A stretch of 64,000 bases of DNA. It comes from Hesseltinella vesiculosa. Lineage: Eukaryota > Mucoromycota > Mucoromycetes > Mucorales > Cunninghamellaceae. The notes beneath the pieces were generated by a model. It was not told the origin of the DNA, searched no databases, and saw only the letters and a list, made by a program, of their open reading frames with translations. The stretch covers positions 310,001 to 374,000 of the forward strand of contig MCGT01000003.1 of NCBI GenBank assembly GCA_002104935.1, written 5' to 3'. The translations under genes were made by a program, and so were the position numbers. Shown in pieces: positions 1 through 64,000 of the stretch (positions are counted from its first letter, which is position 1; the number at the start of each line of letters is the position of its first letter).

Positions 1-3000
1 CGGCCAAGAACCGTTTTGTGTTGAAGCGAAGCAGTAGGCGCAGGTACGGATAGGTAGGCTCGGTCGCTTGTTCGTCGTCCACCGTCAGAATCAGGTTGCC
101 ACCGACGCGGGGCCACACAACACACCGACCAGAGAACAGAAAGGAATACACTGTGCTGCGAGCTTCGCTGGCACGTGAAGTCGAGGTCATCAAGGCGCCG
201 TCGGGGAACGAGTATCCACGGAGCACCATGCGCAGGTAGTCAAACACAGTCTCGGCTTGCGTGGCCATGCGTTTTTTTTTCTCCAGCTCCACTGTCGACG
301 TCGCTGGGTTGTGGATGGCCTTCATGACTTGGCGGATCACCTTGAGCATCTCCACCAGCGGACTGACAAAGTCGTCCATACTGCGGTTCCATACGTACAT
401 CATGGCCTCGTACAGACCTTCACGCTGACATACAGACACCACCTGATCAATGTCCAAGGATTGCGGGCGGACGTGCCAAATGATGCGTTCCAGGCCATCG
501 AGGTGGCCCTGCTGGCTGTAGTGACGCACCAAATCCTTCATCACCGCCGGGGGCAGATCGCACAGCTGCTCAGAGACAATGTATTTTTCCAGGACTTGCA
601 AGAATGGACCGGCCTTTTCGTGATCAGCGAACTTGTCGTAGGCAGTGCCGAATAAAAAGTCGATGTCGTCCATGCCTAGGCAGGCATCCACGCAGCACTC
701 GGCTAGGTCTGCATAGAGCTGATCGGGGATGGTGGGAAGGATAGGGTTGGGCGTGGGAGAGGACAACGGTGCTGTGCCATCGGCTGTAGCACTCTGACGG
801 CGGGAGAAGACATAATTGAGCGACGCAACCAGTAATTCCATCAGTCGCTCGCCAACCACTTGTTTGCGTTGGGCTTCATTCTCGGGTAGGCCAATGACGG
901 TCTGGACCCATTTTCCATTGTAAAATGCAGTTGCCAGGCGAATCGCATGTAAAAAGTCGCCTGAGCGTACCAGGGCAAGAATCCGGTCAACCCATGACAG
1001 CAAGGTGCCGACAAACATTTGATCCAAGCCCTAAGCAACGAGGTAGACGGTGTGAGCTAATCATCGGCAAGGGAATATAACAAGGAGGGTGGGTCTTTAC
1101 CAGCAAAAACAGTTTGCCTTTGTAGCTCTTGATTGAATGATAATAGGCCATTTCGATACTTTTGGCGTTGGCGTGCTCGGGCAGGTTGGTGAGGTCCACG
1201 ATAGCATCATGGTTCACGTCCAATGAGGCATCGTTTATTGCAGGTTTGCTCTCTGGATTGGCAAGGTCACGCAGTGAGGAAATAAAAGCGTCATGGTACA
1301 CGAGTTGTTTTGGTCGCACATTGATCCGTTCTGTGACGACCATCAGCTTGGGATCAAACAGTAGCATTTCTTCGTTGGGAGTAAAGAGAACCAAAATCTA
1401 CAAAACGTGTGGGTTAGATAAAAAGCAGCTGCTGACCTCTTATCGTTAGGAGGTGTACCTGTCGATTGACCCATTCCAAAGCGACAATGGCATCGTCTAG
1501 TACACATTCGCCTGACTTGACAAAGTCCAACTTGGTGCTGTGTTTTGATTTCCGACCCAAGGGGTTCATTAATCGTGATGTGTGCGTGTGCTCGGTTCGC
1601 TCAGTGCTGACACGGACGATGTACAGGTGGTTGTTCCACGCAAATGCAAGCATAGGATCGGTGACCAAAGGTGTGTCGCGGCCAAGCTGCTTGTCTAAAA
1701 GATCGAAAAGAACAGAGGTATTCATTGACCTGTGGCAAACGTCTCCTTGTTTTACCTTTGGCCCCATCTTTGGCGGCGTGTTTGGTGACGGGTAACCAAG
1801 CAAGGCAACCACAGACATGTTCATGTGGTTGCGATCTTTCAGCAGACCCGCCGAGCGACTGCAGAGTGGTAGGAGTTGATGCTTTCGGTTTCAGAAACTT
1901 GTACTGTGTTTGTGGGGTAGGTTTTAGGCCGACGATGATCATCTGCAAAACGGATTATCGATACTGGTTCCTATCTCATGCTCTCTGTTTGAATTTACCT
2001 TGTAGGGAGTCAAGAGAGCCACCAGGCCAAAATTTTCTGCAGGATGGAACATCTGCCCAAGAGGCAGTGGGCGAAGAGCAAACACAGTGCTAGGGCGACG
2101 GGTTTTTGGTACAGACGAGGGCAGGGCAGAGGGTGATGACTCGGCTGGTTGGTCCGAGGGCGAAGTTGTGGGCACGGACAGGTTTTGATAACGACCCAAG
2201 ATCCGCGTAGTATCAACGGCATTGACCATGACAACCTTGTACAACACATGATAAAAGGCCATACCTTGATCATCGCCTGAGACCAGTTCCGATTTTTTGA
2301 TGCCAACAAAGCCCAGATGTAGAATCGAAGTGCCTTTGACGTGGCCTTCTTTGGGTGAGCCTTGGTGAGCGGCTGGGTTGGTGGCCAAGGACGAAGTGGG
2401 TGTGCTGCGTTGATTTGGTTCAATAGGATCTATGGTACGGATGGGTTGCTGGGGTTTACGTATATCCCAAATGACAATGTGTCCCTGGCTGTGTCCACAT
2501 GCAATGGTGGTGTGATCGGCGGAGATGGCAAGTGAGGTGACGGTGCCCAAATCGACAGCTACATGGAATGCCAGAGTTCGTAAAAAAAAAAAAAAAATAG
2601 ATCATTAAAAAGATGCCACCTATGTTCTATTTTGTTGTCTAATTTCATCCTACTTACCACGGCGCACATCTCCCAAGACGCATTTCAAATTTTGCGAGTA
2701 ATCATAGACAAATACTATGCTGCGAGTGGTTCCAATGGCAATGACGCCGCTCACCTACAATGAAACAAAAGTGAGAAAGCTGGTTCTAGACGCTTCCTTT
2801 TTCATACCGAGAGCACAGAGACTAAGCCGCTTGTTTGACGCGTCTCTTTTGAATACATGTGGTCGGAAATCTTGGCTAGGGGAGTCCATTTGAAGGATTC
2901 GGACATGATCATGCCAATGCCTCCTTTTCGAGCAAGCTGGCGTTGCTCGCCTTGGACAAGGAGCTCCGAGATTGGTGGCTGGTCGGAAACGCTATCCGAA

Positions 3001-4181
3001 GAATAAAGAGAACCGGTGATGGACGAAGCACTTGAGCTATACATTTCTTGCTGAAAGCCGCGTAGCGAAGATGACGTAGCTGAGCCATTGGGTGAATATA
3101 TCGACGAGGCCCTGGAGATCTCTGACACTGAATCCTATCCGTGCAGAAAATAGAAATTAGCATCTCTTCTGCCTCTCGTTACTCTTATCTACACACGTTC
3201 AGGTGCCACCTACAAAATGACCAAGAGAAGAGATGGTTTCTGAGTCTGGGAACTCGTCAGAGCTGTCCGACTCGTTCAAAATATGTTCCAGATTGAGATG
3301 CTGCCCTGTTGTGGAAAGTTCAATACCAAGTTGCACATTTATCAATGAGGGCGTTCTTTACCTCGTTTGACAAATTCTTCGTAAAGACCAATCTCTTTGG
3401 CGACCTGATCCAGCAAGGCATCAATTTCACGTTTCTTCTTATCGCTGATGGCAGGACGATGGTTGTTGCGTACAAGAGGACCGCCATGCAGATGAATGAA
3501 CAGGTCGTCCTGGATTTTGTACAAGTCGTTCAGGCGAGCCTTGATCACTGTTTCGGACACGGTAGGGAGGTCCAGCTCGGGTATCTTGAGGCCATCAAGT
3601 TTCTGTTCCAGTTCCCATAATGATTGCACGCCGTTGATCATACGGGTTTGGTAGGATACGGAGTCTAGGACCTTGGATAATGGATCGCGTAGATGAGGGT
3701 GGTGGGCATCGGATACCATTGTGGGCAATGTAAAGGAAGCCTGTGTGGGGCTGATAAAAAAAAAATGGGTCAACCAACGGCAACACTGCCAAGACAGGAA
3801 GAAAAGAAGGCATTACCTTGCATAATCACCTTTGGCGCTGGCAATGGAGCTCATGGATCTGCTGCGCTGATGGCTCATAAATGTTCGAAGGTTGGCCAGG
3901 TACTTGTCGGCAAGCGAGCGATCTTCCAGAGCGGCACGCAGTTCATCTGGCAATTCGGCCGTTGCGGCGTCCAAGTCAATGTCAATGCCGTGATCAGCCA
4001 TTGCCAATTCGAAGGTGTCTTCGGGATCATGGTCATCTTCTAGGACTTCTTTGAGTAGAGCGTCATAGTTGTCTTCAAAGAGCAAGGAATCGTTACTGTT
4101 GCTGTGTTCCATGGCGTTGTCATCTGGGTGAGAGGATCTACTGTCTGTCAATCCAAAGGCCGAGAGGGAGGAGCTTTCCAT
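1..4181 (-). CDS. VPS8: VPS8, CORVET complex subunit (5' part; gene continues past left edge)
   Basis: Subunit of the CORVET tether, which acts with Rab5 on early endosomes in endosome-to-vacuole traffic. Exons, first to last: 4181-3817, 3750-3362, 3305-3214, 3134-2808, 2754-2658, 2558-1999, 1942-1756, 1694-1459, 1397-1101, 1030-1. Phases agree at every junction, giving at least 1193 codons before the edge. The N-terminus is acidic and Ser-rich. Then comes a WD40-like part with GVIAIGTTRSIVFVYDY and IACGHSQGHIVIWDI, matching the VPS8 propeller. The last visible exon carries LLSWVDRILAL, YNGKWVQTVIGLP, SLDIDQVVSVCQREGLYEA and YPYLRLLLRFNTKRFL, all characteristic of the VPS8 alpha-solenoid. The C-terminal RING part lies outside the window. 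Start ATG at 4181 is the first in-frame one. Family assignment is strong; exact splice sites are inferred. Confidence 0.88.
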
Positions 4182-4185
4182 CGTT

Positions 4186-4631
4186 GACTATGTGTGCAAT
4201 TAACTAACCTAGGTAAAAGTCTTTGAATGTTCTTTGTGACGATAGAACTTAAATAAAGGCAATGGTATGAAGTCAATGTAGCAAAAAAAAAAAAAAAAAG
4301 TGAGGGGTGGTGGGTATCTATCGAGAAAAAACAAGGCGTTCTTCTTTTTTGAGAAGAAAATAAAGCAACAAAGAAGATAAAAATAAGGTAATAAGGAAGA
4401 GTGGTGGGTAATAAGATAAGGGTAAACTAGTAAAAGATGAAGAGCAGACTCAACAAAACAACAACAGGCAATGCTACCAAAATGTTCAAAAACGAAAGAA
4501 ACAAAAAGGCACCGCACCACGCTCTATGCCTTTTTTCCTCCCAGTTCACACTCCGCAGCCTTCAACCAAAAAAAAAAAAATGTTTATTCGTGCAAAGTGA
4601 ATGGGGGAAATTATAAAAAAAAAAAGAGAAA
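4186..4631. other. Intergenic, A/T-rich, between VPS8 start and SF3B2 stop
   Basis: No coding signal. It holds the upstream region of VPS8 and the 3' flank of SF3B2, with several poly-A and poly-T runs (for example 4280-4298 and 4567-4579). Confidence 0.6.
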
Positions 4632-6715
4632 TTAAAACTTGAACTCCTTTTCTTTTCGGGTACGTTCTTGCTTCTTCTTCTTGGTTTGGCGATTGGCATG
4701 CTCGGCCACCATGTCTGAGAGATCTTCACCATTGGCACCCGGCACTTTGGATGACACTTGCTGGTTATATTTGGCCCGCAGCGTCGATTCATCCAGACCA
4801 GCTTCCAGTTCGCTGGGATCAAAGGCTACATCCACTTCGTCATGCTTGCGCTTGAAGATGCGACCAGTCGTAGGGGCAATCACCGGCTTTTCCACGTTGG
4901 CCAGTTCGTAGCCATGTTGCGAGCCCATGAGACCAGACACGCTCTTGTCGGTTTCTTGCAAGACTTGGTACAGTTGCTTGGGAGGTTCGTCAGCACTCAT
5001 GGGTACAGTACGGCGTTCTTTGCGCAACTCTACCACATCCGGCGTTTCCAAGCCCGAAGCAATAGTCGAGACCGAGGTCATGCCCGATGGTGTGACCGTG
5101 CCATCGTCGACGGGCTCCTCTTGCTCTTCCTTCTGTTCCTCTTGGTCCATTTCTTCTACTTGTTCATCCTCAGACTCTTCTTCAGATTCTTCCACGTCTG
5201 TCGCAAGAAGATATAAAGTGAGCGTGTTATTCTGGCAAGTTCTTCTTGCTTACCCTCATCCGCTTCCAATTCACCGAAAAGTGTCTTGTCAACATGCATG
5301 ACAGGGAAGTCGGTTTGTTTTTGGTTTTCTTCGGTAACGCCAAACACATCGCCATAAAGAGGGCGATTCATCTCGTCGACAGGAGGCCGCCCCCAACCGC
5401 CAGGATGGTAGCCCCACTGCGCGCCTTCAGGGATAGGTGCATTTAGACCAGGAATCCTGAGGGTTGGGTAATTAGGAGGAGGGCCGTAGCGCTGCATGTT
5501 GATCAGCCAAGGGGGTGGTGCCAGCGGTGGCATGTTGAGGGCTTCCTTGAGGTCTTCAGAGAGCTGACCAGGGTTCTTTTCTTGTACACGCACCTCGGTT
5601 TCCTTGCCTTCGTAGTACATTTCGCCGTGGATCGAGTACTGGGGTCTTGACTGGAAGCGGAAAAATGCATCGTGCAGCTTCTGGTAATCGATATCCAAGC
5701 GGCCCATCTTTGGTTGCACCCGTTGTCGCATTTTTGTCTTCATACTTGCTTCGTCTTCCTTTTCTCGTACAGAATCTCGCATTTCCATAATGCCAGTTTC
5801 CTTGATGAAATCTATATTAAAAACAGTAGGGGGTAAGAGCCCATGCTCCAAGCGTTTTCTCTCGATGAAAGGCGAGTTCTTTACCAGGCAATTCAAAGGG
5901 TGGTTTTTCAATACCACGTTTGTTTTGAAGGTATTTGCGTTTCTGACTCCAGTGCACAGGAATGGGCACAGTGTTGCGGTAAGATTTGAGGGTGACCAGC
6001 AGTTCTGGATCCTCGGAATTGGCATCCCACCACTGTTCCAAAAAAAGGTGAGTCGTTTCTGTAGTTTGACCTGGGCATCAGGTTCTTACCTCGACAACTT
6101 CTGGCTTGGATACTTTTTGCTTCAGGTCGGCCACAGATATCCGGAGGACTTTCTTTGCCTTCTTCTTAGACATGGGCTGATCCTTGTCGTCGTCTTCAGA
6201 ATCGGCTGCTTCCGCATCGTCGTTTTCTTTTTCGTCAGTAGGTTCGCTTGGAGCAATAATGACATCCTATATAGATGCACAGAATGATTTATGAGATTGT
6301 GACATGAAAGATACCCTTCAAGGCCTTACATCGTCTTCATCCTTGGGACCTTCTTGAAAGTGTTTGATAATGCTTGAGAAATGATCCAGGACGTCATCAG
6401 CAATGTCACTGTCGATCTTGAGACTGGAGACATCGACAGGTTTGACTACATATTCTATTGTCACATCGTCCAAGGTATCATCATTGTCTTTCTGTGCAAG
6501 CTTATGTCGTTCCTATACAACAGAAAAGGAAGCAGATGAGCATGGATGGATCGTTTTGGATCAAAAGTAAACAAATCGCAATTTACTTCTTGCTCCTGCG
6601 CTAGTTCTTCAAGCTTTTGCTTTTTAGATTTCTTTCGATTACGCTTTCGAGCAGGCTGCTGGGTCTTTTTTGTAGTATTGGTATCGATGGGTGTCTCTGT
6701 TACTTGCGCCACCAT
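4632..6715 (-). CDS. SF3B2: Splicing factor 3B subunit 2 (SF3b145/Cus1)
   Basis: Component of the U2 snRNP SF3b complex, which holds the branch-point region during spliceosome assembly. Exons: 6715-6587, 6512-6330, 6266-6090, 6032-5885, 5811-5254, 5197-4632; the sum is 586 codons plus stop. The N-terminus is Lys/Arg-rich. The central conserved block has WWDANSEDPELLVTLKSYR, VPIPVHWSQKRKYLQNKRG, PKMGRLDIDYQKLHDAFF and YYEGKETEVR. The PSP domain follows with PPPWLINMQRYGPPPNYP, IPGLNAPIP and YHPGGWGRPPVDE. An acidic Glu-rich stretch precedes a tail ending EDLSDMVAEHA...KEFKF, the same terminal residues as in the animal protein. The order of blocks matches the family throughout. The protein is shorter than human SF3B2, mainly because the N-terminal extension is missing. 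Confidence 0.93.
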
Positions 6716-7119
6716 GCTGATGTTTATGATTAACGAAAAAAGAGAGAGAATTAAAAAAAACCTTGGTGCTGAGTTTTATTTTCGTTGGTGGCCCTGCTCC
6801 CTCCCACCGAACTGTAAAACTACATTTAGTAACTTCTTGCATTCGAGAAAAAATGACCTATCCAGCATCAACTGTTTAATATCTGGAGGCATCGGTTTTA
6901 TAGGCTCGGTCACTGATTGGCAAGTTGAAGTATCGTCGCACCTCACTCCCACCCTATTCTTGTTTATTATTTTACAAAGAGCATAACATCCAATATTCAA
7001 TATCATTGACATTGGTGCGCCGTAATTAGAGGAAAATATTACCTTCTGAGCTAGTGAATTTTGCCTAGTGGGCACTGTCCAAAGTACATCTTTACAGTAT
7101 TTCTTACTAGAAAGGGGAG

Positions 7120-7226
7120 TGTCCACGGCGTTGAAAAGAGGACAGTGTTTTGAATTTTTGCTTGGACAGGTGACCATGGAGATTGAAAAAGGACAGCGTC
7201 CACAAGTTTGAAAAGAGGACAGCGTT
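7120..7226. repeat. Three degenerate copies of a ~28-nt repeat
   Basis: On the minus strand a unit resembling GCTGTCCTCTTTTCAA followed by about ten bases and GTGGAC recurs three times: 7198-7226, about 7170-7199 and 7120-7149. The first two abut; the third is separated by about 20 nt. The copies differ at several positions. Origin is unknown. Confidence 0.5.
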
Positions 7227-8515
7227 CGGAATAATTCTTTTCCCTGTATCATGTCTATTTCGAGGGAACAAGCAGTGTGTATATTTTACTGCCAAGCATA
7301 TAACGATTCTAATGTTGCTAAATTGACAAAGATGATTGACGAAATGAAAGATGTTGACATCTGTTTTTTGAAAGATCCCACTGAATCTGTTTTGGCTACT
7401 CACTTGCAGAAAATGCCAGAAACAACTATTTACACAATCAAGCTAGAGATAGGCGATAATTTAGCACGAGTGTTAGGTGCTCTTGGAACATTGATGTTAG
7501 CATTAATCTTAGTAAGAACACTGTTTCTTGGTAAATAATCTTTAAAACACTGAGAAGCCGAGTCGGAGTTGGAAACATTTGGTTGGAGATGTGAAGCTTG
7601 GATGATTTGAGAGGGTGTCGACGATGTTCAACGGAAAACAACGTATTTGTTCACAAATATCACACGAGTATAGAGAAATGTGTAATCTAGGGAGAATGCT
7701 CTTTTGCACGTGATTAACCACTTTAGATTATACGAAGACGGTGTGGGAAACGTAAAATATATCTGAGAATCGTTACTTAACGAAACCTCTAAGTACACAC
7801 ACAATCTATGAAGTCTTACCCTTCAAAATATCGACGATATGCTACTGTTCTTAACGAAAGATCAAACTCAGGGAGATAAGGATAGAATCTTACTGTTCAT
7901 CCTCTTACACACGAAATGAAACTTGTGGCTGAAACAATCCTGGAAGGTGTTGATGATGGACAACCAGCATGCTTCCCTGTGCATAGGCCGCCGGGTTTCA
8001 TAAGCTTACTGTTGAATCAGACCATCACTCCTTTATTTTCTGTGCAGGCGTGTGCGCTTTCTTCCCTATTGCTAAACTCATTACACCCCAGTGCTCGCCG
8101 TTTGATACCTAATGTCTTGCTCATATCTCCACTTCATCACGGCTGTGGTAAAACAAGGGCTGACATGTTCAGGGCGTGATTAGTCATGTTTTCCTACAAG
8201 GATATCCTTGATGCTTCGATAGTCTCTCGTATATGTATCTGCAAAGAACAACAACATCCCTTTAGGATCGTAATAACCTTGTAGCTTTCACTAGTGCTTT
8301 TTAAAAAAGGAATATTTTGCTACTGGCTGTCTGCCGCCATTGTCAAAAAAAAGGGGGGATGGGAGAAAAGCTTTTTTTTTTATCACCTTTTCCTGATATT
8401 TCTTTCTCTTCGCTATTTCTTAATATGACATCACACAACGTTACGCGGCTATCTAAGCTCAGAGGAATATCTCTCTTTTCAATGACAACCAAAATACACC
8501 CCTGGTACAGACCTA

Positions 8516-8737
8516 ATGTTAAAATGGATACTTTATGAACCCGCTGTTATTAATTTTGTGGTCATGGAACAACAGAGTGGCCCAACTTTTCGAAATCGGA
8601 CGTCGGTCTTCTATTGCCCGTCAAATCGCAACGATGCCAAAACATTCCCCCCTGTGCTCGTCGAAGTACATGCGTCACCAAAGGAAGACTGCAAGGTTAT
8701 AAAGAAACAAAGGCAAGGTCTTATTAGAGCTGTTTGA
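8516..8737 (+). pseudogene. Short relic of a fungal repetitive protein (unidentified)
   Basis: An open frame of 73 codons reads MLKWILYEPAVINFVV, then FRNRTSVFYCPSNRNDAKTF and PPVLVEVHASPKEDCKV. The composition looks like real protein and the LVEV stretch resembles the core strand of PD-(D/E)XK-type nucleases that are common in repetitive fungal proteins. No start context, splice sites or continuation were found on either side, so this is most simply a truncated remnant. The nuclease link is only an impression. Confidence 0.3.
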
Positions 8738-9000
8738 AGCTATCGTAAACATTTTATTTCAGTCATTAAAGGAAATAAAAACGAAAAAGAAATCTACACT
8801 TAAAAAGGAGGGATGAAGAGGAAAGAAGAGTGACAGGCGGAAACAAAGATGACACAATAAAGTTATTAGGCAAAAGGAGTTGGGGGAAAAGTAGGGAATG
8901 GGCAAGAAATTAAAAGTACACAGTTGAAGAATTGAAAATAAATAAATAAATAAAAGGATGGGAGAAGGAATAAAGAAAAGGGAGGGCGATGACTTTTTTT

Positions 9001-12000
9001 TTAGAAGCACATGAATTTGTTCTTCTTGTTCATCAGCTCTTCCATGCGGTTTTCCAAAATCATGCGAGCTTTTTCGGCCTTTTCTTTGTATTTGCGTTCT
9101 TGCTCAAGCGCCACTTCCAATTGCTTGCGCTTGTCGCCGGCTTCATCAGTGGTGACCTTTTGCTGGCTCATGATCTGGGTGACTTGGGAGCGCAAATTTT
9201 GGATTTCCAGAGTGTAGGCTTGTTTTTCACGCGTCAAGACCTCGACTTGCTTCTTGGCATCACGCACGGACACCTCGGATCGGGACAGCTGCATTTCCAG
9301 CTTGCTGATGACTTCCTGGTGCGCACGCACGTCGGTTTCGGCAGCCTGGGCCTTGCGTTGCAGAGACCGGAGCAGCTTGTCGTATTGGTCGGCGGTGGTC
9401 AGGTTGGATTGCTGGCTGGTAGCAATGCTGCTGACATGGGTTGCGTCGCTCATGTGGGTATGTGTGGAGTTGTTGCGTTGCAGATGGCTGGAGGGAGGCG
9501 AAGGTGGGCTAGGCAAAGGCGTGGTGGGGATGGGTGGCAGTGGGTTGCAAGGAGGAGCTGAGGGAGGAGGAATGGCTCGGTACGATGCCAGGGAGGATGG
9601 AGGCCGGTCCATCGAGGTGCGAAGCACGCTTGGTGGTCGCGAAGGCGTGTCATCTTCTTGGCCGCCGACTTGCTGGTTGAGGGAATGATGGCGGACGCCA
9701 TTGAGGGAATTTGATTTTTGCAGCTTGGATAGAGCGGTGATGGACATGTTGCGGGACATCTTGAGGCTGGAGGAGGCGGAGTGGGTGGGAGACATAGCCC
9801 GAGGTGTTTGAGGTGGCGAGGTGGCGCTGATGATGCTGCCGGTGCTGACGCTGGCGGTCGGCATGGGGTGATGAGAAGAATGCATGCTGTGGCTTGAGGA
9901 TACCGAGGGCATGGGTGCAGGGCGAGGAATGACTTGCTCCATTTCCTTTTCCAAGCGGTCGTTGGCAGCTGTCAGTTTCATCATGTCCATTTCCAGGCGC
10001 TTGGAATCGGAGGCGTGGCGGTCGCGTTGGGCGACCATCTGGGCCTCGAGGTCGTCAAGCTGGAGTAGCAACTGGGTTTTGTCCTTGTTCGCCTGGCCGA
10101 GCAGATCCACAAGCGCTTCACGAGGCAAGGTGTTGACGTCGACTTGGTTGCCGTCTTGATCGGTGATGCTGGTGGCAGCGAGCATACGTTCACGTGCGGC
10201 CGAGGGCAGATGACGGTTGGCTTGCGATTGTTCCAGCTTGAACAGTGCGTCGTCCTTTTCCTTGATCAGACGCTCTTGGTCGTCCAGCTGACGCAGCAGG
10301 CTGGTGACATCATACGACTGATGTTTGCTTGAGGCAGGAGACACAGTTGAAGGTGAGCGTTGGAGCGCAGCTTCACGTTCCGTGCTGTCTTCTTCTTCTT
10401 CCTCCTCGACATCAGCCAAGAAGCGATGGGTGGCGCTGCTGGCGTTACTAGTGGAGGAGTCGGCGCGCGCACGACGCAGATTGAAGGAGGCAGAAGTTGA
10501 GGCGGTCGCATTGCTGCTGTTGCTGGCAGAGGCTGCAGGTGTGCCGGTAGAGGACAACGAAGGGCGACGGCGGAGCTGCTCTTGCATTTGCTGTAGCTGC
10601 GTGGCTTTCATGGTGTGGCTGGCGACGGCTTCGTCAAGGCGCGATTGCAGCGTCTGGACCGAGTCTTCGAGGGTCATGATCATGTGGGACTGTTCCTTGT
10701 AGGCGCGTCTGGAATCTTCCAAATCGTCCATGGCACGATCAAAGCGCACGTCGAATTCATCTTGATCCAACTGGCGTGCTCGCTGGAGCACTTGCAGTTT
10801 TTCTTCCAATTCCGCGATCAGACCCGAGGTATCGTTGGCGGAGACCAGTTCACGTTCTTTTTCCATCGAGGCCATGGCTTCAGTGAGCTGCTTTTCGAGC
10901 TGCGACACCTTGGTTTGCTGGCGTTCCAGGCTGGCATTGGCTTTCGTCAGAGCTTCTTCCTTGGCGGCAAGGCTGGCGGTCAATTCGTCGCGTTTCTTTT
11001 TCTCGACATCGACGACCTTGTCCAGTTCGATCACGCGACTTTCCATCGCAGCGACACGTTGCAGGTCGATATCCTTGCCTTGGGCACGTTCGAGCTCGTC
11101 TTGCAACGCTACCTTGACGCTTGTGAGCTCCTTGGTGAGGCGTCGGGTCGACACATCGCTTGTCTCGACGGTCGAGGTCAGCTCAGCCACTTGAGCTTCG
11201 AGCTGGACGACAAGGCGAGCTTTTTCTTCATAGTCGGCGTCGCGCAGCGTGTGCATCTGCTTGAGATCACCGAGGGTGGCCAGGGAGGCAGTGGCGCTGA
11301 GGTCGTGCTGGTGCAAAGACTTGTCCATCCAAGCAATGATCATGTCGAGCTGCTTTCGTTGGACACCCAGACCGGCTAGGTCACGTAACAAGCGACCGAC
11401 CTGCTGTTGGAGGTCATCGAGCTGCGAGGTCTTGGCGTGATTGTCCTTTTCCAGAGTGGCGACAAGATCTTCCTTGGCATGGAGCTGCTGCTGCAGTTGG
11501 GTGACGGTGGCTTCCAGGTCGGCCAGTTTTTGCTCAAACACGCTGATGATCAGATCTTGCTTGAGCTCGACTTGTTGCAGAGCAGCCAATTCGGTCTTGA
11601 GCTGCTCGGCTTCTTCGAGGCGGCGACGCAACGTGATTCGGGTGCCTTGCTCGTGGTCCCACAGTTGTTTTTGCAGACTGGTGTGCTTGTCAAATATATC
11701 TTGATGGTCGGCTTGGGATGCCTCCAATTCGGTTTGCAGCGATTGGGTTTTTGCCAGAGCCTGTTCATGCTGCTGCTGCCATTCCTCCTGAGCGACTGTG
11801 TGCTGTTCCTTCAAGGCATCGGTCTCCTTTTCGAGACTGGCAATGGCTGAGGCGTGCTGATGTCTCAGGTCGGCCAGTTGCTGATGGAGATCGCCCATGT
11901 CGTCGAGCTTGGACTGCAGGGCATGAATCAAAGTCTCCTTTTGCACCAATTGCTCACGCAAGTCTTGGGAGGACAAATCGGCATCGTTGTTGATGTCGGT

Positions 12001-14015
12001 GACGCTAGTCAAGGAGCTGGTGGATGCTTTAGCAGAAGGCACGCCCACTTGCAGGTCAGACACCATGGCCGACAATGACATTACAGAGTAGCGTTTGATT
12101 GAAGCCAGTGTTTGTTGCAGTTCACGGTGTTGTGATTCCGAGGCTTCGATTTGCTGCATCAGCGATTCTTGATCCTGCTCCGAGTCATCTTCCTGTGCAT
12201 CTGATGAGGAAGAGAGAGGGGGGGGGGAGTGAGCGGGGGCTGTATTTCTGGTTTATTTTTTTTTTTTTCATTACCATTGTTAGCAGAGGAGACGGCATGA
12301 TCGGCAAGTTCGAGCTTTTGGTTGAGCATGGAGATGTGCTCTTCCTGGAGGGCGATGCGCTTCTCAGCGGCTTCGACAAGCACATTCCAGCGGTCATGGT
12401 CTTCTTCGGCCTTGGCCAGTTTGGTTTCGAGGCTTTCGATGTATTGCTCGGTGGTAGTGTTGTGCTCTTGGAACTGCATGATTTTGTTCTTGAGGGAAGT
12501 GAGCACATCATGGTCTTCTGAGGCTTTTTCGGATGAGGTGGCGAGCTTGGTTTCCAATTCCATCACATAGCGTTCGGTGGATTGTTCCCGTTCGAGCATC
12601 TTGGCCAGGCGATCCTTGAGGGCATGAAGAGCATCTTGCTCGGACTGGCGCAGGGTGGTGAATTCGGTCATCTTGCGTTCTTGCTCCAGCAAGGCATCGT
12701 CGGAATGGGTCAGGGCGGCACGGGCAAGGGCCAGTTGGGATTCCAGGCCGGAGATGGATTTTTCATATTCTTCAATGACAGGCTCGACAAGCTGCTGGAA
12801 ATCCATGCTGCCGAGGGCAGAGTCCTGGGAGCCGTTGGACACGCGGCTGTCGTTTTGTTTATGTACAGGATCCAGGTCATCGACCGAGGTGCAGGCTGGC
12901 CAGGGTTTCTTTAGTTGGCTTCCGAGCTGAGATTCAACCCATTGGTTACGTTCACGGGTGACAATCAGTTCGTTTTGCAATTCCTCGATTTGGCGGCGGT
13001 AATCGGAGACCACATGGTGCATCTGGACGTCCACGTCTTCAGTGACGTGTTTGGCGCCGAGGTCGTCGGCACCGGCCGAGGACGTGCTGGTGGAGACTTT
13101 GCCGGGGGAAGAAGGACTGGGTGAAATGGGGTAGCATAGCGTGGGTGTTTCGGGGGAGGAGGCGGCGCTGTTGACGGAGCGCTGCCGTTGCGTGGGCGAG
13201 GTGGATTGATGGGTTCGGGTTTGCTGGGATTTCAGGCCACGGAGTTCGGTCTTGAGCTTGGTGATGAGCGAGCGTAGGTAGTCGGGGCTGTCGTTGGTCA
13301 TCCATTCCTCGGTTTCGTTGCGTTCGGCTTTGTTCTTGATGTTCCGGGCACGGTGGGCGTACTTGATGGTGTTGGCGGTCTCGGTCAGGTTGATTTCTGC
13401 AGGGCTGACACAGGCGATCATCAGGGTGGTGGCGTTGCCGCCGAGTGAGTCTTGCAGCAGGCGGGTGAGCTTAGAGTCACGGTAAGGTATGTGTTTTTTG
13501 GAGCTTGCCATGTTGGTGGTGTCCATGGCGAGGGCGGAGATGACGTTGCCAAGGGCCAGTAAGCCAGCATTGATGTTGATGCCTTCTTTGCGGCGATCGC
13601 CTTCGGCCGCCGTGCGCTTAAGACGTTCGGATCCGGCCAGATCGACAAAGTGGAACTTTGAGTGGGACACCATCCATTCGCCATCTTGATCGTCGTCGTC
13701 TGTGGGGCTTTGGGAGTCTTGGCGTTCCATTTGGCCAACCATGGCGCGGACATTGAGGCTGGAGCCACGGCGGTTGATCATGGAAGATTTGGAAGACACA
13801 GGCAGGGTAAGGTCGCGTTTGCTGTTACGACCTGTGGATTTGGACGAGGCGGCAAAAGGAACCCATTTTTCTTGTTTAAGGGTGACGGAGAAGATGGCGT
13901 GTGATCGGGACGATTTGGCGTTCATATCTGTAGATCCTGTTGCTCGGTTATCGGTTCCCATCTGCAGATACCTAATAATAAAGAGAGGGTTAGTCGATGA
14001 AAAGCTTGTTCAGGT

Positions 14016-14049
<34 letters not shown>

Positions 14050-15354
14050 TTAGGACATCTTCAGTATTTTCGACGGGTAATTCCTTGACGCCGGTCCAAC
14101 GGATTTGGCCTTTGGTATCTTCACGAATGGTGGCAGGGGGGCGTTCATGGGCAGGGGCTGGATTGAGCAGATCGATTAGTTCCTCATTGTAGATTTCCAC
14201 AAAGGAGACGTGGATGGTATGACGGGTGGTGTTTTGAGTGAGGACATCCAGAGGGGCGGAGCCACGGCGGGGAGGTTGTGTGGTATCCGGAGCCGTGTTG
14301 ATCATGGAAACGGGTCGTAAACGGGAAGATGAATAAGCTCGACGAGGTAGACGAGCGCCGGACTGCGGTGGAAAAGTAGATGTGGCGCTAGGCAGAGTGG
14401 AGTGACGAGATGTAGGAGATGGTGTTGAGGATGGCTGTAATCTTTCAAATAATGACGAGACCGCACGTGGGATGATCCCTATTCCGATCAGTCCACCAAA
14501 AAAAGATAGGGTAAATAAGCCGAAGTAAAAAGGAGCCATGCAAAAAGATGAAACAAGATGACCAAATGCCAAATCGAGCAGTGTAATTTTTTTTACCTTG
14601 CTCTTCAGGATGAACGTTTTGATCCATATCCAGGGCTGTGCCCATTGTGTAGGTTTTACCAGAGGATGTTTGGCCCTGTGTAACAGTGATAATTAATTTT
14701 TTGGTCAGTTTTTTTTTTTCATACAACCTGGTATGCAATAAGTAGCAAAACGAGGAAGTAGCCAGCTGCATATCACAAAACAATTGTTGTTACTTACGTA
14801 GGCAAGAATGGTCACATTGTAACCTATCATCATGTAAGGGAAAAAAAAGGAGTCAATTTCAACATGGAGTGAACACACGTGATTTTTTTTTAAAAAAAAA
14901 AGTCCAACACAACTTACCGTCCAAGAAACGGTCGACCAGTTTGGAGGCCACACCATTAAAGACTTGTTCTTGTGTACTTTCGGTATCAAAAACATGATCG
15001 AACGAATAGGATTTCTGATGTGGGACAATAGTGGCGGTATTGCCGAAGGTCTTGATAACGTCCGAGTCGGTAGAGTTAGAGAAGCGAGGTTGTAAACGAT
15101 CCTGTTCGGTTAATGGGCGTACTCGGATAGCTAAAATAAAAAATAAAAAATAAAAAAAAAAGGAATGGCATGGAAAAGAGTGAGTCATAACCATTACATT
15201 GTATTGAATGATCTCCATGGAGCAAGCAATGCTGTGCCTGGATTCTGGATTATGTCTGGTTATTTTATGGAAATGAGTCCTTACCGACTTGAACAGTTGT
15301 GGTTTGTTGATCTTTGGATGAGGTTGGTGATGGTAAACTTGAAGAAGAGGTCAT
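9001..15354 (-). CDS. Kinesin-4-like (KIF4/KIF21 type) motor protein, ~1904 aa
   Basis: Plus-end-directed microtubule motor by family. Exons: 15354-15285, 15130-14918, 14823-14798 (26 nt), 14675-14597, 14478-14049, 13971-12275, 12200-9001; 1905 codons including stop, all phases consistent. The motor domain begins [13 protein letters not shown]-loop [10 protein letters not shown] at residues about 104-113; [15 protein letters not shown]; switch [10 protein letters not shown] at about 290-298; switch [11 protein letters not shown] at about 382-390; then [18 protein letters not shown] and [18 protein letters not shown]. The remaining 1300 or so residues are mostly coiled coil, broken by a Ser/Pro-rich linker. 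Two low-complexity insertions interrupt the motor: one before HVSFVEIY, and about 70 residues between switch I and II. The motor resembles kinesin-4; no C-terminal WD40 repeats as in animal KIF21 are present. Confidence 0.85.
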
Positions 15355-16081
15355 ATTATAATATCAACATGTAGAATGTATGGAATCAAAAGGGAAAAAG
15401 ACAAAAAAGTTTAAAAAAAACGAGAAAGAGAAAAAAGAGAGGAGAAGAGGGGGGGTGTCAAAAGTGGGAAACGCGCTTTAAAATTAAGGAGACGACCAAT
15501 GCGGTGTTTGAAAGTGGAGACACCTGTGGGTTGCTTTTTGAGCTGCAAGGCAAAAATAAGGAGGCAGAATAAAAGTAACAATGGGTTACTGTCAAAAAAG
15601 AGTGGAGAGGGATGTAAACAAAGCGGATATCGTGATCGTATAAATTCAAGGAGTGTTTAAAAGGAATGGCGTTGGGTTAGGCTAGAAGAAAAAAAGCCGC
15701 ATGGCAATCCAAGCTGAGTAAAAAAAAAAAAAAACGCCAAAAACCAGCCTTTTTCACTTACGGGTTTGCACCTTGTCTAAGCCGATTGTTTATCTGTATA
15801 AAAAAAGCTTTGTTAAGAAGAAAAGAAGAAGAAGAAGAAGAAAAAAAGAGGAACCGGTTTGAAATGCCTGTGCGTTTATTTTTGTCGTGGGTGAACACGA
15901 AATCCAATGTTGAACCCATTAAGGCTGTAGCCAATGGGATGATAGAAAGAATGCTTGTGAAACACATGGAGCCACAAGATTTTATTTGAAAAAACTTGGT
16001 GATTGCCTTCAAATGGGTTAAATCCATTTGCTTTTTCAACCATGACTAGTTTTATTAAAAAAAAAAAAGATTTGGCAAATT
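15355..16081. other. Intergenic between kinesin start and downstream gene
   Basis: No coding evidence. A/G-rich on the plus strand with GAA-type simple sequence at about 15815-15850 and poly-A runs at 15720-15734 and 16057-16069. Confidence 0.5.
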
Positions 16082-17208
16082 TCAATGCTTAGCAATCCAC
16101 TCGTGAAATTGTTTGGTTTTGGCGCTCCACTTCCATTTGGTTAATCGGTTGGCCTTGAAAAAAAAGGTTAGAAAACGTGCCACTTTGGGAAAGCGTTGTT
16201 TTTCTGCCATCTTACCTTTTTCTTCAACGTCTTAACAAGTTGGTGTACTTTCTTTGCTCCCGTCGTTGGTGCAACCATGGCAGTTTCTAAATTAGGCGAG
16301 GCTGAGGTTGCGGAAGGGACTTTTTCCTCGGAGTGCCAGTAGAGGCTTTCTTGCTTTAGGGACGCTTGTCCTTGGACAGAGGAGAGGCTAGAATGAGACC
16401 GTTTCAAAGTGGAGGCGGTGTCGTCATTGAGAGAAGAGGGTATAGAGATGGTGTCGGCAAGGGTGGAAGGAGGTGGTTGATCTTGGATTTCCTCGGTGAA
16501 CTGACTGTCACACAGTAATGAATGCTGTGTGACCCAGTCTGACAATGGAGAGTGGTCGTCGAGTTTAAATTTTTCCTCATGCTGGCTGGTGTGACGTTGG
16601 CGATTGGGATCAATGCTATTGTTCTCGGTGACACCCAGCAGGTGGTCGTCGAGTTGGGACATGGAGATGGTGTCGAGTGTTTTTCGTGTGGCACTGTTGG
16701 ACGATACTGGTGTCAAAATAGGAGCAGGATCGGCAAGACTGGGGGACGGAGGCTGTGAATCCAGCAATGGAGTCATTGGTGCCAAGGTTGAACACGGAGC
16801 AATGACCGAATCGGCGATACCTGGATATGTCTCTTTTTGGTCGGCTAGCTTGACCGTCTCGATGGATTCGACTGTCATAGACAAGGGTTCAATGTCGTTA
16901 GCATCCGAGTCTTTTGGCTGGATTACGTCATGAACAGGATGCATAATATCAGAGGTGCCGCTAGCCAGAGGAGTAGGCTGGGCGGCTGCGTCAACGAAGC
17001 TGTCGATACTTTGAGTCAAGGCAGGCTCAGGGTTGGTAGCGGTCAAGGAAGTAGATCGTCTGCCTTTTTTCTTGGTACTGGTGGATTGAACGCCGTGTTT
17101 CATGGCCTGACGAGCCGCTTTCTTGGCGGCTTTTTTTTGCTGACGTTGAACGGCGCGACGTTGAGAACGATTGCTGCCTCCATTGGTATTTGTCGAGGCT
17201 TGGATCAT
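16082..17208 (-). CDS. Unknown Ser/Thr-rich protein with basic N-terminus, 354 aa
   Basis: Not recognised. Two exons, 17208-16216 and 16153-16082, joined by a 62-nt GT-AG intron; the second exon adds a Lys/Trp-rich tail (ANRLTKWKWSAKTKQFHEW, then IAKH) before a TGA. Residues about 13-45 are strongly basic (RRAVQRQQKKAAKKAARQA), resembling a nuclear or nucleolar localisation segment. The middle is low-complexity, rich in Ser, Thr, Pro, Asp and probably disordered. The C-terminal 50 residues, VHQLVKTLKKK plus the second exon, look more ordered. The existence of the gene is supported by the long frame and the clean splice; function is unknown. Confidence 0.65.
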
Positions 17209-17862
17209 CGGTATGAGGGTCTAAAGAATGGGGAAAGGAAAAAAAAGTGGCAGGTGGGAGCAGAGAGTGAGATAAAAGGGATGAAAAGGAAAAGATGATG
17301 AAACGCATTCAATTACAAAGTGTTGCCTGTGGGGTGAGATCAGCCGTTCGTGTATGGGGGGGGGTTTTTTTTTTTGTGCACCTCCTTATTGTTTGATAAC
17401 TCTTCTGATCAGACACTCTAGGATGTTAGGTAACTGTCAGGCAAGCTTTTGCCTCCCTGTGTAATCTGACAGGTCTCCTTTTTTGGACGTGTCAACGTCT
17501 GGTATATTTTTTTTTCCTTAAAGTCCCCCTTTGTGGTTGTCGTTTGTCACCTTGTTTGACTTGTGCCCCTTATTTTTGTCATTGGCCTGCATCTTTTATG
17601 GGTCATTTCAATTCAAACGGTGCATTTAAAATAAACAGCCAAGGCATCCTCTTTTTGTTACTGGTGCACAAAAGTGTTTGAAGGCTGAATGCTTTGACGA
17701 GGCGCTTGTTGCGGCATTGCCATAAAAGGTGTCAAGATCAAAAGGTTTGATCGTTTGGGCGATCCAAAAGAGTCACATTGGCATGGTTTATTTGTTGGCA
17801 AGAAAAAAAGGGCTATGATACAATGAAGGAGCAGAGGCGTTTCCCTTTGAACGAGGTGTGCT
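17209..17862. other. Intergenic between the unknown Ser-rich gene and the Tubby gene
   Basis: Nothing recognisable. Contains G8-T10 style homopolymers near 17356-17376. The 3' flank of the Tubby-like gene lies at its right end. Confidence 0.5.
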
Positions 17863-19186
17863 CTATTCGCAGGCAAGCTTTGCATCAAACGATGTCAATG
17901 CAATGGCAAACGCTTGCAGCAAGCAAATTGGGTACTTGTAGTCCAAGGTGAAATAATCACGATCCACTCGACCAAATTGCATCACGATATAATCCACTAA
18001 ATGAAACCATGAAGGAGTTTGTCAGTCCCGTTTTTTTTTTATCATGAAACATTACGGTCATTGTCGTGCACGATTTGAAAGTTTTTCACCGAGGCTTGGG
18101 TGACGCGACCACTAAAGTTGAGCACAAACGATTGGGTTTCTAGCGAGAAAAGGGAGGAGCGCGTTGGACAGTGATCCTTTCCTTTGTGGGCTTACCTTCA
18201 TTCCACTGAGGGCTTTTGTTGTGCAGGACCAGCATATTATCCATCCGGTTTTCCTTGTACTTTGCCAATAGCGTTTCGAATTCCTACCCCATCACAAAGA
18301 AACGATGGGCGTTCCAGCTCTTTTTCTTGTGATACCCTCCAAGACTTACCGACTCGGGACGGAATTCAGGCCGCCGTCCGTCTCTGGTTAGGGTGTGGGT
18401 CAGAATGGTCATTTTTCGGGGTCCTTTGAAACCAAGGATATTGGGATCCTAGACATTGAAAAGAAAAAAGGGTGAGCAGATGCCGAAAGTCACTTCTTTT
18501 GCTTTACGTAGAGCACTGCACCCAATTCTTCACGCAGAGGCAGGTCTTTTTTGGAAATGTCGGTCTTTTTTTCGGGGTGGTTGCCATGAGAGTACAGAGA
18601 AAAGGAGGTGCCCAGAAAGTTGGAGCGCACCTTGCCCAGCGTCTTTTCGTTGGTGATGTAGGCGCCTGGATGCTCTTGGTCGACGTTATGGATATTGCCA
18701 AAGATGGTATAATAGCTGGTCTGGCTCTTGCGCTGCTTCTTTGCCGTCAACACATGGTGGATTTCATTCGTTGCAAGGTGCTCAATATACAGCTTGTACA
18801 CTGGATACAGCTTGTCCAGTCCATCTCGAAATCGGATAATCCTGCATGTCACCCGGGAATTCAGCGCCGCTGGTCTATCAAAAAAAAAAAAAAACAGATA
18901 AGCAATCCTTCCCCTTACCTCATCCATCTTGACGACATAATAATTCTCCTAGGTGGTTCGCAATAGAGCTTTACCTAAAAGCAAGGTCATGAAGATCGTC
19001 ATCTGATAAGATCGGTCGTGGCAGGACAAAATCAATGGGATCGGTGGGACGGGTCACTCGGATGGTGGTTTCTTGAGGTGCAACGGAGGCATCTTGACTG
19101 TTGTCTTCATTATCCGAATCAGCTCCATTCCTTGGTGCAAATGTATCTGAAGTCAATTGTGCATACGTAACAGGGGACGACGTCAT
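17863..19186 (-). CDS. Tubby-like protein, 327 aa
   Basis: Contains a complete Tubby C-terminal domain, a phosphoinositide-binding beta-barrel around a central helix. Exons: 19186-18975, 18874-18508, 18448-18350, 18283-18196, 18139-18056, 17996-17863; 328 codons with stop. The N-terminal 60 residues are acidic and disordered. The domain starts near [20 protein letters not shown] and continues with [76 protein letters not shown] and [16 protein letters not shown]; it ends with a hydrophobic helix ([19 protein letters not shown]). These are the standard Tubby landmarks in order, including the FNGRV-like and QFGR segments. The role in fungi is not well defined; binding to plasma-membrane PI(4,5)P2 is the family expectation. 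Confidence 0.9.
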
Positions 19187-20602
19187 GTTCGAAGGATGTG
19201 TCCGAATGGAAAAAAAAAAAAAAGAAAAAAAGAAAAAAAAATAGCCGCCGCTCATTGAAATCGGTTTAGGTTTCCTCTTTTTGCAGGAAAGCAGGAGACA
19301 TAGCCAGGCTTGCCAACTTTCTAGCCAGGACAATGCTGACACGCTTGGCCATGGTGGCTCTTCGCAAGCAACCATGTACTTGTCATGTTAACAAATCAGC
19401 AGCTTGGACTTTGCAGTCCCCATACCAGTACAAAATGCAGAAGAAACAGGCCAGGAACTGAAGCGCAATGCGGAAGTTGAATTTGGCCACCCCACTTGTT
19501 TTTTCTTCAGTTTTGAAAAAAAAAAAGCAAAGAATGCACAGCACTTTTGAGACAGTAGATCAGTGTGAAATTTTGAGAGAAGGTGCACTTTCATGAATGA
19601 TGAGGGTGCTCAAAAAATCACGTCGATTGGTGAAATTCGCCCAGCCAACTTTTGATCAGTTTGGTGTTAGCGCCTCCGATTCCCCAGCTAAAAAAAAGCG
19701 AAAAATCGGCCAATTTCTCCAGGTGATCCCCAGGCGATCCAAGCTTATAGCCTTTTGATGTGAGAAGGGCGGCCAATCTCGGCAGTACAGGGGTACTTTA
19801 CCATTGGCTAGGAATATTGCCACGAGAGTCGATCTAAACGAGCATAAATGAAAGATGAAATGGGAGAGAGAGCCAAGGCCAGTTGCACTATTTTTTTTTT
19901 CAGCCTGTAGCGCGGACCAGACCAATGAGAGCCACATGATAACTTTGCTTCTCGATTTCGCACTTTTTTTTCGCTGACAAACCCGACTTTAGATATGGCA
20001 TTCATGAAAACAATCTTGTGTCCTAATTTTCAGCAGCCATCAACTTTCCAGTTACAAAGTGAACCACCAGAAAACATGAGAGCAATTTAAAGTTGAGGAC
20101 TTTGGGCTGAGCGGGCGGTGAGGGCACCATTCCCAAACCGCTTTTATGGCTGGGGAATAAAAAATCGACTTCGTTCATTGCGGCACCCTGACGCAGAGCA
20201 CAATTGACTCTGACGAAACATACTTCAAATATGAAAAATAGATAAAAAGAAAGCCATGGTCTTGGTGGTGGAGACCTGACAAAACCATCCCCAGGAAATT
20301 GGAAGCATCCCACTTGCCCTGGAGGTTGCTTCTCAGGAGCGCTTTGCCTTTTCTTCTCGATGCATCGTTTTCTTCTCTTTCTTGGAAGTGAAAGTGCCCC
20401 AAATAGACTTTCCTGATGTAGGCAGGAGATCCACTTTTTTTTCGATCGTATTGGAGATCCGTTCCTGTCGTTTTAAAAGAGTCGGGACTAAACAAAGCTA
20501 TTTCGGCCCAGAAAAAAAAAGGAGGCGCCTATTTTTCTTGATATGGGATGCATGTAAAATGGTGATCGTCAAAGAAGAAAGAGGAGTAAATCAGAAAGTT
20601 TA
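19187..20602. other. Gene-poor interval, 1.4 kb
   Basis: Only short frames without domain signal or coherent splice pattern on either strand. No repeat or mobile element was recognised. Confidence 0.45.
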
Positions 20603-21088
20603 CTAAGATAACAGGTACAAAGTGAAGGAAGAAATACAAAGAGCAAATAAGGTGTTGGGTAACATGGACCATGCGCTGGAAGGATGCAACATAAGATACT
20701 GGCTAGTTACAGTGATGTTGCCGGCAGCCTGGGTGTAAGCGTGTTCCGTGACCGAGAGGTAAAAGGAAAAGTTCATTCCGTGAGGTACCCACCAGTCATA
20801 AGAGCCATTATAGTAAAAAGGTACAGTTACTCCGGACGAGTCAGCATTTGGAAGACTGTAGCCCTGCACCACATCTTGGATTTTGCTTTCGCCTCGTGCA
20901 TCTTGCCATAGAGCAATATCAACTGTGTACGTGCCAGTCCCCAGGTTTTGGTATTGGAAATCGATGGTGACTTTTTTGCCGGGATCCACTGTCGCATTAT
21001 TGGCAGGTGAGGTGATGTCGGGCCCTAATTGAGCCAAACACAACCCCAAAAAAGCCAAGGTCAATAAGATCAGGCTTACAGATCGCAT
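20603..21088 (-). CDS. Small secreted, probably GPI-anchored protein, 161 aa
   Basis: Intronless. The N-terminus MRSVSLILLTLAFLGLCLAQ is a typical signal peptide with likely cleavage after the Ala-Gln region. The mature part starts DITSPANNATVDPGKKVTI and continues with beta-strand-rich sequence (YQNLGTGTYTVDIALW, VPFYYNGSYDWWVP), resembling the Ig-like N-terminal domain seen in Kre9/Knh1-type fungal cell-surface proteins. It ends in a hydrophobic tail (LPNTLFALCISSFTLYLL) preceded by small residues, as in GPI-attachment signals. N-glycosylation sequons NNAT, NGSY, NFSF and NITV are visible. It neighbours a secreted glucanase on the same strand, consistent with cell-wall roles, but no enzymatic function is indicated. 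Confidence 0.72.
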   Translation of the reverse strand: MRSVSLILLTLAFLGLCLAQLGPDITSPANNATVDPGKKVTIDFQYQNLGTGTYTVDIALWQDARGESKIQDVVQGYSLPNADSSGVTVPFYYNGSYDWWVPHGMNFSFYLSVTEHAYTQAAGNITVTSQYLMLHPSSAWSMLPNTLFALCISSFTLYLLS

Positions 21089-21372
21089 GGTTTAAAAAGA
21101 ATGGAAAGGAAGGAAAGGAGGGATGAAACCGAGAAAGAAGGTGATGAAAAAGAAAGGAAAGAAAAAAAAAAAGGGTGTGGAGAAGGAAGAAGTCGAAAAA
21201 AAAAAAAAATTGCATGTGTCGTTGATCATGATTGAAGAAAGTTTCCCTGTTTAGCCAAAGCGTTTTTATTTTTAGGCCTTTGTGTAATGTCACACAAACA
21301 TGTACAAAGAAATAAGCCATTCATCACCATTCTCCTCGAGCTTATTGAGTTTAGAGGCAAAAAAAAAAAGTT

Positions 21373-22332
21373 TTATTGGTAGACACTAGGGATCTTTGAC
21401 TTGCCGCTGGCATCGACGAGACCCCAATGGTTCTCGACTCCGTTGGCGCCGGCGGGCTTCCAATTGGAGTCAATGGATTCAAAGAAATAGTAAGGGATGG
21501 TGACAGAGCTGGTAAGTTGTTCAACATAGGATTGCAGACCAGAGGTGCCAGGGACAGCAGAGCCATCAGAATTACCAGCGGAGGGCCAGCCAGTTTCGGT
21601 GATAAAGATGTCCTTGTTGCTAGCCTTGCCCTTGAAAGCATTGTATTGAGACATGAGGTTGGAACCGGCTTGGTTGACATTGACACCGCCAAAGTAGGGG
21701 TGGATGTTGACACCAATGGTGTCACAGGCAGCGATGAGGTTGGAAGGGAAGGTGTTGGGGGTGTCGACGGTGCCGACAGGAATGCCTTGGACTTGCTTCT
21801 TGACTTGGTTGATATAGCCAACCAGGGTGTCGGCGGACACGTAGTTGCTGAACATGGCTTCGTTACCAATCATGATGGACTTGATGATTTTCTTGTTTTG
21901 GACGTTCTTGACATTGGTGAGGAGGGTGTTGATTTCAGTTTGATCGTCGGAACCGCCGATCCAGGCAGCGGCCATGACAGTCATCTGGCTGTTGGTGGCT
22001 TCGATGGCCTTGACAATGTTAGGCAATTGGCCACATTCTTGGGAGTAAGTACGGATGTTCATGACACCGTTCTTGTTGAAACGTTGAATAGTAGCCAGTA
22101 CTTCTTCATAGGTTTGACATTGACCAGCAGATGTACGGGCAGTGTAGCTGGGAATGGAAATAAAAAATCAGCCATCGACGTCTTGAACGAAAAAAAAAAA
22201 AAAGTCAACTTACGTGATACCATACAAGCCCTTGGATGCTCGCTTGTTGACTTCAACAGGAGCAGCTTGGACCAAACCGGTGGCGCAAACAATAGCAGTA
22301 AGACCAGAAATAACCAAAGAAGAAAAATGCAT
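21373..22332 (-). CDS. Secreted GH17 glucan endo-1,3-beta-glucosidase-like protein, 297 aa
   Basis: Acts on cell-wall beta-1,3-glucan by family (hydrolysis or transglycosylation). Two exons, 22332-22214 and 22147-21373; 298 codons with stop. Signal peptide MHFSSLVISGLTAIVCATG, then KGLYGITYTARTSAGQC, the usual GH17 beginning. The general acid sits in MIGNEAMF (Glu after Asn) and the nucleophile in FITETGWPSAG, both intact. VNIHPYFGG and PYYFFESIDSNWKP are further family hallmarks. Length is close to yeast Bgl2/Scw4-type catalytic domains and there is no additional module or GPI signal. The minus-strand promoter lies to the right of 22332. Confidence 0.92.
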
Positions 22333-25300
22333 GATGAAGGTATAAATATGCGCTGACCAGCAGTAAGGAGATAAAAGGAAAGACTTGGGGTTGTAAAGAA
22401 AAAGTGTTGAAAATAAGATGAGGAAAAAAAAGTTTTGGGTTGAAAGGTTGCCCCTTTATATAAGGGTTCCTGGAAAAGGTCCCCCAAATAAATGGTTTCA
22501 GGACATCTCCAATGATGTTGAAGGATGCGGTTCCTTTTTTTCTCTCTCCAATCGAGGCTTCAATATGTCGGATCTCCGTTGATAGGCTGCCTCGGTATAT
22601 CAAAATGAGACATATCTATTCACTGTTAAGCAAACTGAAATGACGGCTACTCCCATCCACTCACATCAAGGCCCTTGAAAAAACCACTCTGTTTTTTCAA
22701 GTGCAGACGTTTCGCCCCTGGATGTTTTGATTTGACAGAAATAGATTGAATACAGGAACTCCCTCGGGTACCTTTTTTTTTTTTAGGATCAACCTCAACA
22801 GCTAGTCCAAGGCCGAGAAAGCTTTAGCTTACTCGGCGTTTACAACGATAGCTCTGTTTTTGTGCACAGACCACGTCCTACTTCTTTGTGTTACGTAGCA
22901 ACCTTGAAGGATACTTTTTTTCCCCAGTCGATCAAGAGCCCTGCACCTTTCGAGAAACCTGCTCAGCTCTCGGCATGACCGTTAGCAATGACGTTTTCAT
23001 CGCCCCCTTGATTTTTATTTTTGGCCACAGGTGTTTCAGAAACAACGTTGCCTAGAATAAAAGTATTGCCATTGATCATGTCTTGGAAAGAGAAAACTCC
23101 GCACGAAAGCCTGAAAAAAAAATCCTCGAGACTGATGCGCTGGTTTGCAAGGCGCTTCGTTTTATTTTTAACGGGCAAAAAGGCAGTGCTGAGCAACTGA
23201 ATGGCAATAACGAAAATAATAATCGTCCTGTTCAGTCGTATGCACTCATCTGATCATCGGCAGGCCCCGATTCTCACGATGTTGGTCTTCTGCAAAGGCT
23301 TCCTCGGTTTCTTTTTTTCTTTTGCAAAGTAGAAAATGCCAGTGTTCTAGTGTGTTTAGCAGAGCAGGTTTGACCAATGAAAAGGCGTACCTCGTTCGTG
23401 TTTGACCAATGGCAAAAGTCGAAGCTGCTACCAGCCCAATGGCGTCGAGCACTCTTATTCCATCCTTCCCAGCTAGAACGATCGCCTGCGAAGAGCCCGT
23501 GAAATCGAGACTAGTTCCTACTTGAAACTTCTTAGAAAAGTGCAGTGCAAAATGACATTCTTCGCCAGAAAAAAACATCGTTGGCATTGCCAGATTCTAC
23601 CCTCTTATTTTTAGCAGCAAGTGCAATAGGGCTTTTTATTTTTCGTGTCTCGACTTGGATCCAGCCCTCCATAGCCCAAGACTCCAGTTCCAGTTGGTGA
23701 TCTGTTTTTTTTTTTTTATTTTCTAGATTGTTTGCTGATAGCAACGTAGCATGAGCCATACCTTGCCTTGTTCTCGCCGTCCAAAGCGTTGAAAGCGTCA
23801 GTCACCAGGGGAATGGCTAAGCATGGTGCTGTATTGGTAGCTTGCCCAGGCAGTATCTATGAAGGACATGCTGAAATGCAGTGCTTGAAAAGAAAAAATA
23901 ATAATATTATCTTGGCTAAAATCGCAGCTGTTCTAGATCACATGGCGGCGCTGTTTAATAATAAAGAAGCGATCCAGACGATTACGCCGGAGGAGGATGA
24001 AGCTGTGTTGGCGGTGTGAAGTTTCAATCAGGATGCTAGCCATCTGTAGGTGCGTCGGTTTGCCACTGTATGTCACATATCCCATTTACTCCGATATGTC
24101 CACGTGCATCTTGATGCTGTCAGAGCGGATGGCAGCATTTTCAAGGCCACATTGGTCACATCATCAGACGTATAGTGCGTCTCGGAGATTAGGTTTCATT
24201 GATATTGTTGGAGCCAAGATGCGATTAAACAGTAGGTCATGGTCGATTTTGACATAATAATAACAACGTCGTAGAGAAAATGCATTGGATGTCCTTTTGA
24301 CAAAAAAAAAAAAGTGGCACTTTTTCTCCCCCGTGCTCGTCGGGTTGACGCCTCATTTACAGTTACCAACCTGCCAAACTTTGCCATTCAAATTCTTCTA
24401 CAATGTAACACTTGCAGCCTTTGCAGTACTATGTCGCCAAAGCATAGGGAGTACCCAGTCAGGGGAAGGAAAGGTGGCCAAAAGGAGATCACCAAGAGCT
24501 CCATGGGCTGCAGGTCAAGCTGCCGTTGTTGATAGCAAACGGCTTCAAGTATCTTCCAAATGATGACGGCGTTGGTGAACCTGCCATGCTAGAAGAGCTG
24601 GAGGGGCGATGTGACGAGGAGTGAGATCGACTCGGCATGATAGAGGCGCAAGATGAAAAGGTGGTGAGCAAAGAAGTCTGCAAGAATGATGAGGCCAAGG
24701 CTGTATATTTCCAGGGTGCAAACGGCAGTGATGAGCATGGTGTGAAATGAATCCGGTTGGCGATCTTTGGCTGGGGGAGAGCCGTAGGCTGCAGCTTCTG
24801 ATAGACAAGGCTCCTTTGTTGCAAACGGGCGAGAAATACAGTACGTTTTGGTTTCTTGTTGGACGCAGATTTGTCGAGCATTACTTCTTATTATCTTCTT
24901 TTTCATCAGCCGTTTGGACTTTATTTTTGCAGAAGGTTGCGAGCTTGCAGTGCCTTTGCGTTTTCCAAGCGGATCATGTGAATACTAAATCGCATGAGCA
25001 AGAAAGTCCTTTTTGTTGTTTGTTTTCTAGCTGACGAACCAAGTGGACCAAAACTGACATTTGTTCTCAAATGATACTCTCCAATTGTGTATTGAATATG
25101 CTAGTTCCCGTGCAAGTTGATAGGAATCAAGAGGGAGAGGTTCCCAAATGAAAATTATCAAGCAGAGGGGCGGTTTGGATTAAAAAGGAAGGTCAAGTGA
25201 GCGGCTTACCAAATGGTTCTCATCTACCTGCCGAAATTGATCAAACTGTCGAAAAGGGATGACCTCAAAAAGGATGCTGCATTATAAAAATGAATCTGGA

Positions 25301-25892
25301 GGGCGAGTATATTTACAAATGTGCCGTTGACGTTTGACAGCTGTCGAAATGGTATGGCGGTCTACATGCTGGGCAACTTTCTGTGAAAAAAAAAAAAAAA
25401 AAACGGCCAGACCGTCCCTATGAGGTATCGCCTTTACGGCAAAGCCGTCGCCCGATCCATTGATTGGTTTAATAGCTTCCAGTCGTCCGTGCTTATTCTC
25501 ATTAAACGATAGTATTCCATGGCATGTCACCTTACCCTTTCTGTTCGTGCATGCCTGGATCACAGACGATGCCGGGTGCCTTGCCGTGAAATGGTGAGTG
25601 CCGGAGCCGTTAACCCACTTTTTTTCTTTTTCTGCCTCTTATTCTATCACGTGAACGATGACAGGCAGTTGTCCTTTTTAAACGAGTGAAAACAGAGCAG
25701 AGATACATTCATCCCTTGGCTTTGTTTGACAAGACAGCATGATCAAGACCAGGAATCACTGGATCGAACGGCAGAAAAAAGTCCGCCTTTTTTTTACTCG
25801 CATTTTTTGTTGTTGTTCTCGTCTCCCTCGCTCTTTTCATTCTCACGTTATCGTTTTATATTTGGGATTGGCTAGTGAACATTTAAGACGAG
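22333..25892. other. 3.5-kb interval without an intact gene
   Basis: Only short interrupted frames. One stretch at about 23400-23560 (-) reads FSKKFQVGTSLDFTGS then AIVLAGKDGIRVLD, faintly like the start of WDR59-type proteins. A plus frame at 23768-24019 (83 codons, MFSPSKALKASVTRGMAK...) has no recognised match. Neither could be extended through plausible splices. The right end, from about 25620, is T-rich and probably contains the promoter of the F-box gene. Confidence 0.45.
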
Positions 25893-27935
25893 ATGGAGAG
25901 ACTGCCTGCTGAAATTCAATTACACATCATCGACTATCTGCTGGACACCAAGGACAAAATTGAATTGTCCTCTGTGAATCGACCGTTTTATCACTTGTTG
26001 TTTGACACTCCCCGCTGCTGGTCGCCATTGGATCTATCGCTGTACGCCAATCAAATCACAAACTCAATACTGCTGTCCATCTTGAGGTCAAGGGCATTGA
26101 CGATTGTCCCATCGCCACCACGATTGCATGGCTGGAACGACACCATGGACTCGCCTTACTCTGCTACTGATAACTCCCAAACAAACGCACCCCAAAGCTA
26201 TCGACATCAGCTTGAATTCATCAACATCAGCGGTTGCCATTTACTAACCAGTGAGGCTGTGATGACGTTGGTGTGTACGCTACCGTTTCTGAAGGGATTG
26301 ATCCTCAACCGGTACCCATCCATGTCAGCAGCTGACCCACTAGCCCGCCATCCTCGCCATTATCGTCGCACGCGGCTGACCATGATTGATATGCTGCGGG
26401 ACGACCTATACCAGTGCCGGCCCCGCCACGGGCTTGCATCCACCACCATGGACCTGTCCAAAAAACCGCTGTGCTGCCTTGCTATAGCTGACACCGTCCT
26501 GCGCCAGATCCTCCACCGTGTCCCGCTCTTGACCAGTCTGTCCTTGCAGCACCAGTCTCTTGGAGCCACCACGGTCCAGCAGTTGCCTCTGCTGCTACCA
26601 AACCTGTGTCATTTGGACATCTCCTCATGTGATATCGCCCTTTCTAGTCTGCAGTCGTTGCTGCGTCACATGGACGGCCGCCTCATCAGCTTGAAAATGC
26701 TCAACTTGGACCTGTCCAATCTCACCCTGCTGTGCCTGCAACTGCATGGTTCCAAATCGCTGCAAGTGCTTCATCTATCTTGCATCGATCCGCAATGGTT
26801 CCTGGGTGTCGTGCGCGTCGTCCAACTTTTGCCTCACCTCCACGATTTCCGTCTCACTCGACTCCGTCTGGGCAACATCGACCCTCTCTTGGCCGCTCTG
26901 GCATCACACCCCCACCTGGAACGTGTGGACCTCTCCCCCAAACTGGAACTGTACCCGAAAAACCTGTCACCATCTTACACCATTCTGACCGCTTCCTCAG
27001 CGCTGGGCACGATTGGCACCCAGGGCTTGGCTGGTCGGGGGCCGCCTGCCACAGCGACCTCCAGACCTTTCCGCGTCATGGCCAACATCCGACCGTCTTC
27101 ATCTTCCACCAACATGCCCGACTCACCCACCAACCAAACCTCTGGTAGCCATCGAGAAAAAACCAACAATGATACCACCTCTGCCAACTATACCCACCAA
27201 GCTACCGGTGCCTTGCCGCCTTCCACTGGGCTGGAGGCCACTGGCAACCAACGACGACCTGTGGCCGGCCATCTCTATCCGGCCCATCCACATTACCACC
27301 CGCACTCCCGTGCCCAGACATCGCATTACAACAATTACAGCCGGTACAACAACACCATGTTCACGCGGGCCGAGCACTCTCTGACGATGACGCCCTCCTC
27401 CTTGCTGCTGCTTGCTCCTTTGGCCGACCTGACCGAGCTGCGGCTTTGTTACCCCAGCATCGATGCGGCCAGTCTGACCCGGTTTTTCAAGACCACCACT
27501 GCTTCTCACCAGCTGAAGATCCTGGAACTGCGCCTCCGTCAAAAGCCGTCCCCACTCGACAATGACGATGACGAGTCGTCAGATTACTTGGATGGCCTTT
27601 CTTGTTTGGCGCAGCTGCATACGCTTTTGCTTTACCACGTGCCACTCCGGAGCTCCACTGTCGAGCACATCCTTGGCCTCGCCTGTTTGCAATCGCTGAC
27701 CCTGTATGACGGTGGCCCGTTGGGAAAGCTGCAGCCCTTCTTTTTACGACATTGGCTACTCGGCATCACCAGCCTTGCCATGGTGCGGATGGACCTTGTC
27801 CCGTTTTCACTCGATACTCTCACCGACCTGGTCATGGCCCCGATGCCATCCGAGCTCTCGCAAGACGCACAACGGCAATATGAAGGGGATGTCATGCTGC
27901 TGAAGCAAAACGGGCTCTGGCACTGGATCAATTAG
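25893..27935 (+). CDS. F-box protein with leucine-rich-repeat-like region, 680 aa
   Basis: Probable substrate adaptor of an SCF ubiquitin ligase. Intronless. The F-box is at residues 1-45: MERLPAEIQLHIIDYL, then KIELSSVNRPFYHLLF and the Trp of CWSPLDL. Several LRR-like segments follow, such as LEFINISGCHLLTSEAVMTL, LTSLSLQHQSLGATTVQQL, LCHLDISSCDIALSSLQSLL, LKMLNLDLSNLTLLCLQL and LQVLHLSCIDPQWF. A Pro/Ser/Thr/His-rich linker (about residues 385-490) separates these from more LRR-like units (LTELRLCYPSIDAASLTRF, LHTLLLYHVPL, LQSLTLYDGG). The substrate is unknown. An AATAAA signal lies 13 nt past the stop. Confidence 0.82.
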   Translation: MERLPAEIQLHIIDYLLDTKDKIELSSVNRPFYHLLFDTPRCWSPLDLSLYANQITNSILLSILRSRALTIVPSPPRLHGWNDTMDSPYSATDNSQTNAPQSYRHQLEFINISGCHLLTSEAVMTLVCTLPFLKGLILNRYPSMSAADPLARHPRHYRRTRLTMIDMLRDDLYQCRPRHGLASTTMDLSKKPLCCLAIADTVLRQILHRVPLLTSLSLQHQSLGATTVQQLPLLLPNLCHLDISSCDIALSSLQSLLRHMDGRLISLKMLNLDLSNLTLLCLQLHGSKSLQVLHLSCIDPQWFLGVVRVVQLLPHLHDFRLTRLRLGNIDPLLAALASHPHLERVDLSPKLELYPKNLSPSYTILTASSALGTIGTQGLAGRGPPATATSRPFRVMANIRPSSSSTNMPDSPTNQTSGSHREKTNNDTTSANYTHQATGALPPSTGLEATGNQRRPVAGHLYPAHPHYHPHSRAQTSHYNNYSRYNNTMFTRAEHSLTMTPSSLLLLAPLADLTELRLCYPSIDAASLTRFFKTTTASHQLKILELRLRQKPSPLDNDDDESSDYLDGLSCLAQLHTLLLYHVPLRSSTVEHILGLACLQSLTLYDGGPLGKLQPFFLRHWLLGITSLAMVRMDLVPFSLDTLTDLVMAPMPSELSQDAQRQYEGDVMLLKQNGLWHWIN

Positions 27936-27947
27936 CTTCATTTCATC

Positions 27948-27953
27948 AATAAA
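27948..27953 (+). terminator. Polyadenylation signal AATAAA of the F-box gene
   Basis: AATAAA follows the TAG stop (27933-27935) by 12 nt, followed by T-rich sequence. Confidence 0.5.
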
Positions 27954-28037
27954 CGAACTCTCTCATCAGCCGAGGTTGTCATTTTTTTTTTCTTTTGGAA
28001 AAAAAAGTACATATAAAGAGGTTTTCGTTTTCGTTTC

Positions 28038-29280
28038 GTGATTTTAAAAAGCTGTGTCGTCTCATCCTACTTTAGGATATCACACGGGAGCCTCAAAAGA
28101 TATCGCTTTTGTTGTTGCATAACGGCATTAAAATTTTTATTCGAAGATGTGCAAGGGTCGATTCTTCACGAGGATGAGAATGCCACCATGGAGCTCGTTG
28201 CCGAAGATCATGAAAATGCGGAAATCGTGCCCATGTCGACAATGATTCGATGGACGGAGAGCAGATTGCTGGTGATGATGTCGAGCAGATGATGCCTATT
28301 CAGCAGCAATAACCTCAGCCATCTACTTTAGTTAAAGCCAAGCGTGATTGCAAGCACGACAATTGAGGTGGCCAAGTGCCTGGTCGGCGCGCCCTTGAAC
28401 ACCTTGGCACCAACATTGCATCTGTTGCGTGTCAGTTTCACGTTTATACCCGCCCAGCTCAGCCTTGGATCAAGAAATTTAGAAACGGGCCTACTGCTGG
28501 ATTCGACCAAGACAATGGAGTACCCAGCAAAAGAAAGGACGACCTTAAATTTCAGATACAAAAACCTGATCTCCTTTGACCATAAAGCTTTTTTGTTCCT
28601 TTTAGAAAAAGAGGGGAGGGGTGTCCTGTGCGACAAAAAAGGCAATGTGATTAATGCCAATGCAAAGAAAAAAAAAGACACGTCGTCAAAAATCACGTGG
28701 TGTGCACTTTCTTTGTTTACCTTTTTTCTTCTTGGTGTTGATCCTGTCCATCCTGTCCTTTACACTGCTGTTGGCATGAACCAAAAGCGGCCCCTCCGTA
28801 TTGACGATCTAGAAATCTATGCCCGATTTGGGCACATGCGCCACCGGCACGAGCGCAAGACGGAAATACAGCGAAACCTGCTCAACACCTTGCCAACCAA
28901 AAAAAAAACAGTGTCCCTCCGAAGATGAATTGCATACACCTATCAAGTTTGCCGATACCTCCCAAGTCTAACCGCGTTCTTTGGTGTCAACTTCACAAAC
29001 ACAAGGTTTGTGGTCTATGTTATCAAGCAAAAGCTGCTAGCCGAGTGTGTCAACATCTCCTTGGTGTACGAACAATGCATGGAGAAAAAAAAAGGGCCAT
29101 TTGGTTTTGCTCACATTATTTTTTTTTTAGTGGGAATATGCCACTCGTGATGATGGGATCGCGAGTGGTTGGCTTTACCATCAAATGAAAGAAGACCAGG
29201 ATGTCGGTGCTGCCCGCCATAAAACGCGCTGAGCACGAAGGTCGCCTGCTGATGTGCGTTGTCAAGGAAAGTTTTTTTTT
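28038..29280 (+). pseudogene. Decayed Fanzor (TnpB-like) gene remnant
   Basis: Interrupted coding remnants on the plus strand line up, in order, with pieces of a TnpB/Fanzor RuvC nuclease. At 28731-28770 the frame reads LGVDPVHPVLYTAVG, matching the RuvC-I strand (GxDPG in active proteins, here DPV), followed by a basic stretch like the intact copy at 58.7-58.9 kb. Around 29028-29080 is KLLAECVNISLVYEQ in another frame. At 29155-29186 is MMGSRVVGFTIK, then an in-frame TGA, and in the same frame after it KKTRM...GRLLMCVVKE (to 29269), which aligns with GDAMVGRD...ALCMVAHTNE of the intact copy. Frame changes and the stop show it is dead; the zinc ribbon and RuvC-III part are missing. Assignment rests on motif order, not on a computed alignment. 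Confidence 0.5.
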
Positions 29281-29335
29281 TTTTGCTTGCGACAAACTTT
29301 AATGTATAAAGTGTAGGAGTTAAAATAAGCTAGAT

Positions 29336-32300
29336 CTACCTGTCATTCTTGAAGGAGTAATTGAGCGAGGTGGAGAGGGAAGGTTGGAAAGAAAAGGGCG
29401 GAGAGGAGGTTTGAGGTAACATGGATGCATTGGAGAGAGAGGGATGGGATGCAGGTGAATGTACAGGAGCGGAAGGGTGCAGGGCAGACTGGAGTAGGCT
29501 GGTGCGGCGGAGAGGATCGTCGGGGGCGGAGGAGGTGGGTATTTCCAGACGGACCAGGATGCCTTGTTGGGGGTGTTGGATACATTGGAACATAGAAGAT
29601 TGGGCCAGCACATCATACAGTTCGCGTGTGTCCACCGTGGTATCAAAATACAGGTCGGACATCATGCGGTGCAGCTGGGTCAGGGTGTGTTGTGTGCTCG
29701 AGGCCCCGCCGAGGAAATATTTGGCTTGGGTGATCTCGTCCAATTTTTGATAGGCAACTTTGGCTCGTTCCACAAGCTGTGCATGCCGATCGGTCTACCA
29801 AAAAGTTGAGCGATGAGTGACCTGATGACTGCTAATTTTTTTTTTTTTTTTTTTTACCTGGGTCATGTTGTCACCAAAGCGATTGGCATCGGGTAGTAGC
29901 GAGCTAGCAGGCCAACCATTAGGTCGCCAGTTGTTGAATGGAGGGGTTTCTATTGAGAAGCGTCGATCCATATCCAAACGGGAAGGACCTAGCAGATCAG
30001 GTTCATTAAAGGGCTGCATCATATTGCTATTGGCTAAAAAGATGAAAATAAAAGAGTGAGCGCGTTGGGCCAACCGGATCTTCTTCATTTTTACCTCGAT
30101 TTGGGTCACCGAACAAAAAGTTGGAAAAGAAGGAGTTTTCACCCGAGGCGGCGAGGCCGTTGGTAGGGGCGGTGGAGGCGTTCCCAGAGTCAAAGTGATC
30201 AAAGCCGAAGCGAGAGGAGACTGGGCTACCGATGGGACCGGCCATGGCGGAAGAGCGGCGGTTGTGTTGGGAAGGGATGGTCACGCCGGGTGGTGGGGCA
30301 ACAGGAGGTGGTGTGGTATCCGAGATGTGAAGCTGTGACAAGGCGCTGATGGAAGGACGACGGCCGGTGGCGAAGACGTCCATGGTGGTGGGGTTGGGAG
30401 GTGGTAGACGGGCATGAGAGGAAGGAGGGGACAGGAGGAGGCTAGAAGCAAAGGTGGATTTGGACGAGGCTGGGGGTGGCAAGGCTGAGGAAGTGGAAGG
30501 GTCGTGCAAGGACGAAGACAGAGGGAGGGCTGGGCCGAGGTGAGCGATGGCAGGGAGGGTGAGGAGCGTGGTGGCAGGGAGGAGGAGGTGGTGGCCGTGG
30601 GGTGGGTCAAGATGGAGGTGGGTGGTGGGACAAGAGGGGCTGAGAGCGAGTCCATCAAAGAGGGGTGGAACAGGCTGTTGGCGGTTGTGGAGGTCGAGAA
30701 CAGATTGGCTCCGTTGCTAGGAGCTGAGGACAGGAGCGGATGAGGTGGAGGCAGGGGTGCGTTTGTGGTGGTGGAGGATGAGGTGGAGGACGAGGATCCT
30801 AAGAGAGCATCCATGAGGACTTGGTGGCGTTTTGCTTCATCAGAGGAAGGGAGACGGGTGGAATTGGAAGGGGTGGCAGGTGAGGAGGAAGTGGCTGGGA
30901 GGGAGGATCGAGCAGGTGAGGTGGAAGGGTTGGCAGGGGTGAAGCCAGGAGGTGGCGACGTCAGCTTTTTGCGTTCGAGGTCTTGCTTGGCTTTGCGGTC
31001 AGCTTCCTGGCGGGCGCGACGCTCGGCCTCGACTTGCTTGGCTTTGCGGTCAAGCTCGTCTTGTTTGGCCTTGCGTTTGGCTTCTTCTTTGGCTTTGCGG
31101 TCGGCTTCTTCCTGGGCTTTATGTTCGCGTTCCTTGCGCAGGGCGTCTTCCTTGGCTTTGCGTTCACGTTCCTTGGCGGCCATACGTTCCTTTTCCTCTC
31201 TTTGCCGCTGGCGCTTCTCTTCTTCTTTCTTTAGGCGTTCGAGGTCGCGTTGTCGTTTGGCTTCTTCCTTTTTCAGGCGTTCGGATTCACGTCGTTCGCG
31301 TTCGACTGCAAGTTTGCGTTCATGTTCTTGTCGTTTCCGAGCTTCCTCTTGCTGCTTCTGTGCTTCTTTGGCTTTGCGTTCCTCTTCTTGCTGTTGTTTC
31401 AATTGCCTAGGAGAAGAAAAGAGTCAGAGAAGAGAAAGGAGGGTGGGTTGACTTACCGCTTTTTGTCTTTTTTCTTTTCCTTGTCCTTTTGCTTCTTGAG
31501 TTCGCGTTCTTGGCGTTGCCGGTCTTCTTCTTCGAGTTCCTCGAGGAGTCGTTGTTGCCTTTCACGAGCGACCTTTTCACGATAGGCTTCATGGACACGT
31601 TGTTCGAACATTCGGGCGGCAAAGATTTGGAACATTTTTCGTCCAGCCCGCATTCGTTGTTCATCCGTGCGCATTTCCTAAAAAAAAAAAGGCAGGAGAT
31701 GAGTGGTTTGAGAAAAAAGAGACTTTTTTTTTTTTTTTTTTTTTTTTTACCTGTTCAATGTCATCGTCGTCGTCGTCGTCTTCATCTTCATCAAAATATT
31801 CATCATCCTCATCGTCTTCGTCATCTTGATCAGGGAAGACTTCTTCATTTCGTTGCATTCGGCGTTCAGCAATGCGCTCCATCATGTCTATGAATTTCTT
31901 GCCATCGTTCTTTAACAGGTCGTCGGCGACGGTGAGAATGCCTCCTGTTGGGAAAGAAAAAAGAGGGAAAAGAGGATGAATGACGCAAGTCGAATTTGGT
32001 TTTGAGACCGGCGTTTGGTAGATAGGTACCTTTGACAGTGAGGCTATTGCCAAAATTCAGACTGTCGGTGGCGTGGGTCAGGCGAGCGAGGTTGTTGCCC
32101 ATGAAGTCCGGGTCAAAGGATTCCATGTCTTCTTCGTCGTAGGAGTCAGAATAATCGTCTTCACCTGACAGGTCAGAGACTTGCTCCAGGTCGTCGTCCT
32201 CATCCAGGTCGTCGTCATCTTCCATCATGGCAATATCAAAGCGATCATAATCATCCAGGTAGACTTCGTCGTCGTCGTCCAGTAGATCTTCGTCATCTTC

Positions 32301-32986
32301 GTCATCGTCATCGTCGTCTATATCATCAAACTGGTCGTCGTCGTCATCGTCGTCGTCGTCGTCATCATGGAATTTGCCGTCATAGAGAGGTGCCGGGAAC
32401 CGGTGCAGTCCGCTGGGGCCATACAGTTGTGGATTTTGCTGGGTGTTGGCATAGTGCTCTAGTTCTTCATAATAGGCATCGTATAGCACGTCCAATTCAT
32501 CTTCGATGGCGGTTCTAGGAGGTGAAAAAAAAGGGGGATGAGGTGGAACATTTTTTGTCATCGTTCATTGTACCTTTTCTTGCCACAGACGGAGCAATTA
32601 CAGCTGTTCTTTTGTTGTTCCTTCATTTTCCGTAGGACAGCTTCCTTTTCGACCTTGACAAGCGATCGTCGATCTTCTTCACCAAGTTGTAACCAGAATT
32701 CCCGGATTTTCTGTCGTTCTTCGGCACTGTTTGTGACTTGCCAAACGTCGTCATGGGTGATGTCTTTCTCACAATGGTGAGAAACATGATGTGAGGATGA
32801 GGCGATGTTATTGGACATCTTTTTCTTGTTCTTCTTCTTCTTCTTCTTGCCGGATGAAGCTGCGGCATTGGAAGGAGGAGGATGGCTTGGGACAGGAGAT
32901 GTAGCCAAAGGTGTGGATTGCACCATGGTGGATTTGGACATTGTGACGGTGGCATTGTTGGCCATGCGTGATCGTTTCTTGGTCAT
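29336..32986 (-). CDS. NST1: NST1-like stress response protein (possible frameshift in sequence)
   Basis: Homologue of fungal NST1, a cytoplasmic protein linked to salt tolerance and RNA-binding complexes. Exons: 32986-32574, 32514-32030, 31944-31751, 31677-31457, 31406-30095, 30033-29858, 29794-29336. The diagnostic block is [71 protein letters not shown]. An Asp/Glu-rich segment follows, then FDIAMM and [20 protein letters not shown], then a long charged coiled coil (Lys/Arg/Glu, 31400-30970) and a Ser/Pro-rich tail with [15 protein letters not shown]. In the fifth exon the reading frame changes by -1/+2 between about 30800 and 30510 with no canonical intron to explain it. Splicing phase after that point fits only the shifted frame. 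An intron at about 33055-33200 may lie in the 5' UTR or add N-terminal residues (frame stays open upstream of 32986). Confidence 0.8.
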
Positions 32987-33756
32987 GGTTGGAATTTGTT
33001 CTTCTTCACTTGCTTTTTTCTGATGTTGTTCTTCCCAAATGATTGATTCGTTGGCTAATTAAAAATAATATTCCAAACGGGAAAAGGGGTCCAATGGAAA
33101 GATGTGAGTGGATCCCAACAGAATAAAAAGAACACCATCATCCTTTTCGCTTTATCCTCCCATGCTAGTGTTGTTGTTGCTGGAAGCTTTCTTTACCTGG
33201 ATGTAATCAATCAATTACAAAAATAGAGTCCAACCCAAAAAATAAAAATAAAAATAACAGTTTCAAAAATTATTGTAATGTATGTAAATAAAGGGGAGGA
33301 TGAAGGGAAGGGAGGAAATAAAAGGTCAACAATGAACAATGCGAGTTGGCCTTTATAAAAGTGTAGGTATCGATTACCAAGACAAGAAAAATAACAAGAG
33401 GAAAAAAAAGAGGGTTCCTTTTTTTCTCACTGCTCTTTTTTTTTTTTTTCTGCCGTTCCAAGCGAGTCGTTGACATCGCACGACGAAAAAAAAAAAAGTC
33501 ACATGTCCGTCACTCATTTTTTTGCACTCCGTGTCGTCCAATCAAGGCCGTTGCCTTCAAACGCCAAAAGCAACCTGCTTTGGGGGATTCAAAATGAGCG
33601 TGATTCAGTATTATGTTCTACATAATTTATAGGAATATGCAATAACAATCGCCATGACGTTGCACAATAAACCTTTTTTTTTAACCCACTGGGCAAGCAA
33701 CCCATTCCCTGGATGGCCAGTAAGGAATTTACTTGGTCTACAGGCTTTTAAAAGAA
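32987..33756. other. Intergenic/5' UTR of NST1 and 3' flank of the SLC35 gene
   Basis: Minus-strand donor near 33197 (ATCCAG then GTAAAG) and acceptor near 33059 (TTTTAATTAG) suggest an intron upstream of the NST1 start. Remaining sequence is A/T-rich with poly-T (33428-33440) and poly-A (33485-33497) runs and no gene. Confidence 0.45.
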
Positions 33757-35400
33757 CTAGTCTTCCAGATTTTTGGACAGTGGCAATGGTATCATTTGAT
33801 ATTGACCCTTGTCATTATTAGATTGCTTGGTGAGCTTGTAATAATTGTACCAAATAATGCCAGCAATGGAGACAATCAAGCTAAGAGAGAGGGGGAGTCA
33901 GTGCATCAGGGATAGAAAGGGGGGTCCAAGGAGAGGAGGGGCTTACCCAAGAATGGTTTTGGAGGTCAGCACATCGCCATAAATCAAGACCGAAAGGGAA
34001 ATGACAACGACTTCCTTGCTGATACCAGCGACACTGAGGGTGACAGTGTTGGTGTTCTTGATCAGGTACAGCTCGGAAAGGGTCATGGCAAAGGCTAAAA
34101 GGCCACCGATGGCCATCAAGCCAAAGGATTCCACTACATGGTAGGCATTGTCAAAGTGACCAGAGTAACGGAATTGGTCGATGGGGTGTTCAATGACCAG
34201 GCTAAGGAACAGCATGGTGACAAACATGATGGGGCTGAGGTAGTACAGGGTGGCGATGGGGCTGTGGATGCCCAGACGATCCTGTTGGAGGAGCAGCTGG
34301 GTCATGTTCCATCGTAGGCCCGAGGCCACAGCTGCTACCAACACTAGCGTGAAGCCCAACGTGTCAAACTTGGTTTCACCCTCGACGGTCAAGAACACGC
34401 CCGACACAATGACAAAGATGATCATGACCAGTCTCCATCGAGGTTTTTCAAATCCAAACATAAACGAGAACAGCAATACCCATACGGGTGTGCTTGATTT
34501 GACCATGGTATAAAAAGACAGGGTAATGAAGACCAGTGAGGCATTGGCACAGCAAATTTCTATGGCAGCTGCTACGCCACAAGGCACCTATGCAGGAATG
34601 AAGTGCTCTGTCCTTTTTTTTCATTTAGAAGATTGGCTTACCACTTTATGGAAATAATCATAGGTGGAGGGATGATGAGGAGGACCTTGCTGGGACTTGG
34701 GCTCGCCTCGCCATCGGTCACCGTCAAAGGTGATCATAAAAAAGGTAATGATGGAATGTAGGCCAGCATGAATGGCGCTGACCAGCAAAGGGAGTTGGAA
34801 GTTGAAGTGATCCTTCCCCATGAGGTTCTTGTTGTAAAGCGACAGAGAGGTTGAAAAGAAATACCAGGACAGGATATAAAGGACATTCTTGAGGAGATGG
34901 TGGTGCTGGGGTTGGATCAAATGACGAGTCAGATCCGTCTTGCCGGGCTGGTTGATTTGGATGGAGATACTGCCTTTTTCAGGCAGGGTAGGTAGGTGTG
35001 TGGTGAAGGGTGACGATCGCTGCTTCTGTTGGACAGGCGATGTTTGTGCGTTGGGATAATTGCCAGTGTAGATTTTCAGAAGGGGTGGTAGGGATCCTCG
35101 TCGGCCGGCAGTTGAGCCATCCAAGCTGGAGGAGCCTGGACTGTGGGCGGTGTTCATGTACGGTGATGGTGGAGGTGGGCTCTTTTTGGGAAGGGCTGGT
35201 GAGGGCGCTTGATGATGTGCAGATGAACTACGATGATGGCCTGCTTGTCGTTTAGATGGATGGACAGATGAACTGGCAACAGCCGATTGTTTGTCGGCAT
35301 CGAGGCTTGCCAGGTCGGTCTGCACGGGTCGTTCAGCGTCGCCACTTTTACGCTTCTTTTCATCATGGATTGTCACTGGTACAATGTCATCCATGGCCAT
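33757..35400 (-). CDS. SLC35C2-like nucleotide-sugar/triose-phosphate transporter, 507 aa
   Basis: Member of the drug/metabolite transporter superfamily (TPT/SLC35C2 branch), expected in Golgi or ER membranes; substrate not predictable. Exons: 35400-34642, 34587-33947, 33880-33757; 508 codons with stop. The N-terminal 170 residues are Ser/Pro/His-rich and cytosolic-looking. The core has about ten membrane segments: VLYILSWYFFSTSLSLYNK, LVSAIHAGLHSIITFFM, SLVFITLSFYTMVKSSTPVW, VLLFSFMFGFEKPRW, LVMIIFVIVSGVFL, LGFTLVLVAAVASGLRWNMT, LSPIMFVTMLFLSLV, SFGLMAIGGLLAFAMTLSEL, TLSVAGISKEVVVISLSVLI and LIVSIAGIIWYNYYKL. The MVKSSTPVW and SGLRWNMTQLLLQ motifs match the SLC35C2 group. The long disordered N-terminus is unusual next to animal homologues. 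Confidence 0.87.
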
Positions 35401-35756
35401 TCAATATCTAGTGCTAGATCAATTAATGGGATCCTTGAGTGTGTGAAAAAAAAGAAAAGAGCTGGGTGTCCCAATTTTTTTCCTCCTCACTTGAACCCCA
35501 AATCTCCTTTTTTTCCCATTCTTCATGCTTGCCACGCACAAAAATTCTCTGAAAAAAAAAAGCTGTTCATTTAAAAATAACGGGGGGGGGAGAGGCATTT
35601 TCTTTATTCAGGTAACCAAGACAAAAAAAAAGTTTATGTATAAAAATGAAGAAATGCGGCGGTAAGAAAGGGAAGAGAGTGTATCAACAAAGAGAGTGGT
35701 CATCAAACATAAAGTGTACTTTTTTTTTGCAACCGTATCAACAGGAAAAAGATCCA

Positions 35757-36346
35757 TTAAGCAGTGTTTCGAAGCACTATCAAAAGTGTAGATGTGATCA
35801 GTAAAGGCGTGTTGAAAGAGGGATGATGTGTTGGCTCTTTTACCAAGGACGACAGTGTCACCACGGAGGAACATCTTGCTGACGAAGCGATCCTTGTTCA
35901 CAGCTTTAGATTTGGTGCCTTTACCAGTTTTGGGAGTTTCGGTCCACATCTAATCATAATGAAGAAGAGTGAGCAACCAGGCAAATGTGAAAAGCATGAT
36001 TATTTTGATTGGAATGTTTTTTTTTTTTTTTTTACCTCTTTGACGTTTTCCAAAACCATGTTGCAATGACGATCAAAGGCCTTGACACGAGCCAGCAGCT
36101 TGTGGTTATTACGACAGCTGATCAAGATTTGATTGTTGTTTTTGACGGCTTGCTGCAAAACGGACAATGGCCCGGTGTTGAACTCAAGCTCTTCCATTTG
36201 ATGAAGCTCTTCTTCGGTCAAGTCGTTTTTTGATTTCGTAGCAGCTGAACTATAAAATGCATCAAGTAAACGAGAAGGAACATGAGTCTTCTCTGTTTTT
36301 TTTTATTTGGCATGTTCTCTTCCTGTCTCGTTGGTTATTACCTCAT
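35757..36346 (-). CDS. SMD2: Small nuclear ribonucleoprotein Sm D2, 114 aa
   Basis: Core Sm-ring protein of the spliceosomal U1, U2, U4 and U5 snRNPs. Exons: 36346-36342 (only ATGAG coding), 36249-36036, 35949-35844, 35776-35757; 115 codons with stop, phases agree. Sequence runs [20 protein letters not shown], then [49 protein letters not shown] (Sm1), then [20 protein letters not shown] and LRNTA (Sm2). Both Sm motifs are intact. Length is close to human SmD2 (118 aa). The first and last exons contribute only 5 and 20 coding nucleotides, so simple frame reading misses both ends. The start is chosen because the joined MSS... matches SmD2 N-termini and no other ATG works. Confidence 0.9.
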
Positions 36347-38494
36347 CGTGTCAATTTATTCGTCAAGGATTGGAAAAGAAAAAAAGTTGAAAACAAAAAA
36401 AAAAAGTGCGGCGGAAGGAAACAAGCCTGAAATGGACATGCGGGAGCTCAATTTCCAAGCTGACGCCGTCTTGCCTCGTCAGTCAAAGTCTGAAGTATTG
36501 CTGTTTTAGCCTGCTGACTCTCTTCTCTTTTGTTATGGGGGGGGGGGTAAGAACCCCAGGAAACAAGCCATCCTTTTATAAGCTGCTTCCTTATTGTATG
36601 GAGCCGGCGAGTTATGAGGTCGGTTTGCCAACAAGAATGAAAGAGGAGAAAAATGGGTTTTGAATCATTTCCTCGCTGCCACCATCATCAGCCTTTTTTT
36701 TTTTTTTTTTTTTTTTTTGGATCCGTGAATACATTTTTTAGCAGGCAAACCAATCGGGCGAGCTGTCAATTATTATCTAGTGCGTGCGAAAGTAAATCAG
36801 GTGAAAGGTAAATCAAGCGTGCGACACCTTGCGACATTGACTCTGTCCGGCTTTTTTTGATGATAAAAAAAAGAATTTGTGGCTGCACAAGGCCATCACA
36901 ACAAATACAGTACTAGCCTCGATCATCCAAAAGCCCAAAGTCCATACCACCATTTGCAAACTGTTCCAATACCGGCCATCTCTTCATTCGATGTCTTTCC
37001 GCTTCAACGTCCCTCTTCTCAGCTTGGCTCGGCAAAAACCGGGGGTTAATAAATGGCATGTCTACAGTGCCCGGCAACAGAAAAAAGCGGTATATGTAGT
37101 AAGATGAAAGAAAGAAAGAAAAAACGCAGAAACACTTTCCACTTGCCTTTGTGAGCTTCGTATTGTACAAAGGAAGAACCTCGTCCCCTTGATTTTTTTG
37201 GCCAGCTCGCCTTGCGGGTCCTCAGGGAACATGGACATTCAAAGATGTCAAGGCAAGGTTGGCTGGGCAATCTTCCCCGATGCGCCCGACTTGTTCAGAG
37301 GCACCTTGGTTCATGATAGATGGCATGCTCCCATGCAAGACTATTTTTTTGCTTTGAGGTTGAACACGTCAAGCCAAACATTTTATTTGCCAGTACGTTT
37401 AACAGAGGAGAAAGAGAAAGGTCACGGCAGGGGCTATTGCAGGGAGAACAACACATAGGAAATGGAGGATCAGAGAAATCGAGCGAGGGCGTAAATTTCT
37501 CCAGCCAGGTCAGGGCTAATTGACACCAGACTTGGCATGCAGCGAGCCCTGGCTGAGAAAACAGAACATGACTCCTGGGGCTGAAGAAGGGATGGAAATA
37601 GAAATTTGTACGCATTTGCAGACATCCAGACTTGGCTGGGCCAAAATCCAATTCATCTGCTGGGGGAGCATTCATTGGGAGTGGAATAAAAAGCTTGCAG
37701 CTGGCTACACTGCAAACACGCAATCACGCCATCGTGTGTGAGAGGCTCACGTGTCGGACTTGCCATTTTTCGCTGCTGGGCTTTGGATGGTGTGGGGGTT
37801 GGCTTCCTATTGTAGTTTTGCCTGCCTACGCAGTAATACGAGATCACACTACAGGTCTGCATTTCGCAACCGAAAAGCCTAAAGTGCGCAGTCCACGAAC
37901 ATGATCTTCCCCTGGGAGCTGGTAGAGGGGGTTCATCGATTTTACGTCCCCTCAGCGTATCCTCATTTACTTTGCGCTCGTTGTGTTTGTTAATTGAAGG
38001 CAAATGTTTCCTGATAGCGACGAGTGAAAGAGGGACTGGACAGGGGAAAGTGAGTGATCAGCACGCATGGTGTGTTGTTTCCTAGGCACAGATGCAGTAC
38101 AAGCACAAAGTGAGCATAAAAGATGGATTGCATTTGGAGGTCATGTAGAAGAGAAGGGCGCCAATCATTGACATGGGCACCCTTCTTGCCCCTGAAAAAG
38201 AATCGGTGTAACAAGCAAAATGGTCAAGGCATTGGCAGTTGAACAAAAAAGAACGAAAGCATGCAATAGCTTTCGATTTTTAATATGAAAAATATATATA
38301 TAAAAAAAATACAACGAATACTGTAAGATGATGAAACTAAGGGGTAAAAAAAAAAAAAAAAAAAAAAGAGAGATACTGTGCAAATCTAGTACATGACCAA
38401 AAACGGGAAAGCATCAACGCCGAGACGCATTATTCCTTTTTTCAGTGGGTGGATGAAACGGACTGGAATTTTTTTGCGCCATTTTTTTAATTAA
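36347..38494. other. Gene-poor interval, 2.1 kb
   Basis: No recognised gene. Contains a T-run of about 28 (36692-36719), a TTGCGACATT motif at about 36825 also found downstream of the Fanzor gene, and a short frame from 36991 (MSFRFNVPLLSLARQKPG) that could not be extended convincingly. The right end, with a poly-A run at 38346-38366, is the 3' flank of the MGCC gene. Confidence 0.45.
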
Positions 38495-38808
38495 TTAAGA
38501 TTTTGTTTCAGGATCCTTCTTTTCGCCTGTTGTTAAAGGATGGATTCGTTTAGAGTGAAGTGACATTGGCGTCTGGAAAGTGGGGTTGGGTGATGTGAGG
38601 TTTTCTGTTATTGAGGGCTTTTCCTCCAAAATGGTCTCGTTATTGTCAGATACGCGGATAAAATGTGTACCCTGGCCTTCAGGGACATGACGTGCAATGC
38701 CTTGGTCATCAATAGTGACTTCGTAGACTGTTGGCTATGGTAAAAAGTGAGTTTTGGTTGCTTCTTTAGAACCGTCCTTACCTTTTCCGATGATTGACAG
38801 CAGCCCAT
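38495..38808 (-). CDS. Tiny doubly acylated MGCC protein, 88 aa
   Basis: Two exons, 38808-38782 (MGCCQSSEK) and 38734-38495, joined by a 47-nt GT-AG intron; 89 codons with stop. Gly2 plus Ser-rich positions 6-7 make an N-myristoylation signal, and Cys3/Cys4 are likely palmitoylated, so membrane anchoring is expected. The second exon starts PTVYEVTIDDQGIARHVPEG, followed by QGTHFIRVSDNNETILEEKP, then a Ser/Thr/Pro-rich basic tail ending PETKS. No known family was recognised; the N-terminus resembles that of LAMTOR1/Ragulator proteins (MGCC) but the rest does not. The clean splice and acylation signature support a real gene. Confidence 0.6.
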
Positions 38809-38978
38809 TGTATCGTTGTATAGTATGTGGGGAAAAGACACAGGAGAGAAGGAGGGAAAGAGAAAGAAGGGAATCAAGCAGTATTATTTATTTGTGAAAA
38901 AAAAAGGTTCGCCCCCTTGCTGACCTTGCGTCAAACAAATAAACATAAAAATACCATGCGAAATCCCAGCTCTTTGGC

Positions 38979-39084
38979 TCACGACGAATCATTTTCATCG
39001 TCACTATCACTCCATGTGTCCATCTGTATAAACATAAAATAAAAACATGAGTTCATATGATGCCAACACCCTCTTGGTTGCATG

Positions 39085-39117
<33 letters not shown>

Positions 39118-40686
39118 CTGGATATCGTCTTGTGGAAAAGGTTGGGAGGGGTTGGCTGAGGAGGAAGGGGCCAGGGTAGGGGTAGGGTTGGCTTCCCAGA
39201 CAAGGATGTCACCTTCATTGGAGCCACTATAGATTTCTTGGTGCGAGGCCCGTTGCTCGACACAGGTCACCCGACCATATGCACCTCTCAGTCGCTTTGT
39301 CAACTTGCCATCCAATAGGCCATACACAAGCACCTGCTGGTCATCGCTTGGCACAAACAGCAAAGGCGGCCAAACGTCTGCATCCGAGATGACTGGTTGA
39401 AGGCGTGATTTATACCGGTTGCGGAAGTAACTGCCATAGTTCACCAGCATGTTTTTTCCCGTGGTAGTGTCCCACAGTCGAATCTTTTCGTCCTTGCCGA
39501 GGGTCACTAAATACTGGCCGTCAGCCGATGCCGTCAGCCCATTGACCGGTCGACCGCCATGGGCTGTGTTTGTCTCGCCCAGAGGGTCGGCTGTGAAGAA
39601 AAAAAAAATGGCTGAGCTTCTTTGTGGTCTGTCTTTTTCACAAACCTCCATTTTCTTGATCCAAGGAAGCTAAACAGGCGGAGGCTCGTCGAATATCCCA
39701 CACACGTACTGTGCCATCACTCCTGTCAAAGAGAATGAGTTGCACAGCATAGAGGGGGAGGGAGGGGCCTACCCGCCACTGTATAAAGTAAATTCTTGAC
39801 TGGGTGACCAAAGGCATGAATAGACTTCGCCAACATGATCCGATAAGGAATGGGTGAAAGCACCGCTTCGTAAATCACACAATCGTATCCTTGGTTCCGC
39901 CGCTGCAGCTATGGAGTATAAAAATGAATAAAAGGTCCTTTCCCTCGCCCATGGGTTACCTGCCACCAGTGAATGCGAGGCAATGGGTGAGATCGCTTGG
40001 CAATGAACCAAAGAATCCAAGGGAAATGTGCAGGCCACCTGTGCGTAAAATAATGTGAGAGATCAGGAAAACGATGAAAAACAAGGGTTTGCGACTTGCA
40101 TTCATCTCATTCGTGTCCCAGACCCGAATGGTTTGATCATAACTGGAGCTAATAAACATGCCCGTGTCAAAGGGATACCAGGAGACACTTGACACGGCGT
40201 ACAAATGTCGATCGGCTCTGGAGAAGGCGGTGTGAGTGGGCCATTGATCCGACATGCCTTTTACCTTGACACGCTAGCGATGGGGGGTATTTTGGTCACT
40301 TTCTTTCGTGAAGAGACTTGCAAGTCATAGATATGTATCCGGCCATCGGCACCACCGGACATGAGGCTGCCATTCGAAAAAAAAAAACCGAGAAGAGGGT
40401 GAATCTCGCGGATCGTTGTTGGAGGATGGATGGACATACTATCTTTGTTCAACAGTTTCTATATCCAGTCCGTTGACGCCTCCTAAACAAAGGGAACATT
40501 GGATAGGTTTCAACAGCATGTCTTTTCAGCTTTTTGTTACGCATTGGCTTGTTTACCACGATGGACCCGTTGAATTTCCTTGTGCTGGCTTAGCTGAATG
40601 GCATAGAAGCGTTTCGTGATTTCAGCCCGTTTGATGGTGGTGGGTTGGATGGTACCATATTGCCGCCTTTTAATGTAGCCATACAT
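38979..40686 (-). CDS. ERCC8: CSA/ERCC8 homologue, WD40 DNA-repair factor, 398 aa
   Basis: Substrate receptor of the CUL4-DDB1 ubiquitin ligase in transcription-coupled nucleotide excision repair. Exons: 40686-40557, 40482-40440, 40366-40265, 40217-40100, 40038-39960, 39902-39773, 39722-39646, 39590-39118, 39023-38979; 399 codons with stop. Landmarks: IKRAEITKRFYAIQLSQHKE, IQRVHRGGVNGLDIE, YLMSGGADGRIHIYDL, VSWYPFDTGMFISSSYDQTI, RVWDTNEM, IRLCDLRSGAFTHSLSDHVG, VRVWDIRRASACLASLDQEN, TAHGGRPVNGLTASADGQYL, IRLWDTTTGKNMLVNYG and EIYSGSNEGDILVWE, covering seven blades in the CSA order. Length equals human CSA (396 aa). Two of the eight introns, after 40100 and after 39118, use GC donors (GCAAGT and GCAAAA). 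Confidence 0.92.
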
Positions 40687-40904
40687 GTGGATGATTTGTT
40701 GCGAAAAAAAGAGAACAGGCTGCGGGAAGCTGCGACCAAAAAAAGCCCATTTTTCAATGAGCGAAAGACGGTCGGCAAATGAGTCACCCGGTGCTCATTT
40801 TGCCGGGGATTCAAGTTTGTGGCTGATCTTTTCTTGCTCATCTTTCCCACTTTTTTTTTTTTTTTTTTTTTTTGACATCTCCTTCTTCTTTATTTACACC
40901 TAAA
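40687..40904. promoter_or_regulatory. Shared divergent promoter region, ERCC8/FRS2
   Basis: 218 bp separate the start codons of the minus-strand CSA gene and plus-strand Phe-tRNA synthetase gene. It contains a T-run of about 23 (40852-40873) just upstream of the plus-strand ATG. Transcription start sites are not visible. Confidence 0.55.
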
Positions 40905-42707
40905 ATGTCGACTGGCGAAGCTTTGCAAACGTATGTGCTCGAAACGTTGAACAAGGACAATGTTATTGAAAACACCAAAGACCTTAACAATGCCGATGGC
41001 CAACCTATCGAACAACTGACCTTGCTTGGTGCCCTGAACAGTCTCAAGTCCAAAGATGTAAGTGGAAGAACGACAGCAGCGAGGAACAATGCATTGACCT
41101 GTCAGCATCTGTGCCGTTTTTTTTTTTATTCTCTAGATGGTCGATTTCACCTTTATCGATCGTGAGGTGTGGTTTTTGACGGAAGAAGGCGAGCAAGTGG
41201 CTGCTCAGGGTAGTCATGAAGCTCGTGTTTTCGACCTCATTCCTTCTGGCGATGAAGGCATGACCATTGCCGATGTCCAAGTAAGCGTCCATCGGCCATG
41301 CACTGTTGATGCCATAGGACGATGACTAACATCTGTTTTAGGCCAAGTTGGGCGAGATTGCCAAGGTCGGTCAAGGCAAGGCGTTCAAGAACAAGTGGAT
41401 TTCGAAAAAGGGCGGCAACCTGGTACGACTGGTGGACACCATTGTTGACCAAACACAATCGGATCTTCAACAAATTCAAAAGCAAGGTGGCCACAGCGAC
41501 GCCAAGTTGTTGACAGATCTCAAGAAGCGCAAGTTGGCCGATAAACAGTACGCTCCCACTCGCCCGTAATCTCTCCTGACTTTTCCTTTGTCTTATAGAA
41601 AGCTGACCTCGTACCGCGTTACCAAGGGGTCGGAATTCGCTTTGGAAATCAAAAAGGAAGCCACCGACATCACCTACGAAATGCTGCAAACCGGTGAATG
41701 GAAGAACGCTTCTTTCAAGAAATACAACTTTGACGCCGTGGGGGTGCCTCCCACCGGTGGCCATCTCCACCCCTTGATGAAGGTGCGACAAGAGTTCCGT
41801 GAAATCTTCTTTGAAATGGGCTTTGAAGAAATGCCTACCAACTGCTTTGCTGAATCCAGCTTCTGGAATTTTGATGCCCTCTTCCAACCTCAACAACATC
41901 CTGCCCGTGACGCCCACGATACTTTCTTCCTAAAAGGTCTGTCGCTCGAACGAAAAAAGGAGGGGGTGGTCAACATGACTCACCCGCTGTTTTTTTTTAG
42001 ACCCTGCCACGACGGATCGCTTCCCTCGTGACTTGATGGAAAAGATTCGAGTGACACACGAAACGGGTGGTGACACTGGCTCGATCGGCTACAACTACAC
42101 TTGGAAGGAAGAAGATGCTGGCAAGATGCTCCTGCGTACACACACCACTGCCGTCAGTTCATATATGCTGTACAAGTTGGCAGAAAAGACCAAGGCTCAG
42201 GGCGCTTTCAAGCCTGCCAAGTACTTCTCGATCGATCGTGTGTTCCGCAATGAATCTGTCGATGCCACCCATTTGGCTGAATTCCATCAAATCGAAGGTG
42301 TGATTGCCGACAAGAATTTGACCTTGGGCGACCTGATCGGTTTCATGGACGTGTTCTTCAAGAAGATGGGCATGGACAAGATCCGCTTCAAGCCTACCTA
42401 CAATCCTTATACCGAGCCCTCGATGGAAATCTTCTCTTACCACGAAGGTTTGAAGAAATGGGTCGAAATCGGTAACTCGGGCATGTTCCGTCCTGAAATG
42501 TTACAACCTCTGGGTTTGCCTTCCGATGTGCGTGTCATTGCCTGGGGTCTCGGTCTCGAACGTCCCACCATGGTCAAATACGATATCTCCAATATCCGTG
42601 ACTTGTTGGGTCACAAGGTCAACATTGCTATGATCAAGGAATACCCTGTCTGTCGCTTGGATAAGAAGATGGGCAAGGAATTGGTCGGCTTGAGTAAAGA
42701 CGATTAG
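40905..42707 (+). CDS. FRS2: Cytosolic phenylalanyl-tRNA synthetase alpha subunit, 515 aa
   Basis: Catalytic subunit of the alpha2-beta2 enzyme that charges tRNA-Phe. Exons: 40905-41057, 41137-41280, 41342-41547, 41599-41936, 42001-42707; 516 codons with stop. The N-terminal DNA/tRNA-binding helical part has [16 protein letters not shown] and [14 protein letters not shown]. The class II catalytic core has [40 protein letters not shown] (motif 1 region), [71 protein letters not shown] (motif 2) and [20 protein letters not shown] (motif 3). All are as in eukaryotic FARSA. AATAAA at 42803-42808 is the probable polyadenylation signal. Confidence 0.96.
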
Positions 42708-43472
42708 ATTTTGAAAATATAGTCCGCCCTTCCCCTCCTCCAGCTTCGTCCTTTCCCCCCCCCCTCCATCCCAGAATCGCATCGACTCTTGGTCTTCGAA
42801 TAATAAACACGCATAAAAAAAATGGATGAAAATCAGCATCGGTTCAGAACACTCAAAAATCAGAGATGGAAGGCGCTGCGCGTGAAAGTCGCGCTACCAT
42901 CCATTATCGGCGTGACAAGAAGAGCTTCATTTTATTTTATCACAGCCAATGGTTTTGAGGATGCTAGCTGGAGCATGGAGGCGCAAGCTAAGGAAAAAAG
43001 AAAGTGGTAGGGCAGCTACCCTGATAAACGCTATTTTCATCCATCTGGTCGCCATAGGTGAATGGACACAGGAAACCACGATCCACTGGAATAGATAACA
43101 GCCCGGCTTTTGATCTAGACCAGTTTGTTTGTCGACATTGTCGAGAAGCCAAGAAAGGACCGTTCGATTCTCCGCAGAGTGACTTCCTTTCGTGGAAAAA
43201 GTGTAAAAAAGAAAAAAAAAAAAAAAAAGTGTTTTTCTCCTCCATCACTTTTTTTTTTTTTTTTTTTTTTTTGGTACACTTTCTACAAAGGTACGATCAA
43301 TGACAACGTCAGCTATATATTAACGAGCATCCTGCTTCCATTTAGGTTCTTATATTCCCCTCCCGGTAGTTGAACAGCCAAAAACAAGAATAAAACCAGT
43401 AAACATCGTTCCGCCGTTCCCCCCTTTCCACCCCTCCAGACGAGACACACAAACTCATCCCTTTTATAATAG
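42708..43472. other. Intergenic between FRS2 and CK2 beta
   Basis: 3' flank of FRS2 followed by sequence without coding signal; a poly-A run (43210-43227) and a poly-T run (43250-43272) are close together. The last ~75 nt probably form the first intron of the CK2 beta gene. Confidence 0.5.
42803..42808 (+). terminator. Polyadenylation signal AATAAA of FRS2
   Basis: AATAAA 96 nt after the TAG stop, in a C/T-rich 3' flank. Confidence 0.5.
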
Positions 43473-44267
43473 TGGATGACGTTAGCACTGGCTCGGACAG
43501 CGACTACTCCAAGTACTGGATTGATTGGTTCTTGAACACCAAAGGCAATGAATATTTTTGCGAAGTGGACGAAGATTACATTCTTGACCGTTTCAACTTG
43601 ACGGGTCTTAATGCCGAAGTTCAGCACTATTACCTTGAAGCCTTGGACATGATCACAGACAACTTGGGTAAAAACCTCTTGACATAAAGCATCCATGACC
43701 TGACTGTCCTTGTTTGCATAGACGAAGACAGCTTGGACGAAAAGGTACGAGATGAAATCGACAAGGTGGCTCGTCATTTATATGGATTGATCCATGCTCG
43801 CTTTGTCATTACCACACGCGGATTGGCTAAAATGGTAAACCAGAGGAGGACCCTACAAAAAGAAGCAATGGCACTCACTTTTAAAAAAGTTGGACAAGTA
43901 TAAAAAGGCCGAATTTGGACGATGCCCTCGCGTCCTCTGTAATTTACAACCCTTGTTGCCTGTTGGGTTGTCCGATATCCCTATGAACAAGACCGTGAAG
44001 CTGTACTGCCCTCGGTGTGAAGACATCTACAACCCAAAGTCATCACGCCACGCCACCATTGACGGTGCCTATTTTGGTACCTCCGTTCCTCACATGCTAT
44101 TCCAAGTCCATCCCAGCTACCTACCCACCAAGAGTGGCGATCGCTATGTACCCCGTATCTTTGGTTTCAAGGTCCACGACATTGCCGAGCAGCACCGATG
44201 GCAAGATCGTGCCAGGGAATCCTACGAAGAGAAAATCCGTGAAGAACGCAAGCGATTGGAAAATTGA
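43473..44267 (+). CDS. Casein kinase 2 regulatory (beta) subunit, ~228 aa
   Basis: Regulatory subunit that dimerises and holds the CK2 holoenzyme. Exons: start codon probably completed by an upstream exon, then 43473-43667, 43722-43834, 43890-44267. Sequence: [60 protein letters not shown], then [20 protein letters not shown] and [20 protein letters not shown]. The zinc finger is formed by the two Cys of CPRVLC and the CPRCEDIY pair; [13 protein letters not shown] and [16 protein letters not shown] complete the fold. Acceptor TATAATAG sits directly before TGGATGAC, so an exon ending in A would give ATG-GAT-GAC; a candidate donor is at about 43399-43404 (ccA|GTAAAC). No alternative in-frame ATG fits. 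Confidence 0.92.
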
Positions 44268-44636
44268 TCGCTGCCTACCTATTATTTTGAACGACTCATC
44301 CACTCTCTTTTTTTCTCTGCATTTGAAAATCATCCTCTCTCTTTCCCCTTACACATCACCCTTGCCACCTCCTGTCATTATAGCTACCTCTTGTTGAGGT
44401 GTTTTATTATTGGTTTTTTTTTTTTTTTTTTTTACTTTGGATATCTTGTTTTGTGAATTATTGGAAATGAATTTATTTGCTTCCTTGTTCTTGTATTTTT
44501 ATTCACTTTTTCCAAAGACGTTGTGATGTTTGCGTTCATTGTTCAACATTCATTGTTTGCAAGCTGCATAAAAAATTCAGCCGTGCTCCGATTTTTTTTT
44601 ATTCTCTTTCACCCATTCCTTTCCTTTTTATGACCT
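44268..44636. other. Intergenic between CK2 beta and membrane-protein gene
   Basis: C/T-rich then T-rich sequence with a 17-nt T-run (44415-44433); no coding signal. Confidence 0.5.
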
Positions 44637-45821
44637 ATGACCGCTTTGCCTTCTGCAACTTTCAATGGCACCGGCCATGCCAACACTTCTCGTTCGCTAC
44701 AGCTTTATGCTGAGGAATACCGTGTGATGGACAAGATCCATGCTGAGCTGAAACACGCCTCCAAAACATTGTACTGGCATGGCCATGGGCTTGGTCAGCT
44801 CATGTGCTTGACCTATCCTTTACTGCTGATGCTGGTGTTTGTGCCGGCGGCCTGGCCCTTGATCCAGCTCATCCGCAACCTGTCTGTGCCGTTTTGGCTC
44901 TTGGTGGCTCTCCAGCTTCATTGTCTACATGTGCTCAGTTGGGTCGCCCTGCTGGGCCTGCCATTGCATTTTTTGATTTGGTACTCTCCCCAAGGTTCTT
45001 TTCACGAGCTTTACCAGCTTATGAATCACCACCGCTCACACATGCTCGACTCTCTTGGCCCGACCCTGACCGGCTCGGAAGCCGGCCCAGCATGGCAGCC
45101 GCCAACCAGCCAGACCTCGATTTCGTCCACTCCTGCACGCCTCGGTCACCTGAAAGCCCCTGCCATGACCGACGACTTGTTTGGCCGCACCATGGCGTTG
45201 AACTACCCGACCATGAAATCGCGCGCAAGATGGATCCCGCTCTTGTGCAAGACCAAAGCCTTGGTCGATGGCTACATGGACCTCTTGCTGCCGTACCACA
45301 TGGCCTTGATCACCATGGAAGTCTGCTCGTTTTTGGCTCTGCTCACCCTCACCGACAAGACACAGTCGCTGTCCTTGGTCGAGATTGCCCAGGTGACCCA
45401 TCTCAGTACCATGCACACTTGTCTGTCCACCTTGTCGTTTGGCCTCTATCTGATGGTCCGTGTGCGTCAGCGCAATGGACCCAACTGTTTTTCCAATGCT
45501 CTGTCAGCTCTGCCTGACCAGCCCAGCCGCTCGCTCCGCCAATGTTCCCCTCGCCTAGCCTATCCACCTATCCGCAACATCAGCGCTCCCGACTTGTACC
45601 ACCCACCTCTCGACCTTCGCTCGGCATCGGCACGTCACAACCATGGTGAAGGGCCTTCCTCCTGCCCGAGCTCAGACGGTCTTGGCCAGCCAAACCTCAC
45701 CCAAGCCAATGACAAAACCTCCAAGTGTGTCCCCAGCCCCGACCCTCCCTCACCCAAACAGCACCTGTCCACCATCGTTGAAATGGAAGAGAGTGGTTTG
45801 ACGATAGTCAAACAAGAATAG
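44637..45821 (+). CDS. Unknown multi-pass membrane protein, 394 aa
   Basis: Not recognised. Intronless frame starting MTALPSATFNGTGHANTSRS. Membrane segments are predicted around LGQLMCLTYPLLLMLVFVP, AAWPLIQLI, VPFWLLVALQLHCLHVLSWV and ALLGLPLHFLIWYS, then, after an 80-residue hydrophilic loop, LLLPYHMALITMEVCSFLAL and THLSTMHTCLSTLSFGLYLM. The C-terminal 110 residues are Pro/Ser-rich and disordered. The arrangement, two hydrophobic clusters with a cytosolic-looking tail, suggests a fungus-specific membrane protein. The downstream ATG at residue about 31 (MDKIHAELKHASK) is an alternative start. Confidence 0.68.
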   Translation: MTALPSATFNGTGHANTSRSLQLYAEEYRVMDKIHAELKHASKTLYWHGHGLGQLMCLTYPLLLMLVFVPAAWPLIQLIRNLSVPFWLLVALQLHCLHVLSWVALLGLPLHFLIWYSPQGSFHELYQLMNHHRSHMLDSLGPTLTGSEAGPAWQPPTSQTSISSTPARLGHLKAPAMTDDLFGRTMALNYPTMKSRARWIPLLCKTKALVDGYMDLLLPYHMALITMEVCSFLALLTLTDKTQSLSLVEIAQVTHLSTMHTCLSTLSFGLYLMVRVRQRNGPNCFSNALSALPDQPSRSLRQCSPRLAYPPIRNISAPDLYHPPLDLRSASARHNHGEGPSSCPSSDGLGQPNLTQANDKTSKCVPSPDPPSPKQHLSTIVEMEESGLTIVKQE

Positions 45822-46046
45822 AAATAAAAAAAAAATCCACAAGCAATGCCTCGTGTGGTGCTTTTTCCTAGCCCTGATTGGTAGCGGCCTTCTTTTTTTT
45901 TTTTTTTTTTTGCGATTGAACTCGCACTTTTTTTTTTTCCTTTTCACCAAACGATAAAGAAAAAGTAAAGAAGAGAGCCATTGAACTTTCTTTTTCTTTT
46001 GCTGCTCCTTTTCTTTGTTTTCATTCCCACCCCTACACTGTTGAAT

Positions 46047-47644
46047 ATGGGCAACTCGGCATCCACCGAGCAAATGGCTTCCAACCAACTAAATAGACAA
46101 AACAGCAAATCCTCTAAAGAAATGACACACACCGACTTTGCATCCTTGTCCCTCGAAGAAGCAAACAAGCCCACGCATCCAGTTGGCCAACAGCATACCA
46201 ACATCGATCTCACCACGCCATCCACAATAGCTGCCGCGCCATCCCCAACCGTCGTCGCTACCAGCACCCCCATTGTCACCCACTTGCCTGCCAACACGCC
46301 CACCCATGCCACCTCTCTGTTTTCGTCCAGTGCTCAACATGGCTGGACCTCATCTACCTCAACGGCGACGTCATCGTCACCACGACCCGTTCCCGGCAAG
46401 TCCGGTTGGGTATCCAGCACAGGTGCCAGCAGCCCTTGGTTCAGCGGCTCCTACTCATCCTCGACATCGTCCTCATTGCAACATCCGCCATCTTCTCTGA
46501 CCCAACCACCCCATCATGGGCCGACGCCGGTCGTGACCCAGCGACCACACCGTACGTCCATCAGTGGGCCCTATTATCGCGCTCGTGGCCATAGTGTCAA
46601 CCAGCAACAAGAACCCACCGAGGACGATATCCTTGCCTACAACCCATCCTCTACATCCCAGTACCCACATGCCACCTTTCCTGCTGTCCAACCCTCTCCT
46701 ACCACCTCGTCCTCTGCCTCTCATCCTCCCCGGATACAGCTGCCATCGCCTTCCATCCTGTCCTTCTCGCCCACCACTGCCAGTAAAATCGATACCTCTT
46801 CCTCGTCTGTTCTTTCTTCGCCTGTGGCGCCAAGCGTCGCCAATGGTAAGTGACAAAAGACGGTATCCTACCTGGTTGTCTCACCCCTCTCTTTACAGGT
46901 GTGCCCACCATCATCACTTGGTCTCAAGGTGGTAAAAATGTCTATGTCACTGGCACATTTAACGGTTGGAAACAAAAAATCAAATTGGTCAAGAGGTAAA
47001 CAGAGATAAAAAAAAATGGGAGAGAGTCTCATTTTTCCGCAGCTCGCACGATTTCAGCGCCGTGTTAGATTTACCACACGGCACCCATCGCTTAAAGTTC
47101 ATTGTGGACGATGAGTGGAAATGTTCAAACGATATGGAAACCGCCACCGACCCGGACGGCAACCTGGTGAACTACTTGCAAGTGATGGATGAGGACGACA
47201 TGGAAGAGGAGCTTCGTGAAGAAGAACTAGCCATGGCCCAGCGTAGAAACTCGGTCAACGAAAATGACTATGGCACTGAGATTCCCGCCGAGCTTTTGAC
47301 GTACGCTCAGCTGGCCCAAGGCACAGCCGGTGATCTGGACCCCCAGCAACGCCAGGCCGCACTGGATTGGGAACGCAAACTGCCCCAGCTTCCGGCTTTA
47401 CCACCTCATTTGGAAAAGGTCATGATGAATGCCAGCACCGTTAGCGAAGAAGACAACTCGGTTCTGCCAGTGCCGAACCATGTCACCCTCAACCACCTGT
47501 ATGCCTGTTCGATCAAAGATCAAGTCATGGCCCTGGCCACCACCTCACGCTATCGGAAAAAGGTAACGCCCAAACCAAAACGACCCAAGCTCACCCTCCT
47601 CTTTTTCTTAGTATGTCACTACCATGTATTTCCGACCTGTTTAA
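46047..47644 (+). CDS. SIP2: AMPK/SNF1 kinase beta subunit (Sip2/Gal83-like), 482 aa
   Basis: Scaffold subunit of the SNF1/AMPK heterotrimer, which senses energy and carbon status. Exons: 46047-46845, 46899-46995, 47043-47562, 47612-47644; 483 codons with stop. The N-terminus MGNSASTEQ is a canonical myristoylation signal, as in other beta subunits. About 240 disordered Ser/Thr/Pro residues follow, then the glycogen-binding/CBM48 domain: VPTIITWSQGGKNVYVTGTF, NGWKQKIKLVKRSSHDFSAV, LDLPHGTHRLKFIVDDEWKC and the NLVNYLQV strand. The ASC/AMPKBI domain has EIPAELLT, LPQLPALPPHLEKVMMN, PVPNHVTLNHLYACSIKDQV and MALATTSRYRKKYVTTMYFR. The last exon supplies only ten residues (YVTTMYFRPV), essential for the family's C-terminus. 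Confidence 0.95.
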
Positions 47645-48931
47645 TCACCAGCCATTGCCCCAATTTACATTCTTTCACACCCTTGCACTTTTTTATCGCT
47701 GCTTTGAATAATAATAAACCATAAAAAAAGAACATTTCCTCGATCGTTTGTCTTTTTGAGCCAAGAATCTATCACCGACAATTCAAAAGCCTTCTCCAAA
47801 AAAAGGGGGGGAGTGGGCTTTGACCAGATCGCCTGTGCACCTGGGTCATCAGAGATGTTAAAACGAAACGCAAGCGTTGGCTGGACGGCCTACATCCATC
47901 GGCCAGATTTTTTCAATACACCCAAACCAAGGCAAAATGACAGCTCGATCTGATAGCCTTTCCTTGGCCAAATTCAACGTCCGTGCAGGACCCTCCATTC
48001 CAGCCTGGTGCAAGCAGGGCCGCTCAAGCCACCCTTTGCAAACTGTGCCTCTACTGGTCACCTCAAAATCAGGTGGTATGAGGTCAGCCAATCAAAACCC
48101 GAAGTCGCTGACAAAGTCAAAAAACCAATCAAAATCATTCGTTCGATTGAACAGACTCCCAGCTTACGGCGTTTGGCAAACATCCCATTTTTTCATTTTT
48201 CAGCATCAGTGGAGCCAAGGCAAAAAGAGGAGGCCCAATGGGAGCCGATAGGACACTGCCAGACGACGCCAAGCAGACGGATGCCCTGAAAGAAAGGAGC
48301 AATAAGAAAGGGATGGAGGGCTGTGCACGATGAGCGGAGTAGGAAACAACTGGTCCTGTCCTTCGCTGCTGCCACGCCCCTGATCACTTTCCAAGCAATG
48401 GACAGTTTAAAAGCCAAGAAAATAAAAGATATCAAAATGGATGATAAACTAATTTATGCATGTTTATAGTTTAAATCTTGAAAAGCAGAAATACCGTTTT
48501 TTTTTTTAATTTAATGAGTGGCTTTATGTGTGACAATTGCGTCAATGAGGTCAGTGGAGCCAGTGGAGCGAAAAGGATCCACGTTGTGCAACCATGCTGT
48601 TTGAAAGAGTTTGGAACGGATTTGCACATGTGTGACAAGGTGCGTTTTTTTTTTTGGGGGGGGGGGAAGAAGACAAAAAGGCGGAACTAAAACTTTACAC
48701 AAATGGAGGAGTTGGTTCTTGGCAATTGCCCAAACGTGCTTCAGGACCCAATTTATTGCCTTTCGAAAAAACGTGGAGGATGCCAAATGCATAAAACGAT
48801 TTTTTATTTTTGACGAAAGAAATGGGAATACAAAGAGGGAAAAAAAAAAAAAAAAAAAAGTCGGCTATAATACAATGACGAGAGGGATAAATGGGAAAAA
48901 CGGAAGATGTAAAAAACGTGCTCAGCGACGT
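47645..48931. other. Intergenic, 1.3 kb, no gene seen
   Basis: Contains AATAAA at 47713-47718 (end of the AMPK beta transcript) and poly-A/poly-T runs. No coherent coding signal on either strand; short frames carry no motif. Confidence 0.5.
47713..47718 (+). terminator. Polyadenylation signal AATAAA of the AMPK beta gene
   Basis: AATAAA 68 nt after the TAA stop. Confidence 0.5.
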
Positions 48932-50492
48932 TTATGAGTCTTCAGGGGGATGGTCGGAAGGCAAATCAAAATAATCAATCACATTGACGCCAGGATGGTC
49001 TAGCCGTTCGTTCATGATTTGATTTGTGAAGCTGCTCTTCCTACCACAGACGCCAGGAGCCCCGGCAAGGAAGCCGCTGGCTCGCATGGCCAGGAGTTTG
49101 TCCAAGATGCCAAGCCATCCGGGGTCTTGCCTGGAGATGTGGTTCGTGACGGGAAGCACGGTCCAGTTGTCGGGCAGCTGCATGTCCTGAGGAGGATCGC
49201 CCAGGTGGGTGACCTTGACTTGGACGTGTTGATAGACGTATTGCATGGCCTGGTGGTGGTAGACGGTGAGGTTGTTGGCGCTGAAGGAGGCCGACGCTGG
49301 TATGAGCCTGAGCTTGCCTTTGCTTTGCTCCGTCCCGTTCGTGTCAATCACATGCTGCACGCCCTGCACATCAAAGACGTGCGGATAGTCGGTCAATAAA
49401 AACAAGGTCGGTTGGCCGCTCTGCTCAGCATCGTTGTTCGTCGTGTTGGTCAAGGTCGGGACTTTGTCATTGATGTAGTCGACCAGGGTATGGGCGCAGG
49501 CAACCAGGTTTTCCGCCGGCTGAACTCGTTCGGTTCGCCAGTGGACAGCCCAGTAAGGTGACAGCTGGTTGGCAATCAAATCAGCTTGAGCGCGGATCTC
49601 ATCGCTGTAGGGTATAGGCACTTCCGAGGCTGGGTTGTGAACAAATGGGAACCTGAGGGGAAAAATTCAGCATGACGGGCTTTTTTTTTTTTTCCCATTC
49701 TTACCGTCGATCGTAAAACACGCTGAGCACTTCCATTTTGTCGGTGATTTCATCCTTGACAGTTTGGCCAGTCGTATGGTCTCGGTAGATGCCTAGAAAG
49801 AAATCCTTGACGGCATCTTCGTAATAGAGGCGGCGGTTGGGATTGCCGGTTTCATTCAGATACAAGCGGCGTTCAGGGAGGCCGTTCATGTTCAGGAGAC
49901 GCTGGACTGCAAAGCAGTTGGGAGATTCGTCGGCGTGGCCACGGAGGTTGACGTGGATGTGCATGGACTGGGAAGTGGCTGGTCGTTCGATAGCTTGCCG
50001 TTCCTGGAGCCATTGTTTGAAGTCGGTCATGGTGATGTGGTTAAAATACTGCTGGTTGTTCAATGCCCACGACCGGGAATAGTAAAATTCAAAGTCATGG
50101 TCCAAGCACGCTCCCAGACGACTGCTGCCAACGTTGGGCAAGACAATCGTACGGTTGACAAGGCCGGACATGAAGGCCAGCTGTCGAAAGTGCATCTGTG
50201 CTTTGGATTCTAAAGAACGACGTATCAGCTCAAACGTCATAGGGAACCCCAGCTTACCTTGCTCAAGAATAAAGACAGGCAGAACAAACCGGCACGGTCC
50301 ACCACAGTATTTCCGATCGATTTCTTGTCGTTGCATCACCAGCTGGTCATTGTCATCCAGATCGTACATGGCTGGAGACAGCCATTGCGCTGGCTGTTCA
50401 TCAAGCGTGTGCCAGCGATAGAGGAATCCTGTCATACCAAGGACAATCACAACCAGTAGCACCAGTTGGATACGACGAAAGGAAAACATCAT
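48932..50492 (-). CDS. O-fucosyltransferase-like type II membrane protein, 486 aa
   Basis: Predicted Golgi or ER glycosyltransferase of the GDP-fucose O-fucosyltransferase-like superfamily. Exons: 50492-50258, 50209-49705, 49652-48932; 487 codons with stop. A short basic N-terminus (MMFSFRRIQ) is followed by one membrane anchor (LVLLVVIVLGMTGFLY), so type II topology with a lumenal catalytic part. FLAFMSGLVNRT-like helix SKAQMHFRQLAFMSGLVNRT, IVLPNVGSSRLGAC, a later YWAVHWRTERV segment where the Arg corresponds to the GDP-binding Arg of this fold, and a C-terminal SGFLAGAPGVCGRKSSFTNQ segment are all superfamily-like. Acceptor and true sugar donor cannot be told. An in-frame ATG further upstream (50618) would add a second hydrophobic stretch; the ATG at 50492 gives the more normal anchor. 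Confidence 0.7.
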
Positions 50493-51131
50493 ACAAAAAA
50501 AAAGGAGTTGATGGGGAAAGAGATAAGAATGCCCAAACCACAATAAAAAAAAATAAACTGCTGAAGAGAAAAAGAAGAAAAAGAGCCTAAAAAAAAGAAC
50601 CATCATGGCGGGTTTCATTCACGCTGAAAAGTTTGCTCATCGATGGGTGATGGCATTAACCTTTTTTGGAACAACGACCTTTTTTATTCCGCTCCTCCCC
50701 CCAATTCTTTGCTACTAGTTTGTTTTCTCCTTAATCGTCTTCCCCTCCTTCACCAGCCATTCATACTTCTTGTAAATGGATCAAGGGCCAACCATCATCC
50801 AAAAAATAAATAGCCAATGGTGCAGACTCTTGGTGTTTGTTTCTCGTCCTTGGTGACCACCAGGCTGATCGATCGTTTGTCGCTGATTGGCCAGAGACGG
50901 ATTCCCATTTCCTTCCTGGTCTTCCAGACCCTGCGTCCGGCCCAATGACCTTTTTTGATGCCTTGACGTTTTTTACCTCCCAAAAATCGATGCAACGATT
51001 TCATAGGCATCACCTGGCAACAAGTCCCATTTTTATTTTTAGGTCACCGGCTGTCAAAGCAAGAAAAGAAGAACGGTTTTAATACAAGGCATGAATGAGA
51101 GAATCTAATGAGAAAGCGTTTGGCGCAAGCG
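50493..51131. other. Intergenic between O-fucosyltransferase-like gene and RPE
   Basis: No coding signal. Holds the promoter side of the left gene and the 3' flank of the epimerase gene. Confidence 0.5.
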
Positions 51132-52025
51132 TCAGTTGGGCTTGCGCCAGGCTAGTTGGGCCTGATTGACCTTTTCACGGAAGTTGGTGATGACTTGGGC
51201 AGGGTCTTGGGCTTTGAAGATGCCAGTGCCGGCAACAATCACATTGGCCCCAGCCTCGGCAGACACGTCAATGGTGTCGAGCGCAAGTCCGCCGTCTACT
51301 TCAATGTCCAGGTTTGGATACAGCTTGCGCAGCTGCTCAACCTTGGGCAGGCATTGGGCCATAAATCGCTGGCCACCAAATCCTGGTTCGACCGTCATCA
51401 CCAAAATCATGTCGACTTGCTCGGCCACTTCACCAAGCACGGCTTCAACAGGTGTATTAGGCTTCACCGCCACACCCGCTTGCATACCAGCCGCATGGAT
51501 CTGTTTGATCAGACCCACAGGGTCGTTGGTGGCTTCAATATGGAAGGTATACATTTGGCCGCCCGCCTTGGCAATGTCATCCACCCATTGTGAAGGGTTA
51601 GACACCATCATGTGGCAATCTAGGTGTTCCCGTCAAACAGGTCAGCTTACTTTCCTTTGCCTCCTTTTGCATTACCAAAATAAGCTTCGGTGTGAGGGCG
51701 AAGTGCTTGAATGATAGGCGCACCAAAGGTGATGTTGGGGACAAAGTGACTAATAAAAAAATGAGCGACTCACTCGACTTTCTTAAAACCTTACCCATCC
51801 ATGACATCTAACATAATCACAATGGATACAGAGTAAAAGAAAAGAAAAAAGTTATCAAACAAATCCATGGGATGCAATAAAAACCAGTAACGAGGTCGAG
51901 CAGACGTCGTTTGATTTACCTAAATGGAGCCAGTCGGCCCCATTCTTGTGCATACGCTTGGCCTCAACAGCCAAGTTGGCAAAGTCAGACGACAGCATCG
52001 ATGGTGAGATCTTGGCTTCGGGCAT
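51132..52025 (-). CDS. RPE1: Ribulose-phosphate 3-epimerase, 226 aa
   Basis: Interconverts ribulose-5-phosphate and xylulose-5-phosphate in the pentose phosphate pathway. Exons: 52025-51920, 51807-51795 (13 nt), 51749-51676, 51619-51132; 227 codons with stop. The TIM-barrel landmarks are intact: [34 protein letters not shown] (metal and catalytic Asp in DVMDG, His in the GHFVPN part), [20 protein letters not shown] (metal His), [58 protein letters not shown] (catalytic Asp in EVDGG) and [12 protein letters not shown]. The active-site DVMDG is assembled across three exons, the middle one only 13 nt long. Divergent from MZT1 with 422 bp between start codons. Confidence 0.96.
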
Positions 52026-52447
52026 CGTGATTATTTTATAGCAGTGAATGAAGAAAAGATAAAAAAAAAAAAAATGAAAGCGCAAGAAGCCCGAAAAATT
52101 GTGTTTGGGTTACTTTCTGGAGCTGCATGCGGTCTTTTAATTTTTGCCCTTGCAATCCTGGTGCACATTCCAACAACGCCCAAGTTCACCCAAAGATGAC
52201 GAACGAATGACATCCTTTCATACCTCTTTGATATTGCCCAAACGGGACAAAGTTGGAGGAATGGCTATTTTCCATTAGCTCCAACACGTCGGCTGAACTA
52301 CCCATTTCCCAATGGCTCGAGGCCGGTCCCTTTCCATGTCGAAGGCCCAGAAATGCCCTAGGCTGATTGGCTGCAAACACCCTGAATTGGAATGCAGCCG
52401 TGGCGATTTTTTTTTTCCTGCCACCTTCCTCTACTTTCTCCAAGAAC
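52026..52447. promoter_or_regulatory. Divergent intergenic region, RPE1/MZT1
   Basis: 422 bp between opposing start codons; must contain both promoters. A poly-A run at 52061-52073 lies next to the RPE start. No individual site is identifiable with confidence. Confidence 0.5.
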
Positions 52448-52823
52448 ATGATCAGCTCATCCAGCAGTGATATCAAAGACACCATGGACAGTAAGTCATA
52501 GGATATGTACGGCGACTTTCCCAAGTAGGCGTGTATACCTAACTCTTTTTTTTTGTTACTTTTGCTGATGACATTAGTTCTCCATGAGATTTCCTCTATT
52601 TTGAATGCAAAACTTGACAAGGAAACCCTCGCCTTGTGTGTGTCTCTTTGTGAAAAAGGCGTCAATCCTGAAGCATTGGCAGTAAGTACAGTTTATTCTT
52701 CCTCTACCTACAGCACTCATAAACTCTGTCCTTCATTCTGCTTTCGTTATATTTTTTTAGATCATCATCAAAGACTTGCAAAAACAGGCGTCCCCATCTG
52801 CCTCGACCTCCTCTCAAGCATAA
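52448..52823 (+). CDS. MZT1: MOZART1 (mitotic-spindle organizing protein 1), 69 aa
   Basis: Small subunit of the gamma-tubulin ring complex that binds GCP N-termini and recruits the complex to spindle pole bodies. Exons: 52448-52490, 52578-52681, 52761-52823; 70 codons with stop, phases agree. Sequence: [20 protein letters not shown], then [29 protein letters not shown] and [15 protein letters not shown]. It matches the MOZART1 core: (R/K)(E/D)TMDVLLEIS, LD(M/K)ETLxxCVxLCExGxNPEALA and VIKEL. The three exons are too short to stand out individually. AATAAA at 52972-52977 is a likely polyadenylation signal. Confidence 0.93.
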
Positions 52824-52971
52824 ACTCGTTCAGCAATGATCTTGCCCCTTATCGATACCAAACATACCCTGCTTCTGCTACACCATGCCGCTGTCTTCAA
52901 CAAGCGAATATCCCAACGAAATCGCCTCGGTGCCACTTCCTCTGTACAACGGCAGCTCATAACTCTTTGAC

Positions 52972-52977
52972 AATAAA
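52972..52977 (+). terminator. Polyadenylation signal AATAAA of MZT1
   Basis: AATAAA 148 nt after the stop codon. Confidence 0.4.
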
Positions 52978-53348
52978 GCAGTAGCATGATAGGGCGAGAG
53001 CAAGACTTTTTAGACTGTCAGGTTGGTGGTACAGGGCAGGGCCAGCACATGGAAAAGAAGACCAAGAAGAGCCAACGACGCTTTTTTTTTCATTGCGGTT
53101 CTTCCTCGCGTGTAGTTCAGTGCAATGACTATCTACACACCCTTCCATTTGTCCATATCACTTGGAAAAACAAATGCCAACAGTTGAAGAGAAAGAGCTG
53201 GTCTAACAAAATAGGAAGCCAAGAGCACTGCGGCGCAATCAAGCAAACATGGACGGACTCCGCCAAAGAAAAGCCACTCCATTTTTTTTTTTTTGAATGA
53301 GTACCCATTTTTTTTTGACCCTTTTTCTTCGCTTTTATTGATTGAACA

Positions 53349-54453
53349 ATGTCGACCAAATTCAAGGCTGCTAAAGAAGTGACACAGCATGGCAAAGATG
53401 CCAAGGTGCAAGACAAACGTATCAACAAGCAACGTGTCATGTTATTGTCGTCTCGCGGGATCATTTACCGGTATGTTTTATAAAAGAGGATAATCGCCCA
53501 TACCAAAACGATCACTCATTTTTTTCTGATCGTCGTTCTATAGTCACCGTCACTTGATGATGGATCTCGAAGGGCTCTTGCCTCATGCTAAAAAAGATGC
53601 CAAACTCGATACCAAATCCGATCTTTACTTGCTGAATGAACTTGCCGAGCTGAACAACTGCAACAATGCTATCTTTTTCGAAGTACGCAAACGACAAGAC
53701 TTGTATCTATGGATGTCAAAAACCCCCAATGGCCCTTCTGTCAAGTTCCATGTGCAAAACTGTAAGCTATCTCAGACGCAGTGGTTTTGGGTACCAGCCT
53801 GGGTCACTCACCTTTTTTTCGCGTCCTTTTTTTTTTTTTTGCAGTACACACCTTGGACGAATTGAAAATGACCGGCAACTGTTTAAAGGGCTCGCGCCAT
53901 GTGCTGTCGTTTGACAAGAACTTTGACAGCGCTCCTCATTGGCAACTGCTGAAGGAACTGCTGGGCCAAGTGTTCAACGTGCCCAAAGGCAGCCGCAAAT
54001 CAAAGCCCTTTATCGACCATGTCCTCTCTTTCTCCATCGTCGACAACCGCATCTGGTTCCGCAACTATCAAATCGTTGAAAAGACCGCCCAAAACACTCC
54101 CAACTTCTCCTTGGAAGACAAGATCGATGATATCTCGTTGGTGGAAATCGGCCCCCGTTTCTGTTTGACTGTGGTCCGCATCTTTGACGGCTCCTTTGGT
54201 GGTCCCACCGTCTATGAAAACACTGAATTTGTCCATCCTAACTACGTAAGCCCTTTGTTTTTGACGCATTTCCTTTTATCTGTCACCTGACCACCCTTGT
54301 CTTCTTTTTGTGCAGGTGCGATCATTGGAACGACGATCCAAGAGCCAAAAATACGCCAAGCGTCAAGTGTCTATCAAGGAACGCGACGCCCGTATCCAAC
54401 AAGCCGAACAGTCCAAGGAAACAGAACTTAGCAACAAGAACGTGTTCTCTTAA
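53349..54453 (+). CDS. BRX1: BRX1, 60S ribosome biogenesis factor, 292 aa
   Basis: Nucleolar Brix-domain protein needed for large-subunit rRNA maturation. Exons: 53349-53470, 53544-53761, 53845-54245, 54316-54453; 293 codons with stop. Landmarks: NKQRVMLLSSRGIIYRHRHL, MMDLEGLLPHAKKDAKLDTK, LNELAELNNCNNAIFFEVRK, RQDLYLWMSKTPNGPSVKFH, VLSFDKNFDSAPHWQLLKEL, FIDHVLSFSIVDNRIWFRNY, DISLVEIGPRFCLTVVRIFD and SFGGPTVYENTEFVHPN. These are the standard BRX1 blocks over the whole Brix domain. The C-terminal tail is Lys/Arg/Glu-rich. Length matches the yeast protein (291 aa). AATAAA at 54536-54541 follows. Confidence 0.96.
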
Positions 54454-54535
54454 ATCTTTTCCCCATCTCTTACTCCCCATATCCACGAACCTCTTCATTG
54501 TTTAATGCATAGAAAAAGAAAAAAAAAGTCGCTTC

Positions 54536-54541
54536 AATAAA
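54536..54541 (+). terminator. Polyadenylation signal AATAAA of BRX1
   Basis: AATAAA 82 nt after the TAA stop. Confidence 0.5.
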
Positions 54542-55059
54542 CGTCACCTCAGCAGCAACAAAAAAAAAAGAAAGAAAAAAGGGCGTCGTCGTTGCGGGGT
54601 GAAGACCAAAAAGGATGTTCCCCTGAGCCTCCTTTCAAGAGCGTTTGCCGACGAGGACACCTGGGAAAAAAAAAGTCAATGAGTCAGAACCATTTGTGTT
54701 TGATACGACACTTTCTGGCAAATCTATATCTTGACACAACGAGGTGAGGATAGAAAGACAACGGAGACAAAGCCAATAGACCACATTCAAGCTTTTTCAC
54801 CATGCATATTTCCAGAGCCTGGATTCTCTTGATTGACTTGAGGAAAGAGATTTGGCACTTGAAGAATATCACTGCGTTTCTGCTAAAGGACAAACGCTTT
54901 CCGCCCTTGCTTTCAAAAAAACACTTCATTCCGATCAGAGGGTCATTGCCCACTCTCAAACCCTCTTTTTTTCCTTGTCGATTCAAAACTCATCACTTCG
55001 CTCGTTTTTTTATTATTTTTATTTATTTCACCTTGTACTTTCGTGCTGATGGGTAAGCG

Positions 55060-56160
55060 TTGTGCTCAGCAATGGTCGGATCGAAAACCTTTGCTAAGCA
55101 ATAAAGATGAAACGGAGGCAAAGGAGATCCTCTTGAATTCCAACGTCACATCAAGGCGAAACTGTTGAATGCCAATGACCATAGCAAGACCAAGATGGAG
55201 CTGGACAATGTTTTACGGCTACCAAAGGTCAACTGAAGTATATTGATGATGCCCGTCACTGGAAGCCCGGTTCCTTTATCGCAAAATACAGCAAGAAGAA
55301 CACGTTCATGCAAGTCTGGAAAAGCTCGATGAATGAGTCATTTGCATCATTGTCCTCTGAAATATTAGCCGAAGCCATGGGTAACTGCATCAAAAGAGCA
55401 AGCGTCCTGCTCTACTGCGTTCCCCTTGTCCACCGACCCATCCTCTTCCTCCACTCCACCTACCACCAAGATAAAAGAAGAGATCCTTGGGGTTCACAAG
55501 AGCGTGACATCGATCCTGGCAAGTGATTTCCAATCTGACGCCGGGTCCAGCACTGAGAAATGAGCTCTCCGGGTTATTCAAGACAGCGATGAGTGAAGTG
55601 ACCAATTACTGGCAAGGAATGACATTTTTAGTGCAAGCGACTTTGCTAAAATTTGCTACGACTCAGAGTCCTGATTGGTACAGTACAATGGTATGATGGA
55701 TATCAGACCAGCTGATGGACTCACCTTATTTTTTGAGTCAGGTCTGAGTCGCCAGAAATGACGTTTTTTTTGCGCTTCCACCCCCTACTCGTGCGTTGAC
55801 GGCCGATTTATTCTCAATTGACCACATACAATACCTCTTCTTATCAACAACCTTCGGCAAGACCCAGGCGTCCACAACAGCCAACCACCCAGTGTGGTCC
55901 TATCTGACGTGGATGTTACAACTCGTCGTCCTGACCTTGGCATCATGACCAGCGACCTGCGATCCATCTACAACAACAAGTTGGAAACCAACATTCAAAA
56001 CCTTCTTTCTGGGAAATCACTCAAGACCATGCTACAATATCTGCTGTGCCTGCTCCTGTGACTTTGGCTTGACCCACCGAGCGAGAACAACGCCACCATG
56101 ACTGCCGCCAAGGCTGCAAATATCGAGGTAAAGCTGCCCATCACCCTGCAGTCCAACAAG
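55060..56160 (+). pseudogene. Decayed unidentified coding region upstream of Fanzor
   Basis: Plus-strand fragments in changing frames: QQWSDRKPLLSNKDETEAKE near 55070, NELSGLFKTAMSEVTNYWQG then LVQATLLKFATTQ near 55560-55660, VVLSDVDVTTRRPDLGIMTS and DLRSIYNNKLETNIQNLLSG at about 55890-56020, and NNATMTAAKAANIEVKLPIT at about 56085-56150. Each looks like real protein rather than chance, and together they suggest one inactivated gene. Family not recognised. Confidence 0.35.
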
Positions 56161-56459
56161 TAAATGGACCAATGCTTTTCCTTTTTTTAAAAAAAAAAAA
56201 ATAGGCAGCCGAAGCGAACGAGGTACATGAGTTGAAGCAAAGTGGATTAGATAAAGTACGAGGAACTCAGATTGTATGGCCAAGGCAGGTTGGGATTTAC
56301 TATCACGTACGTGTATGGCAATTGCTTTAGCTCTTCAGAGTACTATCAATGCTACGCTCATTAAAATTATGTGTGCTTCTCTTTGGGAACGAGTTTATTT
56401 TTTGATACTTTGTTTACGGATGATCTAGAAAATAAAAGGGTGAGGTTTATACAGGTATG

Positions 56460-56771
56460 TCATGCGTGATATTGGGTTTGGAAGTTACCTCGCAAATAAA
56501 GCAAGTATTCATCTGTGGGATGATTCCCCAAGGCATCAAGTAACATGTCCTGAGCAGCATCGTTCTTGTTATCGTTTTTTTCTAGCTCGATGGCTAATAT
56601 CCAAACGTGTGGTTCCATGGGGAAATTTTCAATCAACGACCGTAATACAAAGCGTTGTTGTTTGATAGGAAGATGGTGAAGGTTGTCAAGCATATCTCTG
56701 ATGTGCTCTGCACCTGCAGAAATACCAGGAAGAGGTGGCCGAACAGATGGGTAGTTGGTTTGTAACATCAA
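56460..56771 (-). pseudogene. Truncated 5' gene fragment divergent from Fanzor (unidentified)
   Basis: Minus-strand frame starting MMLQTNYPSVRPPLPGISAG, then EHIRDMLDNLHHLPIKQQRF, VLRSLIENFPMEPHVWILAI and DMLLDALGNHPTDEYLLYLR, followed by a good donor (G|GTAACT at about 56490) and a nearby acceptor (TTTTCTAG at about 56428) after which the frame stops within a few codons. The helical, HAT/TPR-like sequence looks like the start of a larger protein that is missing. Either a very small protein (~97 aa) or a gene cut short. Not identified. Confidence 0.4.
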
Positions 56772-56894
56772 GAAAAGTTGTTTGAAGGAGAAAAAAAAAA
56801 TGCAGGACCAGCGGAAGGAAAGGCGTCGCGCTTTTTTTTTTTCTCTTTTTTCGTTTTTCTTTTATTTCTTCATTGCTGCCTTATTATTGTATTC
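56772..56894. promoter_or_regulatory. Short divergent region upstream of Fanzor
   Basis: Only 123 bp between the opposing starts, including a T-rich tract (56831-56875) directly before the Fanzor ATG. No individual element is identifiable. Confidence 0.35.
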
Positions 56895-59800
56895 ATGGAA
56901 CAACAACATCCACCGTTAGGAGCCAACAAAAAGATCATGCAATGCTGGTTTTTGATCCTTATCAATGTACCGACAGCAACGCTGAATGACTTGACACGTG
57001 ATGAAGACCGCTTCGCTACAACTCATCTACTGACACGCCAGCAAGCCATGATCCTGCTAACGTGGGTGCGTAAGCACCGTGGTGGTAATATGCAATGAGA
57101 GCACAACGTTGGCATTGGCATTGACTTTGTTTTTATAACTAGGATTACGTGTGTGCGAGGCTTGTGGCTCCCCGCATCATCAAACAAGCCGATCTCGACA
57201 ATGTCCATTTTATATCCCTCCATCACATCGTAAGTGCATCTTCTTTTCAGCTTTTGCATGGCTATTTAACTTTTATTTTTGATAGCGATCGTTGCCACAA
57301 CAAGCTCTGATAGTGACATGATGAACGAGATCAACGTTCTCCAGCGTCTTGGCGATGAGCAGTTGCGGGAGGCAGCACAAAATCAACACCCGCCTGAAAC
57401 ATGCCCAACCTGCGGCCTTCCTGGCCACTCACGATCATCCAACCCTGCCTGCCCATTCAGAGCGCTAAGCAAGAAGCAATTCATGTCATCACGACTGCCT
57501 GCCTCTGAAGATTACACTCGCGTCCGTAGTTTTGATTCCATTGTCCGACCAGCCTATCGCAACGTCCTGATCACCAACATCAAGGCCAAGTCCGATTATC
57601 TGCGTAGGACATTGACACGGCTGCAGCTTTTCCTGCTGGATTATGCCACCCATCACTCCGATCAAGTCCCGCCTTTTTTGTTTACACAGAACGGCCTTTA
57701 CTTGATGACTCAATTGACACGTGGTCACTTGAATGCATTCCTGGAACGGTCCGATGAACGTGTGCCGGGCACTGTGCTAACTCACTGGCATGAATTCAAC
57801 CAAGATTTGCTGAACGTCGCTACATATGACACCCCTGGTCATACCGCCGAGCTGTCCATGGCCTGTAAGCTTCAGGCTACTGCAAACCGTAATCACATTA
57901 CGGAGAACTTTGAAGGTCGAATCAAGAAGTTTGTGAAATTTCGCTTTGCTGTTGACGGTGAGGTAGGAAGCAGGCAGAAAAAAAAAGCGACATGTCCAAA
58001 TTTGGCTGACCTCCATACTTTTATTTTTCTCTTTGTAGGAACCTCCTTCCAGAATCCTCGGTATCATCAAGGATTACGTCTACCAAACCTTTGCCATGAT
58101 TGCCCGAAATATGGAGCCCCTACCTGCGGAAATACCAGAACGACATAGATCTCTTACGGTGCTGGTTTTGAACGAACTATGGGCGATGAAACCTCCACAG
58201 TTACCAACGATTACCCAAGAGACAATGCGTGCTGACCCAGGTCGGCATCTACCAATTTTACGAGCAATACTCGACGTGTATGATCATTACCGTGCAACAA
58301 TTGGTGATGAAAATGATATCGAAGTGCCCTCATTCACTCTTTTGCCGCTTCCTTCGTCCAAACCTCGGTTCGTGGACATCACACCTGAAAACATCACACA
58401 ACTCACAGGCTCTCGGCAATCACCAAACGACCAAGTGACAAGATTGCCACCATTTTTGCGCAAGCTACACATCTTTTGGCAAGTGTTTGCTTTTGAAAAG
58501 CTTGGATACCCCTGGTAAATGGATAGATGCAGGAGGGAAAATGTGGAAAATAAAACGAGCAAGAGGTCTAACCTTTTTTTTTTTTTTTTTAGCTTTGAAT
58601 CACTCCGCAGGGCATGGATTCGTGGTCATTTTTTTTCTGGTGTGATGCGAACGGATGGAGTGCAACTGCACGTTGTCTTTTCCCGCCTACCCCATGGCCC
58701 TGATCCACCTGTCATTCACACACCCGACCTGGCCAACCAAGACGTTGCTGGCTTCACTCTTTGTGGTATTGATCCTGGTCGGCGCGCAGTTATGACCACC
58801 TCCTTTGGGCGAGGCCATGAACCTCATGCGGTACGCCGAATGTCCATGAAAGAGTATTGCACCACCAGCAAGGAGTCGCATATTCAACGAGATATGAATC
58901 GTCGCAAGATCCAGCCCCTGCCATCGGTGCCTGAGCAAGTGCATGCCTACGAGACTATGGCGGACATTGAGGCGAATACGCCCATGACCAAAACCGCCGA
59001 TCCCGTTGCCATTCGCCAGACCGTCCAACACAAACTCATATGCTCCGAGTCAACCTTTGCCTTTTACAACACAGATCATGCGATCTCCAACTTCGAATTA
59101 GTCAAAGGCAAGCAACGAGCAATTGCCACTGCTGCCAACTTCATCACTACTGGATCTCGCAAGTACACCCGACGCTGTCGAGACAAGCGAAAGACAAGGA
59201 AAAATCGGAAGCAACGAAAGCGACAGGCACAACGAAGAAGGCATGCTCGGTTGCTGCAAATCAAGGACGAGTACAGCAACACGAAGTCTCGAATGGATAA
59301 TCTGGGGCGCTTGCGCGAACAACATGATGAGCTGATGGACCAGATGATGCGCATAACCTTGGACCATCCACTTGGTGTGCACCCTGAAACTCGACCCGAA
59401 GAAGACCAGCACCGATTTGCTCGGCAAATGAACCATGCACTAGATCAATATGGTACAGCTCATGATCTTGCTACAGCTGCCATAAACAGCGAAATTGAAG
59501 CATTGGAACAACATCTTCTGACACTCCAACAAAAATACCTCGACCCCCCTCAGCAACCAACGTAATACAAAAAATGGCCTATTTGCGTTATCTCATGTTC
59601 CTTTTCTATGTATAATCTAGCCGCATACGAGCCAGCAAGTTACCGCATCACGGCTCCCAAGAGACAGTGGATGGCCTGCCACTGATCTCATTCGGTGATG
59701 CCATGGTTGGTCGAGATGCCCAACATTTTCGTGGGCACGCAGTGGGCAGAACGAACAACGTCAGACAGCACTTGATCGAACGACAGCACCGAGCGTTGTG

Positions 59801-60196
59801 CATGGTTGCCCACACCAACGAGTTCTGGACCAGCCAGGTAAGAACGTCAAAAAATGAGCGTGGTGGGCATTTCTAATTTGCTGATCCAAACTAGAACTGC
59901 AGCACCTGTGGTGACCAACTGTCTCCCGTGCGCACGCAAGATCAGTCGTCTATCTTTGCTTTGAAGTTCTGCACCACTTGCCAAACGGTGTGGGATCGAG
60001 ACGTGTCCGCCGCTGCCAACATGTTCTGGATCCTTGACGAAACCATCAGCAACGGCGCTCGGCCGCTTGCGTTGACCCGCCCTCCTGAACACCACCAACC
60101 TCGCCCCACTCTCCCCGCCATTACCCTCTGGCATTCATGTAAGTGCTTGGGGCGTATAATATCTGAGCATCTCTCATACTTTTTTATATTGTAGGA
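56895..60196 (+). CDS. Fanzor protein: eukaryotic TnpB-like RNA-guided nuclease, ~948 aa
   Basis: Predicted programmable nuclease of the Fanzor/TnpB family, mobile-element-borne relatives of Cas12. Exons: 56895-57069, 57143-57229, 57286-57962, 58039-58514, 58593-59561, 59621-59837, 59895-60138, and 60195-60196, which only completes the TGA; phases agree throughout. Two zinc knuckles with identical spacing (C-x2-C-x4-H-x7-C) at residues about 63-79 (CEACGSPHHQTSRSRQC) and 127-143 (CPTCGLPGHSRSSNPAC). RuvC-I: GFTLCGIDPGRRAVMTT, Asp near 532. A long basic helical insert follows (RRCRDKRKTRKNRKQRKRQA). RuvC-II region: LPLISFGDAMVGRD near 814-826. Zinc ribbon: CSTCG (869) and CTTCQ (893). RuvC-III: WDRDVSAAANMF near 900-911. 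No stop or frameshift; all motifs intact. If the last intron is retained the protein gains about 17 residues. Guide RNA and element ends are not established. Confidence 0.85.
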
Positions 60197-60343
60197 AAAC
60201 GAAAAAAAAAAACTACCATCAATAGATGGCAACGTCAGCGTTTTTTTTTTTTTGGTTGATGTTTGAAGTATATTTACAGGTAAGATTGCAAAAAAAAAAA
60301 AAAAAAAAGTCATATTCTCACCACTTTCCTCAATTTCTCATGT

Positions 60344-60497
60344 CTTTGCGACATTTGCAATCCTTTGGCATCTTCCCAATTTATCGTTATTGGTAAGTTA
60401 AATTCTATTCGCCATCATATGCTAAACTTATCCTTCACATTTCCATGTTTAATAGCTCTTTTTGCGACATTTGCATTCCTATCACTGCGACATTTTT
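60344..60497 (+). repeat. Short direct repeats just downstream of Fanzor
   Basis: TTTGCGACATTTGCA occurs at 60345-60359 and again at 60461-60475 (in a CTTTTTGCGACATTTGCA context), each followed by a near-identical WTCCT; a shorter copy, TGCGACATTT, is at 60486-60495. They lie 150-300 nt past the Fanzor stop. The same TTGCGACATT core appears once at about 36825. Confidence 0.55.
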
Positions 60498-60526
60498 CGT
60501 GAAAAGTGTAATGGTTGTGACACAAA

Positions 60527-60532
60527 AATAAA
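60527..60532 (+). terminator. Possible polyadenylation signal of Fanzor
   Basis: AATAAA about 330 nt after the stop, following the direct repeats. If used, the repeats would be part of the transcript. Confidence 0.3.
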
Positions 60533-61819
60533 AAAAATTCTCACCGCAAAAAGCTCTAGCCAATGGGCGTCCGGGATGTCTAAGAGTGTTAAAGTGACAG
60601 ATGGATGCTTCAGAATGCACGCGACTCCGCTTCCTGTCTCGAAAGAGCCATCGGCCTCACGTACTGATGATATACAAAGAAGTGTCGCTGATCACTTTGG
60701 AAGAGCTCTTGTCAAGAGTAGAAATTAAGAAATGGACCGGACACGAGGCCATGCAGGGCGGAGCGCATTTTGAAAGGGAGCTGCGTTCAAGTGCGTCTTG
60801 CTTTTTCTTTCTCTTTTGCTTTTTTATTTCACATCCTTCATTTATCTTCATCATGGAGCTAAAAAGAATGTAAAAAAGCATCGATACGTATAAGGCTTAT
60901 GTTGAACATGACAAGACCAAAGCGAAACATTCTGAAAGAGACGATTTGTTTAAATGTAAAACGCGTTGCTTCATGGTCTCCGATGATTTCATTTGGTTAA
61001 AAATTCTATGCCATGGATTAGGTCACAAACAAGTACAAAGTCCTCTAACTGTAAGCTTTACTCGTCATGGCTTTACAGCTGCTAATCGTTGCCTTTGTTT
61101 GTTACGGTGAAAAACTCATGTCCAAAGCGCAGCTCAACATGGTCGACAGGCCGCCACGAAGCAAACAGCCCAGTTGGAAAGAGCCTCTCCCAAAAAATTA
61201 AGTTGAAGGATCCTCACTCTCTATTGCTTGGCGCAAATGACAGCGTCACGGACGTCCAAGACGCTGTCCTTCTCTGGGCCAATCACATTCGCTACGTCTC
61301 CGTCTGCTCTCAAGTCTTCTTTAGTTATGATGCGTTACACGCCATGACTTCAGGAAGGTTGACCATGTCAGGCAGGGCCATTTCCTTCTGATGAAAAGGA
61401 ACAAAGTGAGTTTAGAGGTAAGCGATTCTAGCACCTGATTGGATATTAAGAAATCGAACTTTTTTTTCTTGCAGTGCCACATCGAATCTCCGTCCCTTTT
61501 TCTTTGCTCTTTTTCTTTTTGTTCGTCGTTTTGCATGACCTTCCTCCTAACAAAGATCTTATTTCTAGTGTAGTTCTCTTCTCCTCCTCACAATATCACC
61601 TACTATCTCCCTTATTTATTCATATACCAAAACTACATTGTTTATGTCATTGCTTGATTAAATCCCTTTCCAGTTTACTTTTTTGCTTGTACACTTTTTT
61701 TTAATCGTTGCATGCCACTTCTCACTTCACAAGCTAGGATCTACCTTATATGCAGGCAAGTCATGGATAAAAAGAAAATGATTGTTTTACTGATCCGATG
61801 TTACCATTACAACCTGTAG

Positions 61820-64000
61820 CTTTGTCTCCCTGGGTGGCTTTATTGTAAGTCGAGAATAGAGTGCAAGGGTTCACAAAAAATAAGCTTTGTAACAAGGGTG
61901 TGAGCTCACTTTTTTTTTTCTTTTTTTTTTTTTTTTTTAGTATGGGTAAAAAAAGGGGACACCAACAGTGGAGAGAGGACTTACCAAAAAGAAACTGTTT
62001 ATAGATTCGATAATTCTATTATTGAAGCGTACGTAGCAGCTCCTGAATTTACAAGAAACTATCATCTGGACCCGGACAGTGGAGCTGGGATTGCCGCGGT
62101 TTCAGTAACGCTGGGCGCAGGATTCCTTGCCTCCTTTGTAAGCTATCCCGGGACTCGACGGTTCACGTGTACTGATGCATCCCACCTAATATTTATGATA
62201 GATGTCTGGCTTTGTTGCCGATCGACTGGTAAGCATTTTGTAGCTTAGGGAGTTGGCCTCACCTTTCCTTTGACAGGGTCGTAAATTTCTCTTTTATGTT
62301 GCTGGCATTCTAAACGTGGTTGGCAGCATCATCCAATGCACTGCTCCCAATTTGGCTGCCTTTTTGTGTGGGCGTGTCATTACCGGCTTGGGCCTTGGGT
62401 AAGGACGAAGCTGCTGGGACGGGGTGAAGCTCACTCACTTTTTTTCTTCTAGTACTTTTAGCATGCTTGTGCCGCTTTGTAAGAGCAGCGATGCAAGGGG
62501 ACGATCACCAGCAACGACTGACCATCTTAAAATTAGACCAAAGCGAGATTGCACGACCAGAAAACCGAGGCCGACTGATTACCCTGTACCAAGTTGGCGT
62601 GACGCTTGGCATTCTGGTCGGATTCTGGATATACTACGGTGTCATGATGACAAACCCGTTCGCAACTTGGAAAACGTTGCTGGCACTACAGCTTGTGCCT
62701 AGCGGCATCTTGATCCTTGGTCTGCACCTGATTCCGGAAAGTCCTCGCTGGCTGATCTATCGCAACCGCTACAATGAAGCTTTACGGATCATGGCGCTGC
62801 TGCGGAGCGAAGGGGATAAAGATGACCTTGATTTGCAGATGGAATTCACCGGTGTGCGACAAGATGTTTGGTTTGATAAGCATTATACCCAAAAATCCTT
62901 CATGGGCCTCTGGTCAGCAGGCATCGAAAACAACCGCATTCGAACCCTGCTTGGTATGGGTATCCATGTGGGCACTCAGATCTCTGGCTCCAATGTGTTT
63001 ATGTACGTTTTTCTAAAAAAAAAAAAAAAAAAAAAAAAGGTGAAGCTCAACCTCTTGTTCTTTAGATTTTACCTGCCTGATATCGCCTCTGCCTCAGGAA
63101 TTGTTGATCACGGCAAGGCTCTGTTCTTTGGCTCTGGGATTACTGGAATCATTGGGTTTCTTGGCACTTTTCCATGTTTTCTCTTTGTAAGCAGGCTTTT
63201 TTTTTTTTGAGGGGGTTTGTTTGGAAGATGGCATTGATCTCTTTTTATTTTTAGATTGATCGCTGGCCTCGACGCCGTGTGCTTGTGTTTGGAGCGTTGG
63301 CCATGGCTGTGTGCATGCTGTTGATCGGGATTTTATCAGGGCTGTACGATGGTGACTTGCGATCAAGCACACTTCACCTGATGGCCGATTCCGCGTTTGA
63401 ATTCATGTCTAGCAACAACATCAAAGCCACCTATGCCCAGTATGCTCTTGTGTGTGTCTATCTCTGCTGTTTTGCTTTGTCTTGGGGTCCCACAGGATGG
63501 ATTTGTACGTAGCCAGAGCAGTGACCGAAAATAGATATCCGACTTACTCTTTTTCTGATAGATCCTGCAGAAATCTATCCTCAGATGATCCGAGCCAATG
63601 CCATGGGCGTGACCACTGCCACAAGCTATGCATCGAATTTGTTGATGACCCTTGTCGCCCCTTTTATGTTTACTAGCATGAAATTCGGCGTGTATCTATT
63701 TTTCGGCTGCATGTGCTTGCTCATGGCACTCGTGGTGCACGTGTTCTATCCGGAAACAAAGGTAAGGACTGAGGTAGCCGGACGAGTCACTAATATTTTC
63801 GTGTCGTTAGGGCCAATCCTTGGAAGAAGTGAATCTGATATTCTCAGGTGCGCTGATCGACCAACGACCAGGAGCACACCATCCAGCCACCGCAGCCGAG
63901 GCCTTGTTGCGTCTCGAGCAGGCTCAATTCCGCGAAAAACGGGATCGCCTGGAACGCCAACTACACGACCATGAACATGACCTGGCGGATGCACCGACAA
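61820..64000 (+). CDS. MFS sugar porter (5' end unresolved, runs off right edge)
   Basis: Twelve-helix major facilitator of the sugar porter family, plasma membrane. Exons read: 61820-61844, 61941-61945 (5 nt), 62005-62137, 62202-62228, 62277-62398, 62453-62478, 62537-63002, 63066-63186, 63255-63504, 63562-63761, 63811 to the edge. Joined sequence: FVSLGGFIYGFDNSIIEAYV (helix 1 motif), SGFVADRLGRKFLFYVAGIL (loop 2-3 signature), GRVITGLGLGTFSMLVPLYQ, SEIARPENRGRLITLYQVGV (PESPR-type motifs), LIPESPRWLIYRNR, IDRWPRRRVLVFG, LCCFALSWGPTGWIYPAEIY and HVFYPETKGQSLEEVNLIF. All phases agree. The sequence before 61820 has an in-frame stop and a likely acceptor (CTGTAG), so an initial exon lies upstream but was not found. 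The visible C-terminal tail is hydrophilic. Substrate is not predictable. Confidence 0.85.

Follow-up and report, generated by a model that had tools for sequence, protein, structure and literature searches.

The window, by which we mean the whole 64 kb stretch of the Hesseltinella vesiculosa genome that was analysed, contains an intron-rich gene with a joined frame of 953 codons, which runs from 56895 to 60138 in seven coding exons and is completed at 60195-60196, with no internal stop and with GT-AG borders at all seven introns (Table 1). The sequence-only reading of this DNA had proposed eight exons in agreeing phases, and this structure is upheld by paralogs of 40-66% identity, in which the borders of the match blocks are the exon borders of the window gene. 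Similarly, the joins between exons 1, 2 and 3 are kept in the H. vesiculosa proteins P0002 (43%) and P0004 (87%). A gene-finding script placed the ends of exons 2-7 and the end of exon 1 at the same positions, and overextended both ends of the gene because it rewards length. We rejected a chance open frame, against which the paralog exon borders and the Ka/Ks values given below speak. At NCBI the locus is entered as DM01DRAFT_1122431 (hypothetical, with TNB domain), a protein of 868 residues, of which 850 are the same as 104-953 of our 953-residue model. The NCBI model differs in starting inside exon 3 and in reading through intron 7, which adds 18 residues, and intron 7 is for this reason the least certain of the gene. 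The neighbourhood had also been described as full of decayed genes. A degraded fragment of a multi-copy gene does lie directly upstream, but of ten long ORFs chosen from the 61 listed in the window, six match Pfam families (for example kinesin, AMPK-beta, ribulose-phosphate epimerase and sugar transporter).

Table 1. Features of the Fanzor locus, in window coordinates.
Feature	Position	Strand	Remarks
Fanzor-bearing repeat element	54739-60510	+	Without its left terminus; intact on the right, where it ends in ...AAAAGTGTA
Degraded remnant (5' part) of another multi-copy gene	54967-56189	+	Common to elements on C85, C33, C18, C1, C34, C7 and C2
Fanzor exon 1	56895-57084	+	ATG at 56895; P0004 keeps both this start and the join, P0002 the join
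Fanzor exon 2	57143-57229	+	First CxxC...H...C zinc-knuckle-like motif, 57154-57204
Fanzor exon 3	57286-57962	+	Second zinc-knuckle-like motif, 57402-57452; REC-like region begins (domain name by family analogy)
Fanzor exon 4	58039-58514	+	REC/WED-like region, by family analogy
Fanzor exon 5	58593-59561	+	TDG, 58651-58659; RuvC-I aspartate D537, 58771-58773; long insertion begins after Y668 (59164-59166)
Fanzor exon 6	59621-59837	+	FGDAM from 59691; probable alternative RuvC-II glutamate E867, 59820-59822
Fanzor exon 7	59895-60138	+	C4 zinc ribbon, 59898-59981; RuvC-III aspartate D908, 60000-60002
Fanzor exon 8	60195-60196	+	Completes the TGA stop with its last two bases; the join is the least certain
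Conserved tail at the right end; candidate locus for a guide (omega) RNA	60382-60510	+	Conservation in C33, C32 and C64
Candidate intron, GTAAGT...GCTAAAC...AATAG	60393-60455	+	Inside the conserved tail
55-nt terminal segment; candidate guide-RNA scaffold	60456-60510	+	Size comparable with the 75-nt PpFz1 RNA
Flank; putative source of guide sequence	60511-60530	+	By inference

The assignment of the encoded protein to Fanzor1 is supported by several comparisons. Pfam PF07282 matches residues 848-915 over its cut-off (31.7 bits against 26.3; E = 1.7e-7), and the protein carries the Fanzor fingerprint, which is described as DPG together with Ealt, a glutamate six residues upstream of the zinc finger (PMC10711439). 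In profile-profile searches, the clade of the window protein matched the Fanzor1 P0008 with a probability of 99.3% (E = 1.1e-20), and a wider set that included one more distant Fanzor matched a Fanzor1 profile at 100% (1.8e-50), which in turn matches SpuFz1 (8gkh, 4.3e-9) and GtFz1 (9cer, 1.4e-5). PpFz1, from the Mucorales fungus Parasitella parasitica, is absent from the PDB matches of that profile. The relationship to TnpB and Fanzor first read from the letters is supported. The NCBIfam TnpB models matched the protein below their cut-offs. When the PDB was searched with the window protein as a single query there was no significant match, and with a three-sequence profile GtFz1 appeared at E = 0.32, ranked below unrelated coiled coils.

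DPG of RuvC-I (D537-P538-G539) is present in the window copy and in its full-length sisters L010, L011 and L012. The C4 zinc ribbon (C874, C877, C898 and C901) is preceded by E867, with six residues between this glutamate and the first cysteine, and is followed by R907-D908 of RuvC-III. D537, E867 and D908 fall on exons 5, 6 and 7, respectively, and these three catalytic acids and the four ribbon cysteines are kept in all four full-length copies of subfamily A, that of the window. The motifs noticed at the outset (GIDPGRR, FGDAM, the four-cysteine ribbon and WDRDVSAAAN) are all there, but the RuvC-II acid probably lies outside FGDAM, at E867. FGDAM itself is conserved among Fanzors and aligns with GDG or GNG.FG of other Fanzor1s, and E867 stands at the place of Ealt. 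Furthermore, T497-D498-G499 aligns with the TDG or SDG that in Fanzor1 is placed in the WED domain (PMC10711439), a domain that we assign here by analogy. Against the Fanzor/TnpB motif of 2013, D-X(125,275)-[TS][TS]-x-x-C4-X(5,50)-RD, whose spacing range is the observed one (PMC3627910), the order and the last spacing (5) agree, and the 332 residues from D537 to T870 exceed 125-275.

Long inserts at the same RuvC place occur in L001, L003 and L007 of the same genome, and in the window protein the long insertion after Y668 is seen against both P0008 and the second Fanzor of the composite element described below. This insertion, together with two N-terminal CxxC...H...C zinc-knuckle-like motifs, could point to a Fanzor fold that has been kept but reused, for example for DNA binding without cutting. 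We consider such reuse very improbable, as the catalytic acids and ribbon cysteines all persist, the right end of the element is conserved, long inserts stand at the same place in the three loci just named, and a similar zinc-knuckle motif in P0008 led us to set aside the knuckles as a novelty.

The gene is carried on a repeat element whose homology to other loci extends from 54739 to about 60510; past this point the right ends that were read continue into unrelated DNA. The left end of about 70 bp (TTTACAG...) found in the sister elements is absent from the window copy. The degraded gene fragment at 54967-56189 shows about 80-83% DNA identity, in most pieces, to the other elements that carry it. 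In the C85 element this gene is Fanzor-like by eye, with GTDYG replacing GxDPG. In the H. vesiculosa genome, different Fanzors are joined within one (composite) element. The Fanzor element itself is multi-copy: three copies, including that of the window, are full-length and intact, and two other A copies are damaged. Inspection by eye of the elements read revealed no transposase, and movement therefore probably needs one supplied from elsewhere; the window copy, lacking its left terminus, may be immobile itself, yet still supply nuclease and guide. A viral origin was set aside after one scan of viral contigs, in which 151 pattern matches gave no relatives by tblastn.

Purifying selection has acted in the history of this lineage. 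Ka/Ks between the window copy and L010, L011 and L012 is 0.30, 0.23 and 0.34, with values of about 0.2-0.6 among A copies, and against 12 loci of B, a decayed sister subfamily, it is 0.25-0.34; in four B-B pairs, however, it reaches 0.78-1.91. Amino-acid changes relative to the same three sisters fall below the neutral expectation (binomial P = 0.0042, 0.0001 and 0.0016, assuming that 76.5% of changes are non-synonymous), and their 2860 coding bases contain no indels, although their introns and 3' tails are gapped. The earlier suggestion of a frame kept under selection is therefore sustained, with one contrary point in L019, the sister most like the window copy. L019, cut by a contig end and seen by half, is identical over the 474 codons visible except for a one-base deletion. 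In L011 a stop cuts the frame short at residue 362, and a frame-breaking indel or stop is found in the aligned part of 11 of the 12 B loci (L023, over 543 coding bases, has only a 12-base gap). Such damage, and the missing left terminus of the window copy, would fit a genuine Fanzor1 gene that is non-functional, a passenger of recent amplification with a frame that only the youth of its copies has kept open. We judge this unlikely in view of the low Ka/Ks, the shortage of amino-acid changes and the coding bases free of indels, but the selection signal may reflect the past of the lineage and not the window copy.

The left junctions of the elements suggest that their target motif is TTTA. TTTACA is read at 14 of the 17 left junctions inspected; these come from 24 rows, the window copy and L011 having no left terminus and C18, C26:12465, C62, C78 and C67 not having been inspected. 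On the right, the flank begins with AA at one of 16 distinct ends. All 17 right ends have TA, which at the left junctions follows TT in 15 of 17 cases, and the four elements with both flanks known show no target duplication longer than TA. As this TA cannot be told apart from the termini of the element itself, and as inspection by eye showed no transposase, we have not classed these elements as Tc1/mariner.

The right end of the element is strongly conserved. The tail at 60382-60510 is 89-92% identical in the elements on C33, C32 and C64, whereas their aligned exon pieces are only 64-65% identical in DNA, and conservation of a tail beyond that of the exons is as expected for a guide RNA. A relative on C16 has a tail only 73% identical (60202-60417), which does not reach the right end. 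The guide RNA of SpuFz1 and others is encoded at this place in the element (PMC10432273), and we infer that the guide RNA of the window Fanzor likewise comes from the right end. The tail contains no Rfam match at E up to 1 (four weak Rfam matches were obtained, none over the gathering score), and the consensus RNA fold of the right end is weak, with one 6-bp stem (-3.8 kcal/mol). Among the 17 right ends read there are 16 distinct flanks, a count that leaves out L071 and L072 (partial matches), C32 and C64 (which diverge before the end) and C16 (which stops short). A search allowing up to three mismatches with the 18 nt across the junction (the last 5 of the element and the first 13 of the flank) found no second exact site, and three-mismatch matches numbered 23, against 32 for the reversed control.

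A strict intron pattern has its sole match, on both strands of the window, at 60393-60455 within this tail, and the candidate intron is kept in the aligned right ends of A, F2 (C33, C32) and B. Its layout, in which the intron signature is followed after 50-58 nt by the right end, recurs in three right-end classes and was not found in L001 and L007, to which no right end is assigned. At random points in the window, the relaxed signature occurs at 48-60 nt with a frequency of 0.0045 (579/127600), the pattern having been chosen after the data were seen. L002 and L003 pass the stricter branch-point pattern CT[AG]A[CT] but the window copy fails it, and the pattern was therefore relaxed to CT[AG]A. 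We tentatively propose, as a possibility that is still doubtful, that a conserved spliceosomal 3' UTR intron splits the guide RNA from the coding region, and that the mature guide would consist of a final exon of 50-58 nt continued into the flanking DNA. If so, splicing could decide whether a transcript becomes message or guide RNA, a eukaryotic way to obtain both from one transcript. The main texts of PMC10432273 and PMC10711439 nowhere use the word 'intron'. Alternatively, the right end might owe its conservation only to sites bound by a transposase and to exchange among elements in the recent past, with no guide RNA involved and with an intron signature due to chance. Words like TGCGACATT recur close to the right end and do resemble binding sites, and the weak fold and the failure of the window copy at the stricter pattern are in keeping with this. 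We nevertheless find it somewhat unlikely, given the layout common to three right-end classes, its low frequency at random points (albeit for a post hoc pattern) and the position of the guide RNA in SpuFz1 and others.

We therefore favour, as the likely explanation, a spliced and intact Fanzor1 gene on a multi-copy H. vesiculosa element, whose product would cut empty sites under the guidance of a right-end RNA. RNA transcribed from the right end would bind the Fanzor protein, with the last ~55 nt of the element as its scaffold and the flanking DNA as its guide; the protein would then cut matching double-stranded DNA beside TTTA, which is the empty site left when an element moves, and repair of the cut would restore the element. 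RNA guidance, catalytic activity and DNA cleavage are here predictions. Intact copies of one Fanzor stand in this genome beside decayed ones, different Fanzors are joined in one element, and the right ends are clearly bordered. The genome could be used to test element-level selection on Fanzors, the making of guide RNA in an intron-rich host, and the prediction of target motifs from insertion sites (here TTTA).

The Fanzor1 class itself is already known, and what is new here is a further member, with an unusual intron-like stretch ahead of its likely guide RNA. The window gene and its element share with SpuFz1 of Spizellomyces punctatus (PDB 8gkh; PMC10432273) the Fanzor1 layout and a multi-copy fungal element, a conserved right-end region beside variable flanks, and two conserved bases outside the left repeat; in SpuFz1 elements these are a CA, and the TAM is CATA. 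However, the SpuFz1 locus is described as a single ORF of ~2.1 kb (PMC10432273), whereas in the window gene seven introns lie within the coding region or at its end, and the protein differs in the two N-terminal zinc-knuckle-like motifs and the RuvC insertion. Unlike that of SpuFz1 (PMC10432273), the guide RNA of the window element is a candidate. PpFz1 (PMC11423790) also has an insertion inside its RuvC domain, and its RNA of 75 nt is close to the predicted 55 nt plus guide, but its TAM is ATN where we predict TTTA. Finally, for the Fanzor1 elements of the related fungi Mucor, Rhizopus and Phycomyces (MCi-2, MCi-4, MCi-5, ROr-4 and PBl-3; PMC3627910), target-site duplications of 6-12 bp are reported, as against at most TA in the four H. 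vesiculosa elements with both flanks known. Transposase genes, of Harbinger or partial Crypton type, are present in some of them. As a group, nevertheless, they resemble the window element in being multi-copy, in the fused or variable 5' parts of some and in the absence of a transposase from several, as described in PMC3627910.

The sequence-only reading had placed an eight-exon gene without internal stops at 56895..60196, and the joined exons do indeed give 953 codons, with seven of seven introns being GT-AG and 56 to 78 nt long. L010, L011 and L012, the other three near-identical copies of full length, retain the ATG and every splice site and show no indel relative to the window in 2860 coding bases. 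Furthermore, exon borders coincide with match-block borders in paralogs of 40-66% protein identity, and the joins between exons 1, 2 and 3 are common to predicted proteins P0002 and P0004. Intron 7 is the least certain part of the model; the NCBI prediction treats it as coding. The top protein-search match (P0001) is the H. vesiculosa hypothetical protein DM01DRAFT_1122431 (UniRef name: Cas12f1-like TNB domain), which starts inside exon 3 and has 850 of 868 residues equal to our model. Public databases already contain a prediction of this gene, though not as a Fanzor under the names shown; no publication pairing 'Hesseltinella vesiculosa' with 'Fanzor' was found among the main texts searched, and published Fanzor tables may list the gene. 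Only H. vesiculosa proteins were recovered, both in a single-sequence search (three at E 0.001 among 5170 candidates) and in an alignment-based search (five at E 0.01 among the best 7997 candidates), and, within the limits of word-based searching, the window Fanzor looks like a member of a divergent clade. Six of the ten ORFs scanned in the window are host-type genes.

Coordinates of the Fanzor gene, the intron-like signatures (each ending 50-58 nt short of the right end) and host-type genes; window positions unless a locus is named
Feature	Position	Strand	Remark
Fanzor exon 1	56895-57084	+	joined frame open
Fanzor exon 2	57143-57229	+	joined frame open
Fanzor exon 3	57286-57962	+	joined frame open
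Fanzor exon 4	58039-58514	+	joined frame open
Fanzor exon 5	58593-59561	+	joined frame open
Fanzor exon 6	59621-59837	+	joined frame open
Fanzor exon 7	59895-60138	+	joined frame open
Last two stop-codon bases	60195-60196	+	complete the stop after intron 7
Intron-like signature	60393-60455		GTAAGT...GCTAAAC...AATAG
Intron-like signature	L002 2007-2075		GTGAGT...branch...TAG
Intron-like signature	L003 1965-2027		GTGAGT...branch...TAG
Kinesin	12162-14009		host-type gene
F-box	25887-27932		host-type gene
tRNA synthetase class II core	41979-42704		host-type gene
AMPK-beta	46963-47721		host-type gene
Ribulose-phosphate epimerase	51135-51632		host-type gene
Sugar transporter	62428-63207		host-type gene

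The proposed Fanzor identity stood up to a profile check, in which PF07282 matched residues 848-915 with 31.7 bits against a cut-off of 26.3; NCBIfam TnpB models reached E values as low as 8.4e-5, yet remained under their own cut-offs. A Fanzor fingerprint described in an extract of PMC10711439 combines a RuvC-I DPG with a glutamate six residues ahead of the zinc finger. The RuvC-I motif previously noted contains D537-P538-G539, and E867 lies six residues before C874. All four cysteines of the zinc ribbon are likewise present, as is the RuvC-III pair R907-D908; the Fanzor1 TDG motif occupies residues 497-499, and the three catalytic-site acids are distributed over exons 5, 6 and 7. One assignment probably needs revision: in other Fanzor1s, the aligned counterpart of FGDAM (formerly read as the RuvC-II region) is a GDG or GNG.FG motif, and FGDAM is therefore unlikely to supply the RuvC-II acid.

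Profile-profile comparison of three sequences from the H. vesiculosa clade with one complete Fanzor1 (P0008) gave a probability of 99.3% (E 1.1e-20). A five-sequence set, extended beyond the window clade by a less closely related Fanzor from this genome, matched a seven-sequence Fanzor1 profile (Parasitella member included) at 100% (1.8e-50). That Fanzor1 profile matched 26 PDB sequences, headed by the solved Fanzor1s SpuFz1 (4.3e-9) and GtFz1 (1.4e-5), the remainder being mostly TnpB and Cas12 proteins; PpFz1 was not among them. Against the PDB, the window protein alone had no significant match, the three-sequence profile reached GtFz1 at E 0.32 only, after unrelated proteins, and the best relevant matches of the five-sequence profile were LaTranC (0.0067) and a TnpB (0.15).

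The protein is unusual in its spacing. Y668 and FGDAM are separated by 155 residues, compared with about 33 at the same place in P0008, and 332 residues lie between D537 and the TS motif, more than the 125-275 given for the Fanzor/TnpB motif in an extract of PMC3627910. L001, L003 and L007, which are Fanzor1s from the same genome, likewise have long inserts there. PpFz1 also carries a RuvC-domain insertion, of about 100 residues, which binds cyclophilin (PMC11423790, in part) and may or may not be related to the others. In addition, two CxxC...H...C motifs are found at residues 68-84 and 132-148, and similar N-terminal motifs are present in P0008 and in the second Fanzor of a composite element.

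Searching the DNA of the genome from which the window comes (85 contigs, 27.05 Mb in all) yielded 50 matches, and this genome has at least 46 TNB-domain matches at E 0.001. By our grouping, subfamily A comprises five loci of 97-100% identity (the window, L010, L011, L012 and L019, which is cut by a contig end), and subfamily B twelve loci of 86-92% identity (L013-L018 and L020-L025); more distant relatives lie on contigs C33, C32, C64, C17 and C16. Four places, on C4, C12 (twice) and C23, have two internal deletions in common, which suggests a multiplied deletion derivative; these places correspond to L026-L038 (C4:313720, C12:507126, C12:515230, C23:591599), and the deletions abut exactly, at 57782/57952 and 58294/59182. 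In B loci that reach so far, similarity to the window gene stops at the place matching 60035 (60031 in L018). L013 is the only B locus that was read to its end; beyond the break it has a second, different Fanzor gene, and the right end there is homologous to that of the window element. Eight other B loci share this downstream sequence, six directly (L014, L015, L016, L022, L024 and L025) and two in part (L018 in pieces, and L017 as far as its locus extends, which is short of the junction). The composite element of two Fanzors has apparently multiplied as one unit. At C12:457812-469000 (L013 + L042 + L057), a truncated, decayed window-type Fanzor is followed by the second, different one. The TDG motif has lost its D and G codons to a shared 17-base deletion in all six B loci with a spanning alignment (L013-L017 and L022). 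For ten copies (L010, L014, L016, L017, L019, L020 and L022-L025), the distance to a contig end is about 1.2 kb or less, which may reflect either assembly broken by repeats or a subtelomeric location.

Ka/Ks (Nei-Gojobori counts; pairs not independent) was 0.30, 0.23 and 0.34 for the window against L010, L011 and L012, 0.44-0.58 among those three, and 0.25-0.34 for the window against the twelve B loci; the four B-B pairs tested gave 1.56, 0.78, 0.85 and 1.91. Assuming that 76.5% of changes are non-synonymous, amino-acid changes were fewer than neutrally expected in the comparisons with L010, L011 and L012 (P 0.0042, 0.0001 and 0.0016). The frame is intact in L010 and L012, as in the window copy; in L011 it is interrupted by a stop at residue 362. 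L019 shows no substitution across 474 codons, yet it lacks one base at 57767, which may be a genuine break or, so close to the contig end, a fault of the assembly. A frame-breaking indel or stop interrupts the aligned part of 11 of the 12 B loci; in the twelfth (L023), just a 12-base gap was seen over 543 coding bases. The low A values and the B frame breaks together argue that selection preserved the reading frame in the A lineage, and that the B lineage lost it. Thus the suggestion of selection on the frame holds for A-lineage history, as the 0.23-0.34 against the window indicates, and may or may not extend to the window copy itself.

Repeat homology of the window element extends from 54739 to about 60510. 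Sister elements start about 70 bp further left, with TTTACAG, and this left end is missing from the window copy; a 23-base piece of it has no match in the window at up to three mismatches. TTTACA is found at 14 of 17 left junctions read (out of 24 left-end matches), the variants being L018, C37 and C23:846. All 17 right ends read are TA-final, with 16 distinct flanks, one beginning AA. Both flanks are available for four elements, namely L012, L013, L015 and the combination of L018 with L064, and by eye none of these shows a duplication longer than TA; likewise by eye, no transposase was recognised in L041 and L013. The 8-base word TGACACAA occurs at the left breakpoint (54732-54739) and again 8 nt past the right end (60518-60525). 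Upstream of the Fanzor gene lies a fragment of another multi-copy gene (54967-56189), with relatives on C33, C18, C1, C34, C7 and C2; its C85 copy (L041) is Fanzor-like by eye (GTDYG). SpuFz1 elements have CA ahead of the left repeat and the target motif CATA, as described in part of PMC10432273; the window family resembles them in its conserved TT outside the left TA, which has no right-hand counterpart. By analogy we predict the target motif TTTA, but the TT may just as well belong to the element. In the relevant part of PMC11423790, the SpuFz1 and GtFz1 motifs are worded in opposite order.

The right end of SpuFz1 elements encodes the guide RNA (PMC10432273, in part). The last ~130 nt of the window element are 90% identical in C33, 92% in C32 and 89% in C64 (a shorter piece), compared with 64-65% DNA identity in their aligned exon pieces and merely 73-74% further upstream in the tail in C33 and C64. 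Similarity to the C16 relative (73% identity over 60202-60417) does not reach the right end, and the window tail has 77-79% identity to those B right ends that were read. The consensus fold is a single 6-bp stem, and structure therefore adds little. The tail also contains an intron signature that fits the strict pattern, as nothing else on either strand of the window does; this signature is kept in A, C33, C32 and B right ends and finishes 55-58 nt before the right end (ends set at GTGTA). Two further right-end classes share the layout: the L003 family, in five copies read (L003, L004, L005, L006 and L008), at 56 nt in L003, and the L002 family, in one copy read, at 50 nt, with its right end placed at the point beyond which eight of nine other copies are no longer homologous. 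GGAAA.ACAGTA is common to L002 and L003 right ends, so these may be related and the three classes may be two. No such layout was seen in L001 and L007, whose own right ends were not located. By chance, a relaxed signature falls 48-60 nt from a random window point at a rate of 0.0045 (579/127600); the window's own signature fails a stricter branch-point pattern. An attractive but unproven reading, formed after seeing the data, is that the guide RNA is the last exon, after this candidate right-end intron.

In summary, this is most likely an ordinary Fanzor1 system, for which the protein part is well supported and the RNA part moderately so. The gene would yield a spliced message and, from it, an RNA-guided nuclease whose guide sequence would be taken from the right flank; empty sites would be cut and the element copied back, as proposed for the Fanzor family. 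The novelty lies in a divergent new Fanzor1 and, possibly, a new way of making guide RNA. The PpFz1 RNA is 75 nt (PMC11423790, in part), probably including the guide, by analogy with SpuFz1, whose RNA is given as 90 nt; this length is close to that of the 55-nt terminal segment of the window element plus a guide of 15-20 nt.
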